A stretch of 64,000 nucleotides of DNA from Comamonadaceae bacterium. Lineage in GTDB: Bacteria > Pseudomonadota > Gammaproteobacteria > Burkholderiales > Burkholderiaceae_C. The position numbers and the translations under genes were made by a program. The stretch's first letter is position 1; each line of letters opens with the position of its first letter. Under the pieces are notes generated by a model that ran no database searches, was not told the DNA's origin, and saw only the letters and a program-made list of their open reading frames with translations. This document shows, in pieces, positions 1 to 64,000 of the stretch. The DNA is taken from NCBI GenBank assembly GCA_027490925.1, contig JAIXXF010000019.1:1-64000 (forward strand). Direction: 5' to 3'.

Positions 1-1
1 C

Positions 2-79
2 AAACCCAAAGTGCGAGAGCAGGCGATGGTGACCATCGACACCGGCGGCTTGGACCGTTTGCTGGCATTGGTCCGCTGA
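2..79 (+). CDS. 3' end of an unidentified protein
   Basis: An open frame entering from the left edge gives 25 residues ending in LDRLLALVR and a TGA stop at 77-79. Nothing in this fragment identifies the family. It is called coding because the frame is open to the edge, its codons are GC-rich like the neighbours, and the next gene starts a separate unit on the other strand. Confidence 0.45.
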   Translation, partial: KPKVREQAMVTIDTGGLDRLLALVR

Positions 80-148
80 TTGGACGCTGAGCCGGCACTG
101 ACCCCGCATCGGCTGGCCACAATCCGCGCCGATTGATCTGTGACCGCC

Positions 149-1078
149 CTAACGATCTTCCGTCGGCCAGGTGCGCACCGGGGTGTGGCCGGGGCGGCGC
201 CAATCAGGCGGCATGACCAGGTGTTTCAAACGCTGCGCCAGTGGGCCTGGCGACGCCACGTCGCGCAGCAGGTCCACCATCTCGTGCAGGTTGAGTACCC
301 AAAAATGGTGAGACCGGATTTGCTGGGTGATGCCGTAATCCACCCGGGCTTTTTCTTCGGTGTACGTGCCGAACCAGCGGTCGAACACCATCAGCACACC
401 GCCGTAGTTCTTGTCGATGTATTCCGGGTTGCGCCCGTGGTGCACCCGGTGGTTGGATGGAGTATCGAACAGATACTCGTACCAGCGCGGGAACCGGCCC
501 ACAGCCTCGGTGTGCACAAAGTACTGGTAGGCCAGGTCCACCGCCAAACAAAACATCACCACCGCAGGTGGCACGCCCAGCCACACCAGGGGCAGGTAGA
601 ACACAAAGGTTCCCACCACTGCATTGAGCACGCTTTGGCGCATGGCGGTGGTGAAGTTCATCGTCTCACCGCTGTGGTGGGGCACGTGGGCGGTCCAGAA
701 CCAGCGCACCCGGTGCGAGGTGCGGTGGAACCAGTAGTAGCTGAGTTCGGTGGCGATGAAGATCGGCAAGATGGTCCAACCGTTCACCGGAATGTCAAAC
801 CAGCGGTGCGCGTACACCCAGGCAAAAATGCCCCCGGTTAGCAGCCACCACATGACCGCCTCCACCACTTGGTAGCCCGCGCCCAGCGACAGGTTGGCCG
901 CGATCTCCCGCCAATTGAACTTGTACGCCAAGCCGCGGCCGCGCTCCACCGCGAACTCGGCCATGAAGGCCAACAGGAACAGCGGGCTCATCCCGATCAG
1001 GAACACCTGTTTCCAGTCCACGTCCTCCCCGAAGAGGTTGTGCAATAGCGGCATCCAGGGCTGTAACCACTCAGCCAT
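149..1078 (-). CDS. sterol desaturase / fatty acid hydroxylase family membrane protein
   Basis: A 309-residue integral membrane protein with the three histidine clusters of the fatty acid hydroxylase superfamily: HRTSH near residue 118, HVPHH near 131 and HRVHH in the C-terminal half. In this family these bind a di-iron centre that hydroxylates or desaturates lipid substrates. The substrate here is unknown. The frame is open to 1129, but the ATG at 1078 (MAEWLQPW) is preferred because it overlaps the stop of the upstream DUF4345-like gene by 8 bases, suggesting translational coupling. Several hydrophobic segments flank the His boxes, as expected for a membrane-bound enzyme. Confidence 0.85.
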   Translation of the reverse strand: MAEWLQPWMPLLHNLFGEDVDWKQVFLIGMSPLFLLAFMAEFAVERGRGLAYKFNWREIAANLSLGAGYQVVEAVMWWLLTGGIFAWVYAHRWFDIPVNGWTILPIFIATELSYYWFHRTSHRVRWFWTAHVPHHSGETMNFTTAMRQSVLNAVVGTFVFYLPLVWLGVPPAVVMFCLAVDLAYQYFVHTEAVGRFPRWYEYLFDTPSNHRVHHGRNPEYIDKNYGGVLMVFDRWFGTYTEEKARVDYGITQQIRSHHFWVLNLHEMVDLLRDVASPGPLAQRLKHLVMPPDWRRPGHTPVRTWPTEDR

Positions 1079-1505
1079 GTCGGGTACCCTTCCCTGTGCC
1101 TTGCCCAGCGCGCTGTCCCGCACCGCCACCCGAACGGGCGTACAGCCACCACGACAAGACCGCCACCCCGGTTTCCAACGCCAACAGGCCCATGACCAAA
1201 CCGTTGGGCGGCCCGTCGCTGAACCAGCCGACGAGGCGCCCGGCGACCAGCCCGCCCACCATCAACCCCTGCGCCAGCAGGGCGGCGCGGGCCACAGCGG
1301 CGCGGCGTGCGCCCACGATCAGAAACAGCCCAATGCCAATCTGCAGGCCACCATAAGTGGCCCGGACTTCACTCAAGGCGCTGGCCGTGCTGGCCTGCAG
1401 GTCGAGCGGGGCCACCGAACGCGCGGGGTCCCAAAAGGTGTTGAGCCCGATCAGCACAAAGGCCAATCCGCAGGCCCATAAAAAGCCGTCGGTGAATTTG
1501 GACAT
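1071..1505 (-). CDS. small four-helix membrane protein, DUF4345-like
   Basis: A 144-residue protein with about four hydrophobic helices and the segment EVRATYGGLQIGIGLFL, which resembles the DUF4345 family as I recall it. The C-terminus is a glycine-rich, basic tail. The family has no established function. It is the first gene of a two-gene unit with the sterol desaturase-like gene, whose start lies inside its last codons, so a role in lipid or membrane chemistry is plausible but inferred only from context. Confidence 0.65.
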   Translation of the reverse strand: MSKFTDGFLWACGLAFVLIGLNTFWDPARSVAPLDLQASTASALSEVRATYGGLQIGIGLFLIVGARRAAVARAALLAQGLMVGGLVAGRLVGWFSDGPPNGLVMGLLALETGVAVLSWWLYARSGGGAGQRAGQGTGKGTRHG

Positions 1506-1724
1506 GGGGTTTCAGCAGGAGGTGTCTGTTGGGAGTCGCGAAAGGTCTGGCGTTGCGGCCACTGCATAGGGCCAAGCGCCGGTGCGGTGGCAGACGAGGC
1601 TGCAGACATCTGGGTGATGACATCGTTTGATTTTGGCTCATTTCATTGCCCACGCGGCGCACTGGACGAACCGGCCACGGCGCAGCCGCCCCCGCCGTTA
1701 CACTGAGTGACACTCTCGACGCCC

Positions 1725-3008
1725 ATGCCCTTTTCTACCTTTGGCCAAGCCCTTGGCCTTTCCGACGAGTTGGTCCGCGCCGCGGCCGAGCTTGGTTTTC
1801 ACAGCCCCACACCGGTACAAAGCGCGGCGATCCCGCCCGCGCTGCGCGGGACCGACCTGATGGCCTCCGCCCAAACCGGCTCGGGCAAAACCGCCGCCTT
1901 TGCGCTGCCACTGATCGCCCGCCTGAGCCGCATGGCGCGCCCCAGCCAGCGGTGGCCCCGGGCGCTGGTGCTGGTGCCGACCCGGGAGTTGGCTGCCCAG
2001 GTGGGCGAGGTGGTGCGCGCCTTGGCGCAACACCGGTCCGAACGCTTGAAGGTATCGGTCGTCTTTGGCGGCGTATCGATCAACCCGCAGATGATGGCCA
2101 TGCGCGGGGGCACAGACGTCGTGGTGGCGACGCCAGGTCGCCTGTTGGACCTGGTGGCGCACCGCGCGGTGAACCTGTCCCACGCCAGTCTGCTCGTGTT
2201 GGACGAAGCCGACCGGTTACTGGACCTGGGTTTTGCCGACGAGTTGCACCGGGTGCTGGCGCTGCTGCCCGCCGACCGGCAGACCTTGATGTTCTCGGCC
2301 ACTTTCCCGCCGCCAGTGGCGGCGCTGGCCCAGACCCTGCTTAAGAACCCGGTGCTGGTCGAGGTGCCTGACTCGGCTTGCACCGAAACGGCAACGCAGA
2401 GGGCCATTGCACAGCGCGCGATCCTGGTGGACGCGCCACGACGCACCCAGTTGTTGCGCCACCTGATCCAGTGCCACCAGTGGCAGCGGGTGCTGGTGTT
2501 CGTGGCGACCCAGCACGCGGCCGGCGTGGTGGCCGAGAAGCTCTACAAGGCCGGGGTGTACGCGACGCCCTTCCACGGCGGCTTGAGCCAGGGCGCGCGC
2601 CAGCAGGTGCTGGAGGAGTTCAAGGACGAGCGTTGGGAGGTGGTGGTAACCACCGATCTGGCCGCGCGCGGCATTGACATCGCGCAGCTGCCCGTGGTGG
2701 TGAACTACGACCTGCCACGCTCGGCGGTGGACCATGTGCACCGGATTGGCCGCACGGGGCGCGCCGGTGCCAAAGGTCTGGCGGTCAGCTTTGTCACGGC
2801 GGCGAGCGAGGCGCATTTCCGACTGATCGAGAAACGCCAGGGCCTGACGCTGCCTAGGGAAAACATCCCGGGCTTCGAAGTGACCGAGGTACCGCCGACC
2901 TCGGCGGGCCATGGTGGCGTCAAAGGCAAACGGCCCAGCAAGAAAGACAAGTTGCGCGCCGTGGCGGCCGCGGTGTCCGTTGAGCCACCAGCGACGCGCA
3001 CGGCCTGA
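1725..3008 (+). CDS. rhlE: DEAD-box ATP-dependent RNA helicase, RhlE type (copy 1)
   Basis: A 427-residue superfamily 2 RNA helicase with all the usual motifs in order: Q motif (SPTPVQSAAI), Walker A AQTGSGKT near residue 50, PTRELA, DEAD within VLDEADRLLD, SAT, and the C-terminal HRIGRTGR. The tail after the helicase core is short and basic (KGKRPSKKDK). Such enzymes unwind short RNA duplexes in ribosome assembly or RNA decay. A GTG at 1707 is in frame, but the ATG at 1725 places the conserved F before the Q motif at the normal distance. A second, longer DEAD-box gene lies at 20968-22683. The gene symbol is by family resemblance. Confidence 0.88.
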   Translation: MPFSTFGQALGLSDELVRAAAELGFHSPTPVQSAAIPPALRGTDLMASAQTGSGKTAAFALPLIARLSRMARPSQRWPRALVLVPTRELAAQVGEVVRALAQHRSERLKVSVVFGGVSINPQMMAMRGGTDVVVATPGRLLDLVAHRAVNLSHASLLVLDEADRLLDLGFADELHRVLALLPADRQTLMFSATFPPPVAALAQTLLKNPVLVEVPDSACTETATQRAIAQRAILVDAPRRTQLLRHLIQCHQWQRVLVFVATQHAAGVVAEKLYKAGVYATPFHGGLSQGARQQVLEEFKDERWEVVVTTDLAARGIDIAQLPVVVNYDLPRSAVDHVHRIGRTGRAGAKGLAVSFVTAASEAHFRLIEKRQGLTLPRENIPGFEVTEVPPTSAGHGGVKGKRPSKKDKLRAVAAAVSVEPPATRTA

Positions 3009-3011
3009 GGC

Positions 3012-3398
3012 TCAAGCCGCTCCGGCGTGGGGCGCACCGGGGTGGGCCGCCGTGGCGTGCAGGGGTCCCTCCGTGGGGCGTACGCCGTCTGTGCCAGCGG
3101 GGGTGCTCGCCGGGGGGCGCGGTTGCCGGTGGCCGTGTCGGGTGACCACTTCGACATAAAACCGCTCACCGCCAGCGCGGGCCACTGCGTCCATCAAACC
3201 GGTGAGGGCCGACAGGTGCACCCCCTCGGCGCAGCTGGCCTCGGTGCCGAACTTGCAGTCGAAATCCCAGAAGTCCACCCCGGCAGGCAAGGCGCGCCGG
3301 CGTTCGCGGCGGATGTACTTGCGCACCTCGTGCTTGATGGCTTCCAGGTGGCGGTCGGGGTGTTTGCCCTCCACCTTCAGGGGGAATGTTTTTTTCAT
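3012..3398 (-). CDS. conserved hypothetical protein, DUF6172-like
   Basis: A 128-residue protein starting MKKTFPLKVEGKHPDRHLEA and containing a basic stretch (RKYIRRERRR) followed by GVDFWDFDCKFG. I recognise this arrangement as the small conserved DUF6172 family, which has no assigned function. The ATG at 3398 fits the conserved N-terminus; the open frame extends upstream to 3515 only because of high GC. The C-terminal 35 residues are proline- and alanine-rich and probably disordered. It converges on the helicase gene with 3 bases between the stop codons. Confidence 0.72.
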   Translation of the reverse strand: MKKTFPLKVEGKHPDRHLEAIKHEVRKYIRRERRRALPAGVDFWDFDCKFGTEASCAEGVHLSALTGLMDAVARAGGERFYVEVVTRHGHRQPRPPASTPAGTDGVRPTEGPLHATAAHPGAPHAGAA

Positions 3399-3518
3399 CG
3401 GGTCAGGCCGTGGTTGGGTCGGGTGGGGAGGGCACGGAAGGCGGGGGTGCGCGACGGCCACCGAGTGGCGGGGTGGGATGAGGGATGGTACACGGGTGGG
3501 TGGCTGTGGGCGCACGGC

Positions 3519-3845
3519 TCACGGCTGGAGGTCGAACACCGCATCGCCCAGGTGGCGGTGGGGACCGAACACCGCGTGGATGGCCGCCTGCTCCGCCGCT
3601 TGCCACTGTGTGAACACGGCCAGTTCGGCCTCGGTCAGCGCGTCGGGGTCGGGGGCCTCGCCATGGGTGGCCACGATGCGCTGGTAGGCGCTGTAGACCG
3701 GCCACACCAGATGGGCATCGCCCAGCGACGCGTCGAGCACCTGGCGAAAGCGCCGCTCGGCCGCTTGCCGACCAGCGTCGGCGCGGGCGTCGGACGCGCC
3801 ATCGGCGTCGTACAGGGTCAAGCGGTAGGGAGGGGGCACGGCCAC
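3519..3845 (-). CDS. hypothetical protein
   Basis: About 108 residues beginning V-A-V-PPPYRLTLYDADG, rich in Ala and acidic residues, mostly helical by composition, with no signal peptide or membrane helix. No ATG fits, so a GTG at 3845 or 3839 is the likely start. The longer open frame up to 4121 would run under the RNase D-like gene on the other strand and is not credible. It sits 120 bases upstream of the DUF6172-like gene on the same strand. I do not recognise the family. Confidence 0.6.
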   Translation of the reverse strand: MAVPPPYRLTLYDADGASDARADAGRQAAERRFRQVLDASLGDAHLVWPVYSAYQRIVATHGEAPDPDALTEAELAVFTQWQAAEQAAIHAVFGPHRHLGDAVFDLQP

Positions 3846-3885
3846 ATTATCCCGGGGCGGGTGCAAGCGACCCCCAGGGGCCGGT

Positions 3886-4494
3886 ATGCTGCGTGGCATG
3901 CCCCCTGAACTGCCTACCCCCAGCAAAGACGACATCGCCCGGCTGCCCGAATTCCCCCGGCTCGGTCTGGACCGCATTGAGCTGGTCACCACCGCCAACG
4001 GTGCGGAGCGGGCGCTGGAACACCTGCACAACGCCGGCGCCTGGGGTTTTGACACCGAGTCCAAGCCCACTTTTCTCAAACACGAGGTCTCCGACGGGCC
4101 GCACGTGGTGCAACTGGCCACGCTGGAACGGGCCTGGGTGTTTCAGTTGCATGACCTCGATTGCCGGGCGTTGGTGGCGGATTTGCTGGCCCGCCCGGGG
4201 ACGCACAAGGCGGGCTTTGGCTTGGGCGACGACCGCAAACGCATCAGCGCCAAACTGGGGGTCACGCCCGAAGACATCTTGGACCTCAACGCGGTGTTTC
4301 GCCAACGCGGCTACCGCAAAGACATGGGGGTGAAGGGCGCGGTGGCGGTGCTGTTCCAGCAGCGTTTCATCAAGTCACGCAAAGCCACCACCTCCAACTG
4401 GGCCAACCCGCGGCTGACGGAGGCCCAACTGGTCTATGCCGCCAACGACGCCTGGGCGGCCCTGCGGGTTTACCACGCGCTGGGCTTGGCTTAA
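3886..4494 (+). CDS. 3'-5' exonuclease, RNase D-like (DEDDy)
   Basis: A 202-residue protein consisting of a single DnaQ-like exonuclease domain. Motif I is FDTES (DxE) near residue 48, motif II is the segment AGFGLGDDRKRI, and motif III is the C-terminal LVYAANDAWAAL with Y and D in the DEDDy pattern. It lacks the HRDC domains of full-length RNase D, so it is a short RNase D-like 3'-5' exonuclease, probably acting on RNA. The ATG at 3898 (MPPELPTP) is an alternative start. It converges with the DUF2721 gene, and the two stops overlap by 4 bases. Confidence 0.82.
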   Translation: MLRGMPPELPTPSKDDIARLPEFPRLGLDRIELVTTANGAERALEHLHNAGAWGFDTESKPTFLKHEVSDGPHVVQLATLERAWVFQLHDLDCRALVADLLARPGTHKAGFGLGDDRKRISAKLGVTPEDILDLNAVFRQRGYRKDMGVKGAVAVLFQQRFIKSRKATTSNWANPRLTEAQLVYAANDAWAALRVYHALGLA

Positions 4495-4949
4495 CCAGGG
4501 GGCCGCTGCAGCAGGTCGAAGTTCAGCAGCCGGGTGGCGATGACGGTCTCGGCCAGAAAGCACAACAGCGCCAGCAGAAAACACACCACCCCCGACAAAA
4601 AACCACCAACAGCCAAGCGGTTGATCTCAAAGGCGGTGGTTTCACCCAAAAACAGCACGATGATGGTGAGTCCGATCAAGAACGCGCAGCAGGTCAGCAA
4701 GGCCACGCAGCCGTTCACCAAACGGCCTCGCATGCGCAGCTCGGCGAGTTCTTTGTAGGCGCGGCCCAAACGGGTCTCGTCCAGCGTGTGGCGCACGCTG
4801 TCCTCCACCACCCGGGCGCGGTCGATGATGCGCGCCAGGCGACCCACGGCGGCGGCGATCATGCCAGACACCGCAGTGAGCAAAAACACCGGCGCCACAG
4901 CCAGTTGAATGCCGTGGGTGATGGTGCTGCTGTCGACGGGCAATGGCAT
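4491..4949 (-). CDS. DUF2721 family membrane protein
   Basis: A 152-residue protein with an N-terminal hydrophobic segment (APVFLLTAVSGMIAAAV), a short cytoplasmic basic stretch (GRLARIIDRARVVED), and two further hydrophobic helices, a layout I associate with DUF2721. The function is unknown. The ATG at 4949 (MPLPVDSS) is chosen; upstream residues in the same frame are low-complexity Arg/Gly/Ala typical of non-coding GC-rich sequence. It is read in the same direction as the NYN gene upstream, with a 74-base gap. Confidence 0.75.
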   Translation of the reverse strand: MPLPVDSSTITHGIQLAVAPVFLLTAVSGMIAAAVGRLARIIDRARVVEDSVRHTLDETRLGRAYKELAELRMRGRLVNGCVALLTCCAFLIGLTIIVLFLGETTAFEINRLAVGGFLSGVVCFLLALLCFLAETVIATRLLNFDLLQRPPG

Positions 4950-5023
4950 GGGCCGATTATGGGCTGTACCCAATGCGTGGTGCGCCCGGGGAGCCGATCC
5001 GCCCCGGCTGCGCCCCTGCGCCA

Positions 5024-5578
5024 TCAAAGCGTGGGCGCGACGCCCGCCACCAGGTCTTCGTACGCATGAAACCCGTGGCAATTCGCGGCCCAGTGGGCAT
5101 TGGTGTGGGGTCTGAGGCCCACGCCCACGACGCGCCGACCGGTGGCCTTGACCTTGTGCGCCAGGGGCAGAAAGTCGCTGTCCCCGCCCACCACGGCCAC
5201 CGTACCGATATGGGCGAAGCGGGCCAGGTCCTCCATCGCATCAAGGCACAAGCGGATGTCGGCCCCGTTTTTGGCGCTCCCGCCAGGCGGGAACAGCTGC
5301 ACCAGTTCCACCCCATGGTGCATCAGCGTGTCGCGATAGCGGCCAAAAAACTGCCAGTTGCAGTACGCGCGGTGGATCGCCAGCGGGCCAATGGATTCGG
5401 TCAGTGCCACCACCGCCGCGACCTGTACCAGCGGGTCTTGCACCTTGAACCGCTGGTCGGGCTGGCTGTAGCTGCCCGGCTGCCGTGCCTCGCACAAGCC
5501 CGCATGCAGGTTCTCGAAGTCCCAATACAGCGCGACCGATGCGCCCATGGTCGGGGCCCGCTCAACCATGGTGGGCAT
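5024..5578 (-). CDS. NYN (PIN-like) domain protein
   Basis: A 184-residue predicted nuclease-fold protein. The acidic signature residues of NYN/LabA-type domains are visible: YWDFENLHA near the N-terminus, AKNGADIRLCLDA in the middle and VVGGDSDFLPL two-thirds along. NYN domains are thought to cut or bind RNA. This copy stops after the domain and has no C-terminal OST-HTH segment, unlike many relatives. Its first 17 bases overlap the end of the ZIP transporter gene, so the two are probably co-translated. The ATG at 5548 (MGASVALYWDF) is an alternative start without overlap. Confidence 0.82.
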   Translation of the reverse strand: MPTMVERAPTMGASVALYWDFENLHAGLCEARQPGSYSQPDQRFKVQDPLVQVAAVVALTESIGPLAIHRAYCNWQFFGRYRDTLMHHGVELVQLFPPGGSAKNGADIRLCLDAMEDLARFAHIGTVAVVGGDSDFLPLAHKVKATGRRVVGVGLRPHTNAHWAANCHGFHAYEDLVAGVAPTL

Positions 5579-6359
5579 GGGACAACGCGCTCGCCGCCGT
5601 CACCAACGCGATGCCGACACCCAACCAGCCGATCTGCGCGGCGGTCTCGCGGGCGCTGAGTCGCTTTTGCAGTTGGGGAATCAGGTCGGCCAGCGCCACA
5701 TAGACGAAGCTGCTGGACGCCACGACCAAGAAATACGGCAGGTAGTCCTGCAGGTGCGCGACCAACCCATACCCTGTGAGCCCGCCCAAAACCGTGATGG
5801 TGCCTGCCAGCGACACCTTCACCAGCGCCGCCCGCTGGCTGTTGGACGTTTGCCGCAAGACCACCAGATCGCCCATGTGGTGAGGGACTTCATGTGCCAG
5901 CACCGCCAACGCCGCCACCACACCGAGGCGCAGGTCCGCCACAAAGGCCGACGCGATCAAGATGCCGTCGCCAAAGGCATGGACCGAATCACCGGTGAGC
6001 ACTGCCCAGCCGCCCGCCGCCGGTTGGCCTGTGCCGTGGCCATGCCCGTGCCCGGCATGTCCGTGGTGGGCGTGATGGTGTCCGTGCTCGTGCCCATGGT
6101 GGTACAGCTCGGCCTTGTCGAGCAGAAAGAAAAACACCAGACCCACCAGCAACACGATGAACAGGTCGCGCGCGTCGGCCTGCGAATTGAAGGCCTCGGG
6201 CAGCAGGTGCATGAAAGCGGTGGCCAGCAAGGCGCCAGCGGCCAGGCTGAGCATGTGCTGGGTGTAGCGGCCCAGCAACCCGAAGCCCAGCAGTGCGGCC
6301 AGCCACACGCTGCCGATGCCCGCCAGCAGGGTGGCAAAAACAATTGCTATCAAAGTCAT
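5562..6359 (-). CDS. ZIP family divalent metal transporter
   Basis: A 265-residue membrane protein of the ZIP (Zrt/Irt-like) family that imports zinc or related metals. It has about eight hydrophobic helices, the metal-site motifs HAFGDGI and HEVPHHMGD in the central helices, and a long histidine-rich loop (roughly residues 87-112) between the third and fourth helices that may sense or buffer metal. The start codon and first eight residues (MTLIAIVF) are encoded by a copy of the interspersed repeat described separately. No metal-responsive operator was seen. The NYN gene overlaps its 3' end. Confidence 0.88.
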   Translation of the reverse strand: MTLIAIVFATLLAGIGSVWLAALLGFGLLGRYTQHMLSLAAGALLATAFMHLLPEAFNSQADARDLFIVLLVGLVFFFLLDKAELYHHGHEHGHHHAHHGHAGHGHGHGTGQPAAGGWAVLTGDSVHAFGDGILIASAFVADLRLGVVAALAVLAHEVPHHMGDLVVLRQTSNSQRAALVKVSLAGTITVLGGLTGYGLVAHLQDYLPYFLVVASSSFVYVALADLIPQLQKRLSARETAAQIGWLGVGIALVTAASALSHAHHG

Positions 6360-6418
6360 AGCTAACTATAACGGCTAGGCGGGGGCCAGACGTCGAAAAA
6401 GCCTAAAAAAATGAAAAA
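6343..6418 (-). repeat. interspersed repeat copy 1 (supplies ZIP start codon)
   Basis: On the minus strand this reads T-rich stretch, GGCC-rich centre, then GCTATGACTTTGATAGC, an imperfect hairpin whose ATG is the start codon of the ZIP gene. The layout (T-tract, GCC core, GCTAT-A/T-rich-ATAGC end) matches copies at 17200, 33391, 38370, 56729 and 63894. The T-rich end directly adjoins the terminator hairpin of the dienelactone hydrolase gene. This is one of the more diverged copies. Confidence 0.6.
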
Positions 6419-6435
6419 GCCGCCCGCAGGCGGCT
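6404..6435 (-). terminator. Rho-independent terminator of the dienelactone hydrolase gene
   Basis: On the minus strand, 7-bp stem AGCCGCC/GGCGGCT with a 4-base loop is followed by a T-rich tract (TTTTTCATTTTTTT). It lies 19 bases after the stop of the dienelactone hydrolase gene and 45 bases before the ZIP start, so it separates the two transcription units. Confidence 0.85.
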
Positions 6436-6453
6436 CCCCGGGCCAAAAATGGC

Positions 6454-7341
6454 TCACGCCACACCATGGCGCTTGAACCAGGCCAACGCGCGCTGCCAAC
6501 CGTCGGCGGCTGGCGCGGGGCGGAACGTCGGGCGGTAATCGGCATGGAACGCGTGCGGCGCGTCTGGATAGACCACGAATTCGGACTTCTTCGCCGCCGC
6601 AGAGCCTGTGGCCAGTGCATCTTTCATCTCGTTCACGGTGGTGAGCGGGATGCCGGTGTCGGCACCGCCGTATAAACCCAGCACCGGGCCGTGCAGCGTT
6701 TTGGTGACGTTGACCGGGTGCGACGGCGTGTTGACGCTGGCTTGCCCCACCAGGCGGCCGTACCAGGCCACACCGGCCTTGACTTGCGGGTTGTGCGCGG
6801 CGTACAGCCAGGTGATGCGGCCGCCCCAGCAAAAGCCGGTGACGCCCACCTTTTTGCCGCCGCCGTGTGCCTGGGCCCATGCCACGGTGGCGTCCAAGTC
6901 GGCCATGACCTGCGCGTCGGGCACCTGCGAGACCAGCTCAGCAATCAGCTTGGCCACCTCGGTGTACCGGCGAGGGTCCCCTTGGCGAGCGAACATTTCT
7001 GGCGCGATGGCCAGATAGCCCGCTTGGGCAAAGCGGCGGCAGGTGTCAGCGATGTACTCGTGGACCCCAAAGATCTCTTGCACCACCAGCACCACTGGCA
7101 GGTTGGTCTTGCCCGCCGGTGCGGCGCGGTAGGCCGGCAGGTTGAACCCGGCGGAGTTGATGGTGACCTCGCCTGCCACCAAGCCGTCGGCGGACGTTTG
7201 CACCGCTGTTTGCGCCACGATGGGCAGCGCAGTGGCGGCGTAACCCACGCCCAGTGCGGCCTTCAAAGCCGCGCGTCGGTTGGGTTGGTCCTGGCCTGGC
7301 AACAGGGCGTCGAAATCGGCTTGCTGGTCGTGGCGCAACAT
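6454..7341 (-). CDS. exported dienelactone hydrolase family protein
   Basis: A 295-residue alpha/beta hydrolase of the dienelactone hydrolase family, which opens lactone or ester substrates with a Cys-Asp-His triad. The nucleophile is the Cys of GFCWGG, the Asp lies in YGGADTGIP and the His in PHAFHADYR; the activating Glu is in QEIFGVHEYI. The N-terminus has a twin-arginine (NRRAALKAALG) followed by a hydrophobic stretch and an Ala-rich cleavage region, so export by the Tat route is likely. An AGGAGG ribosome binding site precedes the ATG at 7341. It is followed by a strong terminator and appears monocistronic. Confidence 0.88.
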   Translation of the reverse strand: MLRHDQQADFDALLPGQDQPNRRAALKAALGVGYAATALPIVAQTAVQTSADGLVAGEVTINSAGFNLPAYRAAPAGKTNLPVVLVVQEIFGVHEYIADTCRRFAQAGYLAIAPEMFARQGDPRRYTEVAKLIAELVSQVPDAQVMADLDATVAWAQAHGGGKKVGVTGFCWGGRITWLYAAHNPQVKAGVAWYGRLVGQASVNTPSHPVNVTKTLHGPVLGLYGGADTGIPLTTVNEMKDALATGSAAAKKSEFVVYPDAPHAFHADYRPTFRPAPAADGWQRALAWFKRHGVA

Positions 7342-7412
7342 ACGGGGCCTCCTGTGTGATCGGAGTGCAGTTTAGACTCATTTGCTTCATCCATTTTTTC
7401 CAGGAGATTCGC

Positions 7413-7601
7413 ATGCCCACCATCCGCGTTGAGATGATCGAAGGCCGCACGCCGGAGCAGAAAAAGGCCCTCGCCCAGGCCCTGACCCAGGCGGTGGTGG
7501 ACACCTTGGGCAGCAAGCCCGAGTCGGTGGACGTGCTGATGTTTGACGTGCCACGCGGCGACTGGGCCACCGGTGGCGTGCTCTGGTCGGAGAAAAGCTG
7601 A
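7413..7601 (+). CDS. 4-oxalocrotonate tautomerase family protein
   Basis: A 62-residue protein beginning MPTIRVEM. The family uses the N-terminal proline, exposed after Met removal, as catalytic base for keto-enol tautomerisation. A basic residue follows at position 5 (Arg), and the length is exactly that of the small tautomerase subunits that form hexamers. An AGGAG site stands 6 bases before the ATG at 7413. It diverges from the dienelactone hydrolase gene, which often handles related aromatic ring-cleavage intermediates, but nothing else of such a pathway is nearby. Confidence 0.88.
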   Translation: MPTIRVEMIEGRTPEQKKALAQALTQAVVDTLGSKPESVDVLMFDVPRGDWATGGVLWSEKS

Positions 7602-7922
7602 GTGCGTGCGCCTTTGACGCTGGCCGTGGCGGCGCTGAGCGCCGTTTGGCTGTCGGCTTGCAGCAGCCTGTCCCCCGGGCCGACCGCCCCCGGCCCAGTC
7701 ACCACCCTGCCCAGCGGTGGGGAGTGCCGCATGGTGGGCGCGCAATTCGCGGTGGGCCAGACCGCGAATGCCGCGCTGTTGAAAGAGGCGGCCCAACGCG
7801 CAGGGGCACAAACCGCGCGGGTGCTTCGGCCCCAGCAGGTCATCACCATGGAGTTCAACGCGCAACGCTTGAACCTGGAGGTGGACGGCAGCAACCGGGT
7901 GGTCGCGGTGCGCTGCGGCTGA
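7602..7922 (+). CDS. I78-type peptidase inhibitor-like lipoprotein
   Basis: A 106-residue lipoprotein precursor with a GTG start directly after the tautomerase stop. The signal peptide ends in the lipobox LSAC (Cys near residue 20). The mature part (CRMVGAQFAVGQ, then RAGAQTARVLRPQQVIT, and a C-terminal VDGSNRVVAVRCG) matches the pattern of the I78 inhibitor family, including the two cysteines. I78 proteins are thought to inhibit serine proteases in the periplasm. The zero-base spacing to the tautomerase gene implies one transcript. Confidence 0.78.
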   Translation: MRAPLTLAVAALSAVWLSACSSLSPGPTAPGPVTTLPSGGECRMVGAQFAVGQTANAALLKEAAQRAGAQTARVLRPQQVITMEFNAQRLNLEVDGSNRVVAVRCG

Positions 7923-7964
7923 TCCCAACCGGCGCCACAGCCGTGGCCTGGCCAAGCGGCCGTG

Positions 7965-10745
7965 TCAGTGCGCCTCGTCCCAGTTTTTACCCACCCCCAC
8001 CTCGGCCAGCAGCGGCACTTTGAGTTGAGCCACGCCCGCCATCAGGCGCGGGATCTCTGCCCGCAGCCAATCGACCTCGTCTTCGGGCACCTCGAACACC
8101 AATTCGTCGTGCACCTGCATGATCATCTTGGTGCCGCGTTGTTGTTCGTCCAAGACGCGTTGAACCGCGTTCATGCTGAGCTTGATGAGGTCGGCCGCGG
8201 TGCCCTGCATCGGCGCGTTGATGGCCGCACGTTCTGCACCGCTGCGGCGCGGGCCGTTGGGTGAGTTGATTTCAGGCAAGTACAGCCTCCGACCGAACAC
8301 CGTTTCCACATAGCCCTTGCTTTTGGCGCTGAGCTTGGTCTCGTCCATGTAGTGCTTCACACCGGGATAGCGCTGGAAGTACCGGTCGATGTAGTTTTTG
8401 GCAGCGGTGTTGTCGATGCCGAGGTTGCGTGCCAGACCAAAGGCGCTCATGCCGTAGATGAGCCCAAAGTTGATCACCTTGGCGTAGCGGCGCTGCTCGC
8501 TGCTGACCTGGTCGGGTGCCACCCCAAACACCTCGGCAGCGGTGGCGCGGTGCACGTCCATGCCGTCGCGGAACGCGCGCAGCAAGGCCTCGTCGCCGCT
8601 GATGTGGGCCATGATGCGCAGCTCGATTTGCGAGTAGTCGGCGCTGGCAATCAGGCGGCCTGCGGGCGCCACAAAGGCCTCGCGCACCCGCCGCCCCTCG
8701 GCGGTGCGGATCGGGATGTTTTGCAGGTTGGGGTCGTTGCTGCTGAGCCGCCCGGTGACCGCCACCGCCTGCGCATAGTGGGTGTGCACGCGACCCGTGT
8801 CGGGGTGGGCCAACTGCGCGAGCTTGTCGGTGTAAGTGCCCTTGAGCTTGGACAGGCTGCGGTGCTCCAAAATCTTGGCAGGCAATGGGTAGTCTTCAGC
8901 CAGTTTCTCCAACACCTCTTCGTCGGTGCTCGGCGCGCCGGTCGCGGTTTTTTTGACCACCGGCAAGCCAAGCTTGGTGAAGAAGATCTCCCCGATTTGT
9001 TTGGGGCTGCCGAGGTTGAATGGTTGCCCAGCCAGGTCATGCGCTTCTTGCTCCAACTGCATGATGCGTTGGCCCAGCTGATGGCTCTGCGTGGCCAGCG
9101 TGGGCGCGTCGATCAGCACGCCGTTGCGCTCGATGCGGTAGAGCGTCTCACTCGACGCGATTTCCAGCTCGTAAATGAAGCGCAGGCCATGCGGGTCTTG
9201 GGTGTCGGCCTGCAGGCGCGGCCACAACACCTGGTGCACACCCAGCGTTTGGTCCGAGTCTTCGCAGGAATACTCCGCAGCCTTGTCGATGGCCACCTGG
9301 CTGACCGGGATCTGGTGCGCACCCTTGCCGCACAGGTCCTCATAGGTGATGCCCTGGCGTCCGAGGTGGCGCTCGGCCAGGCTGCTCAGGCCGTGCGGCT
9401 TGTGCACCTCCAGCACGTAGCTCTGCAGCATGGTGTCGTGCGCGTAGCCCTGCACCTCGATGCCATGGTTGGCGAACACGTGCCGGTCGTACTTGACGTG
9501 TTGTCCCAGCTTCTTCTTCTGGCCATCTTCCAGCCACGGTTTGAGGCGCGCCAACACCTCGTCCAGCGGCAACTGGTCGGGGGCATCAGCATAACGGTGG
9601 GCCAGTGGGATGTAGGCCGCCTCGCCCGGCACCACAGAAAAACTCAGCCCCACGATCTGGGCCTGCATTTCGTCCAGCGAGGTGGTTTCGGTGTCCAGCG
9701 CCACCAGGTCGGCAGACTGGATTTTGACCAGCCAGGCTTCAAAGGCCGCCCAGGTGAGCACCGTGTCGTAACGCACCTCGCGTGGCGCTGCGGGCGCCGC
9801 CGGAGCCCCGAACAGGTCGTCGGTCGCCGCAGTCGCGGCCTCGGCGGCGTGAGCGGGGGACACGCCTTTCGCCAAACCCTTGAAACCGTATCGCTCGTAG
9901 AAAGCCTTGAGCGCGGGCGCGTCTTCCTGGCCGGTGGTCAACGCGTCGAGCGACGGCAGGCCCGCCACATGGTCTTGCAGGTCGCAATCGGTCTTGATGC
10001 GCAACAGCGCACGGCCTTTGGGCAGCCAGTCCAGCGCTTTGCGCAGGTTCTCGCCCGCCGCGCCCTTGATTTGGTCGGCGTGGGCCACGATGGCGTCCAG
10101 TGAACCGTGCTCCAGCAGCCACTTCACGGCGGTTTTGGGGCCCACCTTGTCCACACCGGGCACGTTGTCGACCGCATCGCCGACCAACGTCTGGTAGTCC
10201 ACCATCAGCCGTGGCGGCACGCCGAATTCGGCTTCCACACCGGCAAGGTCGCGCCGTTTGCCGTTCATGGTGTCGATCACCGTGACGTGCTCGTCCACCA
10301 GCTGGCTCAGGTCTTTGTCGCCGCTGGAGATGATGACCTGCACGCCCTGACGGGCGGCGGTTTGCGCCAGCGTGCCGATCACGTCGTCGGCCTCGACACC
10401 GGGCACGTCCAGCACCTGCCAGCCCATCAGCCGCACGACCTCGTGGATGGGCGGGATCTGGCTGCGCAGGTCGTCGGGCATGGGCGCCCGGTGGGCCTTG
10501 TAATCGGGGTACAGCGCGTCGCGAAAGGTCGGGCCTTTGGCGTCGAACACGCAGGCCGCGTAGTCGGCTGGCATGTCTTTGCGCAGCTTTTGCAGCATGT
10601 TGACCATGCCGCGGATCGCACCGGTGGCTGGGCTGTTGGGGTCCCCGGGATTGGCGCGCAGGTCGGGCATCGCGTGGAAGGCGCGGTAAAGGTAGCTGGA
10701 GCCATCCACCAGCAGCAAGGTTCGCGGGGCAACAGGGTCGGTCAT
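7965..10745 (-). CDS. polA: DNA polymerase I
   Basis: A 926-residue family A polymerase with all three domains. The 5'-3' exonuclease occupies about residues 1-300 (LLLVDGSSYLYRAFHA, GVEADDVIGTLA). The 3'-5' proofreading domain follows (LDTETTSLDEMQ, QHVKYDRHVF, YSCEDSDQTL) with its acidic residues intact. The polymerase domain has motif A DYSQIELRIMAHIS, motif B with RRYAKVINFGLIYGMSAFG, and motif C QVHDELVFEVPE. It fills gaps and removes RNA primers. The length is normal. It diverges from a DUF2782-like gene and thrB across a 227-base region. Confidence 0.98.
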   Translation of the reverse strand: MTDPVAPRTLLLVDGSSYLYRAFHAMPDLRANPGDPNSPATGAIRGMVNMLQKLRKDMPADYAACVFDAKGPTFRDALYPDYKAHRAPMPDDLRSQIPPIHEVVRLMGWQVLDVPGVEADDVIGTLAQTAARQGVQVIISSGDKDLSQLVDEHVTVIDTMNGKRRDLAGVEAEFGVPPRLMVDYQTLVGDAVDNVPGVDKVGPKTAVKWLLEHGSLDAIVAHADQIKGAAGENLRKALDWLPKGRALLRIKTDCDLQDHVAGLPSLDALTTGQEDAPALKAFYERYGFKGLAKGVSPAHAAEAATAATDDLFGAPAAPAAPREVRYDTVLTWAAFEAWLVKIQSADLVALDTETTSLDEMQAQIVGLSFSVVPGEAAYIPLAHRYADAPDQLPLDEVLARLKPWLEDGQKKKLGQHVKYDRHVFANHGIEVQGYAHDTMLQSYVLEVHKPHGLSSLAERHLGRQGITYEDLCGKGAHQIPVSQVAIDKAAEYSCEDSDQTLGVHQVLWPRLQADTQDPHGLRFIYELEIASSETLYRIERNGVLIDAPTLATQSHQLGQRIMQLEQEAHDLAGQPFNLGSPKQIGEIFFTKLGLPVVKKTATGAPSTDEEVLEKLAEDYPLPAKILEHRSLSKLKGTYTDKLAQLAHPDTGRVHTHYAQAVAVTGRLSSNDPNLQNIPIRTAEGRRVREAFVAPAGRLIASADYSQIELRIMAHISGDEALLRAFRDGMDVHRATAAEVFGVAPDQVSSEQRRYAKVINFGLIYGMSAFGLARNLGIDNTAAKNYIDRYFQRYPGVKHYMDETKLSAKSKGYVETVFGRRLYLPEINSPNGPRRSGAERAAINAPMQGTAADLIKLSMNAVQRVLDEQQRGTKMIMQVHDELVFEVPEDEVDWLRAEIPRLMAGVAQLKVPLLAEVGVGKNWDEAH

Positions 10746-10897
10746 GGGGGCTGGGGCAAAAAAAGGCTGGAGGCAAAAAGGGGGACCGGGCCGCCACAGC
10801 CGGGTCGGTTGGCGGGTGAACGCCGCGTGGGTGCGGGTTTGTCCAAGCGCGGCGGTCGGTGGGTCGATATTGGGCCCAGTTTAGCCCGCCACACAGC

Positions 10898-10920
10898 GGG
10901 CTGGGGGCTGGGGGCTGGGG
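10898..10920 (+). repeat. G-quadruplex-type tandem repeat
   Basis: Tandem units of CTGGGGG give four runs of three to five guanines separated by CT (10898-10900, 10903-10907, 10910-10914, 10917-10920). This satisfies the standard four-stack G-quadruplex pattern with 2-base loops. It lies 53 bases upstream of the DUF2782-like gene and in the shared region with polA. Confidence 0.7.
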
Positions 10921-10972
10921 CCTGGTATCGGCGGGGCCAGGCCATGGCCCGGGGTTCTACAATCGGTGCACC

Positions 10973-11326
10973 ATGCGCCCCACCGTCCACACCCCTTTGT
11001 GCCTATGCCTGCTGTGGGCCTGCGCCACCGCCCAGGCCGAACCACCCGTCACCCCCCCTGGTGCGGCGCCTGCTCCGGCCATTGCCCAAGACACGACAAT
11101 GCCCCAAAGCCGTCAGCGGGTGGAGCGCATTCGCATCGAGGACTCGGGCGCCCGCGTAGACGAGGTGCGATACGGCGGCGTCACGCAGAGCATCACGGTG
11201 CAGCCTGCCGCCAACGTGCCTGGTTACGAGGTGCTGCCCAGCACCAGCACACAGGCCAGGCCCGGCAACAGCGCCGACATTGGCGCAGGCCAGGGCGTTC
11301 GGGTGTGGAAGTTCCTCAATTTCTGA
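10973..11326 (+). CDS. exported DUF2782-like protein between polA and thrB
   Basis: A 117-residue protein with a signal peptide (LCLCLLWACATAQA) and a mature region containing RVERIRIEDSGARVDEVRYG and GVTQSITVQP, ending RVWKFLNF. The beta-strand-like spacing of this stretch resembles small DUF2782 proteins, and I recall such a gene lying between polA and thrB in Pseudomonas, so both family and synteny point the same way. The function is unknown. The ATG at 10973 begins the signal peptide; upstream residues in frame are Gly-rich and come from the G-quadruplex repeat. Confidence 0.72.
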   Translation: MRPTVHTPLCLCLLWACATAQAEPPVTPPGAAPAPAIAQDTTMPQSRQRVERIRIEDSGARVDEVRYGGVTQSITVQPAANVPGYEVLPSTSTQARPGNSADIGAGQGVRVWKFLNF

Positions 11327-11347
11327 GCCGGCGACGGCGCGCGTTCC

Positions 11348-12343
11348 ATGGCGGTTTACACCGAAGTGTCTTTCGAGGAAGTGGCCACTTGGTTGCAGCG
11401 ACTCGGTCTGGGGCAACTGCACACCCTGGAAGGCTGCGCCGGCGGCATTGAAAACACCAACTACTTCGCCAGCACCGACCAGGGCGACTGGGTGCTGACG
11501 CTTTTTGAGCGCCTGGGCTTCGAGCAACTGCCGTTTTATTTGCAGCTGATGAAGCACTTGGCGCACCGCGGCGTCCCAGTGCCCGACCCCCAACCCGACG
11601 CCCAGCGACCCGACGTCATCCTGCATCGGCTGAAAGACAAGCCTGCCGCAGTGGTGAACCGCTTGCGCGGCAAAAGCCAAATGGCTCCCCAGGCGGTGCA
11701 CTGCCATGCCATGGGCGGGATGCTGGCCCGCATGCACCTGCAGGCCAGAGACTTCGACGGTCGGCAGCCCAACCTGCGCGGCCTTGACTGGTGGAACGAG
11801 ACCGTGCCGGTGGTGCTGCCGCACCTCGACGGCCCAGCAGCCGACCTGCTGCGGGCAGAACTGGCCTTCCAAAACCACACCGCCGCGTCGTCGACCTTTG
11901 CCGCCTTGCCGCGGGGCCCGGTACACGCCGATCTCTTTCGCGACAACGCGATGTTCGACGGCGACGAGCTGACCGGCGTGTTCGACTTTTATTTCGCAGG
12001 GGTGGACACCTGGTTGTTCGACCTGGCCGTGTGTCTGAACGACTGGTGCATTGACCTCCCCACCGGCACCCACGACGCATCCCGCGCAAAGGCTTTTTTG
12101 ACCGCCTACAGCGCGGTGCGTCCGCTCACCGCCGCGGAGCGCGCGCTGCTGCCCGCCATGCTGCGGGCCGGGGCGCTGCGGTTTTGGATTTCCCGCCTGT
12201 GGGACTGGCACCTGCCGCGCGAAGCCTCGATGCTGAAACCACACGACCCCACCCACTTTGAACGGGTGTTGCGCGACCGCGTCGCACACCCGGTGTCGGT
12301 GGCCGACCTCCTGGCCACCGCAGCCGCACCCACCCCCGCATGA
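11348..12343 (+). CDS. thrB: homoserine kinase (APH-fold type)
   Basis: A 331-residue kinase of the aminoglycoside phosphotransferase fold that many proteobacteria use as homoserine kinase (L-homoserine to O-phosphohomoserine in threonine synthesis). Visible features are the N-terminal EGCAGGIENTNYF, the catalytic loop GPVHADLFRDNAMF with the Brenner-type HxDLxxxN pattern, and the metal-binding FDFYFAGVDTWLFDLA. It is not the GHMP-type ThrB of enterics. The start ATG at 11348 lies 21 bases after the DUF2782-like stop, and its end overlaps the next gene by 4 bases. Confidence 0.93.
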   Translation: MAVYTEVSFEEVATWLQRLGLGQLHTLEGCAGGIENTNYFASTDQGDWVLTLFERLGFEQLPFYLQLMKHLAHRGVPVPDPQPDAQRPDVILHRLKDKPAAVVNRLRGKSQMAPQAVHCHAMGGMLARMHLQARDFDGRQPNLRGLDWWNETVPVVLPHLDGPAADLLRAELAFQNHTAASSTFAALPRGPVHADLFRDNAMFDGDELTGVFDFYFAGVDTWLFDLAVCLNDWCIDLPTGTHDASRAKAFLTAYSAVRPLTAAERALLPAMLRAGALRFWISRLWDWHLPREASMLKPHDPTHFERVLRDRVAHPVSVADLLATAAAPTPA

Positions 12344-13137
12344 AGCTCCACATCGTCCCCGCCCTCGCCGGTCTGACCTGGGTCAAACTGGGCATGCGCA
12401 CCTTTTTCAAACAACCGCTGGCGATGTCTGGGTTGTTCTTCACCTTCATCATTTTCATGTCCGTGACCAGCCTGTTGCCGGTGGTCGGCGGCCTGCTGGC
12501 CCTGGCCCTGGTGCCCGGCATCACCCTGGGCTTGATGGCCGCCACACTGGAGGCGACCCGCGGCAAGTTCCCCTTGCCCACCGTCCTGCTCAGCGCGTTC
12601 CGCGCCGGGCGCCAACGGCTCAACGCCATGCTGGTGCTGGGTGCGCTTTACGTCCTGGGCTTTGTGCTGATCGTTGCGCTGACCGCGGTGGTGGACGGTG
12701 GAGAGTTCGCCAAGCTGTACCTGGTGGGCGGCAAGCTCAGCGACGAGGTGGTGCAGCAACCCCAATTCCAATTGGCCATGTGGGTTGCATTGGGTCTGTA
12801 CGCGCCGCTGTCCATGTTGTTCTGGCATGCCCCTGCGTTGGTGCACTGGCACGGCATTCCACCGGTCCAAAGCCTGTTCTACAGCGGGGTGGCGTGCGTG
12901 AAAAACTTCTGGGCGCTGACGGTCTATGGCGTGGTCTGGTTGCTGGTTTTCATGGCGATGGGGGTGGCGGTCAGCCTGCTGATGGTGCTGATCGGCCAAC
13001 CGGAAACCGCCCCTGCAGTGATGCTGCCTGCGGCGCTGACGATGGCGTCGATGTTCTTCACGTCGCTGTACTTCACGTTCAGAGACAGCTTCGAAACCGA
13101 CGAGCCCGCAGAGCCCGCCGGTTCCGAGCCGGTTTGA
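12340..13137 (+). CDS. BPSS1780-type integral membrane protein
   Basis: A 265-residue protein with about six hydrophobic helices, starting with MKLHIVPALAGLTWVKLGMR and ending in an acidic, proline-rich tail. The N-terminal segment with an amphipathic region before GLFFTFIIFMSVTSLLP is typical of a membrane family common in Burkholderiales (named after BPSS1780). No activity is known. The ATGA overlap with thrB indicates translational coupling. Downstream, 13138-13224 holds only a GCCCCA/TGGGGC hairpin without a T-tract and a triple CGCGCCACG tandem repeat. Confidence 0.8.
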   Translation: MKLHIVPALAGLTWVKLGMRTFFKQPLAMSGLFFTFIIFMSVTSLLPVVGGLLALALVPGITLGLMAATLEATRGKFPLPTVLLSAFRAGRQRLNAMLVLGALYVLGFVLIVALTAVVDGGEFAKLYLVGGKLSDEVVQQPQFQLAMWVALGLYAPLSMLFWHAPALVHWHGIPPVQSLFYSGVACVKNFWALTVYGVVWLLVFMAMGVAVSLLMVLIGQPETAPAVMLPAALTMASMFFTSLYFTFRDSFETDEPAEPAGSEPV

Positions 13138-13224
13138 CGCACGCCCCACTTCCTTTCTGGGGCGCCTGACACCGCGCGCCGTCGCATCGCCGCGCCACGA
13201 CGCGCCACGGCGCGCCAATGCCGC

Positions 13225-13728
13225 TCAGCGGGCTTTGGCTTTGTAGGCGCTCAAGGCCTTCGCCAGATCGGCGTATTCCTCGCAGGTCTTGTTGCCGCAG
13301 ATCTTCTCCAGCGCGGCCAAGTGCTTTTCTGCCTCGGCCGGGCGCTGGTCCATCAGATATGCCTCGCCAATGTACTCATGGGCGCCTTTGTGTCTCGGGT
13401 CCAGCTTGAGCGCGGTCTGGTAATGCTCAAACGCTTTGGGCAGGTCGGGGCTGGCCTGCTTGCGGTAGCTGTAGGCCAACAGGTTGTGCAGATCGGCGTT
13501 TTTGGGCTCGTCCAGCAGCGCCAGCTTGAGCTCGTTCTGGGCGGCTTTCCATTGACCGGCTTTGATGGCCGCGCGTGCGGTGGCCAGCCGCTCCGACGTG
13601 GCCGGGCTATCGCCTGCCGCGCTGGCGGTGTCATTGGCCCAAACCGCGGGGGCGACGGTCAAGGCACTGGCGGCCAGGGCACTCAGGGCCAAGACCGAAA
13701 CGGCGAATGGGTTGGGGGAACGGCGCAT
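13225..13728 (-). CDS. exported TPR-repeat protein
   Basis: A 167-residue protein with a cleavable signal peptide (VLALSALAASALTVAPAVWA) and two to three tetratricopeptide repeats: one around AAIKAGQWKAAQNELKLAL, one around LLAYSYRKQASPDLPKAFEHY, and a third around GAHEYIGEAYLMDQRPAEAE. TPRs mediate protein-protein contacts. Two cysteines (ICGNKTCEEY) near the C-terminus could form a disulfide in the periplasm. An AGGAG site precedes the ATG at 13728. It lies 44 bases after uvrD on the same strand and may be co-transcribed, though no functional link is evident. Confidence 0.82.
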   Translation of the reverse strand: MRRSPNPFAVSVLALSALAASALTVAPAVWANDTASAAGDSPATSERLATARAAIKAGQWKAAQNELKLALLDEPKNADLHNLLAYSYRKQASPDLPKAFEHYQTALKLDPRHKGAHEYIGEAYLMDQRPAEAEKHLAALEKICGNKTCEEYADLAKALSAYKAKAR

Positions 13729-13772
13729 GGGGTGCTCCTGAAGGGTTGAGAAAACGGCTTGCGGGGGCAGGC

Positions 13773-16157
13773 TCATATCGGGGTCAATTTGGCGACGGAC
13801 AGGGCCAGCCACTTGACCCCGTGACGGGGAAAGTTCACCTGGGCCCGGGCGTCGTTGCCCGCACCCTCCAACGAGACCACAGTGCCCTCTCCGAACTTGG
13901 TGTGAAACACCTGCATCCCCGAGCGCAAACCGTGGGTTGGGGCGTTTTTCTGTTGGGGCACCGGTGGGCTTGCAAATCGGTCTGTTTGAGAACCAAAACC
14001 ACCGCCAGCCCTTATGTGGTCAGGCCAGTATGCTCCTGAAGATGAAGCACCACTGAACCCTGAACCGAACCCCGAGTGCTTCGGTGTGATCCACTTCAGG
14101 GCCGCCTCGGGCAGTTCGTCAAAGAAACGGCTTTTCAGGTTGTAGCGGGTCTGGCCGTGCAGCATGCGGGTCTGCGACAGGCTGAGGTAAAGCCTCTGGC
14201 GGGCGCGGGTGATGGCCACGTACATCAGGCGGCGCTCTTCCTCCAGACCATCGAAGTCGTTCATCGAGTTCTCGTGAGGGAACAGGCCTTCTTCCATGCC
14301 GGTGATGAACACACAGTCGAACTCCAAACCCTTGGAGGCGTGCACCGTCATCAGCTGCACCGCGTCCTGTCCCACCTGGGCCTGGTTGTCGCCCGACTCC
14401 AGGGCGGCGTGCGTCAGAAAGGCGGCCAGCGGGCTGAGGGTCTCGCCGGTGTCCGCGTCAGGCAACAGGCCCTCGGCCACTGGCTCGTTGAGCAGCGGCA
14501 GGTTCGGGTCCAGGCCTTGGCTCACAGGCGATTGGGCCAGCTCATCCACCGGCAGGGCGACTGCGTCGCGACCAAACCCCTCTTGGGTGACGAAGCTCTC
14601 GGCGGCGTTGACCAATTCTTCCAAGTTCTCGATGCGGTCAGCGCCCTCGCGCTCGGTTTTGTAGTGTTCGACCAAGCCGCTGTGGTCCAGCACCAGTTCA
14701 ATGATCTCGCGCAGGCTCATGCCCTGCGTCTGCTCGCGCAGCACATCGACCTTGGCCACGAAAGCACCGATGTTGGCGCCCGCCTTGCCAGTGACGCTGC
14801 GCACCGCGTCGTTGAGCGAGGTGTTGGCTGCGCGCGCCGCGTCTTGCAGCTGCTCGATGCTGCGCGCACCAATGCCCCGGGGCGGAAAATTCACCACCCG
14901 CAAGAAACTGGTGTCGTCGTTCGGGTTCTCTAGTAGCCGCAAATAGGCCAGCGCGTGCTTGATTTCAGCGCGTTCAAAAAAGCGCAAACCACCGTACACA
15001 CGGTAAGGCACGCTGCCATTGAACAGGGCCGTTTCGATCACCCGGCTTTGGGCGTTGCTGCGGTAGAGCACAGCGATTTCTTTGCGCTCAAAGCCGTCGC
15101 GCACCAGTTGGCGCATTTCCTCGACCATCCACTGTGCCTCGGCGAAGTCGCTGGTCGCCCCCATCACCCGAACCGGCTCGCCAGGGCCCTGGTCGGTGCG
15201 CAGGTTCTTGCCCAGGCGGTGTCGGTTGTGGCTGATCAGCGCGTTGGCGGAGTCCAGGATGTTGCTGTGGCTGCGGTAGTTCTGCTCCAGCTTGATTTGG
15301 TGCGCCACGTTGAACTCACGCACGAAGTCGGCCATGTTTCCCACGCGGGCACCGCGAAACGCGTAGATGCTCTGGTCGTCATCGCCCACGGCCAACACCG
15401 AGCCACCGCGCACCGCCCCACCCGCTTCCAGCCCAGCCAGCACCTTGATCCAGGCGTACTGCAGCTTGTTGGTGTCCTGGAACTCGTCGATCAGGATGTG
15501 GCGAAAGCGCCGCTGGTAATGCTCGCGCACCGGCGCGTTGTCGCGCAGCACCTCATAGCTGCGCAGCATCAGCTCGCCAAAGTCCACCACGCCCTCGCGC
15601 TGGCACTGGTCTTCGTAGAGTTGGTAGATCTCCACCAGCTTGCGGGTGTTCTCATCGCGCGCCTCCACCATGCCGGGGCGCTGTCCGTCTTCTTTGCAGC
15701 CGGCGATGAAGTACTGGGTTTTCTTGGCCGGGTAACGTTCGTCGTCCACACCGTACTGCTTCATCAGGCGCTTGATGGCGCTCAGCTGGTCTTGGGTGTC
15801 CAGAATCTGAAAGCTCTGCGGCAGGTTCGCCGCCTTGTAGTGCGCCCGCAAAAAGCGGTTGCACAAACCGTGGAAGGTGCCAATCCACATGCCCCGCACA
15901 TTGACGGGCAGCATCGCCCCCAGGCGGGTCATCATCTCTTTGGCGGCTTTGTTGGTGAAGGTCACCGCCAGCACGCCACCGGGCGAGATCTGCCCGGTCT
16001 GCAACAGCCAGGCGATGCGGGTGGTGAGTACCCGGGTCTTGCCGGACCCGGCGCCCGCCAGAATGAGCGCGTGGTCGTTGGGCAGGGTGACGGCGGCGCG
16101 TTGCTCGGGGTTGAGGCTCTGCAACAAAGCGGCGTCTTGGGCAACATCTGGAAACAT
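13773..16157 (-). CDS. uvrD: DNA helicase II, UvrD/Rep family
   Basis: A 794-residue superfamily 1A helicase that translocates 3'-5' on single-stranded DNA in excision and mismatch repair. Motif I is AGAGSGKT near residue 35, motif Ia is TFTNKAAKEM, motif II is DEFQDTN, motif III is GDDDQSIYAFRGA, motif V is TVHASKGLEFD and motif VI is VAITRARQRLY. The C-terminal 50 residues (VFHTKFGEGTVVSLEG) form the Tudor-like domain found in UvrD/PcrA that contacts RNA polymerase or DNA. The length matches UvrD rather than Rep. Confidence 0.95.
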   Translation of the reverse strand: MFPDVAQDAALLQSLNPEQRAAVTLPNDHALILAGAGSGKTRVLTTRIAWLLQTGQISPGGVLAVTFTNKAAKEMMTRLGAMLPVNVRGMWIGTFHGLCNRFLRAHYKAANLPQSFQILDTQDQLSAIKRLMKQYGVDDERYPAKKTQYFIAGCKEDGQRPGMVEARDENTRKLVEIYQLYEDQCQREGVVDFGELMLRSYEVLRDNAPVREHYQRRFRHILIDEFQDTNKLQYAWIKVLAGLEAGGAVRGGSVLAVGDDDQSIYAFRGARVGNMADFVREFNVAHQIKLEQNYRSHSNILDSANALISHNRHRLGKNLRTDQGPGEPVRVMGATSDFAEAQWMVEEMRQLVRDGFERKEIAVLYRSNAQSRVIETALFNGSVPYRVYGGLRFFERAEIKHALAYLRLLENPNDDTSFLRVVNFPPRGIGARSIEQLQDAARAANTSLNDAVRSVTGKAGANIGAFVAKVDVLREQTQGMSLREIIELVLDHSGLVEHYKTEREGADRIENLEELVNAAESFVTQEGFGRDAVALPVDELAQSPVSQGLDPNLPLLNEPVAEGLLPDADTGETLSPLAAFLTHAALESGDNQAQVGQDAVQLMTVHASKGLEFDCVFITGMEEGLFPHENSMNDFDGLEEERRLMYVAITRARQRLYLSLSQTRMLHGQTRYNLKSRFFDELPEAALKWITPKHSGFGSGFSGASSSGAYWPDHIRAGGGFGSQTDRFASPPVPQQKNAPTHGLRSGMQVFHTKFGEGTVVSLEGAGNDARAQVNFPRHGVKWLALSVAKLTPI

Positions 16158-16220
16158 CCCCCATTGTAGGAAGCCGTCCTGCCCTTGTTCGGCGCGCGGG
16201 TTGGGGCGAGGTTGGGGGAG

Positions 16221-17087
16221 TCAGGGCGCTGTGTGCATCAGCCACGCTTGGGTGACCGCGTGCAGGCGGTGACCGGGCTGGGTCAAAGCCTCGACCACGG
16301 TGAAATGGTTCAGCCCGGGCAAAGCCTCGCAAACGGGCACCGTCCGCTCGCCCCAGGCGCTGCGCATCAGGCCGTTTTGGCGCACGAACTCGGGGCTCTC
16401 GTCGGCCCCCACCAGAGCGGCCAAGCTGCCATGTGCCGGTGCGGGCCAGTCGACCGGGCTCGTCTGTTGCGCCTGGGCGGCGGTGAGCCGGAGGTCGGGC
16501 TTCAAGAAAGGAATTCGGCGAACCACGTGCAGGTCGTACAGGCCCGAGATGCTCACCGCATTTTTCACCAGGTCCGCGGGCAGATCGGGCGCCCAGCGCC
16601 GCCAATCGCACCCCAGCGCCATGGTGGCCAAGTGGCCACCGGCGGAATGACCGACCACGGTGATGCGGCGCGGGTCGCCGCCCCAGCGCGCCACGTGGCG
16701 GTGCACCCACGCCAACGCGCGCACCACTTGCAGCGCGATCTCAGGCACGGTGACGGCTGGGCACAGCGCGTAGTTCGGCAGCACGACACAAGCGCCGGTT
16801 CGGGTGAACGCGGGGGCGATGAATGAGTGGTCGGCCTTGTCCAGCGAACGCCACCAGCCGCCGTGGATGAACACCAGCACCGGCGCGGGGCTTTCGCGCT
16901 GGGCGGCGGGGAAAACGTCGAGCGTTTCGTTGGGGCCCTGGCCATAGGGCAGGTCCAGGTGGCACTTGTGCTGCTGCCGCGCGGCCGCCGAATCACGCGC
17001 CCAGGCGGCGAAGTGCGCGGCGTGCTCCGGCACCAGGGCGCGGTTGTTGTACATGCGGTCCAGCCAGGCGCCTTGCGGTGTGGCCAT
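16221..17087 (-). CDS. alpha/beta hydrolase, esterase/kynurenine formamidase-like
   Basis: A 288-residue alpha/beta hydrolase. The oxyanion motif is FIHGGWW and the nucleophile serine is in VVGHSAGGHLA; the catalytic Asp and His probably lie in VGADESPEF and GLNHFTVVE. The HGGWW and GHSAGG combination is common in arylformamidases (KynB-like) and in small carboxylesterases, so the substrate is not settled; no other tryptophan-degradation gene is nearby. No signal peptide. It diverges from the 3-hydroxyisobutyrate dehydrogenase-like gene across 181 bases that contain a copy of the interspersed repeat. Confidence 0.82.
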   Translation of the reverse strand: MATPQGAWLDRMYNNRALVPEHAAHFAAWARDSAAARQQHKCHLDLPYGQGPNETLDVFPAAQRESPAPVLVFIHGGWWRSLDKADHSFIAPAFTRTGACVVLPNYALCPAVTVPEIALQVVRALAWVHRHVARWGGDPRRITVVGHSAGGHLATMALGCDWRRWAPDLPADLVKNAVSISGLYDLHVVRRIPFLKPDLRLTAAQAQQTSPVDWPAPAHGSLAALVGADESPEFVRQNGLMRSAWGERTVPVCEALPGLNHFTVVEALTQPGHRLHAVTQAWLMHTAP

Positions 17088-17199
17088 GTTCGGGTCTCCG
17101 TGTTGAGGTTTTGGGTGATGGTGGCAAAGATGGCGAGGGCACGCACGGGTCCGTCGTCAAAAACACCCCATTTTTGACCCTGAAACGGCTTGCAGCGCG

Positions 17200-17266
17200 G
17201 TTTTTGAACAAAATCGGTGCTCAGCCCCTGCCAAATGGGCAGTCAACGCTATTAAAAAAGGAGCAT
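17200..17266 (+). repeat. interspersed repeat copy 2 (supplies a Shine-Dalgarno)
   Basis: Reads T-tract, then CAAAATCGG, GCTCAGCCCCTG, and the terminal CGCTATTAAAAAAGGAGC. This parallels the 56729 copy (TTTTTT, CAAATCGGCCC, TTAGCCCACG, TAGCTACAAAAACAATAGC). The last part contributes the GGAG at 17260-17263 that lies at ribosome binding site distance from the ATG at 17269. Confidence 0.65.
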
Positions 17267-17268
17267 TC

Positions 17269-18195
17269 ATGTCGACCCAAGCCCCACCCCCTGCGCCCCA
17301 CATACCGGCGCGCTGCGCCACGCCGCTGGCGCTGGCGGTGCTGGGCATTGGCTTCATGGGCCTGCCAGTGGCCCGCCGGCTGTGCGAAGCGGGTCACTCG
17401 GTGCAGGTGTGGAACCGCACCCGCGACAAGGCGCAACGCGCGGAGGCCTACGGCGCCACCATGCACGACACGGCCGCCAGTGCCGTGCGGTCGGCCGACA
17501 TCGTCATCAGCTTCCTGGAGAACGGGCCGGTGGTCGAACAGGTGTTGTTTGGCCACGGTGTGGCCACTGCCTGTCAGCCGGGCACGCTGGTGGTGGACAT
17601 GGCCTCCATACGCCCAGCCGAAGCCCGCGACCACGCGGCCCGGCTGCAGGCCTTGGGCCTGGCCCACTTGGACGCGCCGGTCTCTGGCGGCACCGTGGGC
17701 GCCGAAGCCGGCACCCTGGCGATCATGGCGGGCGGCGACGCGGCCGACTTTGCGCGGGCGCAGCCGGTGTTCGCCGCTTTGGGCCGCGCCACCCATGTGG
17801 GCCCACACGGCACCGGACAGCTGGCGAAGCTGGCCAATCAGATGATCGTGGGCATCACCATCGGCGCGGTGGCCGAGGCGCTGCTGCTGTGCGAAAAAGG
17901 CGGCGCCGACATGGCCCGGGTCAAAGACGCGATCACCGGCGGTTTTGCCGACAGCCGCATCCTGCAGGTGCATGGCCAGCGCATGGTGGACCGGGACTTC
18001 ACCGCCCGGGCCCGGATGACGGTACAGCTCAAAGACCTGAGTAACGCACTGGGCACCGCATCAGAACTGGGCTTTGACGCCCCCATCACCCAACTGTTTG
18101 CCCAGCTCTATGCCGAAGGTATTGCCCATGGCTTCGCCGACCTGGACCACGCCGGGCTGTTCGCCGAACTTGCCCGACGCAATCGCATGGCCTGA
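17269..18195 (+). CDS. NAD(P)-dependent beta-hydroxyacid dehydrogenase, 3-hydroxyisobutyrate dehydrogenase family
   Basis: A 308-residue Rossmann-fold dehydrogenase. The cofactor site is LGIGFMGLPVARRL near residue 24, with an Arg-rich second strand (WNRTRDKA) that suggests NADP or NAD without clear preference. The family substrate motif DAPVSGGTVGAEAG and the catalytic lysine in GQLAKLANQM are intact. Relatives oxidise 3-hydroxyisobutyrate, tartronate semialdehyde or similar acids; the substrate here cannot be told. Translation starts at ATG 17269 behind a GGAG site that belongs to a repeat element. Confidence 0.88.
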   Translation: MSTQAPPPAPHIPARCATPLALAVLGIGFMGLPVARRLCEAGHSVQVWNRTRDKAQRAEAYGATMHDTAASAVRSADIVISFLENGPVVEQVLFGHGVATACQPGTLVVDMASIRPAEARDHAARLQALGLAHLDAPVSGGTVGAEAGTLAIMAGGDAADFARAQPVFAALGRATHVGPHGTGQLAKLANQMIVGITIGAVAEALLLCEKGGADMARVKDAITGGFADSRILQVHGQRMVDRDFTARARMTVQLKDLSNALGTASELGFDAPITQLFAQLYAEGIAHGFADLDHAGLFAELARRNRMA

Positions 18196-18201
18196 CGGGT
18201 C

Positions 18202-20610
18202 TCACAAGGCCGTCACGGTCACCGGCAGCGACACCTTGGTGGAGCGGCCTGCCGAATCGGTGACCGTGACCCCCAGTGTGTAGCTGCCCAACACAGGTGA
18301 TGGCCACGCCACGTTCAACGCCACCCCGCCCGGCACCGCGACCGGTATGAAGCCCATGCCCAGCGGCACCCCGGAGATCGACAGGTTCAGCGCCAGGCCC
18401 ACAGGGCTGGTCACCGTGATGGTTCCCGTCAGCGGCTGGCCTGCTTTGCCGCGCAGCCCCGCGGCCTGTACCACGGGTGCCAGCGAGGTCACGGGCTTGG
18501 TGCCGATCACCAGCTTGTGGACGCCCTGACCGGTCAACCCGGTTTTGCTGTCTCGGGCGACCACCGTCACCGAATAAGTGCCGGCCACCGGCGATGTCCA
18601 TGTCACCAGCCCGGTGCTGGCCACCGTCAGCCCGGCGGGGGCCCCGGTCAGGCTATACGTCACGGGGTTGGCCGCACGCACCGTGACCTGGAACTTGAGC
18701 GCGGTGCCCGCGGTGCCCGCAATGGTGGTGCCAGTCACCACCGGAGCCACCGGGGCGGGCACGATGGTGACGGTGTAGATCCCCTGCCCGGTCAGGCCAG
18801 TTTTGCTGTCTCTGGCTGTCACCGTGATCGGGTAGGTGCCCGCCACCGGGCTGGCCCAGGCCACGTTGCCAGTGCTGTTGATGGTCAAGCCACTGGGTGC
18901 ACCACTCAGCGTGTAGGTGACGGCATTCACCGACGTCACGGCCACCTTGAAGGCCAATGCCTTGCCCACCTGGCCCGACACCGTGCCCGAGCCCACACTA
19001 GGCGGGGCCACGGGTGCGGCCAATCCGGTGAGCGCGCTCAACAGGCCGCCCACGTTGGGGGTGCCCCAGCCGGTGACCAGGTCGTAACCCAGCACCGCCG
19101 TGCAACCGGCGCAGGTGCCGTTGGCCCCGGTGGTGATGTCTTTCATTGCCAGCACGTAATTCCCTGGCACCCCGCCGACTTGCCCATACAACGCGGTGTG
19201 GGGCTGACCCAGGGGAGTCTTGGCAGCGCGCAGGCGCTGAGCATTGGCCACCGCCACCAAGCCCGCCCACTGCGGGGTGGACAAGCTGGTGCCGCCAGCG
19301 CTGATCCAGTTCGGGGTGCTGGCCCCGGGCGGAATCACGGCCACGAACTGGCCGGTGTTGGGGTCGGCGTTGAACGCCACATCGGCCACGGTGCGGCGGG
19401 GCAGTACCAAGCCAGGCACCAACCCAGTCTGGTAACTTGGCGCGGCGGTGAACTGGCTGGTGCCACCGCCGGTATTGCTCCAGGCGACCTCGGCACGGGT
19501 GCCACTGCCGCTGTAGGTGAGTGACGTACCGCTCACCGCCACCACCTGGGGCGACACAGCGGGCCAAGAGACCGCCGCCCCGGAGTCGCCGGTGGCGGCC
19601 AGATACGTCATGTTGGCGCCCGAGAAGGTTGACTCGAACGACGACGTCCAACTGCCCTCGTTGGCACCAAAGCTCATCGACACCACGCCAGGCCCCATCT
19701 TGTTGGCCAGTTGCACCGCGGCCGACAGGCTGTTGACCGACGCATCTGGCGCTTCGATCAACACCAGCCGCGCCATGGGTGCGGTGGCATGTGCCCACTG
19801 CACGTCGAGCGCGATTTCAGTGGCCCAGCCCGCATCGAAGGGCGGTGCGGTGCTGGTCATGCCGCCTGAAGCGGTGCTGTACACCACCGACAAGGTGCAG
19901 CCAGTGGTTGGCGCCGCCGCCAAAGGCAACACCGCCCCTGTGGCAATGGCCTGCACCGTGCAGCCAGGCAAGCCGAAGCGCTGGTTGAAAGCCGTCAACT
20001 CAGCGACCACGTTGGGGTTGTGGTTGGCGTTGACGATGTAGATCGTCTGGCCTGCACCCAGCCGGGCCGCCTGGTCGGCGGTCAGCGTGGCACCGACCGA
20101 GGGCAGGGCGGGCAGGCCATAGGCCGCGCGGATCTGCGCTGGGGTGTAAGTGACCACCGAGTTCGCCGTGGCCAGCGGTGCCACGCTGCTACCAGTACTT
20201 TGGGGCCGATCGCGGGTTGCCTGCTCGATCTTCTCCACTGTCAGGGCCCGCGAATCCACATCGGCCATGTCAATGGGAATGGACTGCCGCCGGACGCTGC
20301 GCCGGGCCGAGGCGTTACTGTCCACCATATCGGCATCGTCGGGTGGCGCCAACAACACGGGCGCGGCATGGAAACTGGGGGTCACCACCCACTCGTCGGG
20401 CAGCGCGGGCAACCCTGGCACCGCGTAATCCACACCCGCGTTGGTCACCGTCAAGGCGGCAGCGGTCTCGGTCGGCGGGCTGGCATGGACTGCCGGCTCG
20501 CCACCACCGCCGCAGGCCGACAAACCGGCCAAAACGCTGCCCAGCAAACCGGCCCAAACGGCCTGACAGGTTGTGGAATGGGAAGAAAAAATCACGGGAC
20601 GACGGGCCAC
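18202..20610 (-). CDS. sedolisin (S53) family serine-carboxyl peptidase lipoprotein with Ig-like repeats
   Basis: An 802-residue secreted protease. The signal peptide ends in a lipobox (LSAC, Cys33). The S53 catalytic residues are recognisable: Glu265 and Asp269 in TEIALDVQWAHA, the oxyanion Asp342 in ATGDSGA, and the nucleophile Ser442 in SAGGTSLSTP; a C-terminal calcium-site-like YDLVTGWGTPN follows. The region before Glu265 is shorter than a full pro-kumamolisin prodomain. After about residue 545 come three Ig-like (He_PIG-like) repeats; two are nearly identical and both contain ARDSKTGLTGQG. It probably works at the cell surface on extracellular protein. Its stop is 6 bases from the convergent dehydrogenase gene. 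Confidence 0.85.
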   Translation of the reverse strand: MARRPVIFSSHSTTCQAVWAGLLGSVLAGLSACGGGGEPAVHASPPTETAAALTVTNAGVDYAVPGLPALPDEWVVTPSFHAAPVLLAPPDDADMVDSNASARRSVRRQSIPIDMADVDSRALTVEKIEQATRDRPQSTGSSVAPLATANSVVTYTPAQIRAAYGLPALPSVGATLTADQAARLGAGQTIYIVNANHNPNVVAELTAFNQRFGLPGCTVQAIATGAVLPLAAAPTTGCTLSVVYSTASGGMTSTAPPFDAGWATEIALDVQWAHATAPMARLVLIEAPDASVNSLSAAVQLANKMGPGVVSMSFGANEGSWTSSFESTFSGANMTYLAATGDSGAAVSWPAVSPQVVAVSGTSLTYSGSGTRAEVAWSNTGGGTSQFTAAPSYQTGLVPGLVLPRRTVADVAFNADPNTGQFVAVIPPGASTPNWISAGGTSLSTPQWAGLVAVANAQRLRAAKTPLGQPHTALYGQVGGVPGNYVLAMKDITTGANGTCAGCTAVLGYDLVTGWGTPNVGGLLSALTGLAAPVAPPSVGSGTVSGQVGKALAFKVAVTSVNAVTYTLSGAPSGLTINSTGNVAWASPVAGTYPITVTARDSKTGLTGQGIYTVTIVPAPVAPVVTGTTIAGTAGTALKFQVTVRAANPVTYSLTGAPAGLTVASTGLVTWTSPVAGTYSVTVVARDSKTGLTGQGVHKLVIGTKPVTSLAPVVQAAGLRGKAGQPLTGTITVTSPVGLALNLSISGVPLGMGFIPVAVPGGVALNVAWPSPVLGSYTLGVTVTDSAGRSTKVSLPVTVTAL

Positions 20611-20720
20611 AGGGGTGCTCCAAAAAAGAAGACCGAGGGCCGCCGCACACGGGCCGGCACAGCCGACACATGGCCACCCGCCACCCAGGCACCCGTGTGC
20701 GTCAGGCAGGGGCTCGGCTC

Positions 20721-20738
20721 ACCCGCCTTTCGGCGGGT
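20721..20738. terminator. hairpin, possible weak terminator
   Basis: Stem ACCCGCC/GGCGGGT, 7 bp with a TTTC loop. The plus-strand side is followed by only TTGCCC, so this is a weak terminator at best. It could equally act in the 5' leader of the minus-strand sedolisin mRNA. Confidence 0.35.
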
Positions 20739-20875
20739 TTGCCCTCGCGAAACGGGCGGCTTGCGGCACGCTGTACCCGCGCGCCGTGGACCACCTCATG
20801 TTCCTTATCGGCGCGGCCCCGGCCGACCTGAGGCCCGATTCCCGTCGGGGACCAACTTGTTCACGCCACAAACGA

Positions 20876-20902
20876 CCACGGCCTTGCAGAGCAAGGCCGT
20901 GG
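20876..20902 (-). terminator. 12-bp perfect hairpin downstream of the DEAD helicase gene
   Basis: A perfect inverted repeat (CCACGGCCTTGC / GCAAGGCCGTGG) with a 3-base loop, 66 bases after the helicase stop on the minus strand. The following minus-strand bases are TCGTTTGTGG, so the T-tract is poor. It is a likely transcript 3'-end stabiliser or terminator. Confidence 0.55.
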
Positions 20903-20967
20903 ATGGGCGCAGGGGGGCGCGGGGAGCGACGCAGGAAAAAGCGCTGGGCAAGCCAGCGCGGGGCGAA

Positions 20968-22683
20968 TCAGCGCCGATCGAACTTGGGCTTGGCGGGGCG
21001 GCGCGGCTGGTCGCCGCGGGGCGTGAACGCCTTGCCCGCTGGCGTCGGACGGGGGCCCGATGGCCGGACAAAGTCGCTGCGGCGATCGGCGAAATCGGCG
21101 CCACGTGGGGCACCACCGTCAGGGCGGCTGGCGAAGCGGTCCGCACCGAAGCGGTCACCTGAGAACGGCGCGCGGTCACCACGGTGGCCACCAAAACTGC
21201 CACGGGGCGCGCCGCCACCGGGGCCGAACTTGCGGTCGCGCGGGCCGTAGTCGCGTTGACCACCGCGGCCGCCAAAGTCACCGCTGGGGCGGCCGCCTTG
21301 TGGGGCGCGCTGCTGTGGCTCCATGCCGGGTACGGTTTCGGCCTTGAACGGCTGCCGGGTGTAGGCCTCGATGTCGAAGATCTTGCGGCGGTCGCGCATC
21401 TCGGCGAAGGTGATGGCCAGACCGTCGCGTCCCGCACGCCCGGTGCGACCGATGCGGTGGGTGTAGTCCTCGGCCTTCATCGGCAAACCGAAGTTGAAGA
21501 CGTGGGTGATGGTGGGGACATCGATGCCGCGCGCAGCCACATCGGTCGCCACCAGAAACTGCACCTGGCCGTTACGCAACGCCATCAAGCGGCGGTTGCG
21601 CAGGCCCTGGTTCAAGGCCCCGTGCAGCGCCACAGCGTCAAAACCCTCTTGCTGCAGGTCGTTGGCCAAGCCATCACATTCGATCTGCGTGCTGGCAAAA
21701 ATGATGGCCTGATTGATGGTGGTGTCACGCAGCCAGTGGTCAAGCAGTTTGCGTTTGTGCTGTGCGTTGTCGGCCCAGAACAGCACCTGTTTGATGTTGG
21801 CGTGTTTCTCCTGCGGGGAATCGATTTGCACCCGCTGTGGTTCGCGCATCACGCGGGCGGCCAACTGCTGGATGCGCGGTGCGAAGGTGGCACTGAACAT
21901 CATGGTCTGGCGACGCTGAATGGTGAGCTGGTTGACCTCGGCCAGGTCGTCGGCAAAGCCCAGATCCAGCATGCGGTCGGCCTCGTCCACCACCAGGAAT
22001 TGAACCTGGTCCAGCTTGAGTTGCATCGAGCGTTGCAAGTCCAACAAGCGACCGGGCGTGGCAACCACCAGGTCGGCGTTTTGCAGCTTGGCCAGCTGCA
22101 ATTGGTACGGGATGCCACCCACCACATTGGCGATGCGCAGACCACGGCAGTGGCGCACCAAATCGATCGCATCGTTGGCCACCTGTTGGGCCAGTTCGCG
22201 GGTGGGGCACAACACCAGCGCGCCAGGGGTGGCGGCTTTGAAATTGCGTGACGACGTCGGGTCTCGGCGCTTGGGGCGCTTGGGTGGGGCCTCGCCTTTG
22301 GCCACGGCTTCTGCGCAGGCGGCGTCGAAGTCGGCTTTTTCTTTGGCTTCTGCTTCCGCGCGTTGCGTCAGCAGTGTGTGCAACACCGGCAGCAGGAAAG
22401 CGGCGGTCTTGCCGCTGCCGGTCTGGCTGGAAACCATCAGGTCACTGAAGCCGCCGCTGCGGTCACTGGGCCCTGCCGTGGCCATGGCGCGCGGCACGCA
22501 TTGCTGCTGCACCACGGTCGGCTCGGTGTAGCCCAGGTCGGCCACGGCCTGCAACAGCTCGGGCGCCAGGCCCAATTTGGCGAAGCCGTTGGGCTCAGGC
22601 GACACGGCGGTGTCCTGCGCGAGGTCGGCGGAAAGAATTTCGGCAGGCGCGATGTCGCCTGTCACGTCAAAAGTGTCAGTCAT
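20968..22683 (-). CDS. DEAD-box ATP-dependent RNA helicase with RGG-like tail (copy 2)
   Basis: A 571-residue RNA helicase. Motifs in order: Q motif (YTEPTVVQQQC), Walker A SSQTGSGKT, PTRELAQQV, VVDEADRMLDLGF, SAT and HRIGRTGRAG. It differs from the copy at 1725 by an insertion of about 45 charged residues (KEKADFDAACAEA, PPKRPKRRD) between motifs I and Ia, and by a 110-residue Gly/Arg/Asp-rich tail typical of RhlE- and DeaD-like RNA-binding extensions. It is probably used in ribosome assembly or RNA turnover. The 206-base region before it carries a good promoter and a hairpin (ATGGTT/AACCAT, 22742-22763), consistent with a long 5' leader. Confidence 0.9.
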   Translation of the reverse strand: MTDTFDVTGDIAPAEILSADLAQDTAVSPEPNGFAKLGLAPELLQAVADLGYTEPTVVQQQCVPRAMATAGPSDRSGGFSDLMVSSQTGSGKTAAFLLPVLHTLLTQRAEAEAKEKADFDAACAEAVAKGEAPPKRPKRRDPTSSRNFKAATPGALVLCPTRELAQQVANDAIDLVRHCRGLRIANVVGGIPYQLQLAKLQNADLVVATPGRLLDLQRSMQLKLDQVQFLVVDEADRMLDLGFADDLAEVNQLTIQRRQTMMFSATFAPRIQQLAARVMREPQRVQIDSPQEKHANIKQVLFWADNAQHKRKLLDHWLRDTTINQAIIFASTQIECDGLANDLQQEGFDAVALHGALNQGLRNRRLMALRNGQVQFLVATDVAARGIDVPTITHVFNFGLPMKAEDYTHRIGRTGRAGRDGLAITFAEMRDRRKIFDIEAYTRQPFKAETVPGMEPQQRAPQGGRPSGDFGGRGGQRDYGPRDRKFGPGGGAPRGSFGGHRGDRAPFSGDRFGADRFASRPDGGAPRGADFADRRSDFVRPSGPRPTPAGKAFTPRGDQPRRPAKPKFDRR

Positions 22684-22758
22684 GGGTTTCTCACACGACG
22701 GCTCGGCGACCGGGAAACCCGGGGCGGCCGATGCCTCGTCAATGGTTAAAAAACATCA

Positions 22759-22787
22759 ACCATCAAACGAAGCCGGGGCGGTGTCAA
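22759..22787 (-). promoter_or_regulatory. predicted sigma-70 promoter of the DEAD helicase gene
   Basis: On the minus strand a consensus -35 TTGACA (22787-22782) is followed after 17 bases by GATGGT (22764-22759), a partial -10. The site is 76 bases upstream of the ATG at 22683. The -35 is perfect, the -10 only half matches. Confidence 0.45.
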
Positions 22788-22889
22788 CCGCTCGGTGACC
22801 CTTCTGTGAGGGTCAGGTGTGAAGGGAGATGCGCATCTGCGCCAGGCGACGCAGTGCCGAATTGTCGCATGGATTCGGGTTTTTACCGG

Positions 22890-23459
22890 TCATGCCAAAT
22901 TCAAGAAGTGTTCCCGATAGTGGGCCAACTCATCGATCGACTCGTGCACGTCGGCCAGCGCGGTGTGGCTCTGCTGTTTCTTGAACGCGCTGTGCACCGC
23001 TGGCCGCCAGCGCTTGGCCAGCTCCTTCAACGTGCTGACATCCAGATTGCGGTAATGGAAAAAGGCCTCCAGCTTGGGCATGTACTTCACCAGAAAGCGG
23101 CGGTCTTGGCCGATGGAGTTGCCACACATCGGTGATACGCCTTTGGGCACGTAGGACGCCAGAAACGCCAGCAGCTGCGCTTCGGCAGTGGCTTCGTCCA
23201 GGGCCGACGCGCGCACTTTGTCGATCAAGCCGCTTTTGCCGTGTGTGCCCTTGTTCCAAGCGTCCATCAGGTCGAGTTGCGCATTGCTTTGGTGGATCAC
23301 CAGCACGGGGCCCTCGACCCGGGGCGTCAGGTGGGGCCCGGTGACCACCACCGCGATTTCGATCAGGCGGTCCACCTCGGGGTTGAGACCAGTCATTTCG
23401 CAGTCCAGCCAGACGAGGTTGTCTTCGGATTTGGTCAGTGGGGTGATGGGCTCAGTCAT
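22890..23459 (-). CDS. orn: oligoribonuclease
   Basis: A 189-residue DEDDh exonuclease that degrades 2-5 base RNA fragments at the end of mRNA decay and also clears pGpG. Motif I is [14 protein letters not shown], motif II includes [11 protein letters not shown] and motif III is [14 protein letters not shown] with the His and Asp. The ATG at 23459 (MTEPITPL) gives the normal length for Orn. It diverges from the M48 peptidase gene with only 37 bases between the starts, so the promoters must overlap. Confidence 0.95.
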
Positions 23460-23496
23460 GCGCCGAATTGTCGCCGATGGCCTACACTCACTTCGC

Positions 23497-24792
23497 ATGA
23501 TCGCCGCACTGCTCTCCCCTTCGCTCATCGCTCTGGTGTTCGCGACCGCTGTGGTCTTGGGCCTTCTCACACGGCTGTGGCTCGCCAGCCGGCAAATGCG
23601 CCATGTGGCCCTGAACCGACACGCTGTGCCCGCCGCGTTTCAAGCCACGGTGAGTCTGGCGTCCCATCAAAAGGCCGCTGACTACACCCTGACCAAAGCC
23701 CGCCTCGGCCTGCTCGACATCGCCTTGGGCAACGCGGTGCTGTTGGGTTGGACCCTGTTGGGCGGCCTGAACGCGCTCAACCAATGGGTCAATGCCTGGT
23801 TCGCTGGCTCGGTGTCGCCTTTGTGGCCCCAACTGGCGCTGTTGGCCATGTTTGCCCTGGTTAGCGGCCTGATCGGCTTGCCGTTCAGTCTGTACCAAAC
23901 CTTTGTGATCGAAGCCCGTTTTGGCTTCAACAAGACCACGCCACGGTTGTGGCTGGCCGACCTGTTCAAGTCGGTTGTGCTGGGGGCGTTGATCGGCCTG
24001 CCAATCGCCGCACTGGTGCTGTGGCTGATGGGCTCGGCGGGCAGCGCGTGGTGGCTGTGGGCGTGGGCGGTTTGGATGGGGTTCAACCTTTTGCTGCTGT
24101 GGCTGTACCCAACTTTCATCGCCCCCCTGTTCAACCAGTTCAAACCCCTTGACGACGTTGGCTTGCGCCAGCGCGTGACCTCGCTCATGGCACGTTGTGG
24201 GTTTTCCGCCAAAGGCTTGTTTGTGATGGACGGCAGCCGTCGTAGCGCCCACGCCAATGCCTATTTCACTGGCTTTGGCGCGTCCAAACGCGTGGTGTTT
24301 TACGACACCTTGCTCGCCAAGTTGTCACCGGCAGAAGTCGACGCGGTCTTGGCCCACGAGCTCGGACACTTCAAGCACCGCCACATTGTCAAACGCATCG
24401 TTGGCATGTTTGCCATGAGCTTGTTGGGCTTCGCCCTGCTCGGCTGGCTGTCAGGGCAGGCGGCGTTTTTCACCGGTCTGGGGGTGGTGCCAAACCTGGC
24501 AGGGCCACCCAATGACGCACTGGCCTTGCTGTTGTTCATGCTGGCAGTGCCCACGTTCAGCTTTTTCATCTCGCCACTGTGGTCGCAGTTGTCGCGCCAG
24601 CACGAGTTTGAGGCGGATGCCTATGCGGTGAGCCAGACCAGCGGCCAAGACCTTGCATCTGCCCTGTTGAAGCTGTACGAAGACAACGCATCCACCCTGA
24701 CACCCGACCCGGTGTTCGTGAAGTTCTACTACTCGCACCCACCGGCCTCAGAACGCTTGGCCCGCATGGGTGCCACTGTGGTGCCCGCATGA
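23497..24792 (+). CDS. M48 family zinc metallopeptidase, Ste24-like
   Basis: A 431-residue polytopic membrane protease. The zinc site is [10 protein letters not shown] near residue 286, and the third ligand Glu is in HEFEADAYA near residue 369. About six to seven hydrophobic helices surround it, and the N-terminal part resembles CAAX prenyl protease 1 (Ste24). In bacteria such proteins are thought to act in membrane protein quality control. The ATG at 23497 is the first in a plausible position. The stop overlaps the next gene by 4 bases (ATGA). Confidence 0.9.
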
Positions 24793-25124
24793 GTACCGGC
24801 CTCGTTAAGCAGCACAGCGCATCGCCGGGCCGACGCGCCTTGAGCGCCACCGAAGTGGTCACCCGGCTGGCGTCCCTGGAAGGCTGGCAACTCGGCGGCG
24901 ATGGTGCGGACGTCGCCATCGAGAAGCACTACCGCTTCGCGAATTACCACAACACCATGGCCTTTGTGAACGCGGTGGCGTTCGTGGCGCATCGGCAAGA
25001 CCACCACCCTGAGTTGCAAGTCACCTACAACCGGTGTGTCGTGCGGTTCAACACCCACGACGTGTCGGGTATCTCGGCCACCGACTTCGACTGCGCCGCT
25101 CAGGTGGATGCCCTGCTCGCCTGA
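24789..25124 (+). CDS. 4a-hydroxytetrahydrobiopterin dehydratase
   Basis: A 111-residue protein of the PCD/DCoH family, which dehydrates 4a-hydroxytetrahydropterin during pterin recycling by aromatic amino acid hydroxylases. The active-site region HRQDHHPELQVTYNRC and the closing THDVSGIS are the family signature. Translational coupling to the M48 peptidase and a 9-base gap to rsgA place it in a three-gene operon. No phenylalanine hydroxylase gene is in the window. Confidence 0.92.
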   Translation: MSTGLVKQHSASPGRRALSATEVVTRLASLEGWQLGGDGADVAIEKHYRFANYHNTMAFVNAVAFVAHRQDHHPELQVTYNRCVVRFNTHDVSGISATDFDCAAQVDALLA

Positions 25125-25133
25125 TCTTCAAGG

Positions 25134-26075
25134 ATGACAGCCCAGCTCAAGCTGCTGCCCGGGCGCGTGGTGGCCAACTACGGACGCCACTTCTTGGTGG
25201 AAAACGACGCTGGAGAACGGCTCATTTGCCACCCACGCGGCAAAAAGAGCCAGGCTGTCGTGGGCGACAGGGTGCTGTGGCAAGCCAGCGAGGATGAAGG
25301 GACCATCGAGCGACTGGAGCCCCGCAGCAACCTGTTCTACAGGCGCGACGAGATCAGGACCAAGTCCTTTGCTGCCAACCTCGACCAGGTGCTGGTGCTG
25401 CTCGCGGCGGAACCCGAGTTTTCAGAAAGCCAGCTCGCCCGCGCGTTGATCGCGGCCGAGGCAGAGGGGATACCACCGCTCATCGTGCTGAACAAAAGCG
25501 ACTTGGGCGATGCTTTCAACCGGGCCTGGCAACGCCTGGCACCGTACCGCGCCATGGGCTACACCGTGCTCGGTGCGGCCTTGGAACCCGCGACAACCAG
25601 CGGGGCATCGCACCCTGAAGTGCCCGAGGCCTTGCGAATCGCGCTCACCGGCAAGACCACGCTGGTGCTGGGTCCCTCGGGAGCGGGCAAAAGCACCTTG
25701 ATTAACCGTCTGGTGCCTGGGGCGCAAGTGCTCACCAATGAGATCTCACAGGCCCTCAACTCGGGCAAGCACACCACCACCCGCACCACCTGGTACTGGA
25801 TGGATGACGCTCGCAGCACCGCCTTGATCGACTCTCCCGGGTTTCAGGAATTCGGCCTGCACCACATTGAGCCGATGCAACTCGCCGGCTGCATGCCCGA
25901 CTTCAAGGCCCATGCAGACAAATGCCGTTTCTACAACTGCACGCACCGACAGGAGCCCGATTGCGCGGTCACCGCGCGCGTCGCCGCTGAGGCAGCCGAC
26001 GCCGGTGACATCAGTGACCAGCGTTACCGGATTTACACCGAACTGTTCGCAGAACTGTCCCAAACGCGGTATTGA
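25134..26075 (+). CDS. rsgA: ribosome small subunit-dependent GTPase A
   Basis: A 313-residue circularly permuted GTPase that checks late 30S subunit maturation. The N-terminal OB fold covers about residues 1-80. The G motifs come in permuted order: NKSD (G4) near residue 121, then the P-loop GPSGAGKSTLINRL near 178, then a TTR-containing switch and DSPGFQEF (G3). The C-terminal zinc site is visible as CRFYNCTHRQEPDC. Length and order are standard. It is the third gene after the M48 peptidase and pterin dehydratase. Confidence 0.96.
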   Translation: MTAQLKLLPGRVVANYGRHFLVENDAGERLICHPRGKKSQAVVGDRVLWQASEDEGTIERLEPRSNLFYRRDEIRTKSFAANLDQVLVLLAAEPEFSESQLARALIAAEAEGIPPLIVLNKSDLGDAFNRAWQRLAPYRAMGYTVLGAALEPATTSGASHPEVPEALRIALTGKTTLVLGPSGAGKSTLINRLVPGAQVLTNEISQALNSGKHTTTRTTWYWMDDARSTALIDSPGFQEFGLHHIEPMQLAGCMPDFKAHADKCRFYNCTHRQEPDCAVTARVAAEAADAGDISDQRYRIYTELFAELSQTRY

Positions 26076-26116
26076 GCGCGGCGCACACCTCGCCGCACGC
26101 TGAACACCGCCGTCGC

Positions 26117-27082
26117 TCAGCCGATCAGGCGAGCCAAAGTCAGCAACGCCAGCAGCACCATCCACATGACCACCGTGCGCCACACCAAACCCACCACGCT
26201 GCGCAAGTGACCGGGTTCAGGCTCACGACCTGGGGTGGACTCGGTGTCTGCGCTCGCCACCGCCCCGACCGCCAACGTGGCTTGCAACGCCTCGCCGCCC
26301 AAGCGGACATTGACCGCACCTGAGGTGGCTGCAAGGATGACGCCGTCGTTGTCGTTGGGGAACTGCTGCGCGTGGTGCCGCCAGCCGTCGATCGCATCTT
26401 CGAAGCTGCCGACCACTGCGAAGCCAATGGCGGTGATCCGCGCGGGCACCCAGTCGATCACCCACCAAGCCCGATTGGACGCGTCGTTCAGCGCAGCGCT
26501 CACCGGTAGATGCTGGGCGACGCTCTTGTACTGCCAGTAGCGGCCGACGAACTCACTCATTCGGAACAACACGGCGCCGGCAGGTCCCAAGCCCAGCGCC
26601 GCCAACACCACGTACCACGCGATGACACCGAACACATGTCGGTGCGCGGCGAGCACCGAAAACTCGATCACGTGCCGCACGATTTCCCGGCGCGGCAGGT
26701 GCGTGGCGTCGACGTGCTGCCACCGGGCCAGCAGGCTGCGGGCCAGGTCTTCATTGCCCTCGTCCAGCGCGTCACGGATGTCGGTGAAATGGTGGCTGAA
26801 CTGCCGAAAACCGAGGCAGGCGTACAGCACCACCACCCCCCACACCAAGGCAGCGACCTGACCCAAGGTGAGTACCAAGACAAGGTGCACAACCGCCGCG
26901 AGCACAGTGGGTACGCCCACCGCCAGGGCCCAGGCGACCCAGCCGTGGGCGGCGTCACCGGTGTCGATGTTCCGGCTCACCGCCATGCTCCAGCCTCGCA
27001 ACGCGCTGTGGACAGGGTTGCGGTGGGCCAGCGGCCTGACTTGCTCGATCAGCAGCGCGAACAGTATCGCCAAAAAGCTCAT
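26117..27082 (-). CDS. CobD/CbiB-like membrane protein
   Basis: A 321-residue membrane protein with the fold pattern of CobD/CbiB and AmpE: an N-terminal helix, EQVRPLAHRNPVH, the EFSVLAAHRHVFGVIAWY segment, ending in a hydrophobic helix. Burkholderiales carry a CobD-like gene in this position with no other cobalamin genes around, so a role in cobinamide synthesis is doubtful and a link to beta-lactamase regulation (as AmpE) or another amide-forming step is equally open. It lies 30 bases after the nudix gene on the same strand. Confidence 0.78.
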   Translation of the reverse strand: MSFLAILFALLIEQVRPLAHRNPVHSALRGWSMAVSRNIDTGDAAHGWVAWALAVGVPTVLAAVVHLVLVLTLGQVAALVWGVVVLYACLGFRQFSHHFTDIRDALDEGNEDLARSLLARWQHVDATHLPRREIVRHVIEFSVLAAHRHVFGVIAWYVVLAALGLGPAGAVLFRMSEFVGRYWQYKSVAQHLPVSAALNDASNRAWWVIDWVPARITAIGFAVVGSFEDAIDGWRHHAQQFPNDNDGVILAATSGAVNVRLGGEALQATLAVGAVASADTESTPGREPEPGHLRSVVGLVWRTVVMWMVLLALLTLARLIG

Positions 27083-27112
27083 GTGAGGATGATAGCGGCG
27101 GCCACAGCGGCG

Positions 27113-27823
27113 CTAACGCCCAGCGATCAGCAGGCGGTAGAGGTTGCGGAGCATGCCTGCGGTGGCGCCCCAAATGAAGCGTTGACTGACACCGTCGTCA
27201 AAAGGCATGGAAAACCATGCCCGCTCCTGCCCTCCCCAAGACACCACGTGCCGGCGGTGGTTGGCCGGGTTCATCAAGAACGACAAGGGCACTTCGAACA
27301 CATCGGCGACCTCGCCCGGGTCGGGCAGCAGGCGGTGGTCAGGGTCCACGAGGGCCACGACCGGGGTGACCAAAAAGGCGCTGCCAGTGGTGTAGACCGG
27401 CAATTGGCCGACAACGTGCACCCACTGGGCCTCAAGCCCCACCTCCTCTTGCGCCTCGCGCAATGCGGTGGCGGTCGCATCGGCGTCGCCTGGATCGGCT
27501 TTGCCCCCGGGAAAGGCGATTTGTCCAGAGTGGTGGTGGAGGTGCGATGCACGTTCCGTCAACAACACCGTGGGTTGGTCTCGCGTCGCACCACGCATCA
27601 CCAGGGGGATGAGAACGGCCGCGGCCGTGGCTGGCCGGTCGGTGAAGCGCCTTTCCGCCAAAACCTCGGGCTGCCAGAACGGTGGGGCTTCAAAGCGGGC
27701 GCGCACCGCGTCCGGGACCAGCCAATCTGCTGCGACCGCAGGCAGGTGACGGTCCACCCCTGAAACGGGCACCTGTCGCGGATCAAAGTCAGGCGGGCGG
27801 ACGCGGGCGCGGTCGGTCGTCAT
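27113..27823 (-). CDS. nudix hydrolase, CoA pyrophosphatase-like
   Basis: A 236-residue nudix protein. The nudix box runs from GGKADPGDADATATALRE to AQEEVGLEAQ and contains the REXXEEXG core. Upstream, VLLTERASHLHHHSGQIAFP matches the extra signature of CoA pyrophosphatases (LLTxR-SxxxxxHxGQIAFPGG), which split CoA into 3',5'-ADP and phosphopantetheine. It follows the rplS terminator by 20 bases, so it either has its own promoter or receives read-through. Confidence 0.88.
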   Translation of the reverse strand: MTTDRARVRPPDFDPRQVPVSGVDRHLPAVAADWLVPDAVRARFEAPPFWQPEVLAERRFTDRPATAAAVLIPLVMRGATRDQPTVLLTERASHLHHHSGQIAFPGGKADPGDADATATALREAQEEVGLEAQWVHVVGQLPVYTTGSAFLVTPVVALVDPDHRLLPDPGEVADVFEVPLSFLMNPANHRRHVVSWGGQERAWFSMPFDDGVSQRFIWGATAGMLRNLYRLLIAGR

Positions 27824-27842
27824 GGAGCGGTGTCAGGCGGGC

Positions 27843-27877
27843 AAAAAAAAGCCGCCACAACCAGGGTTGCGACGGCT
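27843..27877 (-). terminator. Rho-independent terminator of the rpsP-rplS operon
   Basis: On the minus strand a GC-rich stem with AGCCG/CGGCT at its base and CAACC/GGTTG near the loop, two mismatches between, is followed by TTTTTTTT. It stands 24 bases after the rplS stop. Confidence 0.88.
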
Positions 27878-27900
27878 TGTGACCGGGGCTAGGCAGCGGG

Positions 27901-28281
27901 TCAGGCTGCAGCCGTGGGCGCCACACGGGCGGTGAGCTTCTCCTTGATGCGGGCAGATTTGCCGCTGCGGTCGCGGAGGTAATACAGCTTGGCGCGGCGA
28001 ACGTCGCCGCGGCGCTTGACTTCGATGCTGGCAATCAACGGGCTGTAGGTTTGGAACGTTCGCTCGACGCCTTCGCCGTTGGAAATTTTGCGGACGATGA
28101 AACCACTGTTCAAGCCGCGGTTACGCTTGGCGATCACCACGCCTTCATAGGCCTGGACCCGCTTGCGCGTTCCTTCGACCACATTGACGCTGACGATGAC
28201 GGTGTCGCCAGGGGCGAATTCGGGGATGGTCTTGCCCAGTTTGGCAATCTCTTCTTGCTCAAGGGTTTGGATCAGGTTCAT
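27901..28281 (-). CDS. rplS: 50S ribosomal protein L19
   Basis: A 126-residue protein with the L19 core: [39 protein letters not shown] and [23 protein letters not shown]19 sits at the 30S-50S interface. It ends the rpsP-rimM-trmD-rplS operon. A TATAAT hexamer on the minus strand (28377-28372) overlaps the trmD stop codon and may act as an internal -10, though I see no matching -35. Confidence 0.98.
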
Positions 28282-28372
28282 GCTTTCCTCGTTCGATCTT
28301 GCCCGCGCTGCACTAGAGGCCGGGTTGCACAGAGGCGCGCCGGCGGCCGGTCAGAGGATCGGAAGCTCTCTA

Positions 28373-29167
28373 TTATAGCGCGTCGTTATCTTGGGGATCG
28401 GCGGCGGCAAGACCGCCGACCCACCGGTCTTCATCTGGCGTCAGCCGCCCCGCGGCGCGAGCCGCCACCAGCAAATCGGGCCGGTGCCTGGCGGTGAGCG
28501 CCAGGCGCTGAGCACGCCGCCACTGCTCGATCTGCTTGTGGTGGCCTGACATCAGCACGTCGGGCACTGGCCGCTCGGCCCCCGGTGGTCCCCAATGGTC
28601 CGGGCGGGTGTAGTGCGGACAATCGAGTAAGCCGTCCAACACCGGGTTGAAGCTGTCGAGCTGGTGGCTGCCCTGATCGTTGAGCACGCCAGGTTGCAAC
28701 CGGGCAACCGCATCGAGCAGGGCCATCGCTGCGATTTCACCACCTGACAACACAAAGTCGCCCAAGCTGATCTGGCGGTCAATGTGCAGGTCGATGAAGC
28801 GCTGGTCGATGCCCTCGTAGCGGCCGCACACCAACACGGCACCGCTGCTGTCGGCCCAGGCGGCCACGGCCGGGTGGTCGAGCCGCCGTCCGATGGGCGA
28901 GAACAAAACTGCAGGCGCGGGCGCCACTTCGGCCCGCTCCGCACGGACCGCCGCCAGGCACTGAGCCAGTGGCTCGGCCATCATCACCATGCCCGGGCCA
29001 CCGCCGAACGGCCGGTCATCGACGCGGCGGTAATTGCCATCGGCAAAATCCCGCAGGTTCCACAGATGCACGGCCACCTGGCCGCCACTGTAGGCGCGAC
29101 GTGTCACGCCGCTGCCCAGGAACGGCACAAACAGCTCAGGAAACAGAGTGATGACGTCAAAACGCAT
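28373..29167 (-). CDS. trmD: tRNA (guanine37-N1)-methyltransferase
   Basis: A 264-residue SPOUT methyltransferase that makes m1G37 in tRNAs reading CNN codons and prevents frameshifting. Visible are the N-terminal MRFDVITLFPELF, the substrate loop DDRPFGGGPGMVM, and the trefoil-knot SAM site with CGRYEGIDQRF and SLGDFVLSGGE. The length is standard, and it lies between rimM and rplS as expected. Confidence 0.97.
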   Translation of the reverse strand: MRFDVITLFPELFVPFLGSGVTRRAYSGGQVAVHLWNLRDFADGNYRRVDDRPFGGGPGMVMMAEPLAQCLAAVRAERAEVAPAPAVLFSPIGRRLDHPAVAAWADSSGAVLVCGRYEGIDQRFIDLHIDRQISLGDFVLSGGEIAAMALLDAVARLQPGVLNDQGSHQLDSFNPVLDGLLDCPHYTRPDHWGPPGAERPVPDVLMSGHHKQIEQWRRAQRLALTARHRPDLLVAARAAGRLTPDEDRWVGGLAAADPQDNDAL

Positions 29168-29223
29168 GGACCGATGCTAACGCGGGCTGGACACCGCGCC
29201 ACTGCACGCGCCTTTCACACCAC

Positions 29224-29796
29224 TCAATAGTCGGGCTGCCAATCCACGGTGATGCGGCGGCCGGGCAGATCCACCGCATCGACGTAGGCCGATACGAAAG
29301 GGATCATCCGCTCCACGGTTTTGTCTGCTTCGGTCGCCGACAAGACCAGAACGGTCTGGGGCCCGGTGGACAACAAATCCTGAACCACGCCCAAAGCCAC
29401 CCCGTCGCGGTTGACCACGTTCAAACCGATCAGGTCAACCCAATAATATTCATCGAGCGAGGGCGTGGGGAAACTGGTGCGGGGCAAGAAAACGCGGGCG
29501 CCGCGCAACGCATCGGCGGTGGTGCGGTCGTCTACCCCGTGCGCGCAGGCCACCAAGCTGCCCGAATGTGCCTTGGATTCGCGCACTTTGAGAAGCAGTG
29601 TGCCGTCGAAGTTCTTGGCGCCTCGTTCGCTGGGCTGAAGGTACCAACGTTTGGCGCTGAACAGCGCGTCGGGCTCGGCACTGTGGGCGATGACCTTGAA
29701 CCAGCCCTTGACCCCCCAACCATCCGCGATGCGCCCCACCTCCACCGCGTCGGTGGGCAGGTCGACCGTGTCGAGCATCACGAGTGGGGGGGGCAT
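29224..29796 (-). CDS. rimM: ribosome maturation factor RimM
   Basis: About 190 residues. The N-terminal RimM domain starts VEVGRIADGWGVKGWFKV, and the C-terminal PRC-barrel-like part contains YYWVDLIGLNVVNRDG and ends MIPFVSAYVDAVDLPGRRITVDW. RimM helps assemble the head of the 30S subunit with S19. The frame is open upstream to a GTG at 29820; I choose the ATG at 29796, and the ATG at 29778 is also possible. There is no strong ribosome binding site to decide between them. Confidence 0.95.
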   Translation of the reverse strand: MPPPLVMLDTVDLPTDAVEVGRIADGWGVKGWFKVIAHSAEPDALFSAKRWYLQPSERGAKNFDGTLLLKVRESKAHSGSLVACAHGVDDRTTADALRGARVFLPRTSFPTPSLDEYYWVDLIGLNVVNRDGVALGVVQDLLSTGPQTVLVLSATEADKTVERMIPFVSAYVDAVDLPGRRITVDWQPDY

Positions 29797-29890
29797 GGAC
29801 AACCGATGGCTACCGCACACGGCGGGGCGGGCAAGCGCCCACGAGCGGCAAAGCCGGCCACTGCGGCGCAGGTGACCGGCAGGAGGAGCT

Positions 29891-30145
29891 TCAGGCCGTG
29901 GCTTTGGCAGCGGCTTGTTTGACGAGGCGTTCCACGGTGGGGGAGGCCTGCGCGCCGACGCTCTTCCAGTAGGTCAGGCGGTCTTGTGCAATGCGGATGC
30001 TTTCTTCACCGCCTTGTGCGATCGGGTTGTAGAAACCGATGCGTTCAATGAAACGGCCGTCGCGGCGAACACGCTTGTCGGCGACGACGATGTTAAAAAA
30101 CGGGCGGGCTTTGGCGCCGCCGCGAGAGAGTCGAATGACGACCAT
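29891..30145 (-). CDS. rpsP: 30S ribosomal protein S16
   Basis: An 84-residue protein starting [20 protein letters not shown] and continuing [15 protein letters not shown], the S16 signature. It is the first gene of the rpsP-rimM-trmD-rplS operon. An AAGGA site lies a few bases before ATG 30145, and a good promoter lies at 30260-30287. Confidence 0.98.
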
Positions 30146-30259
30146 GGTTGATCCTTGGGTGGTGGGGAGCGCCCAGTCGGACACCGGCCCCGATGATTTT
30201 CGCCAGCGTTGAGACACGCGACATGGCCACCCGGCCAGCGACACGCAGCAAAGCATGTG

Positions 30260-30287
30260 AGTATATCGCGCCGCGCACTGCGCCCAA
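30260..30287 (-). promoter_or_regulatory. predicted promoter of the rpsP operon
   Basis: Minus-strand -35 TTGGGC (30287-30282), 16-base spacer, -10 TATACT (30265-30260). It lies about 115 bases upstream of the rpsP start. Confidence 0.6.
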
Positions 30288-30332
30288 TGGGCCTGCCCGG
30301 CAGCGGCGGCCAATTGGCTGAATAATCGGCGC

Positions 30333-30779
30333 ATGAAAAACAAAACATGGGCCACCTGGTTGGCTTTTGCTGGCGGTGCACTGGGGCTGCACCGCTTCTA
30401 CCTCCACGGTCTGGGCGATAAGCTGGGTTGGTTGCTGCCCGTCCCCGCCGTGCTGGGGCTGTACGGCGTCCGGCGGGTACAGCTTTTCGGGCTGGACGAC
30501 CAATTGAGCTGGTTGCTGATCCCCTTTTTGGGGTTCACCGTGGCCGGTTGTGCACTGCAAGCCATCGTGTTCGGCTTGATGCCACTGGAAAAATGGAATG
30601 CCCGTTACAACCCCGGCCTGCCCGACGACAGCCCAGCCGGTCAAACCAGTTGGCTCACGGTGGGTGCCATCGTGCTGTCGCTGCTGCTGGGGGCCGTGAC
30701 GCTGATGTCAAGCGTGGCGTTCAGTTTTCAGCGCTACTTTGAATACCAAATCGAAGAAGCCCGAAAGATTTCGCAGTGA
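30333..30779 (+). CDS. TM2-domain-like membrane protein
   Basis: A 148-residue protein starting [26 protein letters not shown]. The GLHRFYL motif after a first hydrophobic helix is the mark of TM2 domains. Further hydrophobic segments lie around residues 30-45, 60-80 and 110-130. The function of the family is unknown. An AATAAT hexamer sits only 6 bases before the ATG. It diverges from rpsP and converges with the ABC substrate-binding gene. Confidence 0.75.
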
Positions 30780-30800
30780 CGGGTGCCAGCCTGCGTGGCG

Positions 30801-31832
30801 TCAACTGGCAGCGCGTTCGGCGGCGCGGCGGGCAAATTCGTTGGTGAAGGTGCGCGCCAAGTCGATCTTGTCGGTCCGCAGGCTGGGCTCCATGGTGGCC
30901 AAAGCCCGCAACGCAGTGACAGCACCCTCTGGGGGGAGCAGGCCGTCGATCGCGAAGGCCTCACGCGATTTGGTGAACCAAGCGAGGTACAGCGCCCGGT
31001 CGCCCAGCAGATGGCTCTCCGGGACGGTCTTCAGCAGGTCCGCTGGTCCCACGTGACGCAACCAGCGCAGGGCCGAAACGATGGCATTGGCCAACGCTTG
31101 GCAGGTGGCGGGGTGCTTCTGCACAAACTCCGGCGTGGCCATCAAGCAACCGGCTGGCATGGGGCCGCCAAACAACGCCAGGGTGCCTTGCAGGGTGCGG
31201 GTGTCGCCCACGATGCGCAGCTCGCCTTGCTGCTCGAGCTGCGTCATCACCGGGTCCATGTTGCTGATCGCGTCGATCTGACCGGAGCGCACCGAAGCCA
31301 CCGCCCCGGCAGACGACCCCACGCCGATGATGCTGACATCGTCCACCGATAACCCCGCGCGGGACAGCATCAACATGGCAGCCATGTTGGTGGACGACCC
31401 CGGCGCCGACACGCCAATTTTTTTGCCGCGCAGGTCGGCCGGTGACTGGTAGTTCGGCAGATTGCGGGTGGACACGCCGATGGCAATCTGTGGCGCCCGA
31501 CCGTGAAGGACGATGGACTGCAACCACTGACCGCGAGCCTGCTGGGCGACGCTGTGTTCGTACGCCCCGCTGACCACGTCGGCCGAGCCATTGCCAACCG
31601 CCTGCAGCGCGCGAGAAACGCCCGCCACATCGACGATGTCCACTTCCAACCCCTCGGCACGGAAATAACCCCGCTGCTCCGCGATCGTGAGGGGCAGGTG
31701 GTAGATTGACGCACGCCCGGCGGCCACAACGGTGACGCGGGTGCGGTCGGTTCGGACCGGGGCAGCGAGCGCTGGGAACGCGAACGCTCCCGCGCCCAGT
31801 AACCCGGCGGAGAAGCCCCTGCGGTTCAGCAT
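30801..31832 (-). CDS. ABC transporter substrate-binding protein, NMT1/SsuA-like
   Basis: A 343-residue periplasmic binding protein. The ATG at 31832 begins a signal region MLNRRGFSAGLLGAGAFAF containing a twin-arginine, ending at ALAAP. The body has the NMT1/nitrate-sulfonate pattern (YHLPLTIAEQRGYFRAEGL, DLRGKKIGVSAPGSSTNMAA, DPVMTQLEQQGELRIVGD). The ligand may be a sulfonate, taurine-like compound or pyrimidine precursor; this cannot be read from sequence. No permease or ATPase gene is adjacent, so it is an orphan binding protein here. Confidence 0.85.
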   Translation of the reverse strand: MLNRRGFSAGLLGAGAFAFPALAAPVRTDRTRVTVVAAGRASIYHLPLTIAEQRGYFRAEGLEVDIVDVAGVSRALQAVGNGSADVVSGAYEHSVAQQARGQWLQSIVLHGRAPQIAIGVSTRNLPNYQSPADLRGKKIGVSAPGSSTNMAAMLMLSRAGLSVDDVSIIGVGSSAGAVASVRSGQIDAISNMDPVMTQLEQQGELRIVGDTRTLQGTLALFGGPMPAGCLMATPEFVQKHPATCQALANAIVSALRWLRHVGPADLLKTVPESHLLGDRALYLAWFTKSREAFAIDGLLPPEGAVTALRALATMEPSLRTDKIDLARTFTNEFARRAAERAAS

Positions 31833-31967
31833 GCCACCTTTTTCATGCGCCGAGCTTAGGGGCCGGCGAGCAGTCCCGCATCCGGAACATCCCGTGCGGG
31901 TTTTCACGGTGCGCCGTGTCAACCGAATGACCGGCGCACCACTTGCCTGCGGCGACCTTCAGTGCTG

Positions 31968-32558
31968 TCAGCGGCGGTCGACCAAGGCGTGGGCGATGGT
32001 GCCCAGATCCACGTACTCCAGCTCGCTGCCTACCGGCACACCGCGGGCCAGGCGCGTGACGCGCAAGCCGCGGGCCTTCAGCGCTTCCTGTATCACGTGG
32101 GCGGTAGCCTCGCCTTCGGCGGTGAAATTGGTGGCCAAGATCACTTCCTGCACCTGCCCGTTGGTGACCCGGTGCAGCAATTCGTGTAGCCCGATATCGC
32201 GAGGACCCAGGCCGTCGAGCGGGCTGAGCCGCCCCATGAGCACGAAGTACAAACCTTTGTACGCCAGGGTGCGCTCAATGGCCGACTGGTCGGCGGGCGT
32301 CTCGATCACGCACAGCTTGGTGGGGTCACGGGTCGGGTCCAAGCAGGTGGGACAGACCACGGCCTCGGTGAAGGTGTGGCACTGGCTGCAATGCTGGACG
32401 TCGGCCACGGCCTGCTGCAACGCGCGCGCGAGCACCTGTGCGCCCTCGCGGTCGCGTTGGAGCAAGTGGAAGGCCATGCGCGAGGCCGACTTCTCCCCCA
32501 CGCCAGGCAGCTTGCGCAGCGCTTGGATCAGGGCCTGCAGGGCGCTGGAACCGGCCAA
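31968..32558 (-). CDS. recR: recombination mediator protein RecR
   Basis: A 196-residue protein of the RecFOR pathway that helps load RecA on gapped DNA. It has the N-terminal helix-hairpin-helix ([17 protein letters not shown]), the zinc finger [16 protein letters not shown] and a Toprim domain ([31 protein letters not shown]). It is the third gene of dnaX-ybaB-recR. Confidence 0.97.
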
Positions 32559-32568
32559 GGGGTGGGGC

Positions 32569-32901
32569 TCAGAATGGGAACTTCAGACCACCGGGCAGGC
32601 CAGGCATGCCCGCGGTGAGCTTGCCCATTTTTTCCTGCTCTGTGTCGCTGGCCTTGCGCACGGCGGCGTTGAAGGCGGCCGCGACGAGATCCTCCAGCAT
32701 GTCCTTGTCGTCGGTCAGCAGGCTGGGGTCGATGGCGACGCGCTTGACATCGTGTTTGCACGTCATGGTGACCTTGACCAAGCCCGCGCCGGACTCACCG
32801 GTGACCTCGATCAGCGCCAGCTCTTCCTGCGCTTTCTTGAGGTTGTCTTGCATGGCCTGGGCCTGCTTCATGAGGCCGGAGAGTTGTCCCTTGTTGAACA
32901 T
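32569..32901 (-). CDS. nucleoid-associated protein, YbaB/EbfC family
   Basis: A 110-residue protein: N-terminal [20 protein letters not shown], then [26 protein letters not shown], and a C-terminal LPGGLKFPF. These small dimers bind DNA and are almost always placed between dnaX and recR, as here. The gap to recR is 10 bases and to dnaX 39 bases. Confidence 0.97.
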
Positions 32902-32940
32902 GGTACGTAGGTCCTATGGTGTGTGAGGTCGATGTGAAAT

Positions 32941-34893
32941 TCAGGGCAGCGGTTTGATGCTGCCCGGGACGATGCGGCCACCGAAGTCGCGCAGCATCGC
33001 CTGCACGAAGGGGTCGTTCTCGATGGTCTCCACCGCCGCCTGCTGGCGTGCGGCCTGGGCAGCCTGGGTGCGCCGCGCCGGGGTGTCTTGCACCGGGCCG
33101 AGCACGGTGACGAGCTGCACCTCGTGGCCTGCCGCCTGCAATGCCGTCTGGAGCCGGTCGCAAAGCGCCGGTTGGTTCAATGACTCGCGCTCGATGCGCA
33201 AGGTCCACTCGGTGGCGCGCCTGTCTTGCAACTCGGCCTGCAGGGCCAGCTCGCGCACCATAGCGTTGACCGCGTCGGTGGCGACCAAGCCTTGAACCAC
33301 CTCGAACCAAAAGTCACCGTGCGGGCTCGGCTGGAAAGACAAGACGGTGCGCTGTTCGGTGCGGGCACTTGGCTCAGGTTGGACCCGCACCGGTATCGCT
33401 ACTATTTCAGTAGCAATACCACCAGATTCCGTGGGGGCCAAGGGCCGATTTCGCACCAAAAACGGTTCTGCCACCGCAGCGGTCCCATTTTCTGGGTCGG
33501 CTCCGGTCGCCACGGAGGACCTCCCCCCGGACGCAGGCGACGGTGACGCAGGGCGTGTGGGCGGTGCGGTGGGGGATTGTGCGGCGGCAATGGGTTCGGC
33601 GGCAACCGCTGCGGGGGCAACAGGTGCACGAGTGGCAGACACGGGGCTGAGCGGGTCCGCGGCCGCACGCTCCGGCTGTTCCGGGGGGGCGTGGTAGGGG
33701 ACGGGTTCAGGCCGCGTCAGTGTTTTTTTTTCAACCGGAGCGCTGGGCGCCGCGCGGGCGGACCCGTGGCTGGCCTGCGGCTTGAAAGCCAGCAGGCGCA
33801 ACAGCACCATGGTCAGCGCCGCGTACTCGTCCGGCGCGAGACCCAACTCCGTCAGACCGTGCAGACAGAGGCTGTACAGCAGCTGGGTTTCATCGGCAGG
33901 CAGCGCGACCGCGAGCCGGGCAATGTCCGCTGCATTGGGGTCGGTGTCTGCGCCGGTGTTGGGGCTGTGCGCATCGGACCCGCCCACCGCCTGCAGCACC
34001 GCCATGCGCTGCAACACCCGGGTCATTTCTTCCAATGTGGAGGCCGCGCTCAGACCGCTCAAGCGCAGGCCATCGCAGGTGTCCACCACGGTTTTGCCGT
34101 CGCTCTGGGCCAGCGCGTCGATGAGTGTGAACACATGGCCACTGTCCACGGTGCCCAGCATCTGACGCACACCGTCCTCGCGCAACGCGCCACTGCCAAA
34201 TGCGATGGCCTGGTCGGTCAAAGAGAGCGCGTCGCGCATGGAACCGCGGGCGGCACGGGCCAACAGGCGCAGGGCACCTGACTCGGCGGGAACCGACTCG
34301 GCCTGCAACACCGCGGTCAGGTGTTCCAGCACCGTTTCTGGCGCCATCGGACGCAAATTGAATTGCAGACACCGCGACAGCACGGTGGGCGGCACTTTCT
34401 GTGGGTCGGTGGTGGCGAGCACGAACTTGAGGTACTCGGGCGGCTCCTCCAGCGTCTTGAGCATCGCGTTGAACGCGGTGTTGGAGAGCATGTGCACTTC
34501 GTCGATCATGAAGACCTTGAAACGCCCTTGCACCGGTTTGTAGACGGCCTGCTCCAGCAGCGAGGAGATCTCGTCCACCCCGCGATTGGAAGCGGCGTCC
34601 AACTCGGTGTAGTCCACGAAACGGCCACTGTCGATGTCGGTGCACGCGCGGCACACGCCGCAGGGTTCGGCCGTGATGCCGCCCTGCCCGTCGGTCCCCT
34701 GGCAGTTCAGGGACTTGGCGAGGATGCGCGAGACCGTGGTTTTGCCCACGCCCCGGGTGCCAGTGAACAGGTAGGCGTGGTGCAAACGCTGCTGTGTGAG
34801 CGCGTTCGACAGCGCCTGCACCACATGGCCTTGCCCCACCATCTCGGCGAAGTTCCGAGGGCGGTATTTACGGGCCAGCACCAGGTAAGACAT
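32941..34893 (-). CDS. dnaX: DNA polymerase III subunit tau/gamma
   Basis: A 650-residue clamp-loader ATPase. The AAA+ part covers about residues 1-365 (GTRGVGKTTVSRILAKSL, the zinc cysteines in CGVCRACTDID, DEVHMLS). A proline/alanine-rich linker spans about 366-540, and the tau-specific C-terminus follows (FWFEVVQGLVATDAVN onward). Two oddities: an A9 run at 33731-33723 (codons 388-391) with stops close by in both other frames, suggesting a gamma-like short form; and a copy of the interspersed repeat in frame in the linker (33391-33468), which encodes AEPFLVRNRPLAPTES. The operon continues to ybaB and recR. Confidence 0.97.
   Translation of the reverse strand: MSYLVLARKYRPRNFAEMVGQGHVVQALSNALTQQRLHHAYLFTGTRGVGKTTVSRILAKSLNCQGTDGQGGITAEPCGVCRACTDIDSGRFVDYTELDAASNRGVDEISSLLEQAVYKPVQGRFKVFMIDEVHMLSNTAFNAMLKTLEEPPEYLKFVLATTDPQKVPPTVLSRCLQFNLRPMAPETVLEHLTAVLQAESVPAESGALRLLARAARGSMRDALSLTDQAIAFGSGALREDGVRQMLGTVDSGHVFTLIDALAQSDGKTVVDTCDGLRLSGLSAASTLEEMTRVLQRMAVLQAVGGSDAHSPNTGADTDPNAADIARLAVALPADETQLLYSLCLHGLTELGLAPDEYAALTMVLLRLLAFKPQASHGSARAAPSAPVEKKTLTRPEPVPYHAPPEQPERAAADPLSPVSATRAPVAPAAVAAEPIAAAQSPTAPPTRPASPSPASGGRSSVATGADPENGTAAVAEPFLVRNRPLAPTESGGIATEIVAIPVRVQPEPSARTEQRTVLSFQPSPHGDFWFEVVQGLVATDAVNAMVRELALQAELQDRRATEWTLRIERESLNQPALCDRLQTALQAAGHEVQLVTVLGPVQDTPARRTQAAQAARQQAAVETIENDPFVQAMLRDFGGRIVPGSIKPLP
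33391..33468 (-). repeat. interspersed repeat copy 3 (inside dnaX)
   Basis: Read on the minus strand: CCGTTTTTGG, then GAAATCGGCCCTTGG, CACGGAATCTGG and TTGCTACTGAAATAGTAGC. It shares AAATCGGCCCTT exactly with the copy at 56729 and AATCTG plus the GCTA-hairpin end with several copies. It is fully in frame with dnaX and encodes part of the variable linker. Confidence 0.75.
33707..33732 (-). promoter_or_regulatory. A9 slippery site in dnaX (candidate gamma-subunit frameshift)
   Basis: The minus-strand sequence GAAAAAAAAAC starts at codon 388. A -1 shift after codon 390 reads Asn-Thr-Asp-Ala-Ala then TGA at 33709-33707, giving a 395-residue product. A +1 shift reads His then TGA at 33719-33717, giving 391 residues. 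Escherichia coli dnaX uses an A-rich slippery heptamer for ribosomal frameshifting, and Thermus dnaX uses an A9 run for transcriptional slippage. Confidence 0.65.
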
Positions 34894-34908
34894 GTTGGGA
34901 TTCTACGG

Positions 34909-34933
34909 GCCGCCCACCGCCCGACCGGGCGGC
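34909..34933 (-). terminator. hairpin between the ene-reductase gene and dnaX
   Basis: Stem GCCGCCC/GGGCGGC (7 bp) with an 11-base loop in the 46-base gap after the ene-reductase stop. There is no T-tract, so termination is uncertain. Confidence 0.3.
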
Positions 34934-34939
34934 ACAGGC

Positions 34940-36028
34940 TCAGGTGGCGGTGGGGTCTGCCAGCAGCGGGTAATCGGTGTAACCGGCCGAACCGCCGCCG
35001 TACAAGGTGGCCGCTTGCAGCGGGTTGAGCGGTGCGTCGAGCAGGAATCGGGTGACCAGATCGGGGTTGGCAATGAACGGCTTGCCGAAAGCAACCAGAT
35101 CGGCGCGGCCTTCGGCCAGCGCAGCGGTCGCTCGGGCCTTGTCGTAGCCGTTGTTGGCGATGTAGAGGCCACCGAAACGGTGCTTGATCGCGGCGTAGTC
35201 GAACGGCGCGGTCGCGGCGCCGCTCATGTCGCCCTCGATCACGTGCAGGTATGCCAGCTTGCGCGGGGCCAGCTGCTCAGCGACATGGTTGAACAACGCC
35301 TGGGGCTGGCTGTCGGCGATGTCGTTGAAGGTGTTCTGGGGCGAAATCCGCACCCCGACCCGGCTGGCGCCTGCCACCGCCGTGGCCGCGTCCACTGTCT
35401 CCAGCAGAAAACGGCTGCGGCGCTCGAAGCTGCCGCCGTAGGCGTCGGTGCGGTGGTTGGTTTTGTCACGCAGGAACTGGTCGATCAGGTAGCCGTTGGC
35501 CGCGTGCACCTCCACGCCGTCAAAACCCGCCTCGAGTGCGAGCCGGGTGGCGTGGGCGTATGCGGCCACGATGCGCGGGATTTCTTCGGCGTCCAGCGCA
35601 CGCGGCACCGACAACGGCACAAAGCCTTCGCTGGTGTAGGTCTTGCCCTCCGCCTGGATCGCAGACGGAGCGACCGGCGCAGCGCCATGCGGCTGAAACG
35701 CGGTGTGGGAGATGCGGCCCACGTGCCAGAGTTGCAGAAAGATGCGCCCACCTTGGGCATGCACCGCAGCGGTGACCGATTTCCACCCGGCGGCCTGCTC
35801 TTCGGTGTGGATGCCGGGCGTGGCGATGTAGCCCTGGCCTTCTGGCACAACCTGGGTGGCCTCCGCGATAATCAAACCGGCGCTGGCGCGCTGCGCGTAG
35901 TACAGCGCATTCAGCGCATGGGGCACGTTGCCCGCGCCCGCCCGGCTGCGGGTGAGAGGCGCCATCACGATCCGGTTGTTGAGTGTGAGCGCGCCCAACG
36001 ACACGGGGCTGAACAAGGTGGTGGGCAT
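34940..36028 (-). CDS. alkene reductase, Old Yellow Enzyme family
   Basis: A 362-residue FMN flavoprotein that reduces activated C=C bonds or nitro compounds with NAD(P)H. It starts MPTTLFSPVSLGALTLNNRI; the FMN/substrate region is APLTRSRA, the active-site pair His/Asn is in VEVHAANGYLIDQFL, followed by NHRTDAYGGSFERR, and the C-terminal GGLYIANNGYD and DLVAFGKPFIANPDL bind FMN phosphate. This resembles NemA. The ATG at 36028 has AGGAGC upstream. It lies ahead of dnaX in the same direction, but the two are probably separate units. Confidence 0.92.
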   Translation of the reverse strand: MPTTLFSPVSLGALTLNNRIVMAPLTRSRAGAGNVPHALNALYYAQRASAGLIIAEATQVVPEGQGYIATPGIHTEEQAAGWKSVTAAVHAQGGRIFLQLWHVGRISHTAFQPHGAAPVAPSAIQAEGKTYTSEGFVPLSVPRALDAEEIPRIVAAYAHATRLALEAGFDGVEVHAANGYLIDQFLRDKTNHRTDAYGGSFERRSRFLLETVDAATAVAGASRVGVRISPQNTFNDIADSQPQALFNHVAEQLAPRKLAYLHVIEGDMSGAATAPFDYAAIKHRFGGLYIANNGYDKARATAALAEGRADLVAFGKPFIANPDLVTRFLLDAPLNPLQAATLYGGGSAGYTDYPLLADPTAT

Positions 36029-36284
36029 GAAGGGCTCCTGGGGCTTGGGGTGGATGGTGAACGGTTGCGACGTGCTGTGGTGAACCAAGCACGCATCAAA
36101 CTCAAGACACCATGGCGTCGCGACGTGGTGACGACCATGGACGCCGTGGCGTGTTTGCGGAGTTGGCCCGCACGTTCAGTTGATCAACAAACGCCACAAC
36201 CCGAATGCTAGGGCCTGCGCGATCCCCCCTGGCCGCGTGGGTGAACTCGGCTGGCGCTCGCGGGGTGCTTCGGCGCGCAACGCA

Positions 36285-36290
36285 TACAAT
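36285..36290 (+). promoter_or_regulatory. -10 element of the SRP RNA gene
   Basis: TACAAT at 36285-36290, ten bases before the predicted RNA 5' end. No good -35 hexamer is visible at 16-18 bases upstream. Confidence 0.5.
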
Positions 36291-36300
36291 CCGATACGAC

Positions 36301-36388
36301 GGGCCTTCCCGCATGGTGAAGCGGCCAACCGGGTCAGGTGGGGAACCAAGCAGCCCTAACTGTGGAGCCAGTGCCGGGGTCAAGGCTC
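36301..36388 (+). ncRNA. ffs: signal recognition particle 4.5S RNA
   Basis: About 88 bases folding as one long hairpin: the ends GGGCCTT and AAGGCTC pair. The conserved SRP domain is present, with GGTCAGGT, a GGAA-containing tetraloop region and AAGCAGCC opposite. This RNA scaffolds Ffh for co-translational targeting of membrane proteins. It lies near dnaX, a placement I recall for other beta- and gammaproteobacteria. The end points are judged from the helix only. The rest of 36029-36562 holds no gene I can support apart from the small open frame at 36390-36542. Confidence 0.88.
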
Positions 36389-36389
36389 G

Positions 36390-36542
36390 TCAACTCCCCT
36401 TCTTCTTACGTTGCGTGCTCTTCTTGGCGCGCGACCCAAATCCTGTCGCGCGTTGCAGTGCCGCCCTGAGGCCCATGCCCTGCCCCGGGTCAACCGCCGG
36501 CCTGCGCACCCAACCCCCGAGCGGCTGCACCACCGGTCGCAT
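36390..36542 (-). CDS. possible small basic protein
   Basis: A 50-residue frame from ATG 36542, ending in the very basic ATGFGSRAKKSTQRKKKGS. It begins 20 bases after the flavoprotein stop, so it could be the fourth gene of the addB-addA-flavoprotein operon. No clear ribosome binding site precedes it, and its stop adjoins the 3' end of the SRP RNA gene on the other strand. The basic tail is unusual, but a chance frame cannot be excluded. Confidence 0.3.
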   Translation of the reverse strand: MRPVVQPLGGWVRRPAVDPGQGMGLRAALQRATGFGSRAKKSTQRKKKGS

Positions 36543-36562
36543 GGCCGTTTCGCCGTCTGGGG

Positions 36563-37867
36563 TCACCCCGGCGTCGCGCGGCGCGACAACACCCCGTGAG
36601 CGGCCTGCACGCCACTGGCAAAACACGCGGTCAGCAAGTAACCGCCAGTGGGGGCTTCCCAATCGAGCATCTCGCCTGCACAAAACACGCCCGGCAGGTC
36701 GCGCAGCATCAATCCATGGGTCAAGGCCTCAAAGGGCACGCCACCGGCGGTGCTGATGGCTTCGTCCAACGGGCGCGCCGCCGCCAGCCGAATGGGCACC
36801 GCCTTGATGGTCGCTGCCAGCCGTTCGGGCTGCTGTAACGCGTCTTTGGGCAGCACCTCGTGCAGCAGCCCCATCTTGATGCCGTCCAGCCCCAACCGGC
36901 TTTTGAGGTGGCTCGACAGCGAACGCGCCCCACGCGGGTGGGCGACCTCGGCCAGCACCCGTTCGGCTGGCTTGTCGGGCAGCAAGTCCAAGGTGAAGAT
37001 GGCCTGCCCACTGCGGGCGATTTCGTCGCGCAGCAGCGCGGACGCGGCATACACCAGACTGCCCTCGACGCCGGTGGCGGTCGCGACGAACTCGCCTTTG
37101 CGCTGAAACTGCCGGCCCAGGCCGTCGGTGGCTTGGATCGCGACGCTTTTGAACGGCTGACCCGCAAAGCGGCTGGCGAAGTGCGCGCTCCAGCCCCCCG
37201 CGACGTCGAAGCCACAGTTGGCGGGCTGCAGCGGCGCCACCGCCACCCCGCGCGCCGCGAGCCAGGACACCCAAGCGCCATCGGAGCCCAGACGCGCCCA
37301 GCTGGCACCGCCGAGCGCCAACACCAGGGTGGGGGTGGTGCGCCGCAACAGGCCTTGGGGCGTGGTGAACTCGCACTCGCCCGCCGCGTTCCATCCGGTC
37401 CAGCGGTGGCGCATGTGGAAGCGCACACCCGCCTCGCGCAACCGGTGCAACCAGGCCCGCAGCAGTGGCGCGGCCTTCATGTCGGTCGGAAACACACGGC
37501 CAGAGGTTCCCACGAAGGTGCTCACCCCCAAGCCTTGGGCCCAGTCGCGCAGCCGCTCGGGACCAAAAGCTTGCAGCGCGCTGGCCAAGTTGGCTTGCCG
37601 ATCGCCATAGCGTTGGACAAAGCGATCGGCGGGCTCCGCATGCGTCAGGTTGAGGCCACCCTTGCCCGCCAACAAAAACTTGCGCCCGGCAGAGGGCATG
37701 GCGTCGTACACGTCCACCGGCACACCGGCCTGAGCCAGCACTTCGGCGGCCATCAGGCCCGCGGGCCCGGCGCCGACGATGGCGACAGGCTCCTGGGATG
37801 GCCGGTCCCATTCCCAGCGCGCTGCGTCGTGGCACGCACCGCTGGGGGCGTTGGGATGGTCGCTCAT
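36563..37867 (-). CDS. NAD(P)/FAD-dependent oxidoreductase, HI0933/BaiN-like (TIGR03862 type)
   Basis: A 434-residue flavoprotein. The dinucleotide-binding motif is VAIVGAGPAGLMAAEVLA near residue 30, then GRKFLLAGKGGLNLTH, the second motif LVLALGGASWARLGSDG, and a C-terminal PGVFCAGEMLDWEAPTGGYL, which is the family hallmark. The reaction is unknown; relatives have been linked to flavin-dependent reductions. It overlaps addA by ATGA, so it is the third gene in a coupled unit with addB and addA, a curious partner for a recombination nuclease. Confidence 0.85.
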   Translation of the reverse strand: MSDHPNAPSGACHDAARWEWDRPSQEPVAIVGAGPAGLMAAEVLAQAGVPVDVYDAMPSAGRKFLLAGKGGLNLTHAEPADRFVQRYGDRQANLASALQAFGPERLRDWAQGLGVSTFVGTSGRVFPTDMKAAPLLRAWLHRLREAGVRFHMRHRWTGWNAAGECEFTTPQGLLRRTTPTLVLALGGASWARLGSDGAWVSWLAARGVAVAPLQPANCGFDVAGGWSAHFASRFAGQPFKSVAIQATDGLGRQFQRKGEFVATATGVEGSLVYAASALLRDEIARSGQAIFTLDLLPDKPAERVLAEVAHPRGARSLSSHLKSRLGLDGIKMGLLHEVLPKDALQQPERLAATIKAVPIRLAAARPLDEAISTAGGVPFEALTHGLMLRDLPGVFCAGEMLDWEAPTGGYLLTACFASGVQAAHGVLSRRATPG

Positions 37868-40800
37868 GCCACCACCAACCGGCCGTCGCCCGTGAGAAAG
37901 GCCGCTTGCACTTCGGCGCCGGGGTAGGCAGCGCGCACCGCTTTGGCGTAGCGTTGCAGCTGGGCCACCAGCCCAGGTTGCCGCTCTGGGCGGGCGGCGG
38001 TTTTGTGGTCCAGCACCCACCAAACGCCCGTGTCTCGGCGACGCACCAGGCGGTCCAGCCGCAAGACCGCCCCTTGGTGATGCAGCTCAACCTCGTTGCC
38101 CTCCCAGTCCAGCAGCTCGGCTTGCCAGGCCCAGGCACCCTCCCCGTTTTGAATGCGCTGGGCCAGCTCGGTCGCGCGCTCGGCCTCGGTGGGGGTCAGG
38201 TCGAACTCGCGGGCCAGTGACAAGCGCTGGGCCGTGCCCGCTGCGCCAGGCGACAGACCGCCCCATTCCAACAGCCGGTGCACCGCTTGGCCCAAGCGGG
38301 CAAAGGGGTCGGACGCCGCCGCGTCCAGGGCGTCGTCCAAGGCGTTGTCGGCCACATCGACCTGGACGGCGTTTGCTCTTGATTCAGGAGCACCTCCGCC
38401 AATAATGACGGTGGCTGGCGGCAAACAAAGCATCAAAAATGGTTCCAGGTCGGTTGGTGCGGCATTCTGGGCCGTTTTTTCGGTGGGGCGGTCCGTGTCC
38501 CCGTCGGCAGGCCGTGTGGCCATGGCGCCCGGGTGGGCGGTCCCCCAAGCCGAAAGCCGCCGCCACCAACTGCCGGGGTCGGCGCGGTGTGGCTCGATGG
38601 ACGACACCACCACGGTGTCGCGGGCCCGGGTCATGGCCACGTACAAAGTGTTGAGCTCTTCGCGCTGGCGGGCGAGGTGCTCCAGCGCAAGCGCCTCGGC
38701 ATTGCAGACGGGGGGACGGGACTCGCTGGCGATGAAACTGAAGCGCCGGGGCAGGTCTTCGGCACCGGGCCAATCGACCAACACGCCCATGGTCTCGGCC
38801 ACGGGCGGCGCGGCGTCGGTGTCGATCAGCAGCACCAGCTCCGCCTCCAAGCCCTTGGCACCGTGGACCGTGAGCAGGCGCACGGCGTCGGTGCTGGCCA
38901 GCGCGGGCGATCGGGTGCCACCGGACTTGAGTGCGCGCACCCATGCGTAAGGGGTGAGGAAGCGGCCCCCTTGGGTGTTGAGCGCGGCGGCCAGCAGCGC
39001 ACGCAGATGGGTCAGCACCGTGTCGCGCAAAGCGGCCGGTGCGGCGGCAGCGTAGCGGGCGAACACGTCGCCGTCGTGGCAGATCGCGTCCAACGCGTCG
39101 TGCGGCGGCAAGGTGTGGACCCAGGCGCGCCAGCGGGCCAGCACCTCGCCCAGGGGTCGGCCGCCGGGGTTGGTCAGGGGGGGGGCGTCGGCGGCGGCAT
39201 CGGTGAGCAGCGCCAGCCAGCTTGGCGTTTGGCCGTTCGCCTGTGCGGCGCGTTGGCGGACGGCGAGCTCGACCAGGGCGTCATCGCCCACGCCAAACAG
39301 CGGAGACTTGAGCGCCCGCGCGAGGGACAGGTCGTGGGTGGGCGACACCAGCACGTCGAGCAGCGCCACCAAGTCCTGGACCTCAGCGATGTCGGCCAGA
39401 TCGTTCTTCTCGGCTTGCTGGGACGGGATGTGCAGCGCCCGCAACGCATCGCGCAACACACCCAGCGGCTCGCGTTTGCGCGCCAGGACCATGATCTCGC
39501 CCGGTCGCAGCCCGCGGTCGATGGCATCGGCGATGTACCGTGCAACCTGGGTCGCCTCCCGGCTGCGAAGGGTTTCTTCAGGGGACTCGCGCGGGGTGGT
39601 GAGGCTGTCGCGCCACACCAAACCGGCGGTCAATCGGTCCGGCCTCCCGCCACTGGCCTCTGCGCGCGCGATGGGCGGCAAACAGACCACCTGGCCCGCC
39701 TGGCATGACTCGGTGGTGTGGGCCCGGTAGCCAGGGTACTCGCCAGACTGGTGGGCGGCGCCCATGACGCCGTTGACGAGACCAATCACCGACTGGGCGT
39801 TGCGCCGGGTGTGGTCGCAACTCAGCAGGTCGCCGCGCAGCCCGAGGCGCACAAAGTCCTGCGCGGCCTGAAACACCTGGGGCTCGGCGCGGCGAAAGCG
39901 GTAAATGCTTTGCTTGGGGTCGCCGACGATGAACACGCTGAGACCGCCCCCCGCCCCCGCGTAGGCCGACAGCCACGCTTTGAGCGCTTGCCACTGCAGC
40001 GGGTTGGTGTCTTGAAACTCGTCGATCAACAGGTGCTTCACGCGCGCGTCCAGACGCTCTTGCACCCAACCGCTGAGCGTGTCGTCGCGCAACATCTCCA
40101 GGGAGGCGGTTTCAAGGTCGTTCATATCGACCCAACCACGCTCGCGTTTGAGCTGTGCGTACTCAGCCACCAAGCGGCGCGTCAGCCGCATCAGCCGCTG
40201 GTGGTGCGCCCAGGCCGCGTGTTGCGCCAGGGCGGCGCCCAGCGCCTGCAACTCGGGCTCGGCCTGCTGCGCGGCCGCATACCGCAGCAGGTGGTTGGTG
40301 AGCCGGTCTTCGTTCGCAACGAAGAATGCCTTGCGCAGCAGCGCAAACCGCGTGGCCAGATCGCTCGTCTCGAACGCCTGCACAACGGCCTGCGCGGCCC
40401 TTCTCGGCGTCTGGTTGGCCTCCACGCCCAAAGCACTGGCCCAGGCCAACCAGCGGCTGCGCGCAGAGGCGCCGTCGAGCGCCTGCAGTGGCGTGTCCAT
40501 GCCCGCAAAAGCGGGGTGGGTGTCTTGAAAACGGAGCACCGACCGCGCCACCACCTGGTGGGCATCGGCCAGAGCGAATTCAACCCGCTTGGTCAGTGCG
40601 GTGATCAGGGCCTTGTGGGTCTGCGAGCGGCCATGGGCGGCGACTGCGGCCAGGTAATCGGCACGCGCCTCGGGGTCCTGCGCGGCCACGGCCAGAAAGC
40701 GGGGCCAGACGGCCTTGACGGCCTCGCTGTCGTCCTCCAGCAGTTGATAGTGCACGGGCAGGCCCAGGCGCTGCAGCATGGCCACGGGCGCTGCGCGCAG

Positions 40801-41229
40801 CAACGCTGCGAACCAGCTGTGGAAAGTGCGGACCTGCACTGGCCGCCCGGTCTTGAGCACGGTGAGATACAGGCGCGACAAGGTGGGCGCCAGGGCCGCC
40901 ACCGATGCCTGAGGCACGCCGCGCTGGATGAGCTCGGCGTGCAGACGGTCGGATGGCGCCTGGGCGAATTCGGCCAGCCATTCCTGCAAGCGTTGCCGCA
41001 TTTCGCCTGCGGCCTTTTTGGTGAAGGTGATGGCCAGCACCTCTTGCGGCTGGGCACCATCCAGCAGGGCCCGCAGGATGCGGGACACCAGCATCCAGGT
41101 TTTGCCCGCACCGGCACAGGCCTCCACCGCGACGCTGCGGCGCGGGTCGCAGGCGATGGCGTAAAACGCGGTACGGTCCACCGGTGTGCCGTTGTGCTCG
41201 TAAGCCAATTCGGTGCGGGGGTCGGTCAT
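37864..41229 (-). CDS. addA: double-strand break repair helicase-nuclease, AddA-like
   Basis: A 1121-residue UvrD-like helicase with a C-terminal RecB-type nuclease. Walker A is EACAGAGKTWMLV near residue 42, motif II is LIDEFQDTNPLQWQ, motif III is GDPKQSIYRFRRAEP and motif VI is VAMTRARDTVV. The nuclease motifs GAVLRLDRLVRR, WWVLDHKTA and QLQRYA lie in the last 80 residues. With AddB it would resect double-strand ends for RecA in place of RecBCD. The ATG at 41229 overlaps the addB stop (ATGA). A copy of the interspersed repeat is in frame between helicase and nuclease (38370-38446) and encodes LEPFLMLCLPPATV. Confidence 0.9.
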   Translation of the reverse strand: MTDPRTELAYEHNGTPVDRTAFYAIACDPRRSVAVEACAGAGKTWMLVSRILRALLDGAQPQEVLAITFTKKAAGEMRQRLQEWLAEFAQAPSDRLHAELIQRGVPQASVAALAPTLSRLYLTVLKTGRPVQVRTFHSWFAALLRAAPVAMLQRLGLPVHYQLLEDDSEAVKAVWPRFLAVAAQDPEARADYLAAVAAHGRSQTHKALITALTKRVEFALADAHQVVARSVLRFQDTHPAFAGMDTPLQALDGASARSRWLAWASALGVEANQTPRRAAQAVVQAFETSDLATRFALLRKAFFVANEDRLTNHLLRYAAAQQAEPELQALGAALAQHAAWAHHQRLMRLTRRLVAEYAQLKRERGWVDMNDLETASLEMLRDDTLSGWVQERLDARVKHLLIDEFQDTNPLQWQALKAWLSAYAGAGGGLSVFIVGDPKQSIYRFRRAEPQVFQAAQDFVRLGLRGDLLSCDHTRRNAQSVIGLVNGVMGAAHQSGEYPGYRAHTTESCQAGQVVCLPPIARAEASGGRPDRLTAGLVWRDSLTTPRESPEETLRSREATQVARYIADAIDRGLRPGEIMVLARKREPLGVLRDALRALHIPSQQAEKNDLADIAEVQDLVALLDVLVSPTHDLSLARALKSPLFGVGDDALVELAVRQRAAQANGQTPSWLALLTDAAADAPPLTNPGGRPLGEVLARWRAWVHTLPPHDALDAICHDGDVFARYAAAAPAALRDTVLTHLRALLAAALNTQGGRFLTPYAWVRALKSGGTRSPALASTDAVRLLTVHGAKGLEAELVLLIDTDAAPPVAETMGVLVDWPGAEDLPRRFSFIASESRPPVCNAEALALEHLARQREELNTLYVAMTRARDTVVVSSIEPHRADPGSWWRRLSAWGTAHPGAMATRPADGDTDRPTEKTAQNAAPTDLEPFLMLCLPPATVIIGGGAPESRANAVQVDVADNALDDALDAAASDPFARLGQAVHRLLEWGGLSPGAAGTAQRLSLAREFDLTPTEAERATELAQRIQNGEGAWAWQAELLDWEGNEVELHHQGAVLRLDRLVRRRDTGVWWVLDHKTAARPERQPGLVAQLQRYAKAVRAAYPGAEVQAAFLTGDGRLVVA
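38370..38446 (-). repeat. interspersed repeat copy 4 (inside addA)
   Basis: Read on the minus strand: GGAACCATTTTTGATGC, a GCC-rich centre, then GGTGCTCCTGAATCAAGAGC. It is diverged but aligns with the dnaX copy at GAACCxTTTTTGxTGC, at TGGxGG, and at TGCTxCTGAAxxAGxAGC. Like that copy it is read in frame as x-EPFL-x, in a linker between domains. Confidence 0.6.
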
Positions 41230-43787
41230 GCCCAAAAATCCTTGCGGCACAGGCCGCGCGCGGCGCAGTGGTTGCAGGCCGACCCTTCGCCCAAAGCGCG
41301 CAAGGTCGCCCCGCTGGCAATGGCCGCCATGTCGGCACGAATGCCCTCCACCAAGGCGTCTCTGGCTTCCCCCACATGGGGCTGAGAAACCAAAGTGGCC
41401 GCACGGTCTCCCAGGTGCAGGTAGGCGCCGCTCAGTGTGTCGTCTTCCAACAGCGCGGCGTAGAACGCAAGCTGGGTGTCCTCGGTGGGTACCTTGACGC
41501 GCTGTTTGGTTTTTTGCAGATCCTCGGTTTTGTAATCCATCACCAGCGGCATGCCCCGTTGTCGGTCGACCCGGTCCAGCCGGCCCGCCAGGGTGACCGC
41601 CCCCAAGGGCATGCTGGCGGCCAGTTCGGCATGCACAAACGTCGCGCCCTCGGCCTCGTGGTCGACCAACCAGGCCAGGTAGGCATCGCGCACGCCCGGC
41701 CAGCTGGCGGCGAACGGCAGGAACTCGCCCTCGGCCAACCCCATGGCGGCGGTTTGGGCGTCTGCCAGCGCGTTCATTCGGTCGGTGCGCGCTGGCCCGT
41801 CGGGCAGCGGGTCGTCGGCCTGCAAGGTGTGGAAGGCCCCCAACACCGCATGGAGCCAGGTGCCGAAATCGCGTTTGCCCACTTCGGTCGTCAACTCCTC
41901 CGGCTCTTGCAGCCCCAGCTGGCGCAGGGCAAAAAAGCGGTAGGGGCAGCGCCGCAGGTCGTCGTAAGCACTGGCCGATAAGCGGGTCACCGGCAAGCGC
42001 TGGCCCACCGGTTGCGGCGCGGCCACGGGCCGCGGCTTGACGGGGCGTGCGACGCGTGGGTCGGCGCGACTGGGCAAGGTCTCCGCACCCGCCTCAGCCC
42101 GCTCGGCCTGCGCCAAAAGCCACTGCTGTACCAGCGGGCTGGGCAACACCGGCTCCCCCGACGCATCGACCGTCCGCCAAAGCACGTCCACATGGGGCAG
42201 CGTGAGCGCGTGCTGCCACACGGCGTGCTGAGTGGCCGCCAAGTCTTCGCGCGAGGGCAGCCCGAGCGCCGCGCGCTGCGCGCGGCCCCAAGTACCGGGC
42301 GGTTCGGGCGAGGCCGGCAGGTTGACCTCGTCACAGCCGGGCAGCACAAGCGCGGCCCACGGCTGCGCGAGCACCTGGGCGAGCGGAACCACCACCACCT
42401 GCGCCGAGGCTGGGTGCTCTGGCTTGAAGCTGGCCGCCTCCAACACCTCGGTGGCCCACGCGGTCCACTCGCTCAAGCCCATGCGGCGCCGGGCTTGGGG
42501 CAGGCCCGCCCAGTCGGCTGCCGCGCCATGGGCCAGACGCAGCGCCGCAATCACCGCTTGGCCCGCAGGGTCGGCGGCCAGTGTCCCCCACTGGCCAGTG
42601 GCCGTGAGCACCTGTCGCAGCGCGTCGGGCCAATCCAGCCACGAACGGCCGGGCTGTAACGCCTGGCGCCATCGGTTGATTTGTGTCCACAGCGCGGCGA
42701 GTGGCGTGGTCGACACGCTGACCGGCGGCTCGCTGGGCCACCGCGCGAGCCCCAACCGGCGGCAGGTGGACTCCAGAGAGGACCCCTGTGCCGGGTCGAT
42801 CGCGGGTGTGTGCTTGAGCCAGTCCAGCACCTCGTCGGTCGAGGCGTCCCAGGCGACAGCCCGGAGCGTCAGCATGAGCTCGGCCGCCGCGCGCGTGGTG
42901 GAGAGCTTCCAGCCGGTTTCATCCCGGACCGCCACGCCGCGGGCCCCCAACATCGCACGGATGCGGCGTGTCACGGTGCGGTCAATGGCGACCAGTCCCA
43001 CGGGACCTCGGCCAGCGGCCAGGTGGTGCAGCACGCAGGCCGCCGCCTTCTCGGCTTCGTCTTCGGCGTGCACCGATGGGTGCAAGGCCACACTGCCCGA
43101 TGGCGCGCCCCCCACGTCGCCCAGCAACTTGAACACCACCGCCCGGTCGCCCCAGCGCTGCCGCAGCGCATTCGTCAACGCGTCGGCCTGCAAGCCTTCA
43201 AAAACCACCAAGGCGTCGGTCTGCTCACGGGCTCGGGGCTCAAACAACACGTCCGTCGCATAGGCAGAAGCCGCCGCCCATTCCAACCCAATGCGAGCCA
43301 GCGCCGCCTCGACAGCCAACACAGGTGAATCCCAACCGCTGCCGACCAACGGCCGGACGGTGGTGGCCCACGTGCCCCGCTCCGCCGCCGACTGGGCCGC
43401 TGCCGGGCCCGCCAGCTGTGCGGCGGTGTCCACCAAGGTGCTGGCGAGCAGAGCCCGATGGGGGCCAAGGCCTGCGCGCTCCAGCAGCGACTGGGCGGTG
43501 ACCAGGTCGCGCCCGTGATCAAATGCCAAGTCGTCTTGGCCAGCCACGAAGCCGCCCAAGCGGCGCGCCCAGTTCATGGTCGTTTCAAAGCGCGGGGAGA
43601 AACCGTCGCCCGCCTGCCGACGCCATGCACGGCGCGCGACGGGCATGAGCTGGGCATAAGGCAGCAACACCACCGTGCGCCCGGGGTGCCAGCCACGCTG
43701 CCGCAACACCCCCAAGAGCGATGCAATGCAGACGTCGAGCGCGCCTTCGCGAGGGGGCTGGGGGCGATCGGTTACAGCGGCGACCAT
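41226..43787 (-). CDS. addB: double-strand break repair nuclease, AddB-like
   Basis: An 853-residue partner of AddA with a degenerate helicase-like N-terminal part and a C-terminal PD-(D/E)XK nuclease. The nuclease motif is RLDRVDRQ followed by [11 protein letters not shown], then [13 protein letters not shown]. Cysteines in [12 protein letters not shown] and in [15 protein letters not shown] form the 4Fe-4S cluster site typical of AddB. Synteny with addA (ATGA overlap) supports the call. Its start region is 100 bases from trxA on the opposite strand. Confidence 0.87.
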
Positions 43788-43887
43788 GCCCGTTTCGCTG
43801 CTGGCGGCGACCTGTGAGAAGGTTGGGTTTCTGTCACAATTCTTGTACTTTACCGGTACACATCACCGATTCCGAAGGAACTCCCTC

Positions 43888-44220
43888 ATGGCCAGCGACC
43901 TGATCAAACACATTTCCGACGCCAGCTTCGAGGCCGACGTGCTGAAGGCCACCACGCCAGTGCTGGTGGACTATTGGGCCGAATGGTGCGGCCCCTGCAA
44001 GATGATTGCCCCCATCCTGGACGAGGTCGCCACCGCCTACGACGGCAAGCTGCAAATCGCCAAAATGAACGTGGACGAGAACCGAGACATCCCGGCCAAA
44101 TTCGGCATCCGCGGTATTCCCACGCTGATGGTGTTCAAAGGAGGCCAGCTCGCGGCCACCAAGGTTGGCGCCATGAGCAAAGCCCAACTGACCGCATTCA
44201 TCGACCAACAACTGGCCTGA
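43888..44220 (+). CDS. trxA: thioredoxin
   Basis: A 110-residue thioredoxin with the redox centre [11 protein letters not shown] near residue 32 and the cis-proline in [11 protein letters not shown]. It serves as the general disulfide reductant of the cytoplasm. An AAGGAA site precedes ATG 43888. The upstream 100 bases include TTGGGT and TGTACT with a 15-base spacer (a weak promoter) and an inverted repeat TGTAC/GTACA. It is followed after 181 bases by rho, a neighbour often seen in betaproteobacteria. Confidence 0.97.
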
Positions 44221-44274
44221 TGCGCCGACCCCACGCCCTGGGCCCCGCCGCCCCGGGCGTGTTTCAGATCCTGT

Positions 44275-44280
44275 CATAAT
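44275..44280 (+). promoter_or_regulatory. -10 element for rho
   Basis: CATAAT at 44275-44280, about 122 bases before the rho start, giving a long untranslated leader with a GAGGC/GCCTC hairpin near 44332-44357. No convincing -35 hexamer. Rho is known to control its own transcript through its leader in enterics; that this also happens here is inference. Confidence 0.4.
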
Positions 44281-44401
44281 CGGATTAATCGCTGAGCAGC
44301 TGCACTGCTCGGTTCGAGCTCCCCGGTTTGTGAGGCACCTTCTGGCCTCTGAACAAACCTCCCCCGCATTTGCCACCGACATCCCCTGAAGGGGTCACCC
44401 C

Positions 44402-45664
44402 ATGCACTTAAATGAACTCAAGGCACTGCACGTGTCTGAAGTCCTCAAGCAGGCCGAAGCCCTGGAGATCGAGAACACCGGCCGCATGCGCAAGCAGGAG
44501 CTGATGTTCGCGATCATCAAAAAGCGCGCCCGAGCCGGGGAGCAGGTGTTTGCCGACGGGGTGTTGGAGATCCTGCCAGACGGTTTCGGCTTCTTGCGCA
44601 GCCCCGACACCAGCTATACCGCTAGCACCGACGACATCTACATCAGCCCCAGCCAGGTGCGCCGCTTCAACCTGCACACCGGCGACATGATCGAAGGCGA
44701 GGTCCGCACCCCCAAAGATGGCGAGCGGTATTTCGCCCTGACCAAGCTCGACGCGGTCAACGGCGGGCCCCCTGAGCAAAACAAACACAAGGTGATGTTC
44801 GAAAACCTGACGCCGCTGTTCCCCAAGGAGCAGATGCGGCTGGAGCGCGACATCAAGGGCGACGAAAACATCACTGGCCGCATCATCGACATCATCGCGC
44901 CGATCGGCAAAGGCCAACGTGCCTTGCTTGTGGCACCGCCCAAGAGCGGCAAGACGGTCATGATGCAGCACATGGCCCACGCGATCGCCGCCAACTACCC
45001 CGACATCCACATGATGGTGCTGCTGGTCGACGAGCGCCCGGAAGAAGTGACCGAGATGCAGCGCTCGGTCAAGGGCGAAGTGATCGCCTCGACATTCGAC
45101 GAACCCGCTGCACGCCACGTTCACGTGGCTGAAATGGTCATCGAGCGCGCCAAGCGGTTGGTGGAGCTCAAGAAAGACGTGGTGATTCTACTCGACTCCA
45201 TCACCCGTTTGGCCCGCGCTTACAACAACGTGGTGCCGTCATCCGGCAAGGTGTTGACCGGCGGCGTGGACGCCAACGCGCTGCAACGCCCCAAGCGCTT
45301 CTTGGGCGCTGCCCGCAACGTGGAAGAAGGCGGCTCACTGACCATCATCGCCACCGCGCTGATCGACACCGGCAGCCGCATGGACGAAGTGATTTTTGAA
45401 GAATTCAAAGGCACCGGCAACAGCGAAATCCACCTGGACCGCCGCCTCTACGAAAAGCGCGTGTTCCCGTCCATCCAGCTAAACCGAAGCGGCACCCGCC
45501 GTGAAGAACTGTTGCTGGCGCCAGAAATACTTCAGAAAACCCGCATCCTGAGACAGTTCATGTACAACATGGACGAAATCGAATCCATGGAGCTGATGCT
45601 CAAAAACATGAAGGCGACCAAGACCAACGTCGACTTCTTCGACATGATGCGGCGCGGTGGCTGA
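44402..45664 (+). CDS. rho: transcription termination factor Rho
   Basis: A 420-residue hexameric RNA helicase. The N-terminal part ([19 protein letters not shown]) and the RNA-binding cold-shock-like domain ([12 protein letters not shown]) precede the ATPase core: Walker [13 protein letters not shown] near residue 180, Walker [17 protein letters not shown], the Q-loop [19 protein letters not shown], and the R-loop [11 protein letters not shown]. The length is typical of Proteobacteria. Confidence 0.98.
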
Positions 45665-45682
45665 GTGGACACGGGCCTTGGT

Positions 45683-45688
45683 TATAAT
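45683..45688 (+). promoter_or_regulatory. -10 element for rpmE2
   Basis: A perfect TATAAT at 45683-45688, 68 bases before the rpmE2 start, without an obvious -35 hexamer. Confidence 0.45.
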
Positions 45689-45755
45689 TGAGAGCTTTTG
45701 CGGCAAGTAGACCAGACAGGCTGGCCCGGCTACCGCACACGACCAGGAAAATCCC

Positions 45756-46013
45756 ATGAAAGACGGCATTCACCCCAATTACCGCGAAGTGTGCTTTTTG
45801 GACTTGTCCAATAACTTCAAATTCGTCACCCGTTCCTGCGTGAACGCCAAGGAAATGATCACCTTGGAAGACGGACGTGAGCTGCCGCTTTACAAGCTGG
45901 ACACCTCAAGCGAATCGCACCCCTTCTACACCGGCACCCAAAAATCGGTCGACAACATGGGCGGACGCGTCGAGAAATTCCGCAACCGCTTCGGCAAAAC
46001 CACCGCCAAGTAA
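45756..46013 (+). CDS. rpmE2: 50S ribosomal protein L31, type B (zinc-independent)
   Basis: An 85-residue protein starting [20 protein letters not shown]. It lacks the CxxC zinc pair of type A L31, and the C-terminal part ([19 protein letters not shown], then VEKFRNRFG) is the type B form. In many bacteria the B form replaces the zinc-binding form when zinc is scarce, usually under Zur control; no Zur box is apparent here, and this may be the only copy. A terminator follows. Confidence 0.96.
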
Positions 46014-46030
46014 GCCCTGCTTTGGGTACA

Positions 46031-46069
46031 AAGGCAGCCCGGGACGCCGCGCTGCCTTTTTTCTTTTTT
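46031..46069 (+). terminator. Rho-independent terminator of rpmE2
   Basis: Perfect 8-bp stem AAGGCAGC/GCTGCCTT with a 12-base loop, followed by TTTTCTTTTTT, starting 17 bases after the rpmE2 stop. Confidence 0.92.
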
Positions 46070-46140
46070 GACGCCGACGCACCCCTTGCCGCGCTGAATC
46101 CCTACGAAACCCTGTTCTTTCTTTCGCCGCTTCTGCCGCA

Positions 46141-47844
46141 GTGAACCCACCCACGCCCGCCATCGTCGCGCAACACGCCGTGCGTCGCCTTCCCAGGGTG
46201 GCGTTGCTGTTGCTCTGCGCGGCGTACATCCTGCCTGGGTTCTTCGGCCGACAGCCGTGGCGGAGTGCGGACATGACCGGCTTTGGGCACATGCTGGGGC
46301 TGCTGGCGCCGGGTGCCGACTGGTTGGCGCCGCGAGTGGCCGGCCATGGGCCGGTGTCCGACTCGCTGTTGCCGCACTGGTTGGGTGCGGTGTCCATCCA
46401 CATCCTGCCTTGGCTGGACCCGGTGCTGGCCAGCCGGGTGCCTTTCGTCCTGTTGCTGGCCCTCACACTCGCGGCCACCTGGTACGGGGTGTACCACTTG
46501 GCCCGCAGTCCCCAGGCGCAACCGGTGGCCTTCGCGTTCGGCGGTGAAGCCCACCCTGCCGACTACGCCCGTGCCATGGCCGACGGCGGTGTGTTGGCCT
46601 TGATCGCCTGTCTGGGTTTGGCTCAGATGTCCCACGAAACCACCCCGGCGCTGGCCCAACTGGCCAGTGTCGCGTGGGTGTTCTACTCGGTCGCAGCACT
46701 CCCGGCGCGCCGGGCCAGTGCCACCTTGGGACTGCACCTTGGCCTGGCCAGCCTCACGCTCAGTGGCGCACCCACCCTGGCGGTGTTGCTGGGTCTGGGC
46801 TGTGCGGGGGTGTGGCTGACCCAGCCAGCCGTGCCCCAAGGCCGCAGCGAACCCGACCGCACAGACCTCGGCGCCTGGTGGCCTTTGATCACCGCCACGC
46901 TACTCAGCGCCGCTTTGGCCACGGCCTTGCACCTTTGGCGCTGGCGCATCGCTCTGCCAGGGCTGTCGCCCGAGACCAACGCCGATTGGCGCAGCCTGGG
47001 CCGGCTGTTGCTGTGGTTCACTTGGCCGGCCTGGCCCCTTGCTTTGTGGACGCTTTGGCGCTGGCGGCACATGCTGCGGAACCGGCATGTGGCATTCCCG
47101 CTGTGCTTCGTGCTTCTGGCGGTGGCCGCCACCGTCACGACACCAGCGGCCGACCGGTCTCTGCTGTTGGCGCTGCCGGCGCTTGCCACGCTGGCGGCGT
47201 TCGCGCTCCCCACCCTTCAACGCACCATGTCGGCGCTGATCGACTGGCTGACCCTGGTGTTCTTCACCGCCAGCGCACTCACCATCTGGGTGGTGTGGAT
47301 CGCCATGCAGACAGGCTTCCCCGCCAAGCCCGCAGCCAATGTGGCCCGCCTCGCTCCCGACTTTGTGCCGAGTTTTTCGTGGCTCGCGTTTGGGGTCGCA
47401 CTGCTTGCTACGGCAGCATGGTTCTGGCTGGTGACATGGCGGGTGGGCCGCCACCGGACGGCGTTGTGGAAAAGCCTGGTTCTGCCCGCTGGCGGTGCCG
47501 TGCTCGGCTGGCTGTTGCTGATGACGCTGTGGCTGCCCGCCCTGGACTTCGCACGCAGCTACACCGTGCTGTCACAGCGCCTGGCGGTGCACGTGCCGAA
47601 CGGATCCTGCGTGGCCACATACGGGCTCTCGCAAGGACACCTGGCGGCACTGACCCACCACAACCAGCTCCGGCTGCCACCGGTGGAGACCGGTACCGAC
47701 TGCCTGTGGCTGCTGGTCGATTCCACCGACCAAGCCACACTGCCCGACGCCACCGACATGGCCCAATGGAACCTGTTGGCGGTTCTGCGTCGCCCGTCTG
47801 ACCGCACCGACGACGTACTGCTGTACCGGCGGCTGACGCCTTGA
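46141..47844 (+). CDS. polytopic membrane protein, possible GT39/ArnT-like glycosyltransferase
   Basis: A 567-residue protein from a GTG start with about 10-12 hydrophobic helices and a soluble C-terminal domain from about residue 480. The early loop (FFGRQPWRSADMTGFGHML) resembles the first periplasmic loop of ArnT/PMT-type glycosyltransferases with an acidic residue after the first helix, which is the basis for the tentative call. No other polysaccharide or lipid A gene is next to it. It overlaps the MATE gene (TTGA), so the two are co-translated. Confidence 0.6.
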   Translation: MNPPTPAIVAQHAVRRLPRVALLLLCAAYILPGFFGRQPWRSADMTGFGHMLGLLAPGADWLAPRVAGHGPVSDSLLPHWLGAVSIHILPWLDPVLASRVPFVLLLALTLAATWYGVYHLARSPQAQPVAFAFGGEAHPADYARAMADGGVLALIACLGLAQMSHETTPALAQLASVAWVFYSVAALPARRASATLGLHLGLASLTLSGAPTLAVLLGLGCAGVWLTQPAVPQGRSEPDRTDLGAWWPLITATLLSAALATALHLWRWRIALPGLSPETNADWRSLGRLLLWFTWPAWPLALWTLWRWRHMLRNRHVAFPLCFVLLAVAATVTTPAADRSLLLALPALATLAAFALPTLQRTMSALIDWLTLVFFTASALTIWVVWIAMQTGFPAKPAANVARLAPDFVPSFSWLAFGVALLATAAWFWLVTWRVGRHRTALWKSLVLPAGGAVLGWLLLMTLWLPALDFARSYTVLSQRLAVHVPNGSCVATYGLSQGHLAALTHHNQLRLPPVETGTDCLWLLVDSTDQATLPDATDMAQWNLLAVLRRPSDRTDDVLLYRRLTP

Positions 47845-49226
47845 ACGTCCGACGCGGTGCAGGGCCCTGGCGCAACAGCGACCTGGGCGCCATCGCTCGG
47901 CACGGGGCCGCCGTGCTGGTGGGTCAACTGGCGGTGGTGGCCTACAGCCTGACCGACACTTTGGTGGCAGGCCGATTGGCCAACTCTGACCTCGCAACCT
48001 TGTCGGTCGGCACCGCCGTCTACGTCAGCGTGTTCGTTTCCTTGCTCGGCATGCTGCAGGTCACCATTCCGGTCTGGGCCGAGATGCGCGGCGCACAGCG
48101 CAACCCGCAGATCGGCCATTCGGTACGGCAGTCGCTTTACCTCTGCGGGATCGCTGTGGCCCTGGGCATGGCGGCGTTGTGGCATGTGCAGCCGGTACTG
48201 CGCTGGACCCGGGTGCCTGAGGCGCTGCAAGCGGAGGTGCTGCACTACCTGGAAGTGTTGTCCCTGGCACTGGCCCCCTCGCTGTTGTTTCGCATGTATG
48301 CCAATCTGAACCAGGCACTGGGCAAGCCGCTGCTGGTCACCTGGCTGCAACTCGGCTCGCTGGCGCTCAAGTTACCGCTCACCGCGTGGTTCGCCTTCGG
48401 CGGCGCAGGTCTGGCCCCCATGGGGCTGGCGGGTTGTGCGTGGGCCACGGTGGTGGTGAACCTGTTGATGCTGGCCGTGGCACTGATGCTGTTGAAGACG
48501 CACCCGTTGTACGCGCCACTGGGCCTATTCAACGGCTGGTCGCCGCCCGATGGGCGACACCTGGGGCAGCTGCTGCGACAAGGGGTCCCAGGGGGGTTGT
48601 CGGTGCTAGTGGAGGTGACCGCGTTCACGCTGATGGCCCTGCTGATCGCCCGCATGGGGGCCACCGCCTCTGGGGCCCACCAGATCGCGGCCAACCTGGC
48701 CACGTTGCTGTACATGGTGCCGCTGTCCTTGGGCATTGCCACCAGTGCGCGGGTCAGCCACCGGCTGGGAGAGGGTCGACCGGACCTGGCACGACAAGCG
48801 GTACGAGCGGGCTACACCCTGGCCGCCTTCACCGCCGTGGGATTGTCCAGCGCCCTGTGGTGGGGGGCAAATGCCTTGCCCCATGCCTACACGCACAACG
48901 CGTCTGTGACACAAGCCGCGACGGGCCTGCTGCACTGGGTGGTGGCTTACCACCTGGTGGACACTGTCCAAGCCCTCAGCCTGTTCATACTGCGGTGCTA
49001 CCGCGTCACCCTGCTGCCTCTGGCGATTTACTGCCTGCTGCTGTGGGGCGTCGGCATTGGCGGTGGCCACTGGCTGGCGAACGAAGGGGTACCTGGGTGG
49101 TCCCTGCCGTGGGCCTCGCCTGACGCGTTTTGGGCCTGCAGCGTGACAGCACTCACCGTGGTGGCGGTGCTGTTCGCAGCGCTGGTTCAACGCACTGGCG
49201 CAGCCACAACGCCGTCAAGCGTTTGA
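47841..49226 (+). CDS. MATE family efflux transporter
   Basis: A 461-residue exporter with twelve predicted helices, of the multidrug and toxin extrusion family, using a Na+ or H+ gradient. Typical segments are VGQLAVVAYSLTDTLVAGRL near the N-terminus and LLRQGVPGGLSVLVEVTAFT, the start of the second half. The start is a TTG overlapping the stop of the preceding gene (TTGA). The substrate is unknown. It converges with phoR, and the last 12 bases of both frames overlap. Confidence 0.88.
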   Translation: MNVRRGAGPWRNSDLGAIARHGAAVLVGQLAVVAYSLTDTLVAGRLANSDLATLSVGTAVYVSVFVSLLGMLQVTIPVWAEMRGAQRNPQIGHSVRQSLYLCGIAVALGMAALWHVQPVLRWTRVPEALQAEVLHYLEVLSLALAPSLLFRMYANLNQALGKPLLVTWLQLGSLALKLPLTAWFAFGGAGLAPMGLAGCAWATVVVNLLMLAVALMLLKTHPLYAPLGLFNGWSPPDGRHLGQLLRQGVPGGLSVLVEVTAFTLMALLIARMGATASGAHQIAANLATLLYMVPLSLGIATSARVSHRLGEGRPDLARQAVRAGYTLAAFTAVGLSSALWWGANALPHAYTHNASVTQAATGLLHWVVAYHLVDTVQALSLFILRCYRVTLLPLAIYCLLLWGVGIGGGHWLANEGVPGWSLPWASPDAFWACSVTALTVVAVLFAALVQRTGAATTPSSV

Positions 49227-50594
49227 GGCGATAGACCGCTCGCTGCTGCGCCTGGTCTCGTGTGCCGAGCGGTCGGCGCTGCCAGAGACCAGGCGCACGC
49301 GGTTCGCTGGCAGCTCAATGGCAAAAGTCGAACCCTGGCCGACCACGCTGTGAATGCGCAGCTCGCCCCCGTGGCGCTGCACCACATGCTTGACGATCGC
49401 CAGGCCCAAACCGGTACCACCCGTTTCGCGTGAACGGCTGCGGTCCACCCGGTAGAAGCGCTCCGTCAGCCTGGGCAGGTGTTCGGGGGCAATGCCCGGA
49501 CCGCTGTCTTTGACCATGAATTCGAACCGGCCATTGGGCAGCGCCTGCCATCGGGCCGACACATGGCGGCCCGGCGGCGTGTAGCGGATCGCGTTGTTGA
49601 GCAGGTTCGACATCGCGCTCAACAGCTCGGACTGCACCCCGGTCACCTCGCAGTCGGGTCCCGCGTCGAAATTCAGCTGATGTGGGGGGTCGGCCAGCAA
49701 CGTGGACAGCGCCCGCGCATCGGCCTCGCACTGCGCGAGCAAGCGGCGCATCGGCACACGCTCATGGGCGCCGGGCAGAGGGCTACCCTCTAGCTTGGAC
49801 AAGGTGAGCAGGTCGCTCACCAGGCTCTGCATGCGCTGCGATTGCGTCGCCATCAGGGCCAGGTAACGGCGCCGCTCATTCTCGTCCAAGGTCAGGTTTT
49901 GCAGCGTCTCCACAAAACCGGCCAGCACAGTGAGTGGCGTGCGGATCTCATGCGAGACATTGGCCACAAAGTCACGCCGCATCGCGTCGGCCTGCTCGAC
50001 AGCGGTGACGTCGCGGGACAGCAACAGGCGACGACCGGTGCCGTAGGCATGGAGGTGGACCAACAGGCGCACCGGCCGCGATGCGCTGTGGCCGTTTCCA
50101 GTCATGACGACGTCAGGGCTGCCTTGCGGGTGGTTGTAGTAGGCGGCAAACACCGGGTCGCGCACCAGATTGCCAATGTGCTGCATCAGGTCGCGTTCCA
50201 AGTCGAACCCGAAATGATTGGCTGCGGTTTGGTTGCACCATTCGATGTGGCCCAGGTTGTCGAGCAGCACCACGCCGTTGGGCGACGCCTGGATCGCATC
50301 CAGGAAATCGTCCAGCCGGGTTTGCACTTCTTGCGTTTGCTGGTCGCGCAGGCGAACCAAACGCCGTGTGCGGTTCGCGAACTCGTCCCAGAAAGCCCCA
50401 AGCTGTGGTTGGCGGGTCATGTCACCCCGCTTGAGCCAGCGCAGCAGGCGCAGGCCGCGCACCGCGTCCAGCGCCATCCACACCACATTGACCGCCACCA
50501 CACCCAGCAAGGCACCGCGCGCGTCTGCGAGCAGCCACCCCAGCGTGCCGCCAGCGAACAACGCAAGCGCCCAACCACCAATTCGCAAAAGCAT
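49215..50594 (-). CDS. phoR: phosphate regulon sensor histidine kinase
   Basis: A 459-residue kinase. Two N-terminal hydrophobic helices (ALALFAGGTLGWLLA, ALLGVVAVNVVWMAL) are followed by a linker, a PAS domain (LLDNLGHIEWCNQTAA), the phospho-acceptor His in FVANVSHEIRTPLTVLAGF, and the ATPase boxes NLLNNAIRYTPPG, DSGPGI and GGTGLGLAIVKHVVQRHGG. It lacks a large periplasmic sensor loop, as is usual for PhoR, which senses through PstSCAB and PhoU. It lies 17 bases after phoB. Confidence 0.95.
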   Translation of the reverse strand: MLLRIGGWALALFAGGTLGWLLADARGALLGVVAVNVVWMALDAVRGLRLLRWLKRGDMTRQPQLGAFWDEFANRTRRLVRLRDQQTQEVQTRLDDFLDAIQASPNGVVLLDNLGHIEWCNQTAANHFGFDLERDLMQHIGNLVRDPVFAAYYNHPQGSPDVVMTGNGHSASRPVRLLVHLHAYGTGRRLLLSRDVTAVEQADAMRRDFVANVSHEIRTPLTVLAGFVETLQNLTLDENERRRYLALMATQSQRMQSLVSDLLTLSKLEGSPLPGAHERVPMRRLLAQCEADARALSTLLADPPHQLNFDAGPDCEVTGVQSELLSAMSNLLNNAIRYTPPGRHVSARWQALPNGRFEFMVKDSGPGIAPEHLPRLTERFYRVDRSRSRETGGTGLGLAIVKHVVQRHGGELRIHSVVGQGSTFAIELPANRVRLVSGSADRSAHETRRSSERSIASNA

Positions 50595-50611
50595 GAGGAC
50601 GCGCCAGCCGC

Positions 50612-51319
50612 TCAGGCCTGAATGCTGACCTGTGGCTGCGCAGTGATGCGGTAGCCCGCACCGCGCACCGTTTCCAGCATGGTCGCGGCCACCCCCAGCG
50701 CTTCACGCAGGCGCTTGACGTGAACGTCCACCGTGCGCTCTTCAATGAACACGTGGTCGCCCCACACCTTGTCCAGCAACTGCGAGCGGCTGTGCACCCG
50801 CTCGGCATGCTTCATCAGGTAATGCAGCAACTTGAATTCGGTCGGACCGACCTTGAGCGGCGCACCTTGGAACGTGACGCGGTAGGTGCCGGCATCCAGC
50901 GTCAGTTCGCCAATGGTCACACTGTCGCTCACCTGTTCGGGCGCGCGGCGCCTGAGCACAGCGCGGATACGGGCCAGCAGCTCTTGGGTGGAAAACGGCT
51001 TGGTGATGTAGTCGTCGGCGCCAGCATCCAGGCCCGCCACCTTGTCTGGCTCGTCGCCGCGCGCGGTGAGCATCAAGATTGGAATGGCCTTGGTGCGGGC
51101 GTCGCCGCGCCACTTTCGCGCCAGCGACACACCACTCTGACCGGGGAGCATCCAGTCCAGCAGGATCACATCGGGCAGCACCGCGTCGAGCTCGCGCTGG
51201 GCCGACGCGCCGTCCTCGGCCCAAGTGGGCTGGAAACCGTTGTGCCTCAGGTTGACGGCGATCAGCTCGGCGATCGCCGATTCGTCCTCAACGATCAAGA
51301 CACGGGGTTGATACTTCAT
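50612..51319 (-). CDS. phoB: phosphate regulon response regulator
   Basis: A 235-residue OmpR-type regulator. The receiver domain has the acidic pair EDE, the phosphorylated Asp in VILLDWMLPG and the Lys in DYITKPFS. The winged-helix DNA-binding domain includes GPTEFKLLHYLMKH, HSRSQLLDKVWG and ERTVDVHVKRLREAL. It binds Pho boxes; candidates are at 55891, 56031, 61890 and 63788. It overlaps phoU by 4 bases. Confidence 0.97.
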   Translation of the reverse strand: MKYQPRVLIVEDESAIAELIAVNLRHNGFQPTWAEDGASAQRELDAVLPDVILLDWMLPGQSGVSLARKWRGDARTKAIPILMLTARGDEPDKVAGLDAGADDYITKPFSTQELLARIRAVLRRRAPEQVSDSVTIGELTLDAGTYRVTFQGAPLKVGPTEFKLLHYLMKHAERVHSRSQLLDKVWGDHVFIEERTVDVHVKRLREALGVAATMLETVRGAGYRITAQPQVSIQA

Positions 51320-52017
51320 TTCACCGCCGACTCGACGTTGGCCATGGACGTGTGACGCACGTCTTCACCCTTGACGATGTAGATGATGAACTCGGCAATG
51401 TTCTTGGCGTGATCGCCAATGCGTTCAATCGCCTTGGCAAGAAACAACAGGTCCAGGCTGGACGAAATCGTGCGCGGGTCTTCCATCATGTAGGTGATAA
51501 GCTTGCGCACAAAACCGTCGAACTCTTTGTCAATCAGATCGTCGTCTTTCAAGATGGTGACCGCGGCCTTGGTATCGAGCCGGGCGAACGCGTCCAACGC
51601 GGTGCGCAGCAGGCCCGAGGCCAGATCGGCCGCCACGCGCAGATCGGTGGTGGGCAGAGACCGGGCCGAACCGCTGTCAATGATGGAACGCACCATGCGG
51701 GCAATTTTCTCGGCTTCGTCGCCCACGCGCTCCAGGTTGGCGGTGGTCTTGGAGATCGCGATCAGCAAGCGCAAGTCGCGTGCCGTCGGCTGACGCCGGG
51801 CGATGATCGACGACAGCTCACGGTCAATGTCGACCTCCATCGCATTGACGCGTGGCTCCATGTCGCTCACTTGCTGCGCCACTTCCACGCTGAACTGCGA
51901 CAGCGCGTAGATGGCCTGACGGATTTGGGACTCCACCAGCCCGCCCAACTCCATGACGCGGGCCGATACCCCGTTGAGCTCGGAGTCGAACTGGGTGGAG
52001 AGGTGTTTGTCTGGCAT
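51316..52017 (-). CDS. phoU: phosphate transport regulator PhoU
   Basis: A 233-residue all-helical protein with two PhoU repeats, each with the acidic metal-binding pattern (ERVGDEAEKIA and ERIGDHAKNIAEFI). It signals phosphate sufficiency from the Pst transporter to PhoR. The ATG at 52017 is used. The open frame extends to 52053, but the added residues do not belong to the family. Confidence 0.97.
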   Translation of the reverse strand: MPDKHLSTQFDSELNGVSARVMELGGLVESQIRQAIYALSQFSVEVAQQVSDMEPRVNAMEVDIDRELSSIIARRQPTARDLRLLIAISKTTANLERVGDEAEKIARMVRSIIDSGSARSLPTTDLRVAADLASGLLRTALDAFARLDTKAAVTILKDDDLIDKEFDGFVRKLITYMMEDPRTISSSLDLLFLAKAIERIGDHAKNIAEFIIYIVKGEDVRHTSMANVESAVK

Positions 52018-52056
52018 AGCTTCTTTCAATAAGGGGTGACGGACGCGGCCCAACGC

Positions 52057-52833
52057 TCAGCCGAAGCGACCTGTGATGTAGTCTTCGGTCTCCTTGCGGG
52101 TCGGCTTGAAGAACATCTGCTCGGTGGCACCAAACTCCACCAAATCGCCCAGGTACATGTAAGCGGTGTAGTCGCTGCAACGCGCCGCTTGCTGCATGTT
52201 GTGGGTCACGATGACCACGGTGTACTCGTCCTTCAACTCGGCGATCAGCTCTTCGATCTTGGCGGTGGAGATCGGGTCCAGCGCTGAACAAGGCTCGTCG
52301 AGCAGCAACACCTCGGGCTTGATCGCGATGCCGCGGGCGATGCACAAACGCTGCTGCTGCCCGCCCGACAGGCTGGCGCCGTTTTGGTTCAACTTGTCTT
52401 TCACCTCGGTCCACAGCGCCGCCTTGCGCAACGCCCATTCCACGCGGTCGTCCATGTCGGTGGCGTTGAGGTTCTCGAACAGCTTCACGCCAAACGCCAC
52501 GTTGTCGTAAATCGACATCGGGAACGGCGTGGGCTTTTGGAACACCATGCCAACTTTGGCTCGGATCAGGGCCACGTCTTTTTTGGACGTCAGCAGGTTC
52601 TCACCGTCCAAAAGGATTTGGCCTTCGGCGCGCTGCTCCGGGTACAGCTCGTACATGCGGTTGAAAATGCGCAACAGCGTGGATTTGCCACACCCTGAAG
52701 GGCCGATGAAAGCGGTGACCTTTTTTTCAGGAATCTCCAGGTTGATGCCCTTGAGCGCGTGGAACTTGCCGTAATAGAAATTCAGGTCTTTGACCGAAAT
52801 TTTCGACGGCGTTTGGGTGGTGATGGTGTCCAT
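52057..52833 (-). CDS. pstB: phosphate ABC transporter ATP-binding protein
   Basis: A 258-residue ATPase: Walker [14 protein letters not shown]-loop [16 protein letters not shown], signature [15 protein letters not shown] and Walker [29 protein letters not shown] is specific to PstB. It starts at ATG 52833; a TTG at 52842 is in frame. It lies 39 bases before phoU and 44 after pstA. Confidence 0.98.
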
Positions 52834-52877
52834 GGTCAACAATGTGTGAGGGGTTTGCGGTTGGGCCGTTGGCCCTG

Positions 52878-53738
52878 TCAGCCTTTGCTGCGGGTCAGCA
52901 CCCGGGCCAAGATGTTCAGGCCGAGCACCGCCAGTGTGATGATGAAGACACCCGCCCAGGCCAACTTTTGCCAGTTCTCGTAGGGGCTCAAAGCGAACTT
53001 GAATATGGTCACAGGCAAGCTGGCCATGGGTTCACTGAGGTTGGACGTCCAGAACTGGTTGCTCAGCGCGGTGAACAACAGCGGCGCGGTTTCACCGGCG
53101 ATGCGGGCCACGGCCAACAACACGCCAGTCAACACCCCGGCGCGTGCGGCCTTCAGCGTGATGCTCAGAATCACTTTCCACTTCGGCGTCCCGAGCGCGT
53201 AGGCGGCCTCGCGCAGGCCAGCGGGCACCAGGAGTAGCATGTTCTCTGTGGTGCGGATGACGATGGGGATCACCAACAACGCTAGGGCGAGCACACCGGC
53301 CCAGCCCGAAAACGAGTTGAACCGCGCCACGACCACCGCGTAGATGAACAGGCCAATCACGATCGACGGGGCAGACAGCAAGATGTCATTGACAAAACGC
53401 GTGGCCGACGCCAGCCAGCCATGGGGCTCGTACTCCACCAAGTAAATGCCCGCGAAGATGCCCACCGGGGTGCCCACGAAAGTTGCCAGACCCACCATCA
53501 GAACGGAGCCATAAATGGCGTTGGCCAAGCCGCCGTCCTCGTTGGGTGGTGGGGTCATTTCGGTCAGCGTGGCCCACGACAGTCCGCCCACACCCAACAC
53601 GATGGTTTCCCACAAGATCCAGAACAGCCAGACCAAGCCAAAAGCCATGGCGCCCAGCGATAACACAAGAGCGATCTGGTTGACGAGCTTGCGGCGGCCG
53701 TAGATGGCCAGCCGTTGTGCTTCCACGGCGGGGGTCAT
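52878..53738 (-). CDS. pstA: phosphate ABC transporter permease PstA
   Basis: A 286-residue permease with six hydrophobic helices. The coupling motif [20 protein letters not shown] and the segment [21 protein letters not shown] are the PstA form. Its start overlaps the pstC stop (ATGA), which agrees with the two forming a heterodimeric channel in equal amounts. Confidence 0.96.
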
Positions 53739-54700
53739 GTCCGCTTCCCTTCGTTTTTCTTGAGCTGAGACAGCATGAGCTTGGACAACATGAGCACCAC
53801 AAAGGTGATGAAGAACAGCACCAGGCCGAGGTAAATCAGCGACGCTTGGTGCAGACCTTCGCCCGCTTCAGCGAACTCGTTCGCCAGCGCCGAGGTGATG
53901 CTGTTGGCAGCCTGGAACAGGCTCAACGAATCCAGCTGGTTGAAGTTGCCGATCACAAAGGTCACAGCCATGGTCTCGCCGAGTGCGCGGCCCAAGCCAA
54001 GCATGATGCCGCCGATCACGCCGGTCTTGGTGTACGGCAACACCACTTTGGACACCACCTCCCAGGTGGTGGAACCCAAACCGTAAGCCGACTCTTTGAG
54101 CAGCGTGGGCGTGACCTCAAACACATCGCGCATCACCGAGGCGATGAACGGGATGATCATGATCGCCAAGATGATGCCCGCCGACAAAATGCCGATGCCC
54201 ACCGGCGGTCCAGAAAAGAGCGCGCCCAGGTAAGGCACGTCCGAGAACATGGCCTGGGCGGGCATTTGCACATAGGTCGCCAGAATGGGGCCGAACACCA
54301 ACAAACCCCACATGCCGTATACGATGGACGGCACCGCAGCAAGCAACTCAATGGCGGTGCCCAGCGGTTGCTTGAGCCAGGCGGGAGACAGCTCGGTCAA
54401 AAACAGCGCAATGCCAAAGCTCACCGGCACGGCGATCAACAGCGCGATGAACGACGTCATCACGGTGCCGTAAATCATCACCAAGCCGCCATACTCGTTT
54501 TGCACTGGGTCCCAGACGGTCGATGCCAAGAAACCCAGACCAAACTTTTCGATCGCAGGCCATGCGCTGACGACCAGCGACATCATGATGGCGACCAGCA
54601 AGCCAAGTGTCAGCAAGGCCGCGCCTTTGGCGGCCCAAGCAAACAACCGGTCAACAAGGGGGCCGGATCGGGACGACCTGGCAGGTGGTGGCGTGCTCAT
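53735..54700 (-). CDS. pstC: phosphate ABC transporter permease PstC
   Basis: About 321 residues from ATG 54700. Six hydrophobic helices and the coupling segment [20 protein letters not shown] are present, with [18 protein letters not shown] following. The frame continues upstream to an ATG at 54733 and a GTG at 54766; the first 22 extra residues show no homology I know, and no ribosome binding site decides the matter. The gap to pstS is 108 bases from this start and contains no clear terminator. Confidence 0.95.
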
Positions 54701-54808
54701 GGCGCGTTCGGAGGGCTTCTCTGAAAGCCCCATGGGAGTGTCAATGGAAGAAAGTGTAGTGGACACCGTTCACGCCTTTCGTCGCGTTCAGTCAGGTCGT
54801 TTGGGTGG

Positions 54809-55852
54809 TCACTTGTAGGCGACGGGTTTGCCCGCAGCGTCTTTGATCTCGCCCCAAGATTTCTCAATCACCGATTTCACGCTGGCGGGCATGGGCACGT
54901 AGTCGAGTGCGTCGGCGGTCTCGTCACCGTTTTTGTACGCCCAGTCGAAGAACTTCAGTGAAGCCGTGGCCTGCTCAGGCTTGTCTTGCACTTTGTGCAT
55001 CAAGATGAACGTGGCGCCGGTAATGGGCCAGGAGGCCTTGCCGGGCTGCTCGGTCAAGATTTGGTAGAAGCTCTTGGCCCATTCGGCACCGGCGGCGGCG
55101 GCTTTGAAGGCGGTGTCGTCGGGTGCGACGAACTGACCGTCTTTGTTCTGCATCAGCGCGTAGGTCAATTTGTTTTGCTTGACGTAGGCGTACTCCAGGT
55201 AGCCAATCGAGTTGGGCAGACGGCTCACGAAAGCGGCCACCCCCTCATTGCCTTTGCCACCGGCGCCCGCAGGCCAGTTGACCGCGGTGCCCTCGCCGAC
55301 CTTGGCTTTCCAGTCGGCATTCACCTTGCTCAAATAGTTGGTGAAGATGAAGGTGGTGCCCGAACCGTCGGCGCGGCGCACCGGCGCGATGTCGGCCGCA
55401 GGCAGCGGCAGGCTGGGGTTGAGGGCCTTGATGGCCGCGTCGTCCCACTTGGTGATCTTGCCCAGGTAAATGTCGCCCAGCACCTGACCGTTCAATTTCA
55501 GCTGGCCGGGTGCGATGCCCTTGATGTTCACCACAGGTACCACGCCACCCACCACGGTGGGGAACTGCATCAGGCCTTTCTTGGCCAGCTCGTCGTCTTT
55601 CAGCGGCGCATCGGACGCGCCAAAATCCACCGTTTTGGACTCGATCTGCTTCAAGCCCGCGCCAGAACCCACCGACTGGTAGTTCACCTTGGTGCCGGTG
55701 GCTTTGGCGTAGTCGGATGCCCATTTGGCGTACAGCGGTGCTGGGAAGCTGGCTCCCGCACCCGTCACGTTTTGAGCCACGGCCATGGGGGCCGTCACCA
55801 GCAACGCTGCGCTCATCAAGCCCAGGGTTGGCAAAGAAAATGACACTTTCAT
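54809..55852 (-). CDS. pstS: periplasmic phosphate-binding protein
   Basis: A 347-residue precursor with signal peptide [14 protein letters not shown] and mature start [20 protein letters not shown]. Phosphate-binding segments include [20 protein letters not shown] and [18 protein letters not shown]. It is the first gene of pstS-pstC-pstA-pstB-phoU-phoB-phoR and is preceded by a Pho box. Confidence 0.97.
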
Positions 55853-55890
55853 GGGGGTAAACCTTTTTGGTTGGTTGATCGATGAGGTGA

Positions 55891-55924
55891 CTGTAGAAAG
55901 CGTTTATGACAAAGTCGTGACATT
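55891..55924 (-). promoter_or_regulatory. Pho box and -10 element of pstS
   Basis: On the minus strand, half-sites TGTCAC and TGTCAT are 11 bases apart (GTCAC at 55922-55918, GTCAT at 55911-55907), the PhoB spacing. TACAGT (55896-55891) starts 15 bases after the start of the second half-site's GTCA and serves as -10. It is about 40 bases before the pstS start. Confidence 0.78.
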
Positions 55925-56030
55925 TAACCCACCGCTGTCACTGACCCTGCGGGGTGGCGCGGGCACGCAGCGACATCGTTGCGCTCCGGCACTGGCCATC
56001 GCATGGCAGCGACCAAACGCAGGCAACGGT

Positions 56031-56074
56031 CGTCATGACGTTGTCATCAAACAGTCACGCGCTGACCCTAACCT
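56031..56074 (+). promoter_or_regulatory. triple Pho half-site upstream of the fasciclin gene
   Basis: Three GTCA half-sites in exact 11-base register: GTCAT 56032-56036, GTCAT 56043-56047, GTCAC 56054-56058. A -10-like TAACCT (56069-56074) starts 15 bases after the last, the same distance as at pstS and ppk. The start codon is 41 bases further on. Confidence 0.7.
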
Positions 56075-56114
56075 ATTCAAGAACTTCAAACCAAAACCCA
56101 GGAGCCCACAAACC

Positions 56115-56636
56115 ATGTCCAACCGCCGTTCTGTCCTCCGCGCCACGCTTGCCACCGCGGCTGCCGCCAGCCTGCTCGGATTGGCCGCTTGCGCCAGCGG
56201 CCCGGCGCCTGCGCCCGCCCCGGCCAAAGCGAATGTGGCCGACACCATCGCCGCCAACCCAGACCTCAGCACCTTGAACGGTCTGATCGCCAAGGCTGGG
56301 CTGACCGACACCCTCAAAGGCCCCGGGCCATTCACCGTGTTCGCCCCCACCAACGCGGCCTTCAGCGGTTTGACGTCCAAAACCCTCGACGAACTCGCCG
56401 CCGACCCCGCCAAACTCAAAGCGGTGCTGACCTTCCATGTGCTGCCGGTTCAGTCCAATGCGGCCCAGATCCGGTCGGGCAAGGCCAAGACCGTCAACGG
56501 CGCCGAACTGAACATCGCCAAGGCAGGCAGCTTCGTCACAGTGGAAGACGCGCTGGTGAACAAAGCCGACCTGCTCGCCACCAACGGTGTGGTTCACACG
56601 GTGGACCGCGTGCTGATGCCACCCGTCAAGCGCTGA
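56115..56636 (+). CDS. fasciclin-domain lipoprotein
   Basis: A 173-residue lipoprotein precursor with lipobox LAAC. The mature part is one FAS1 (fasciclin) domain with the H1 region GPFTVFAPTNAAFSGL and the H2 region DLLATNGVVHTVDRVLMPP. FAS1 domains mediate cell-surface or matrix adhesion. Divergent from pstS and preceded by a triple Pho half-site, it is a likely member of the phosphate-starvation regulon, which is inference from the promoter. A terminator follows. Confidence 0.9.
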   Translation: MSNRRSVLRATLATAAAASLLGLAACASGPAPAPAPAKANVADTIAANPDLSTLNGLIAKAGLTDTLKGPGPFTVFAPTNAAFSGLTSKTLDELAADPAKLKAVLTFHVLPVQSNAAQIRSGKAKTVNGAELNIAKAGSFVTVEDALVNKADLLATNGVVHTVDRVLMPPVKR

Positions 56637-56693
56637 CCCACCGAGCGGCCGCGGCGGGCCACAGTGCCCTCTGCGCCAAGCCTGGTGAAAATG

Positions 56694-56734
56694 AGCCCCT
56701 GCAAGCCCAGCTGGCCTGCGGGGGCTGATTTTTT
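56694..56734 (+). terminator. Rho-independent terminator of the fasciclin gene
   Basis: Stem AGCCCCTGCA against TGCGGGGGCT (AGCCCC/GGGGCT plus inner pairs) followed by GA and TTTTTT. The T-tract is also the first part of the repeat copy at 56729. Confidence 0.75.
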
Positions 56735-56800
56735 AGTCAAATCGGCCCTTAGCCCACGTGAAATCTGACTCGTTAGCTACAAAAACAATAGCTCATGCAG
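56729..56800 (+). repeat. interspersed repeat copy 5
   Basis: Plus strand: TTTTTT, CAAATCGGCCCTTAG, CCCACGTGAAATCTGAC, then TAGCTACAAAAACAATAGC. It is the best match to the copies in dnaX (shared AAATCGGCCCTT) and at 63894 (shared GCCCACG and AATCTGA). It lies between the fasciclin terminator and ppx. Confidence 0.75.
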
Positions 56801-56892
56801 GCAAGCAGCGCCTGTCTGCGGCGGCGCGTGGGCACCGTGCAGCGGGGCCCTCAAAAGCGGCTGGTATGCTGCCCGCTCACTCCGACACTCGC

Positions 56893-58392
56893 ATGCACAA
56901 CGGAACCCGCCTGGCGGCCGTGGACCTCGGCTCCAACAGCTTTCGGCTGGAAATCGGTCAGTTCGACCACGGTCACATCCACCGCACGGAGTACCTGAAG
57001 GAAACCGTGCGCCAGGGCAATGGCCTGGACGCGGCCCGCAACCTCACCCCTGAAGCGATGCAGCGTGGCTGGGACTGCCTGGCCCGTTTTGGAGAACGGC
57101 TGTCGGGTTTCGACCCGTCGCACGTGCGGGCCGTGGCCACCCAAACCCTGCGCGAAGCCCGCAACCGTGACGTGTTCCTCGCGCGCGCCAACGAAGTGCT
57201 GGGCTTCCCGATCGACGTCATCTCGGGCCATGAAGAAGCCCGCCTGATCTACCAAGGCGTGGCCCACCTGCTGCCACAGTCCGACGAACGCCGCCTGGTG
57301 GTGGACATTGGCGGACGCTCCACCGAAATGATCTTGGGCACCGGCCACGAGGCCCACCACATGGCGTCGTACCGGGTCGGCAGCGTGGCCTGGTCGATGA
57401 AATACTTTCCAGAGGGGCTTTGGACCCCGGCTGCGTTCGAGACCGCCGAGGTCGCCGCCAAGGCCGTGCTCGACGAGGCCCTGAATTGCTACCAGCGCGA
57501 CGCCTGGGATGTGGCCTACGGCTCGTCGGGCACAGTGAGCGCCGTGAGCGAAGCGCTGGCCGCGGCGGGCTGGCCCCCCGGCCAGATTGACCGCGGTGGG
57601 TTGGAATGGCTGCTCGACCGGTTGCTCAAAGCCCAGAGCGCCGAGCGTTTGCGGCTCGACGGCATGCGCGAGGACCGGCGTGCGGTCATTGGTGGCGGCA
57701 TCAGCGTGTTGATGGCGGTGTTCGACCTGCTGGAGATCGAGCACATGCAAGTGGCCGACGGCGCGCTGCGCCATGGCGTGCTGCACGACCTGCTGGACCG
57801 TGACACGCCACAAACCGACGTGCGCGCCGCCTCGGTACAGGCCTTGGCCAACAAATTCCGGGTCGACAGCGCACAGGCGCAGCGTGTGGCCCAAGTCGCC
57901 CAGCACCTGTTCCAGTCGCTGGCTCAGGGCCACGACCTGCCCGACGCCGCGCGGGCCAACCGCAAGCTTGGCTGGGCGGCCCAGCTGCACGAGATCGGCA
58001 TGCAGATCTCGCACAGCGACTACCACAGGCACGGCACCTACATCCTGGACCATGCCGACGTCGGCGGCTTTGCCATGCCCGAATTGCACCGGCTGGCCTT
58101 GCTGGTCTTGGGCCACCGCGGCAAGCTGCGCAAGCTGGACGCCGATTTCTCCGACCCCACGTTTGTGCTGCAGCTGCTGTCGCTGCGGCTGGCGGTGATC
58201 TTGTGCCACGCCCGCCGCGACCCGGTGCTCAGCGGCCTGACCGTGACCGCCCGACCCGACCAGCAATGGGTGCAGCTCAGCTGCCGACGCGCCTGGGCCG
58301 ACGCCTATCCCCAGTCCAGCCACCTGCTGCGCGAAGAGGCGGTGGCCTGGCAGAAAACCCTCTGGCAACTCGACCACAGCGTGCAGGACTGA
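56893..58392 (+). CDS. ppx: exopolyphosphatase, Ppx/GppA family
   Basis: A 499-residue protein that hydrolyses terminal phosphates of polyphosphate or pppGpp. The ASKHA-fold phosphate-binding motif is AVDLGSNSFRLEIG near the N-terminus, with catalytic Glu and second motif in ISGHEEARLIYQGV and VVDIGGRSTEMILG, then YGSSGTVSAVSEAL. A C-terminal HD-like part contains LHEIGMQISHSDYHRHGTYI. The ATG at 56893 is preferred; one at 56866 is in frame. Polyphosphate kinase is 1.4 kb away on the other strand. Confidence 0.93.
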   Translation: MHNGTRLAAVDLGSNSFRLEIGQFDHGHIHRTEYLKETVRQGNGLDAARNLTPEAMQRGWDCLARFGERLSGFDPSHVRAVATQTLREARNRDVFLARANEVLGFPIDVISGHEEARLIYQGVAHLLPQSDERRLVVDIGGRSTEMILGTGHEAHHMASYRVGSVAWSMKYFPEGLWTPAAFETAEVAAKAVLDEALNCYQRDAWDVAYGSSGTVSAVSEALAAAGWPPGQIDRGGLEWLLDRLLKAQSAERLRLDGMREDRRAVIGGGISVLMAVFDLLEIEHMQVADGALRHGVLHDLLDRDTPQTDVRAASVQALANKFRVDSAQAQRVAQVAQHLFQSLAQGHDLPDAARANRKLGWAAQLHEIGMQISHSDYHRHGTYILDHADVGGFAMPELHRLALLVLGHRGKLRKLDADFSDPTFVLQLLSLRLAVILCHARRDPVLSGLTVTARPDQQWVQLSCRRAWADAYPQSSHLLREEAVAWQKTLWQLDHSVQD

Positions 58393-58760
58393 CACACGGT
58401 GCGCGGAGCACGGCGCCTGGAACGCCGCGCACCCACACAACCGACCGAGCAACCGCCGTCCATTACCGCCATAGACCGGCGGCCTACCGGCGCACCGGTT
58501 TCCCATAGTGGACCGGTGCTGCGCACCGGTGGTGCACGACACACCCACCCGCTGTGTGAACCGCGCTTAGTTGCCAATGGCTTGCTGCGCGCTGGCCGCA
58601 TGTGCGTCCCTGGCGGCCCCATCAACCCCCAACCTGCCCATTGGGGGCCGCCTCCCCCTGCTCGCTGCTCCCATAGGTTCGCAAGGCCACCGCCTTGACC
58701 AGGCAATTCGAAACGGTATAAACTGTTTACACCGTTTACTTCGATTCAGGACACAGCGCC
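58393..58760. other. gene-free region between ppx and the H1-like gene
   Basis: These 368 bases hold no credible gene. There is a perfect hairpin ACCGGTGC/GCACCGGT at 58512-58530 with a 3-base loop and a further GCACCGGT nearby, but no T-tract. The promoter and palindrome of the H1-like gene are at the right end. Confidence 0.6.
58695..58737 (+). promoter_or_regulatory. promoter and 27-base palindromic operator of the H1-like gene
   Basis: -35 TTGACC (58695-58700), 16-base spacer, -10 TATAAA (58717-58722). A near-perfect palindrome at 58711-58737 (left AAACGGTATAAAC, right GTTTACACCGTTT; one mismatched pair) covers the -10 completely, so a dimer bound there would block the polymerase. The start codon is 24 bases downstream of the palindrome. 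Confidence 0.72.
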
Positions 58761-59285
58761 ATGGTCACCGCCAAAAAACCTCTCCCCGTAACCGTCGACA
58801 CGCCCGCAACCGCCAGCCCTGCGGCCGCGGCACCGGTGTCCAAAGCGCCCGCCAAGCCCGTAGCGGCCAAGGCGGCTGCAAAGGCCACAGCCAAAGCCGC
58901 TGGCAAAACAACCGCCAAAGCATCCGCTAAAACACCGGCTAAAACCCCAGTCAAGGCATCCACCAAAGCGCCGGCCAAGCCCGCCAATGCCCCGAAGGTT
59001 GCCAAGGCCGCAGCCCCTGCAAAAGCGGCAGCCAAGGCTGTGGTGGCCAAGCCCGCCAAGCCGAAGAAACCCAAGTTGGTCCGCGACAGCTTCACGATCC
59101 CCAAGACCGAATACATGGTACTGGACGAGCTGAAACAACGCGCTGCCAAGCTGGCAGCGCCTGCCAAAAAGACCGAATTGCTGCGGGCAGGCATCAAAGC
59201 GCTGGCGGCGATGAACGACACCGCCTTGGCCGCAGCGCTGGCCAATGTGCCTGCCATCAAGACCGGCCGTCCTAAGAAAGACTGA
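58761..59285 (+). CDS. histone H1-like protein with a C-terminal ribbon-helix-helix-like domain
   Basis: A 174-residue protein. Residues 1-105 are almost only Ala, Lys, Pro and Thr in AAKA/KAPAK-type repeats, as in bacterial H1-like and AlgP/PhaM-type tails that bind DNA nonspecifically. Residues 108-155 read LVRDSFTIPKTEYMVLDEL then KKTELLRAGIKAL: a short strand, a helix, a turn and a second helix, the order of a ribbon-helix-helix domain. The C-terminal IKTGRPKK is basic. The palindrome over its promoter suggests autoregulation. Roles could include nucleoid packing or polyester granule segregation; none is shown by the sequence. Confidence 0.75.
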   Translation: MVTAKKPLPVTVDTPATASPAAAAPVSKAPAKPVAAKAAAKATAKAAGKTTAKASAKTPAKTPVKASTKAPAKPANAPKVAKAAAPAKAAAKAVVAKPAKPKKPKLVRDSFTIPKTEYMVLDELKQRAAKLAAPAKKTELLRAGIKALAAMNDTALAAALANVPAIKTGRPKKD

Positions 59286-59312
59286 GCGCTGGTCGTGGCC
59301 CCTTAGATGGGG

Positions 59313-59774
59313 TCAGAGCATGTCGGGCGACTGCACCGTGACCACCACGGTCTGCGCCTGACCCTCGCGCTCCCGGTGGCGCAACCACCACACCGCGCCT
59401 TTTTTCACCGAGCATTCGGCTTCAGACAAACCGAGCAGTCGGGCCAGGGTTTGGCCCAGCATCGGCTGGTGGCCCACCACCAGCATCGGCACACGGCTGT
59501 GGGGCCACTGCACCAGCTCGAGCAGCTGTTCCGGCGTGCCGTCTGGCCGCAATTCGTCACGCAGCTTGAATTTGCGGCCCAAGGCCAGGGCAGTTTGCTC
59601 GGTGCGCCGCGCTGGGCTGACGAGCACCCGGGTGCCGTCCGACAACTGGCGGTCCAGCCAGGAGGCCATGCGGGCGGCCTGCTTTTCTCCGCGCGGGGTG
59701 AGCGAACGCTCCAGGTCGTTGTCGCCCTCGGCCCATTCGACCGCTTCGGCGTGTCGCCACAAGATCAGGTCCAT
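59313..59774 (-). CDS. sixA: histidine phosphatase, SixA-like
   Basis: A 153-residue phosphohistidine phosphatase-like protein. The catalytic RHG-type motif is LILWRHAEA at residues 3-11, and the second His is in LVVGHQPMLGQ. SixA removes phosphate from His-containing phosphotransfer domains. The ATG at 59774 is 1 base past the ppk stop codon, so it is the downstream member of a ppk-sixA unit. Confidence 0.88.
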   Translation of the reverse strand: MDLILWRHAEAVEWAEGDNDLERSLTPRGEKQAARMASWLDRQLSDGTRVLVSPARRTEQTALALGRKFKLRDELRPDGTPEQLLELVQWPHSRVPMLVVGHQPMLGQTLARLLGLSEAECSVKKGAVWWLRHREREGQAQTVVVTVQSPDML

Positions 59775-59775
59775 G

Positions 59776-61878
59776 TCAGACGCCCTTTCTCTGGCCCTCG
59801 CGGGCATCGTATCGGGCCATCAAGGCCCCTTGGGCGCTGGCACCGCCTGGGCGTGTGCAGCGTTCATAGCGGCCGTCTGGCAACAGGTCCCAGGCGTCTG
59901 CGCCGTCGTGCAAATAGGGCACCAGACACTCGTCGATCACCCGCTGCCGCAGCACGGGGTCGGTCACCGGCCACGCCAGTTCAATGCGCCGCATCAGGTT
60001 GCGGTTCATCCAGTCGGCGCTGGAAAGGTAAACACGCTCGTCCTGGCCCGCGAGGAAGTAAAACACCCGCGAGTGCTCCAGAAAGCGACCGATCACCGAG
60101 CGGATGCGGATGTGGTCGGTCACGCCTGGCACCCCGGCAGGCAACATGCATGCGCCGCGCACGACCAGGTCGATCTTGGCGCCTTGCTGCCCGGCACGCA
60201 CCAAGGCACGCATGACGGCCTCGTCGGTGAGGGCATTCATTTTGGCCACAATGCGGGCGGGCTCCCCCCGCGCCGCCGCCGCGCCGACGGCGTCGATGCG
60301 CTCGATGAAACGTTGCTGCAGCTGGAACGGGGCGACCCAGAGCCGGTGCAGTTTGGGCAGCCGGCTCTGGCTGGCCAGGTGCAGGAACAGGCTGTCCATG
60401 TCGGCGGTGACCAGCGGGTCGGCGGTGAGGTGGCTGACGTCGGTGTAGAGCCGCGCGGTGCGCGGGTTGTAGTTGCCGGTGGAGAGGTGGGCGTAGCGGC
60501 GCAGGTGGCGGCCTTCCCGCCGGGTGACCAACAGCATCTTGGCGTGGGTCTTGAGGCCCACCACGCCATACAAAACCTGGGCACCGATGGATTCAAGCAT
60601 CTCGGCCCAGTTGATGTTGGCCTCTTCGTCGAACCGGGCCTTCAGCTCCACCACCACCGTGACCTCTTTGCCGCGCCGCACCGCTTCGCGCAGCAGCGCC
60701 ATCAGCTCTGAATCGGCCCCGGTGCGGTAGATGGTCTGTTTGATGGCCAGCACCTGCGGGTCGTTCACCGCCTCGCGCAGAAAGGCGAGGACCGCGTCGA
60801 AGCGCTCGAATGGCTGGTGGATCAGTGCGTCGCCAGACCGCAGCTGCTCGAAGATCGACTGCCCGGTTTTCACCGAACGTGGCCAGCTGGGCTGGTAGGC
60901 CGGGAACAACAATTCGGGCTGATCCACCAGATCGATCAATTGGGTCAGACGGGCCAGGTTCACCGGCCCATGCACCCGGTAGAGCGCACCCTCAGGCAGG
61001 CTGAACTCTTTGAGCAGGTAGCTGGCCAGAAAGTCGGAACAACCTGCCGACACTTCCAGCCGCACCGCCTGGCCGTAATGGCGCAGCACCAAACCCTCGC
61101 GCAGCGCGGTCCGCAGGTTTTGCACATCGTCCTCGTCCACCGCCAGATCGGAATGGCGCGTGACCCGGAACTGCGAGAACTCACCCACCTCCCGGCCCGG
61201 AAACAGGTCGGCCAGGTGGGCGCGAATCACGCTGGACAGCGACACCAGTACCGTCTGCGGGCCAGACACCTTGGCGGGCAGGCGGATCAAGCGGGGCAAC
61301 ACCCGTGGCACCTTGACGATGGCGATCTCGTTCTCGCGGCCAAACGCGTCACTGCCCCCCAGGCGGGCGATGAAGTTGAGCGACTTGTTGGCCACCAGCG
61401 GGAACGGATGTGCCGGGTCCAGACTGACAGGAATCAACAGCGGCCGCACCTCGCGCTCAAAGTAGTCTCTGACCCAACGCCGTTGCGCCGCGTTGCGCTC
61501 GCCGTGCGACATGATGTGGATACCGTGGCGGGCGAAAGTGGGCAGCAGCTCCTCGTTGTAGAGCGCGTACTGGGTGTTCACCAGCGCATGGGCGGCGGCC
61601 GAGACCGCTTCAAAGCTGGTGGGCTGGGCAGCGCCGTTCTCACCCTGTGCCAGGGCGGCGAGCAGGTGAGGCTCGGCCCGAACCTCAAAAAACTCGTCGA
61701 GGTTGGACGACACGATGCACAGGTAACGCAACCGCTCCAGCAGCGGCACATCGGGTCGGCGTGCCCAGTCCAGCACCCGCGCGTTGAAGGCGAGGATACT
61801 GTGGTCTCGGTCCAGCCACAGGACAGAGGTGGGATCGGTGCACGGCGATGCGGGGTTCACGGGGGACATCGGAAGCAT
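59776..61878 (-). CDS. ppk: polyphosphate kinase 1
   Basis: A 700-residue PPK1 that reversibly polymerises ATP gamma-phosphate to polyphosphate. N-terminal domain: RDHSILAFNARVLDWA and LRYLCIVSSNLDEFFEVR. The catalytic domain has RTGADSELMALLREA, the VVVELKARFDEEANINWA segment and the autophosphorylated His in GLKTHAKMLLVTRR; a second His is in YAHLSTGNYNP. The start ATG at 61878 or 61869 is uncertain because no ribosome binding site is good. A Pho box precedes it. Confidence 0.96.
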   Translation of the reverse strand: MLPMSPVNPASPCTDPTSVLWLDRDHSILAFNARVLDWARRPDVPLLERLRYLCIVSSNLDEFFEVRAEPHLLAALAQGENGAAQPTSFEAVSAAAHALVNTQYALYNEELLPTFARHGIHIMSHGERNAAQRRWVRDYFEREVRPLLIPVSLDPAHPFPLVANKSLNFIARLGGSDAFGRENEIAIVKVPRVLPRLIRLPAKVSGPQTVLVSLSSVIRAHLADLFPGREVGEFSQFRVTRHSDLAVDEDDVQNLRTALREGLVLRHYGQAVRLEVSAGCSDFLASYLLKEFSLPEGALYRVHGPVNLARLTQLIDLVDQPELLFPAYQPSWPRSVKTGQSIFEQLRSGDALIHQPFERFDAVLAFLREAVNDPQVLAIKQTIYRTGADSELMALLREAVRRGKEVTVVVELKARFDEEANINWAEMLESIGAQVLYGVVGLKTHAKMLLVTRREGRHLRRYAHLSTGNYNPRTARLYTDVSHLTADPLVTADMDSLFLHLASQSRLPKLHRLWVAPFQLQQRFIERIDAVGAAAARGEPARIVAKMNALTDEAVMRALVRAGQQGAKIDLVVRGACMLPAGVPGVTDHIRIRSVIGRFLEHSRVFYFLAGQDERVYLSSADWMNRNLMRRIELAWPVTDPVLRQRVIDECLVPYLHDGADAWDLLPDGRYERCTRPGGASAQGALMARYDAREGQRKGV

Positions 61879-61889
61879 GTCAAACCTGA

Positions 61890-61923
61890 ACTGTATGAAG
61901 CTTTGGTGACACACGTGTGACAA
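61890..61923 (-). promoter_or_regulatory. Pho box and -10 element of ppk
   Basis: On the minus strand TTGTCACACGTGTGTCACC gives two GTCAC half-sites exactly 11 bases apart (61921-61917 and 61910-61906). TACAGT (61895-61890) starts 15 bases after the start of the second half-site, the same hexamer and distance as in the pstS promoter. Confidence 0.78.
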
Positions 61924-61975
61924 CCCCCCATGGCGCGTGGGGCTGGCTGTACCGACCCACGCCAACGCGGGTGCC

Positions 61976-62881
61976 TCAGGCGGCGCTGTGGGTGGCCACT
62001 GGGGTCAAGCGGTGCGTCTGCGACAACGGGTCGGCGTACCAATGCAGCAGTTCCAGCCGACCGTCGAGGTGTTCCACCAAGGCGGTGCGGCTTTCCACCC
62101 AGTCGCCGTCGTTGCAGTAGAGCGTGCCGTCGATGGTGCGGATCTCCGCCCGGTGGATGTGGCCACACACCACACCGTGGTGGCCTTGCTTTCGCGCCTC
62201 GTGCGCGACCGCGTCTTCAAACGCGGTGACGTAGTTCAGCGCCGCTTTGACCTTGTGTTTCAGGTACGCCGACAGAGACCAGTAGGGCAGGCCCAGCCTC
62301 GCCCGCAGGCTGTTGAGGTGGCGGTTCATGCGCAGCGTGAACTCGTACAGGTTGTCGCCCAGGTAGGCCAACCATTTGGCGTACTGGATCACACCGTCAA
62401 AGTGGTCGCCATGAACCACCCACAGGCGACGGCCATCGCTGGTGGTGTGGACCGCGTCTTGCACCACCTCGATGCCGCCAAAGTTGTGGCCGATGAAACC
62501 CCGGGCAAACTCGTCGTGGTTGCCGGGCACGTACACGATTCGGCAGCCCTTGCGGGCCCGTCGCAACAGCTTCTGCACCACGTCGTTGTGCGACTGTGGC
62601 CAGAACCAACGGCGGCGCAGCTGCCAGCCATCGACGATGTCGCCCACCAGGTACAGGTGTTCGCTGGGGTGGGTCTTCAGAAAGTCGAGCAGCGCGGTGG
62701 CTTGGCAGCCCGGCGTGCCCAGGTGCAGATCAGAAATGAAGATGGTGCGGAAGCGCTGCCCACTGTCTTCGCCGTCGCCTGGCTCGGTCGCGACGTTGGC
62801 TTCGGCGCTGCGCGCAGCGTCGGCCGCCACGGCACCCAGGCCCAACACCAAGGGGCTGGCGCTGTCAAAGGCGGTCCACAT
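61976..62881 (-). CDS. metallophosphoesterase, LpxH-like (UDP-2,3-diacylglucosamine diphosphatase family)
   Basis: A 301-residue calcineurin-like phosphoesterase with all metal motifs: DLHLG near residue 50, GDIVDGWQ, GNHDEFA, HGDHFDGV and GHIHRAE. The QLRRRWFWPQ region and overall length resemble LpxH/LpxH2-like enzymes of lipid A synthesis, but many such paralogues act on other pyrophosphates or phospholipids. It has a non-conserved Ala-rich N-terminal 35 residues. The start is ATG 62881, overlapping the olsB-like stop (TGATG); a GTG at 62884 is in frame. A role in phosphate salvage is suggested by its neighbours only. Confidence 0.8.
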   Translation of the reverse strand: MWTAFDSASPLVLGLGAVAADAARSAEANVATEPGDGEDSGQRFRTIFISDLHLGTPGCQATALLDFLKTHPSEHLYLVGDIVDGWQLRRRWFWPQSHNDVVQKLLRRARKGCRIVYVPGNHDEFARGFIGHNFGGIEVVQDAVHTTSDGRRLWVVHGDHFDGVIQYAKWLAYLGDNLYEFTLRMNRHLNSLRARLGLPYWSLSAYLKHKVKAALNYVTAFEDAVAHEARKQGHHGVVCGHIHRAEIRTIDGTLYCNDGDWVESRTALVEHLDGRLELLHWYADPLSQTHRLTPVATHSAA

Positions 62882-63723
62882 CACGCCCCCAGAAAGTGCT
62901 TTCTGTAGCGGGCGGGCAGGTCTGCGATGCGCATCAGCATGGGCAGATCGGCCGAGTTGAAGTCCGGGTCCCAGGCCGGGGCGCCCAAAACCTTGGCCCC
63001 CAGTCTCAAGTAGCCCTTGATCAAGGCAGGGGGCTCCACTGGCAGGGTCTGGTCCAGCCGCTCGACCGGCAGCGGCAGCCGAGGCAAGACGTGGTACTCA
63101 ATGGGCGCCAAATGGCTCTGGCTGACCTGGCGCCAAATGCTGGCTGCCGCGTCGCCGCTGACCACACCGTTGTGGAGCATGGGGATGCTGGCGCAGCCGA
63201 TCATGGTGTCGAGCTGGTTGCGCACCATGAACCCGGCGAGCGCCCCCCACAGCGCCATGATCACGCCGCCGTGGCGATGGTCGCGGTGCACGCAGCTGCG
63301 ACCGAGCTCCACCATGCGCGTGCGCAGTCCGCGCAGGCGGGTGAGGTCGAACTCGGTGTCGCTGTAGGTGCTGCCGATGCGCTTGGCCTGGGCGGGGGTC
63401 AGCACCCGGTAGGTGCCCACCACCTCTTGCGATGCCTCGTCGCGCACGAGGAGGTGTTCACAGTAATCATCGAACAGGTCCACGTCGTGACCGGCCAGCG
63501 GGGTGTTGAGGCGGGCGCCCATTTCCCCCGCAAAAATGTCGAACCTCAGACGCTGGGCTTGGCGGACCTCGTCGAGGTGCTGCGCCCACGCGACTTGAAC
63601 ACCGCCGCGCCCGCTCGGTACGACTGCCGAAACGCCATCACCGTGAGATGGGTGAAGTGACCCCCTTGGCAGCGCAGGGGCCACCGGTGACAGGGGAAAG
63701 GTCGGGCTGGGCAGTTCTTTCAT
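62881..63723 (-). CDS. GNAT-type N-acyltransferase, OlsB-like
   Basis: A 280-residue protein of the Acetyltransf_5/OlsB type. Core motifs: QAQRLRFDIFAGEMGA, DVDLFDDYCEHLLVRD, VVGTYRVLTPAQA, MVELGRSCVHRDHR and IGCASIPM. OlsB attaches a 3-hydroxyacyl chain to ornithine, the first step to phosphorus-free ornithine lipids that replace phospholipids under phosphate limitation. No OlsA acyltransferase is in the window. The ATG at 63723 has an AAGGAGAAG site; 17 upstream in-frame residues are rejected. A possible Pho box lies at 63788. Confidence 0.75.
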   Translation of the reverse strand: MKELPSPTFPLSPVAPALPRGSLHPSHGDGVSAVVPSGRGGVQVAWAQHLDEVRQAQRLRFDIFAGEMGARLNTPLAGHDVDLFDDYCEHLLVRDEASQEVVGTYRVLTPAQAKRIGSTYSDTEFDLTRLRGLRTRMVELGRSCVHRDHRHGGVIMALWGALAGFMVRNQLDTMIGCASIPMLHNGVVSGDAAASIWRQVSQSHLAPIEYHVLPRLPLPVERLDQTLPVEPPALIKGYLRLGAKVLGAPAWDPDFNSADLPMLMRIADLPARYRKHFLGA

Positions 63724-63787
63724 GGTCTTCTCCTTCTCACGGCGTCGGTGCACCGTCTGGATGCACGGGTTCATGTGGTGGTGTGTC

Positions 63788-63818
63788 TGTGACCCGATGG
63801 TGACCCCCAGTTATGACC
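63788..63818 (-). promoter_or_regulatory. possible Pho box upstream of the olsB-like gene
   Basis: On the minus strand two GTCAC half-sites 11 bases apart (63804-63800 and 63793-63789) and a GTCAT at 63817-63813, 13 bases further up. Unlike the other three sites there is no recognisable -10 at the 15-base position (CCACAT is there). Confidence 0.45.
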
Positions 63819-63893
63819 ACCGTGTGGCGCGCGCGTGGCAATTGCGTGACACGTTGACCGGGCCAAAGAGCAGCCTGGCTATACAGGCCGCGT

Positions 63894-63970
63894 GTATTTG
63901 CTATGCTTTTAATAGCAACTTGATCAGATTGCGCGTGGGCCAGTGGCTGATTTGCCTTGAAAACCGGTTG
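63894..63970 (-). repeat. interspersed repeat copy 6
   Basis: Read on the minus strand: AACCGGTTTTCAAGG, CAAATCAGCCACTGG, CCCACGCGCAATCTGATC, then TTGCTATTAAAAGCATAGC. It aligns through its whole length with the copies in dnaX and at 56729. It lies in the last 225 bases of the window, where I see no gene. Confidence 0.75.
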
Positions 63971-64000
63971 GCAAGTGCTCAAACGCCCCAAATCGCCACA

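Follow-up and report, generated by a model that had tools for sequence, protein, structure and literature searches.

We found that the dnaX gene in the window, as we call the whole 64,000-nucleotide stretch of Comamonadaceae DNA that was analyzed, carries an in-frame run of nine A's (A9) on its sense strand, and we consider it likely that this run is a programmed slip site where mainly RNA-polymerase slippage gives both tau and a gamma-like product. Judged from comparison of related genes, the site is real and maintained, and it probably functions in recoding: it is the conservation of the run, of its phase, and of the stops around it across relatives that sets A9 beyond chance. The gene and the features discussed below are the following:

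32941..34893, minus strand: dnaX, DNA polymerase III subunit gamma/tau, a single open reading frame for a 650-aa tau
33787..34179, minus strand: collar domain III (residues 239-369; Pfam PF12169), ending ahead of A9 and retained in the predicted short product
33723..33731, minus strand: A9, predicted slip site, codons 388-391, sense strand GAA AAA AAA ACA
33717..33719, minus strand: TGA closing the +1 frame (8 or 11 A's in the mRNA), predicted product 391 or 392 aa
33707..33709, minus strand: TGA closing the -1 frame (mRNA with 10 A's or ribosomal shift by -1), predicted product 395 aa
32971..33315, minus strand: polymerase-binding domain V of tau (residues 527-641; Pfam PF12170), missing from the predicted short product

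The identity of the gene is supported by a profile search, in which TIGR02397 matched the 650-aa translation with an E value of 4.3e-119, and by an alignment with Escherichia coli tau (8gj0) that spans residues 1-649. Tau is encoded by one open reading frame running through A9, and the part beyond the run encodes domain V, for which PF12170 scored 35.3 bits (cut-off, 28.8). Downstream of dnaX and also on the minus strand are two open reading frames, at 32569-32901 and 31968-32558, which from their translations we take to be ybaB/ebfC-like and recR-like, respectively.

The run covers the codons E388 (GAA), K389 (AAA), K390 (AAA), and T391 (ACA), exactly where the preliminary description had placed it, and its bases 2-8 form an in-frame A_AAA_AAA heptamer. 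Translation of messages with 8, 9, 10, and 11 A's gave 391, 650, 395, and 392 aa, respectively, reproducing the two lengths predicted earlier for the +1 frame (391 aa) and the -1 frame (395 aa). As also anticipated, the shifted products end just past the collar, given that domain III stops at residue 369, and the predicted short forms retain domains I-III and lose domain V. The run had moreover been described as rare in DNA of this GC content, which by itself is weak evidence: 0.26 matches were expected in the 64-kb window, where we found one, and shuffling the window 100 times gave at least one A9 in 18 cases. The 2.76-Mb genome to which the window belongs contains five overlapping A9 matches, representing three runs of lengths 9, 11, and 9, and since 59 of 60 relatives had at least one match genome-wide, A9 as such is not rare. 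The other two runs of at least nine A/T in the window genome are at L001 1501-1509 and L002 1501-1511.

In the mechanism that we propose, RNA polymerase slipping on A9 would generate dnaX mRNAs with 8, 9, 10, 11, or more A's. Those with 9 (or 12) A's would be translated into full-length tau. Those with other counts would run into a stop within a few codons, whichever shifted frame they are in, and the resulting clamp-loader subunit of 391-395 aa would be gamma-like: it would keep collar domain III and the AAA+ domains but lack domain V, which binds the polymerase. In the window gene, the shifted products would end in EKKH (391 aa) and EKKNTDAA (395 aa). Some of the 395-aa product may also come from ribosomes shifting by -1 at A_AAA_AAA. 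We infer that slippage occurs in vivo, mainly during transcription, and that the clamp loader takes up the short protein.

For the comparison of related genes, dnaX sequences were drawn from 60 genomes including the window's own (58 of which gave a long match), the 80 loci matching best in a genome collection, extra family genomes, and nine genomes of the class sampled outside the family, one of them with a truncated dnaX. Among the family genomes, 149 had a dnaX match, and G094, G095, G130, G150, and G172 were left out for a partial match or a contig end. Eleven rows were removed before the final count: seven identical to others (L036, L149, L150, L160, L165, L166, and L183), two truncated (L089 and L261), and two with N in the linker (L114 and L195). 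The last two show assembly trouble, L114 having a scaffold gap with repeated flanks at the run (codons 380-454) and L195 an N within the run near codon 371. The resulting nonredundant set has 247 genes, including the window gene. The 80 collection loci are the most similar to the query and hence an uneven sample, and a more even one is provided by the 146 family loci, which come from whole genomes; in all sets, the rows share kinship and raw counts overstate their independence.

Conservation of the run in relatives had been named beforehand as a check, and we found exactly nine A's in phase in 152 of the 247 genes. The remaining genes comprised 88 with no run, 4 with the heptamer A_AAA_AAG, 2 with A10, and 1 with A8. 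Among the 80 collection loci, 78 had A9, one (L104) had A_AAA_AAG, and one (L089) was cut by a contig end, while the 146 family loci comprised 82 with A9, 58 with none, 3 with A_AAA_AAG, and 1 each with A10, A8, and an N in the run. Carriers of A9 with genus names include Acidovorax, Variovorax, Hydrogenophaga, Rhodoferax, Ramlibacter, Comamonas, Delftia, and Curvibacter. On a FastTree phylogeny of the 247 rows, built from the DnaX sequence preceding the run, 7 changes were needed to explain all states. The window gene fell in a clade of 157 rows (support 81) with 151 A9, 4 A_AAA_AAG, 1 A10, and 1 A8, and no gene in this clade was without a slip site. Nearest outside the clade are the run-less L226, L116, and L232, followed by a large run-less group. 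L224 has A9 and was placed outside the main clade, such that either A9 is older and was later lost or the row is misplaced; many forks are weakly supported in this tree as well as in a smaller tree of 36 rows.

The 58 family loci with neither an A8-A10 run nor A_AAA_AAG within codons 340-440, which include L026, L027, L029, L031, L033, L035, and L116-L120, imply that gamma, if made there, arises some other way. Two loci from other families of the order, L121 (codon 519) and L133 (codon 427), have an A9 or A10 of their own in a different place, with a close stop in one shifted frame, and these runs are possibly of independent origin.

Of the 152 A9 genes, 142 have close stops, within 12 codons, in both shifted frames; the close +1 stop is present in 150 (at the second codon in 128) and the close -1 stop in 144. 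Of the ten genes lacking one of them, two (L159 and L169) lack the +1 stop and eight the -1 stop. At matched post-collar positions of the 58 run-less family genes, a +1 stop was found at 12.7% and a -1 stop at 4.7%, and both at none of 1,160 positions, these being 20 overlapping, nonindependent positions per gene. Within the A9 genes themselves, both frames were closed at 5.7% of positions 25-65 codons downstream, and a first count with 100 genes had given 96 with both stops against 7.2% for the control. The stop solution, defined as stop position and codon, changed at least 27 times on the tree for the +1 frame and at least 62 times for the -1 frame, and TAA, TAG, and TGA are all in use. A +1 stop is useless to a -1 ribosomal shift but needed by a homopolymer slip, and its presence thus favors slippage on A9; by the same reasoning, the retention of stops in both shifted frames points to transcriptional slippage of the Thermus type more than to ribosomal frameshifting of the E. 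coli type. This both-frame logic was laid out for Thermus dnaX in passages of PMC1088944 and PMC5009743. Together, the kept run and the kept close stops lend support to the gamma-like short product predicted in the preliminary description.

Selecting rows by A9 forces AAA lysine codons by construction, and the informative observations are therefore two: the absence of any loss of the slip site in the 157-row clade and the codon choice at other lysine columns. At eight other conserved lysine columns of the A9 genes, AAA was found in 10-88 of the 152 rows, with 8-33 changes per column on the tree, and AAG was commoner than AAA at seven of the eight. The post-collar Lys-Lys, on the other hand, was encoded by AAA-AAA in all 153 A8-A10 rows having it (Lys-Lys was absent from the searched stretch in two more), and no A8-A10 run in the 157-row clade was interrupted by AAG; of the 88 run-less rows, just 4 have Lys-Lys there. 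If the run were kept solely to preserve Glu-Lys-Lys-Thr/Ser behind the collar, AAG would serve equally well and the stops in the two other frames would be left unexplained; the residues flanking the run do tend to be constant, with Glu ahead of it in 145 of 152 genes (Gln in 7) and usually Thr or Ser after it, but we consider this explanation very improbable. Still less probable is a phase-variable tract toggling dnaX through DNA slippage: homopolymers are generally known as the usual substrate of such switching, yet the length is nearly constant among the 247 genes, and in the one genus with A10 (g111) the longer run is fixed in 5 of 5 genomes, with both stops retained and tau in one open reading frame. 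A chance run or an assembly error, for which the recurrence of A9 in shuffled windows could be cited, is hardly conceivable given the same length and phase in 152 nonredundant genes from many separate assemblies.

The alternative deserving most attention is that A_AAA_AAA promotes -1 programmed ribosomal frameshifting as in E. coli, yielding the 395-aa gamma, and that the length of nine is incidental. The heptamer is in frame, the window gene has a -1-frame stop soon after the site (33707-33709), as the E. coli type has, and most A9 genes share such a stop. One gene, L206, has the sole in-phase A8, at codon 392; of its two shifted frames only the -1 frame closes early, and the gene may work by ribosomal shift. 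We nevertheless hold this explanation to be unlikely for the A9 genes. Seven A's would be enough for it, yet 152 of the 155 A8-A10 rows have exactly nine, and the +1 stop, for which it has no need, is closer and more constant than the -1 stop. In E. coli, A_AAA_AAA was reported to be far less shift-prone than A_AAA_AAG (in a passage of PMC5009743), and the latter heptamer is absent from the window gene. Upstream stimulators of the E. coli type were likewise scarce. A Shine-Dalgarno-like motif, defined as GGAG, GAGG, or AGGA in the 22 nt ending five bases before the run, was found in only 5 of 152 A9 genes; with a narrower upstream stretch the count was 1 of 100 A9 genes against about 7% at control positions, and the 26 nt before the window A9 contained none. 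Counting somewhat against transcriptional slippage, the 50 nt downstream of A9 folded a little more stably than control positions (a mean of -17.95 compared with -16.39 kcal/mol), a small difference. An Rfam search of 33300-34100 gave three matches up to an E value of 10, none of them a dnaX element. As a further point against ribosomal shifting in the A9 genes, relatives that do have A_AAA_AAG differ from them in having the upstream motif and a looser +1 stop.

These relatives belong to two genera, g115 and g30 (the latter with genomes of 2.1-2.6 Mb), in each of which 5 of 5 sampled genomes have A_AAA_AAG in frame and no A9; together with the Polaromonas metagenome-assembled genome L104, they provide 11 distinct A_AAA_AAG genes. 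In each of the 11, the -1 frame closes at either the second or the fourth codon; nine have a Shine-Dalgarno-like motif upstream, with a G-run in the remaining two. The +1 stop is at a median of 10 codons, compared with 2 in A9 genes, and lies within 12 codons in 6 of the 11, compared with 150 of 152. The 11 genes are related and represent one or two evolutionary events. On the tree, G116 of genus g115 pairs with the Polaromonas genome; the 247-row FastTree separates the A_AAA_AAG pairs, the 36-row tree keeps a single group acceptable (p-AU 0.454), and the upstream stretch common to these genes fits one origin.

Two candidate correlates of the heptamer were dropped. A downstream stem-loop was not taken as characteristic of the A_AAA_AAG genes, their folding energies over 45 nt ranging from -9.2 to -23.1 kcal/mol, and the slip type had no clean link to the tRNA-Lys(CUU) gene in 16 genomes. 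The pattern used for the latter, a degenerate one that would miss departing genes, matched 115 of 150 family genomes. Among the 16, it had no match in the window genome G000 (A9), G031, and G167 (A_AAA_AAG) and matched in the other 13, including G116 (A_AAA_AAG); the nonmatch in the window genome possibly reflects a loss, an assembly gap, or a pattern mismatch.

From these comparisons, one family seems to have swapped its mechanism while keeping the product. We lean toward a history in which RNA-polymerase slippage on A9 was the ancestral route to gamma in this group, from which one or two branches (Polaromonas and the small-genome genus) switched to ribosomal frameshifting, assembling a new Shine-Dalgarno cassette in the process. 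If true, the event moved recoding from transcription to translation with the output retained and is a natural experiment indicating that selection acts on having gamma and not on the route to it.

Transcriptional slippage in Thermus thermophilus dnaX was reportedly described by Larsen et al. in 2000. According to PMC1088944 and PMC5009743, it takes place on nine A's with close stops in both nonzero frames. Varied A counts in the mRNA and roughly equal amounts (about 1:1) of gamma and tau in the cell are further marks of the Thermus type. The window gene resembles this system in its nine sense-strand A's within one open tau frame, in the close stops of both other frames, and in that mRNAs whose A count departs from nine are predicted to yield gamma; it differs in belonging to a distant lineage and in having its slippage predicted from sequence, whereas the Thermus case has RNA and protein evidence. 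In E. coli, as outlined in parts of PMC5009743 and PMC3711429, dnaX uses -1 programmed ribosomal frameshifting at A_AAA_AAG with an upstream Shine-Dalgarno sequence and a downstream stem-loop. Here too one gene is predicted to give tau and a shorter gamma-like protein, and the 11 A_AAA_AAG genes of the family closely resemble the E. coli signal, but the window gene has A9 in place of A_AAA_AAG, no Shine-Dalgarno-like motif in the searched stretch, and a conserved +1 stop. The Chlorobium type, described in a section of PMC3711429, also has a poly-A slip site in dnaX, consisting of ten A's, but there the DNA has two open reading frames and the long form requires a shift, unlike in the window gene (650 aa) and the A10 genus g111, where tau is a single open reading frame. 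In Caulobacter, a passage of PMC5009743 states, gamma arises by proteolysis of tau; one gene again gives a short DnaX, as predicted here, but the route is posttranslational and, unlike in the A9 genes, no slip site is needed. By analogy, such proteolysis could apply to the run-less members of the family.

The Figure 1 legend of PMC3711429 lists Neisseria among the genera with an E. coli-type dnaX signal, so that predicting such a shift for a betaproteobacterial dnaX is not new in itself. We found no description of dnaX recoding in Comamonadaceae or Polaromonas in the open-licence literature searched, and among the matches listed for dnaX transcriptional realignment, no open-licence paper concerned this group by its title; nor did any of the matches listed in broader searches concern it. 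The A9 genes would accordingly extend a known device to a further lineage, most likely transcriptional slippage, at a dnaX site that we did not find described for this group.

Not all bacteria make a short DnaX, and those that do use different routes, with ribosomal shift, transcriptional slip, and proteolysis all represented. PMC13220808 reports that Bacillus subtilis makes none and that loss of gamma in E. coli impairs both survival of UV and Pol IV mutagenesis. Open reading frame structure alone reads as tau only, so that the short protein is easily missed, and A9 and A_AAA_AAG in close relatives offer matched genes for comparing transcriptional with ribosomal recoding. The retention of a slip site throughout a clade of mostly GC-rich genomes suggests that many more bacteria are under selection to make a short DnaX.
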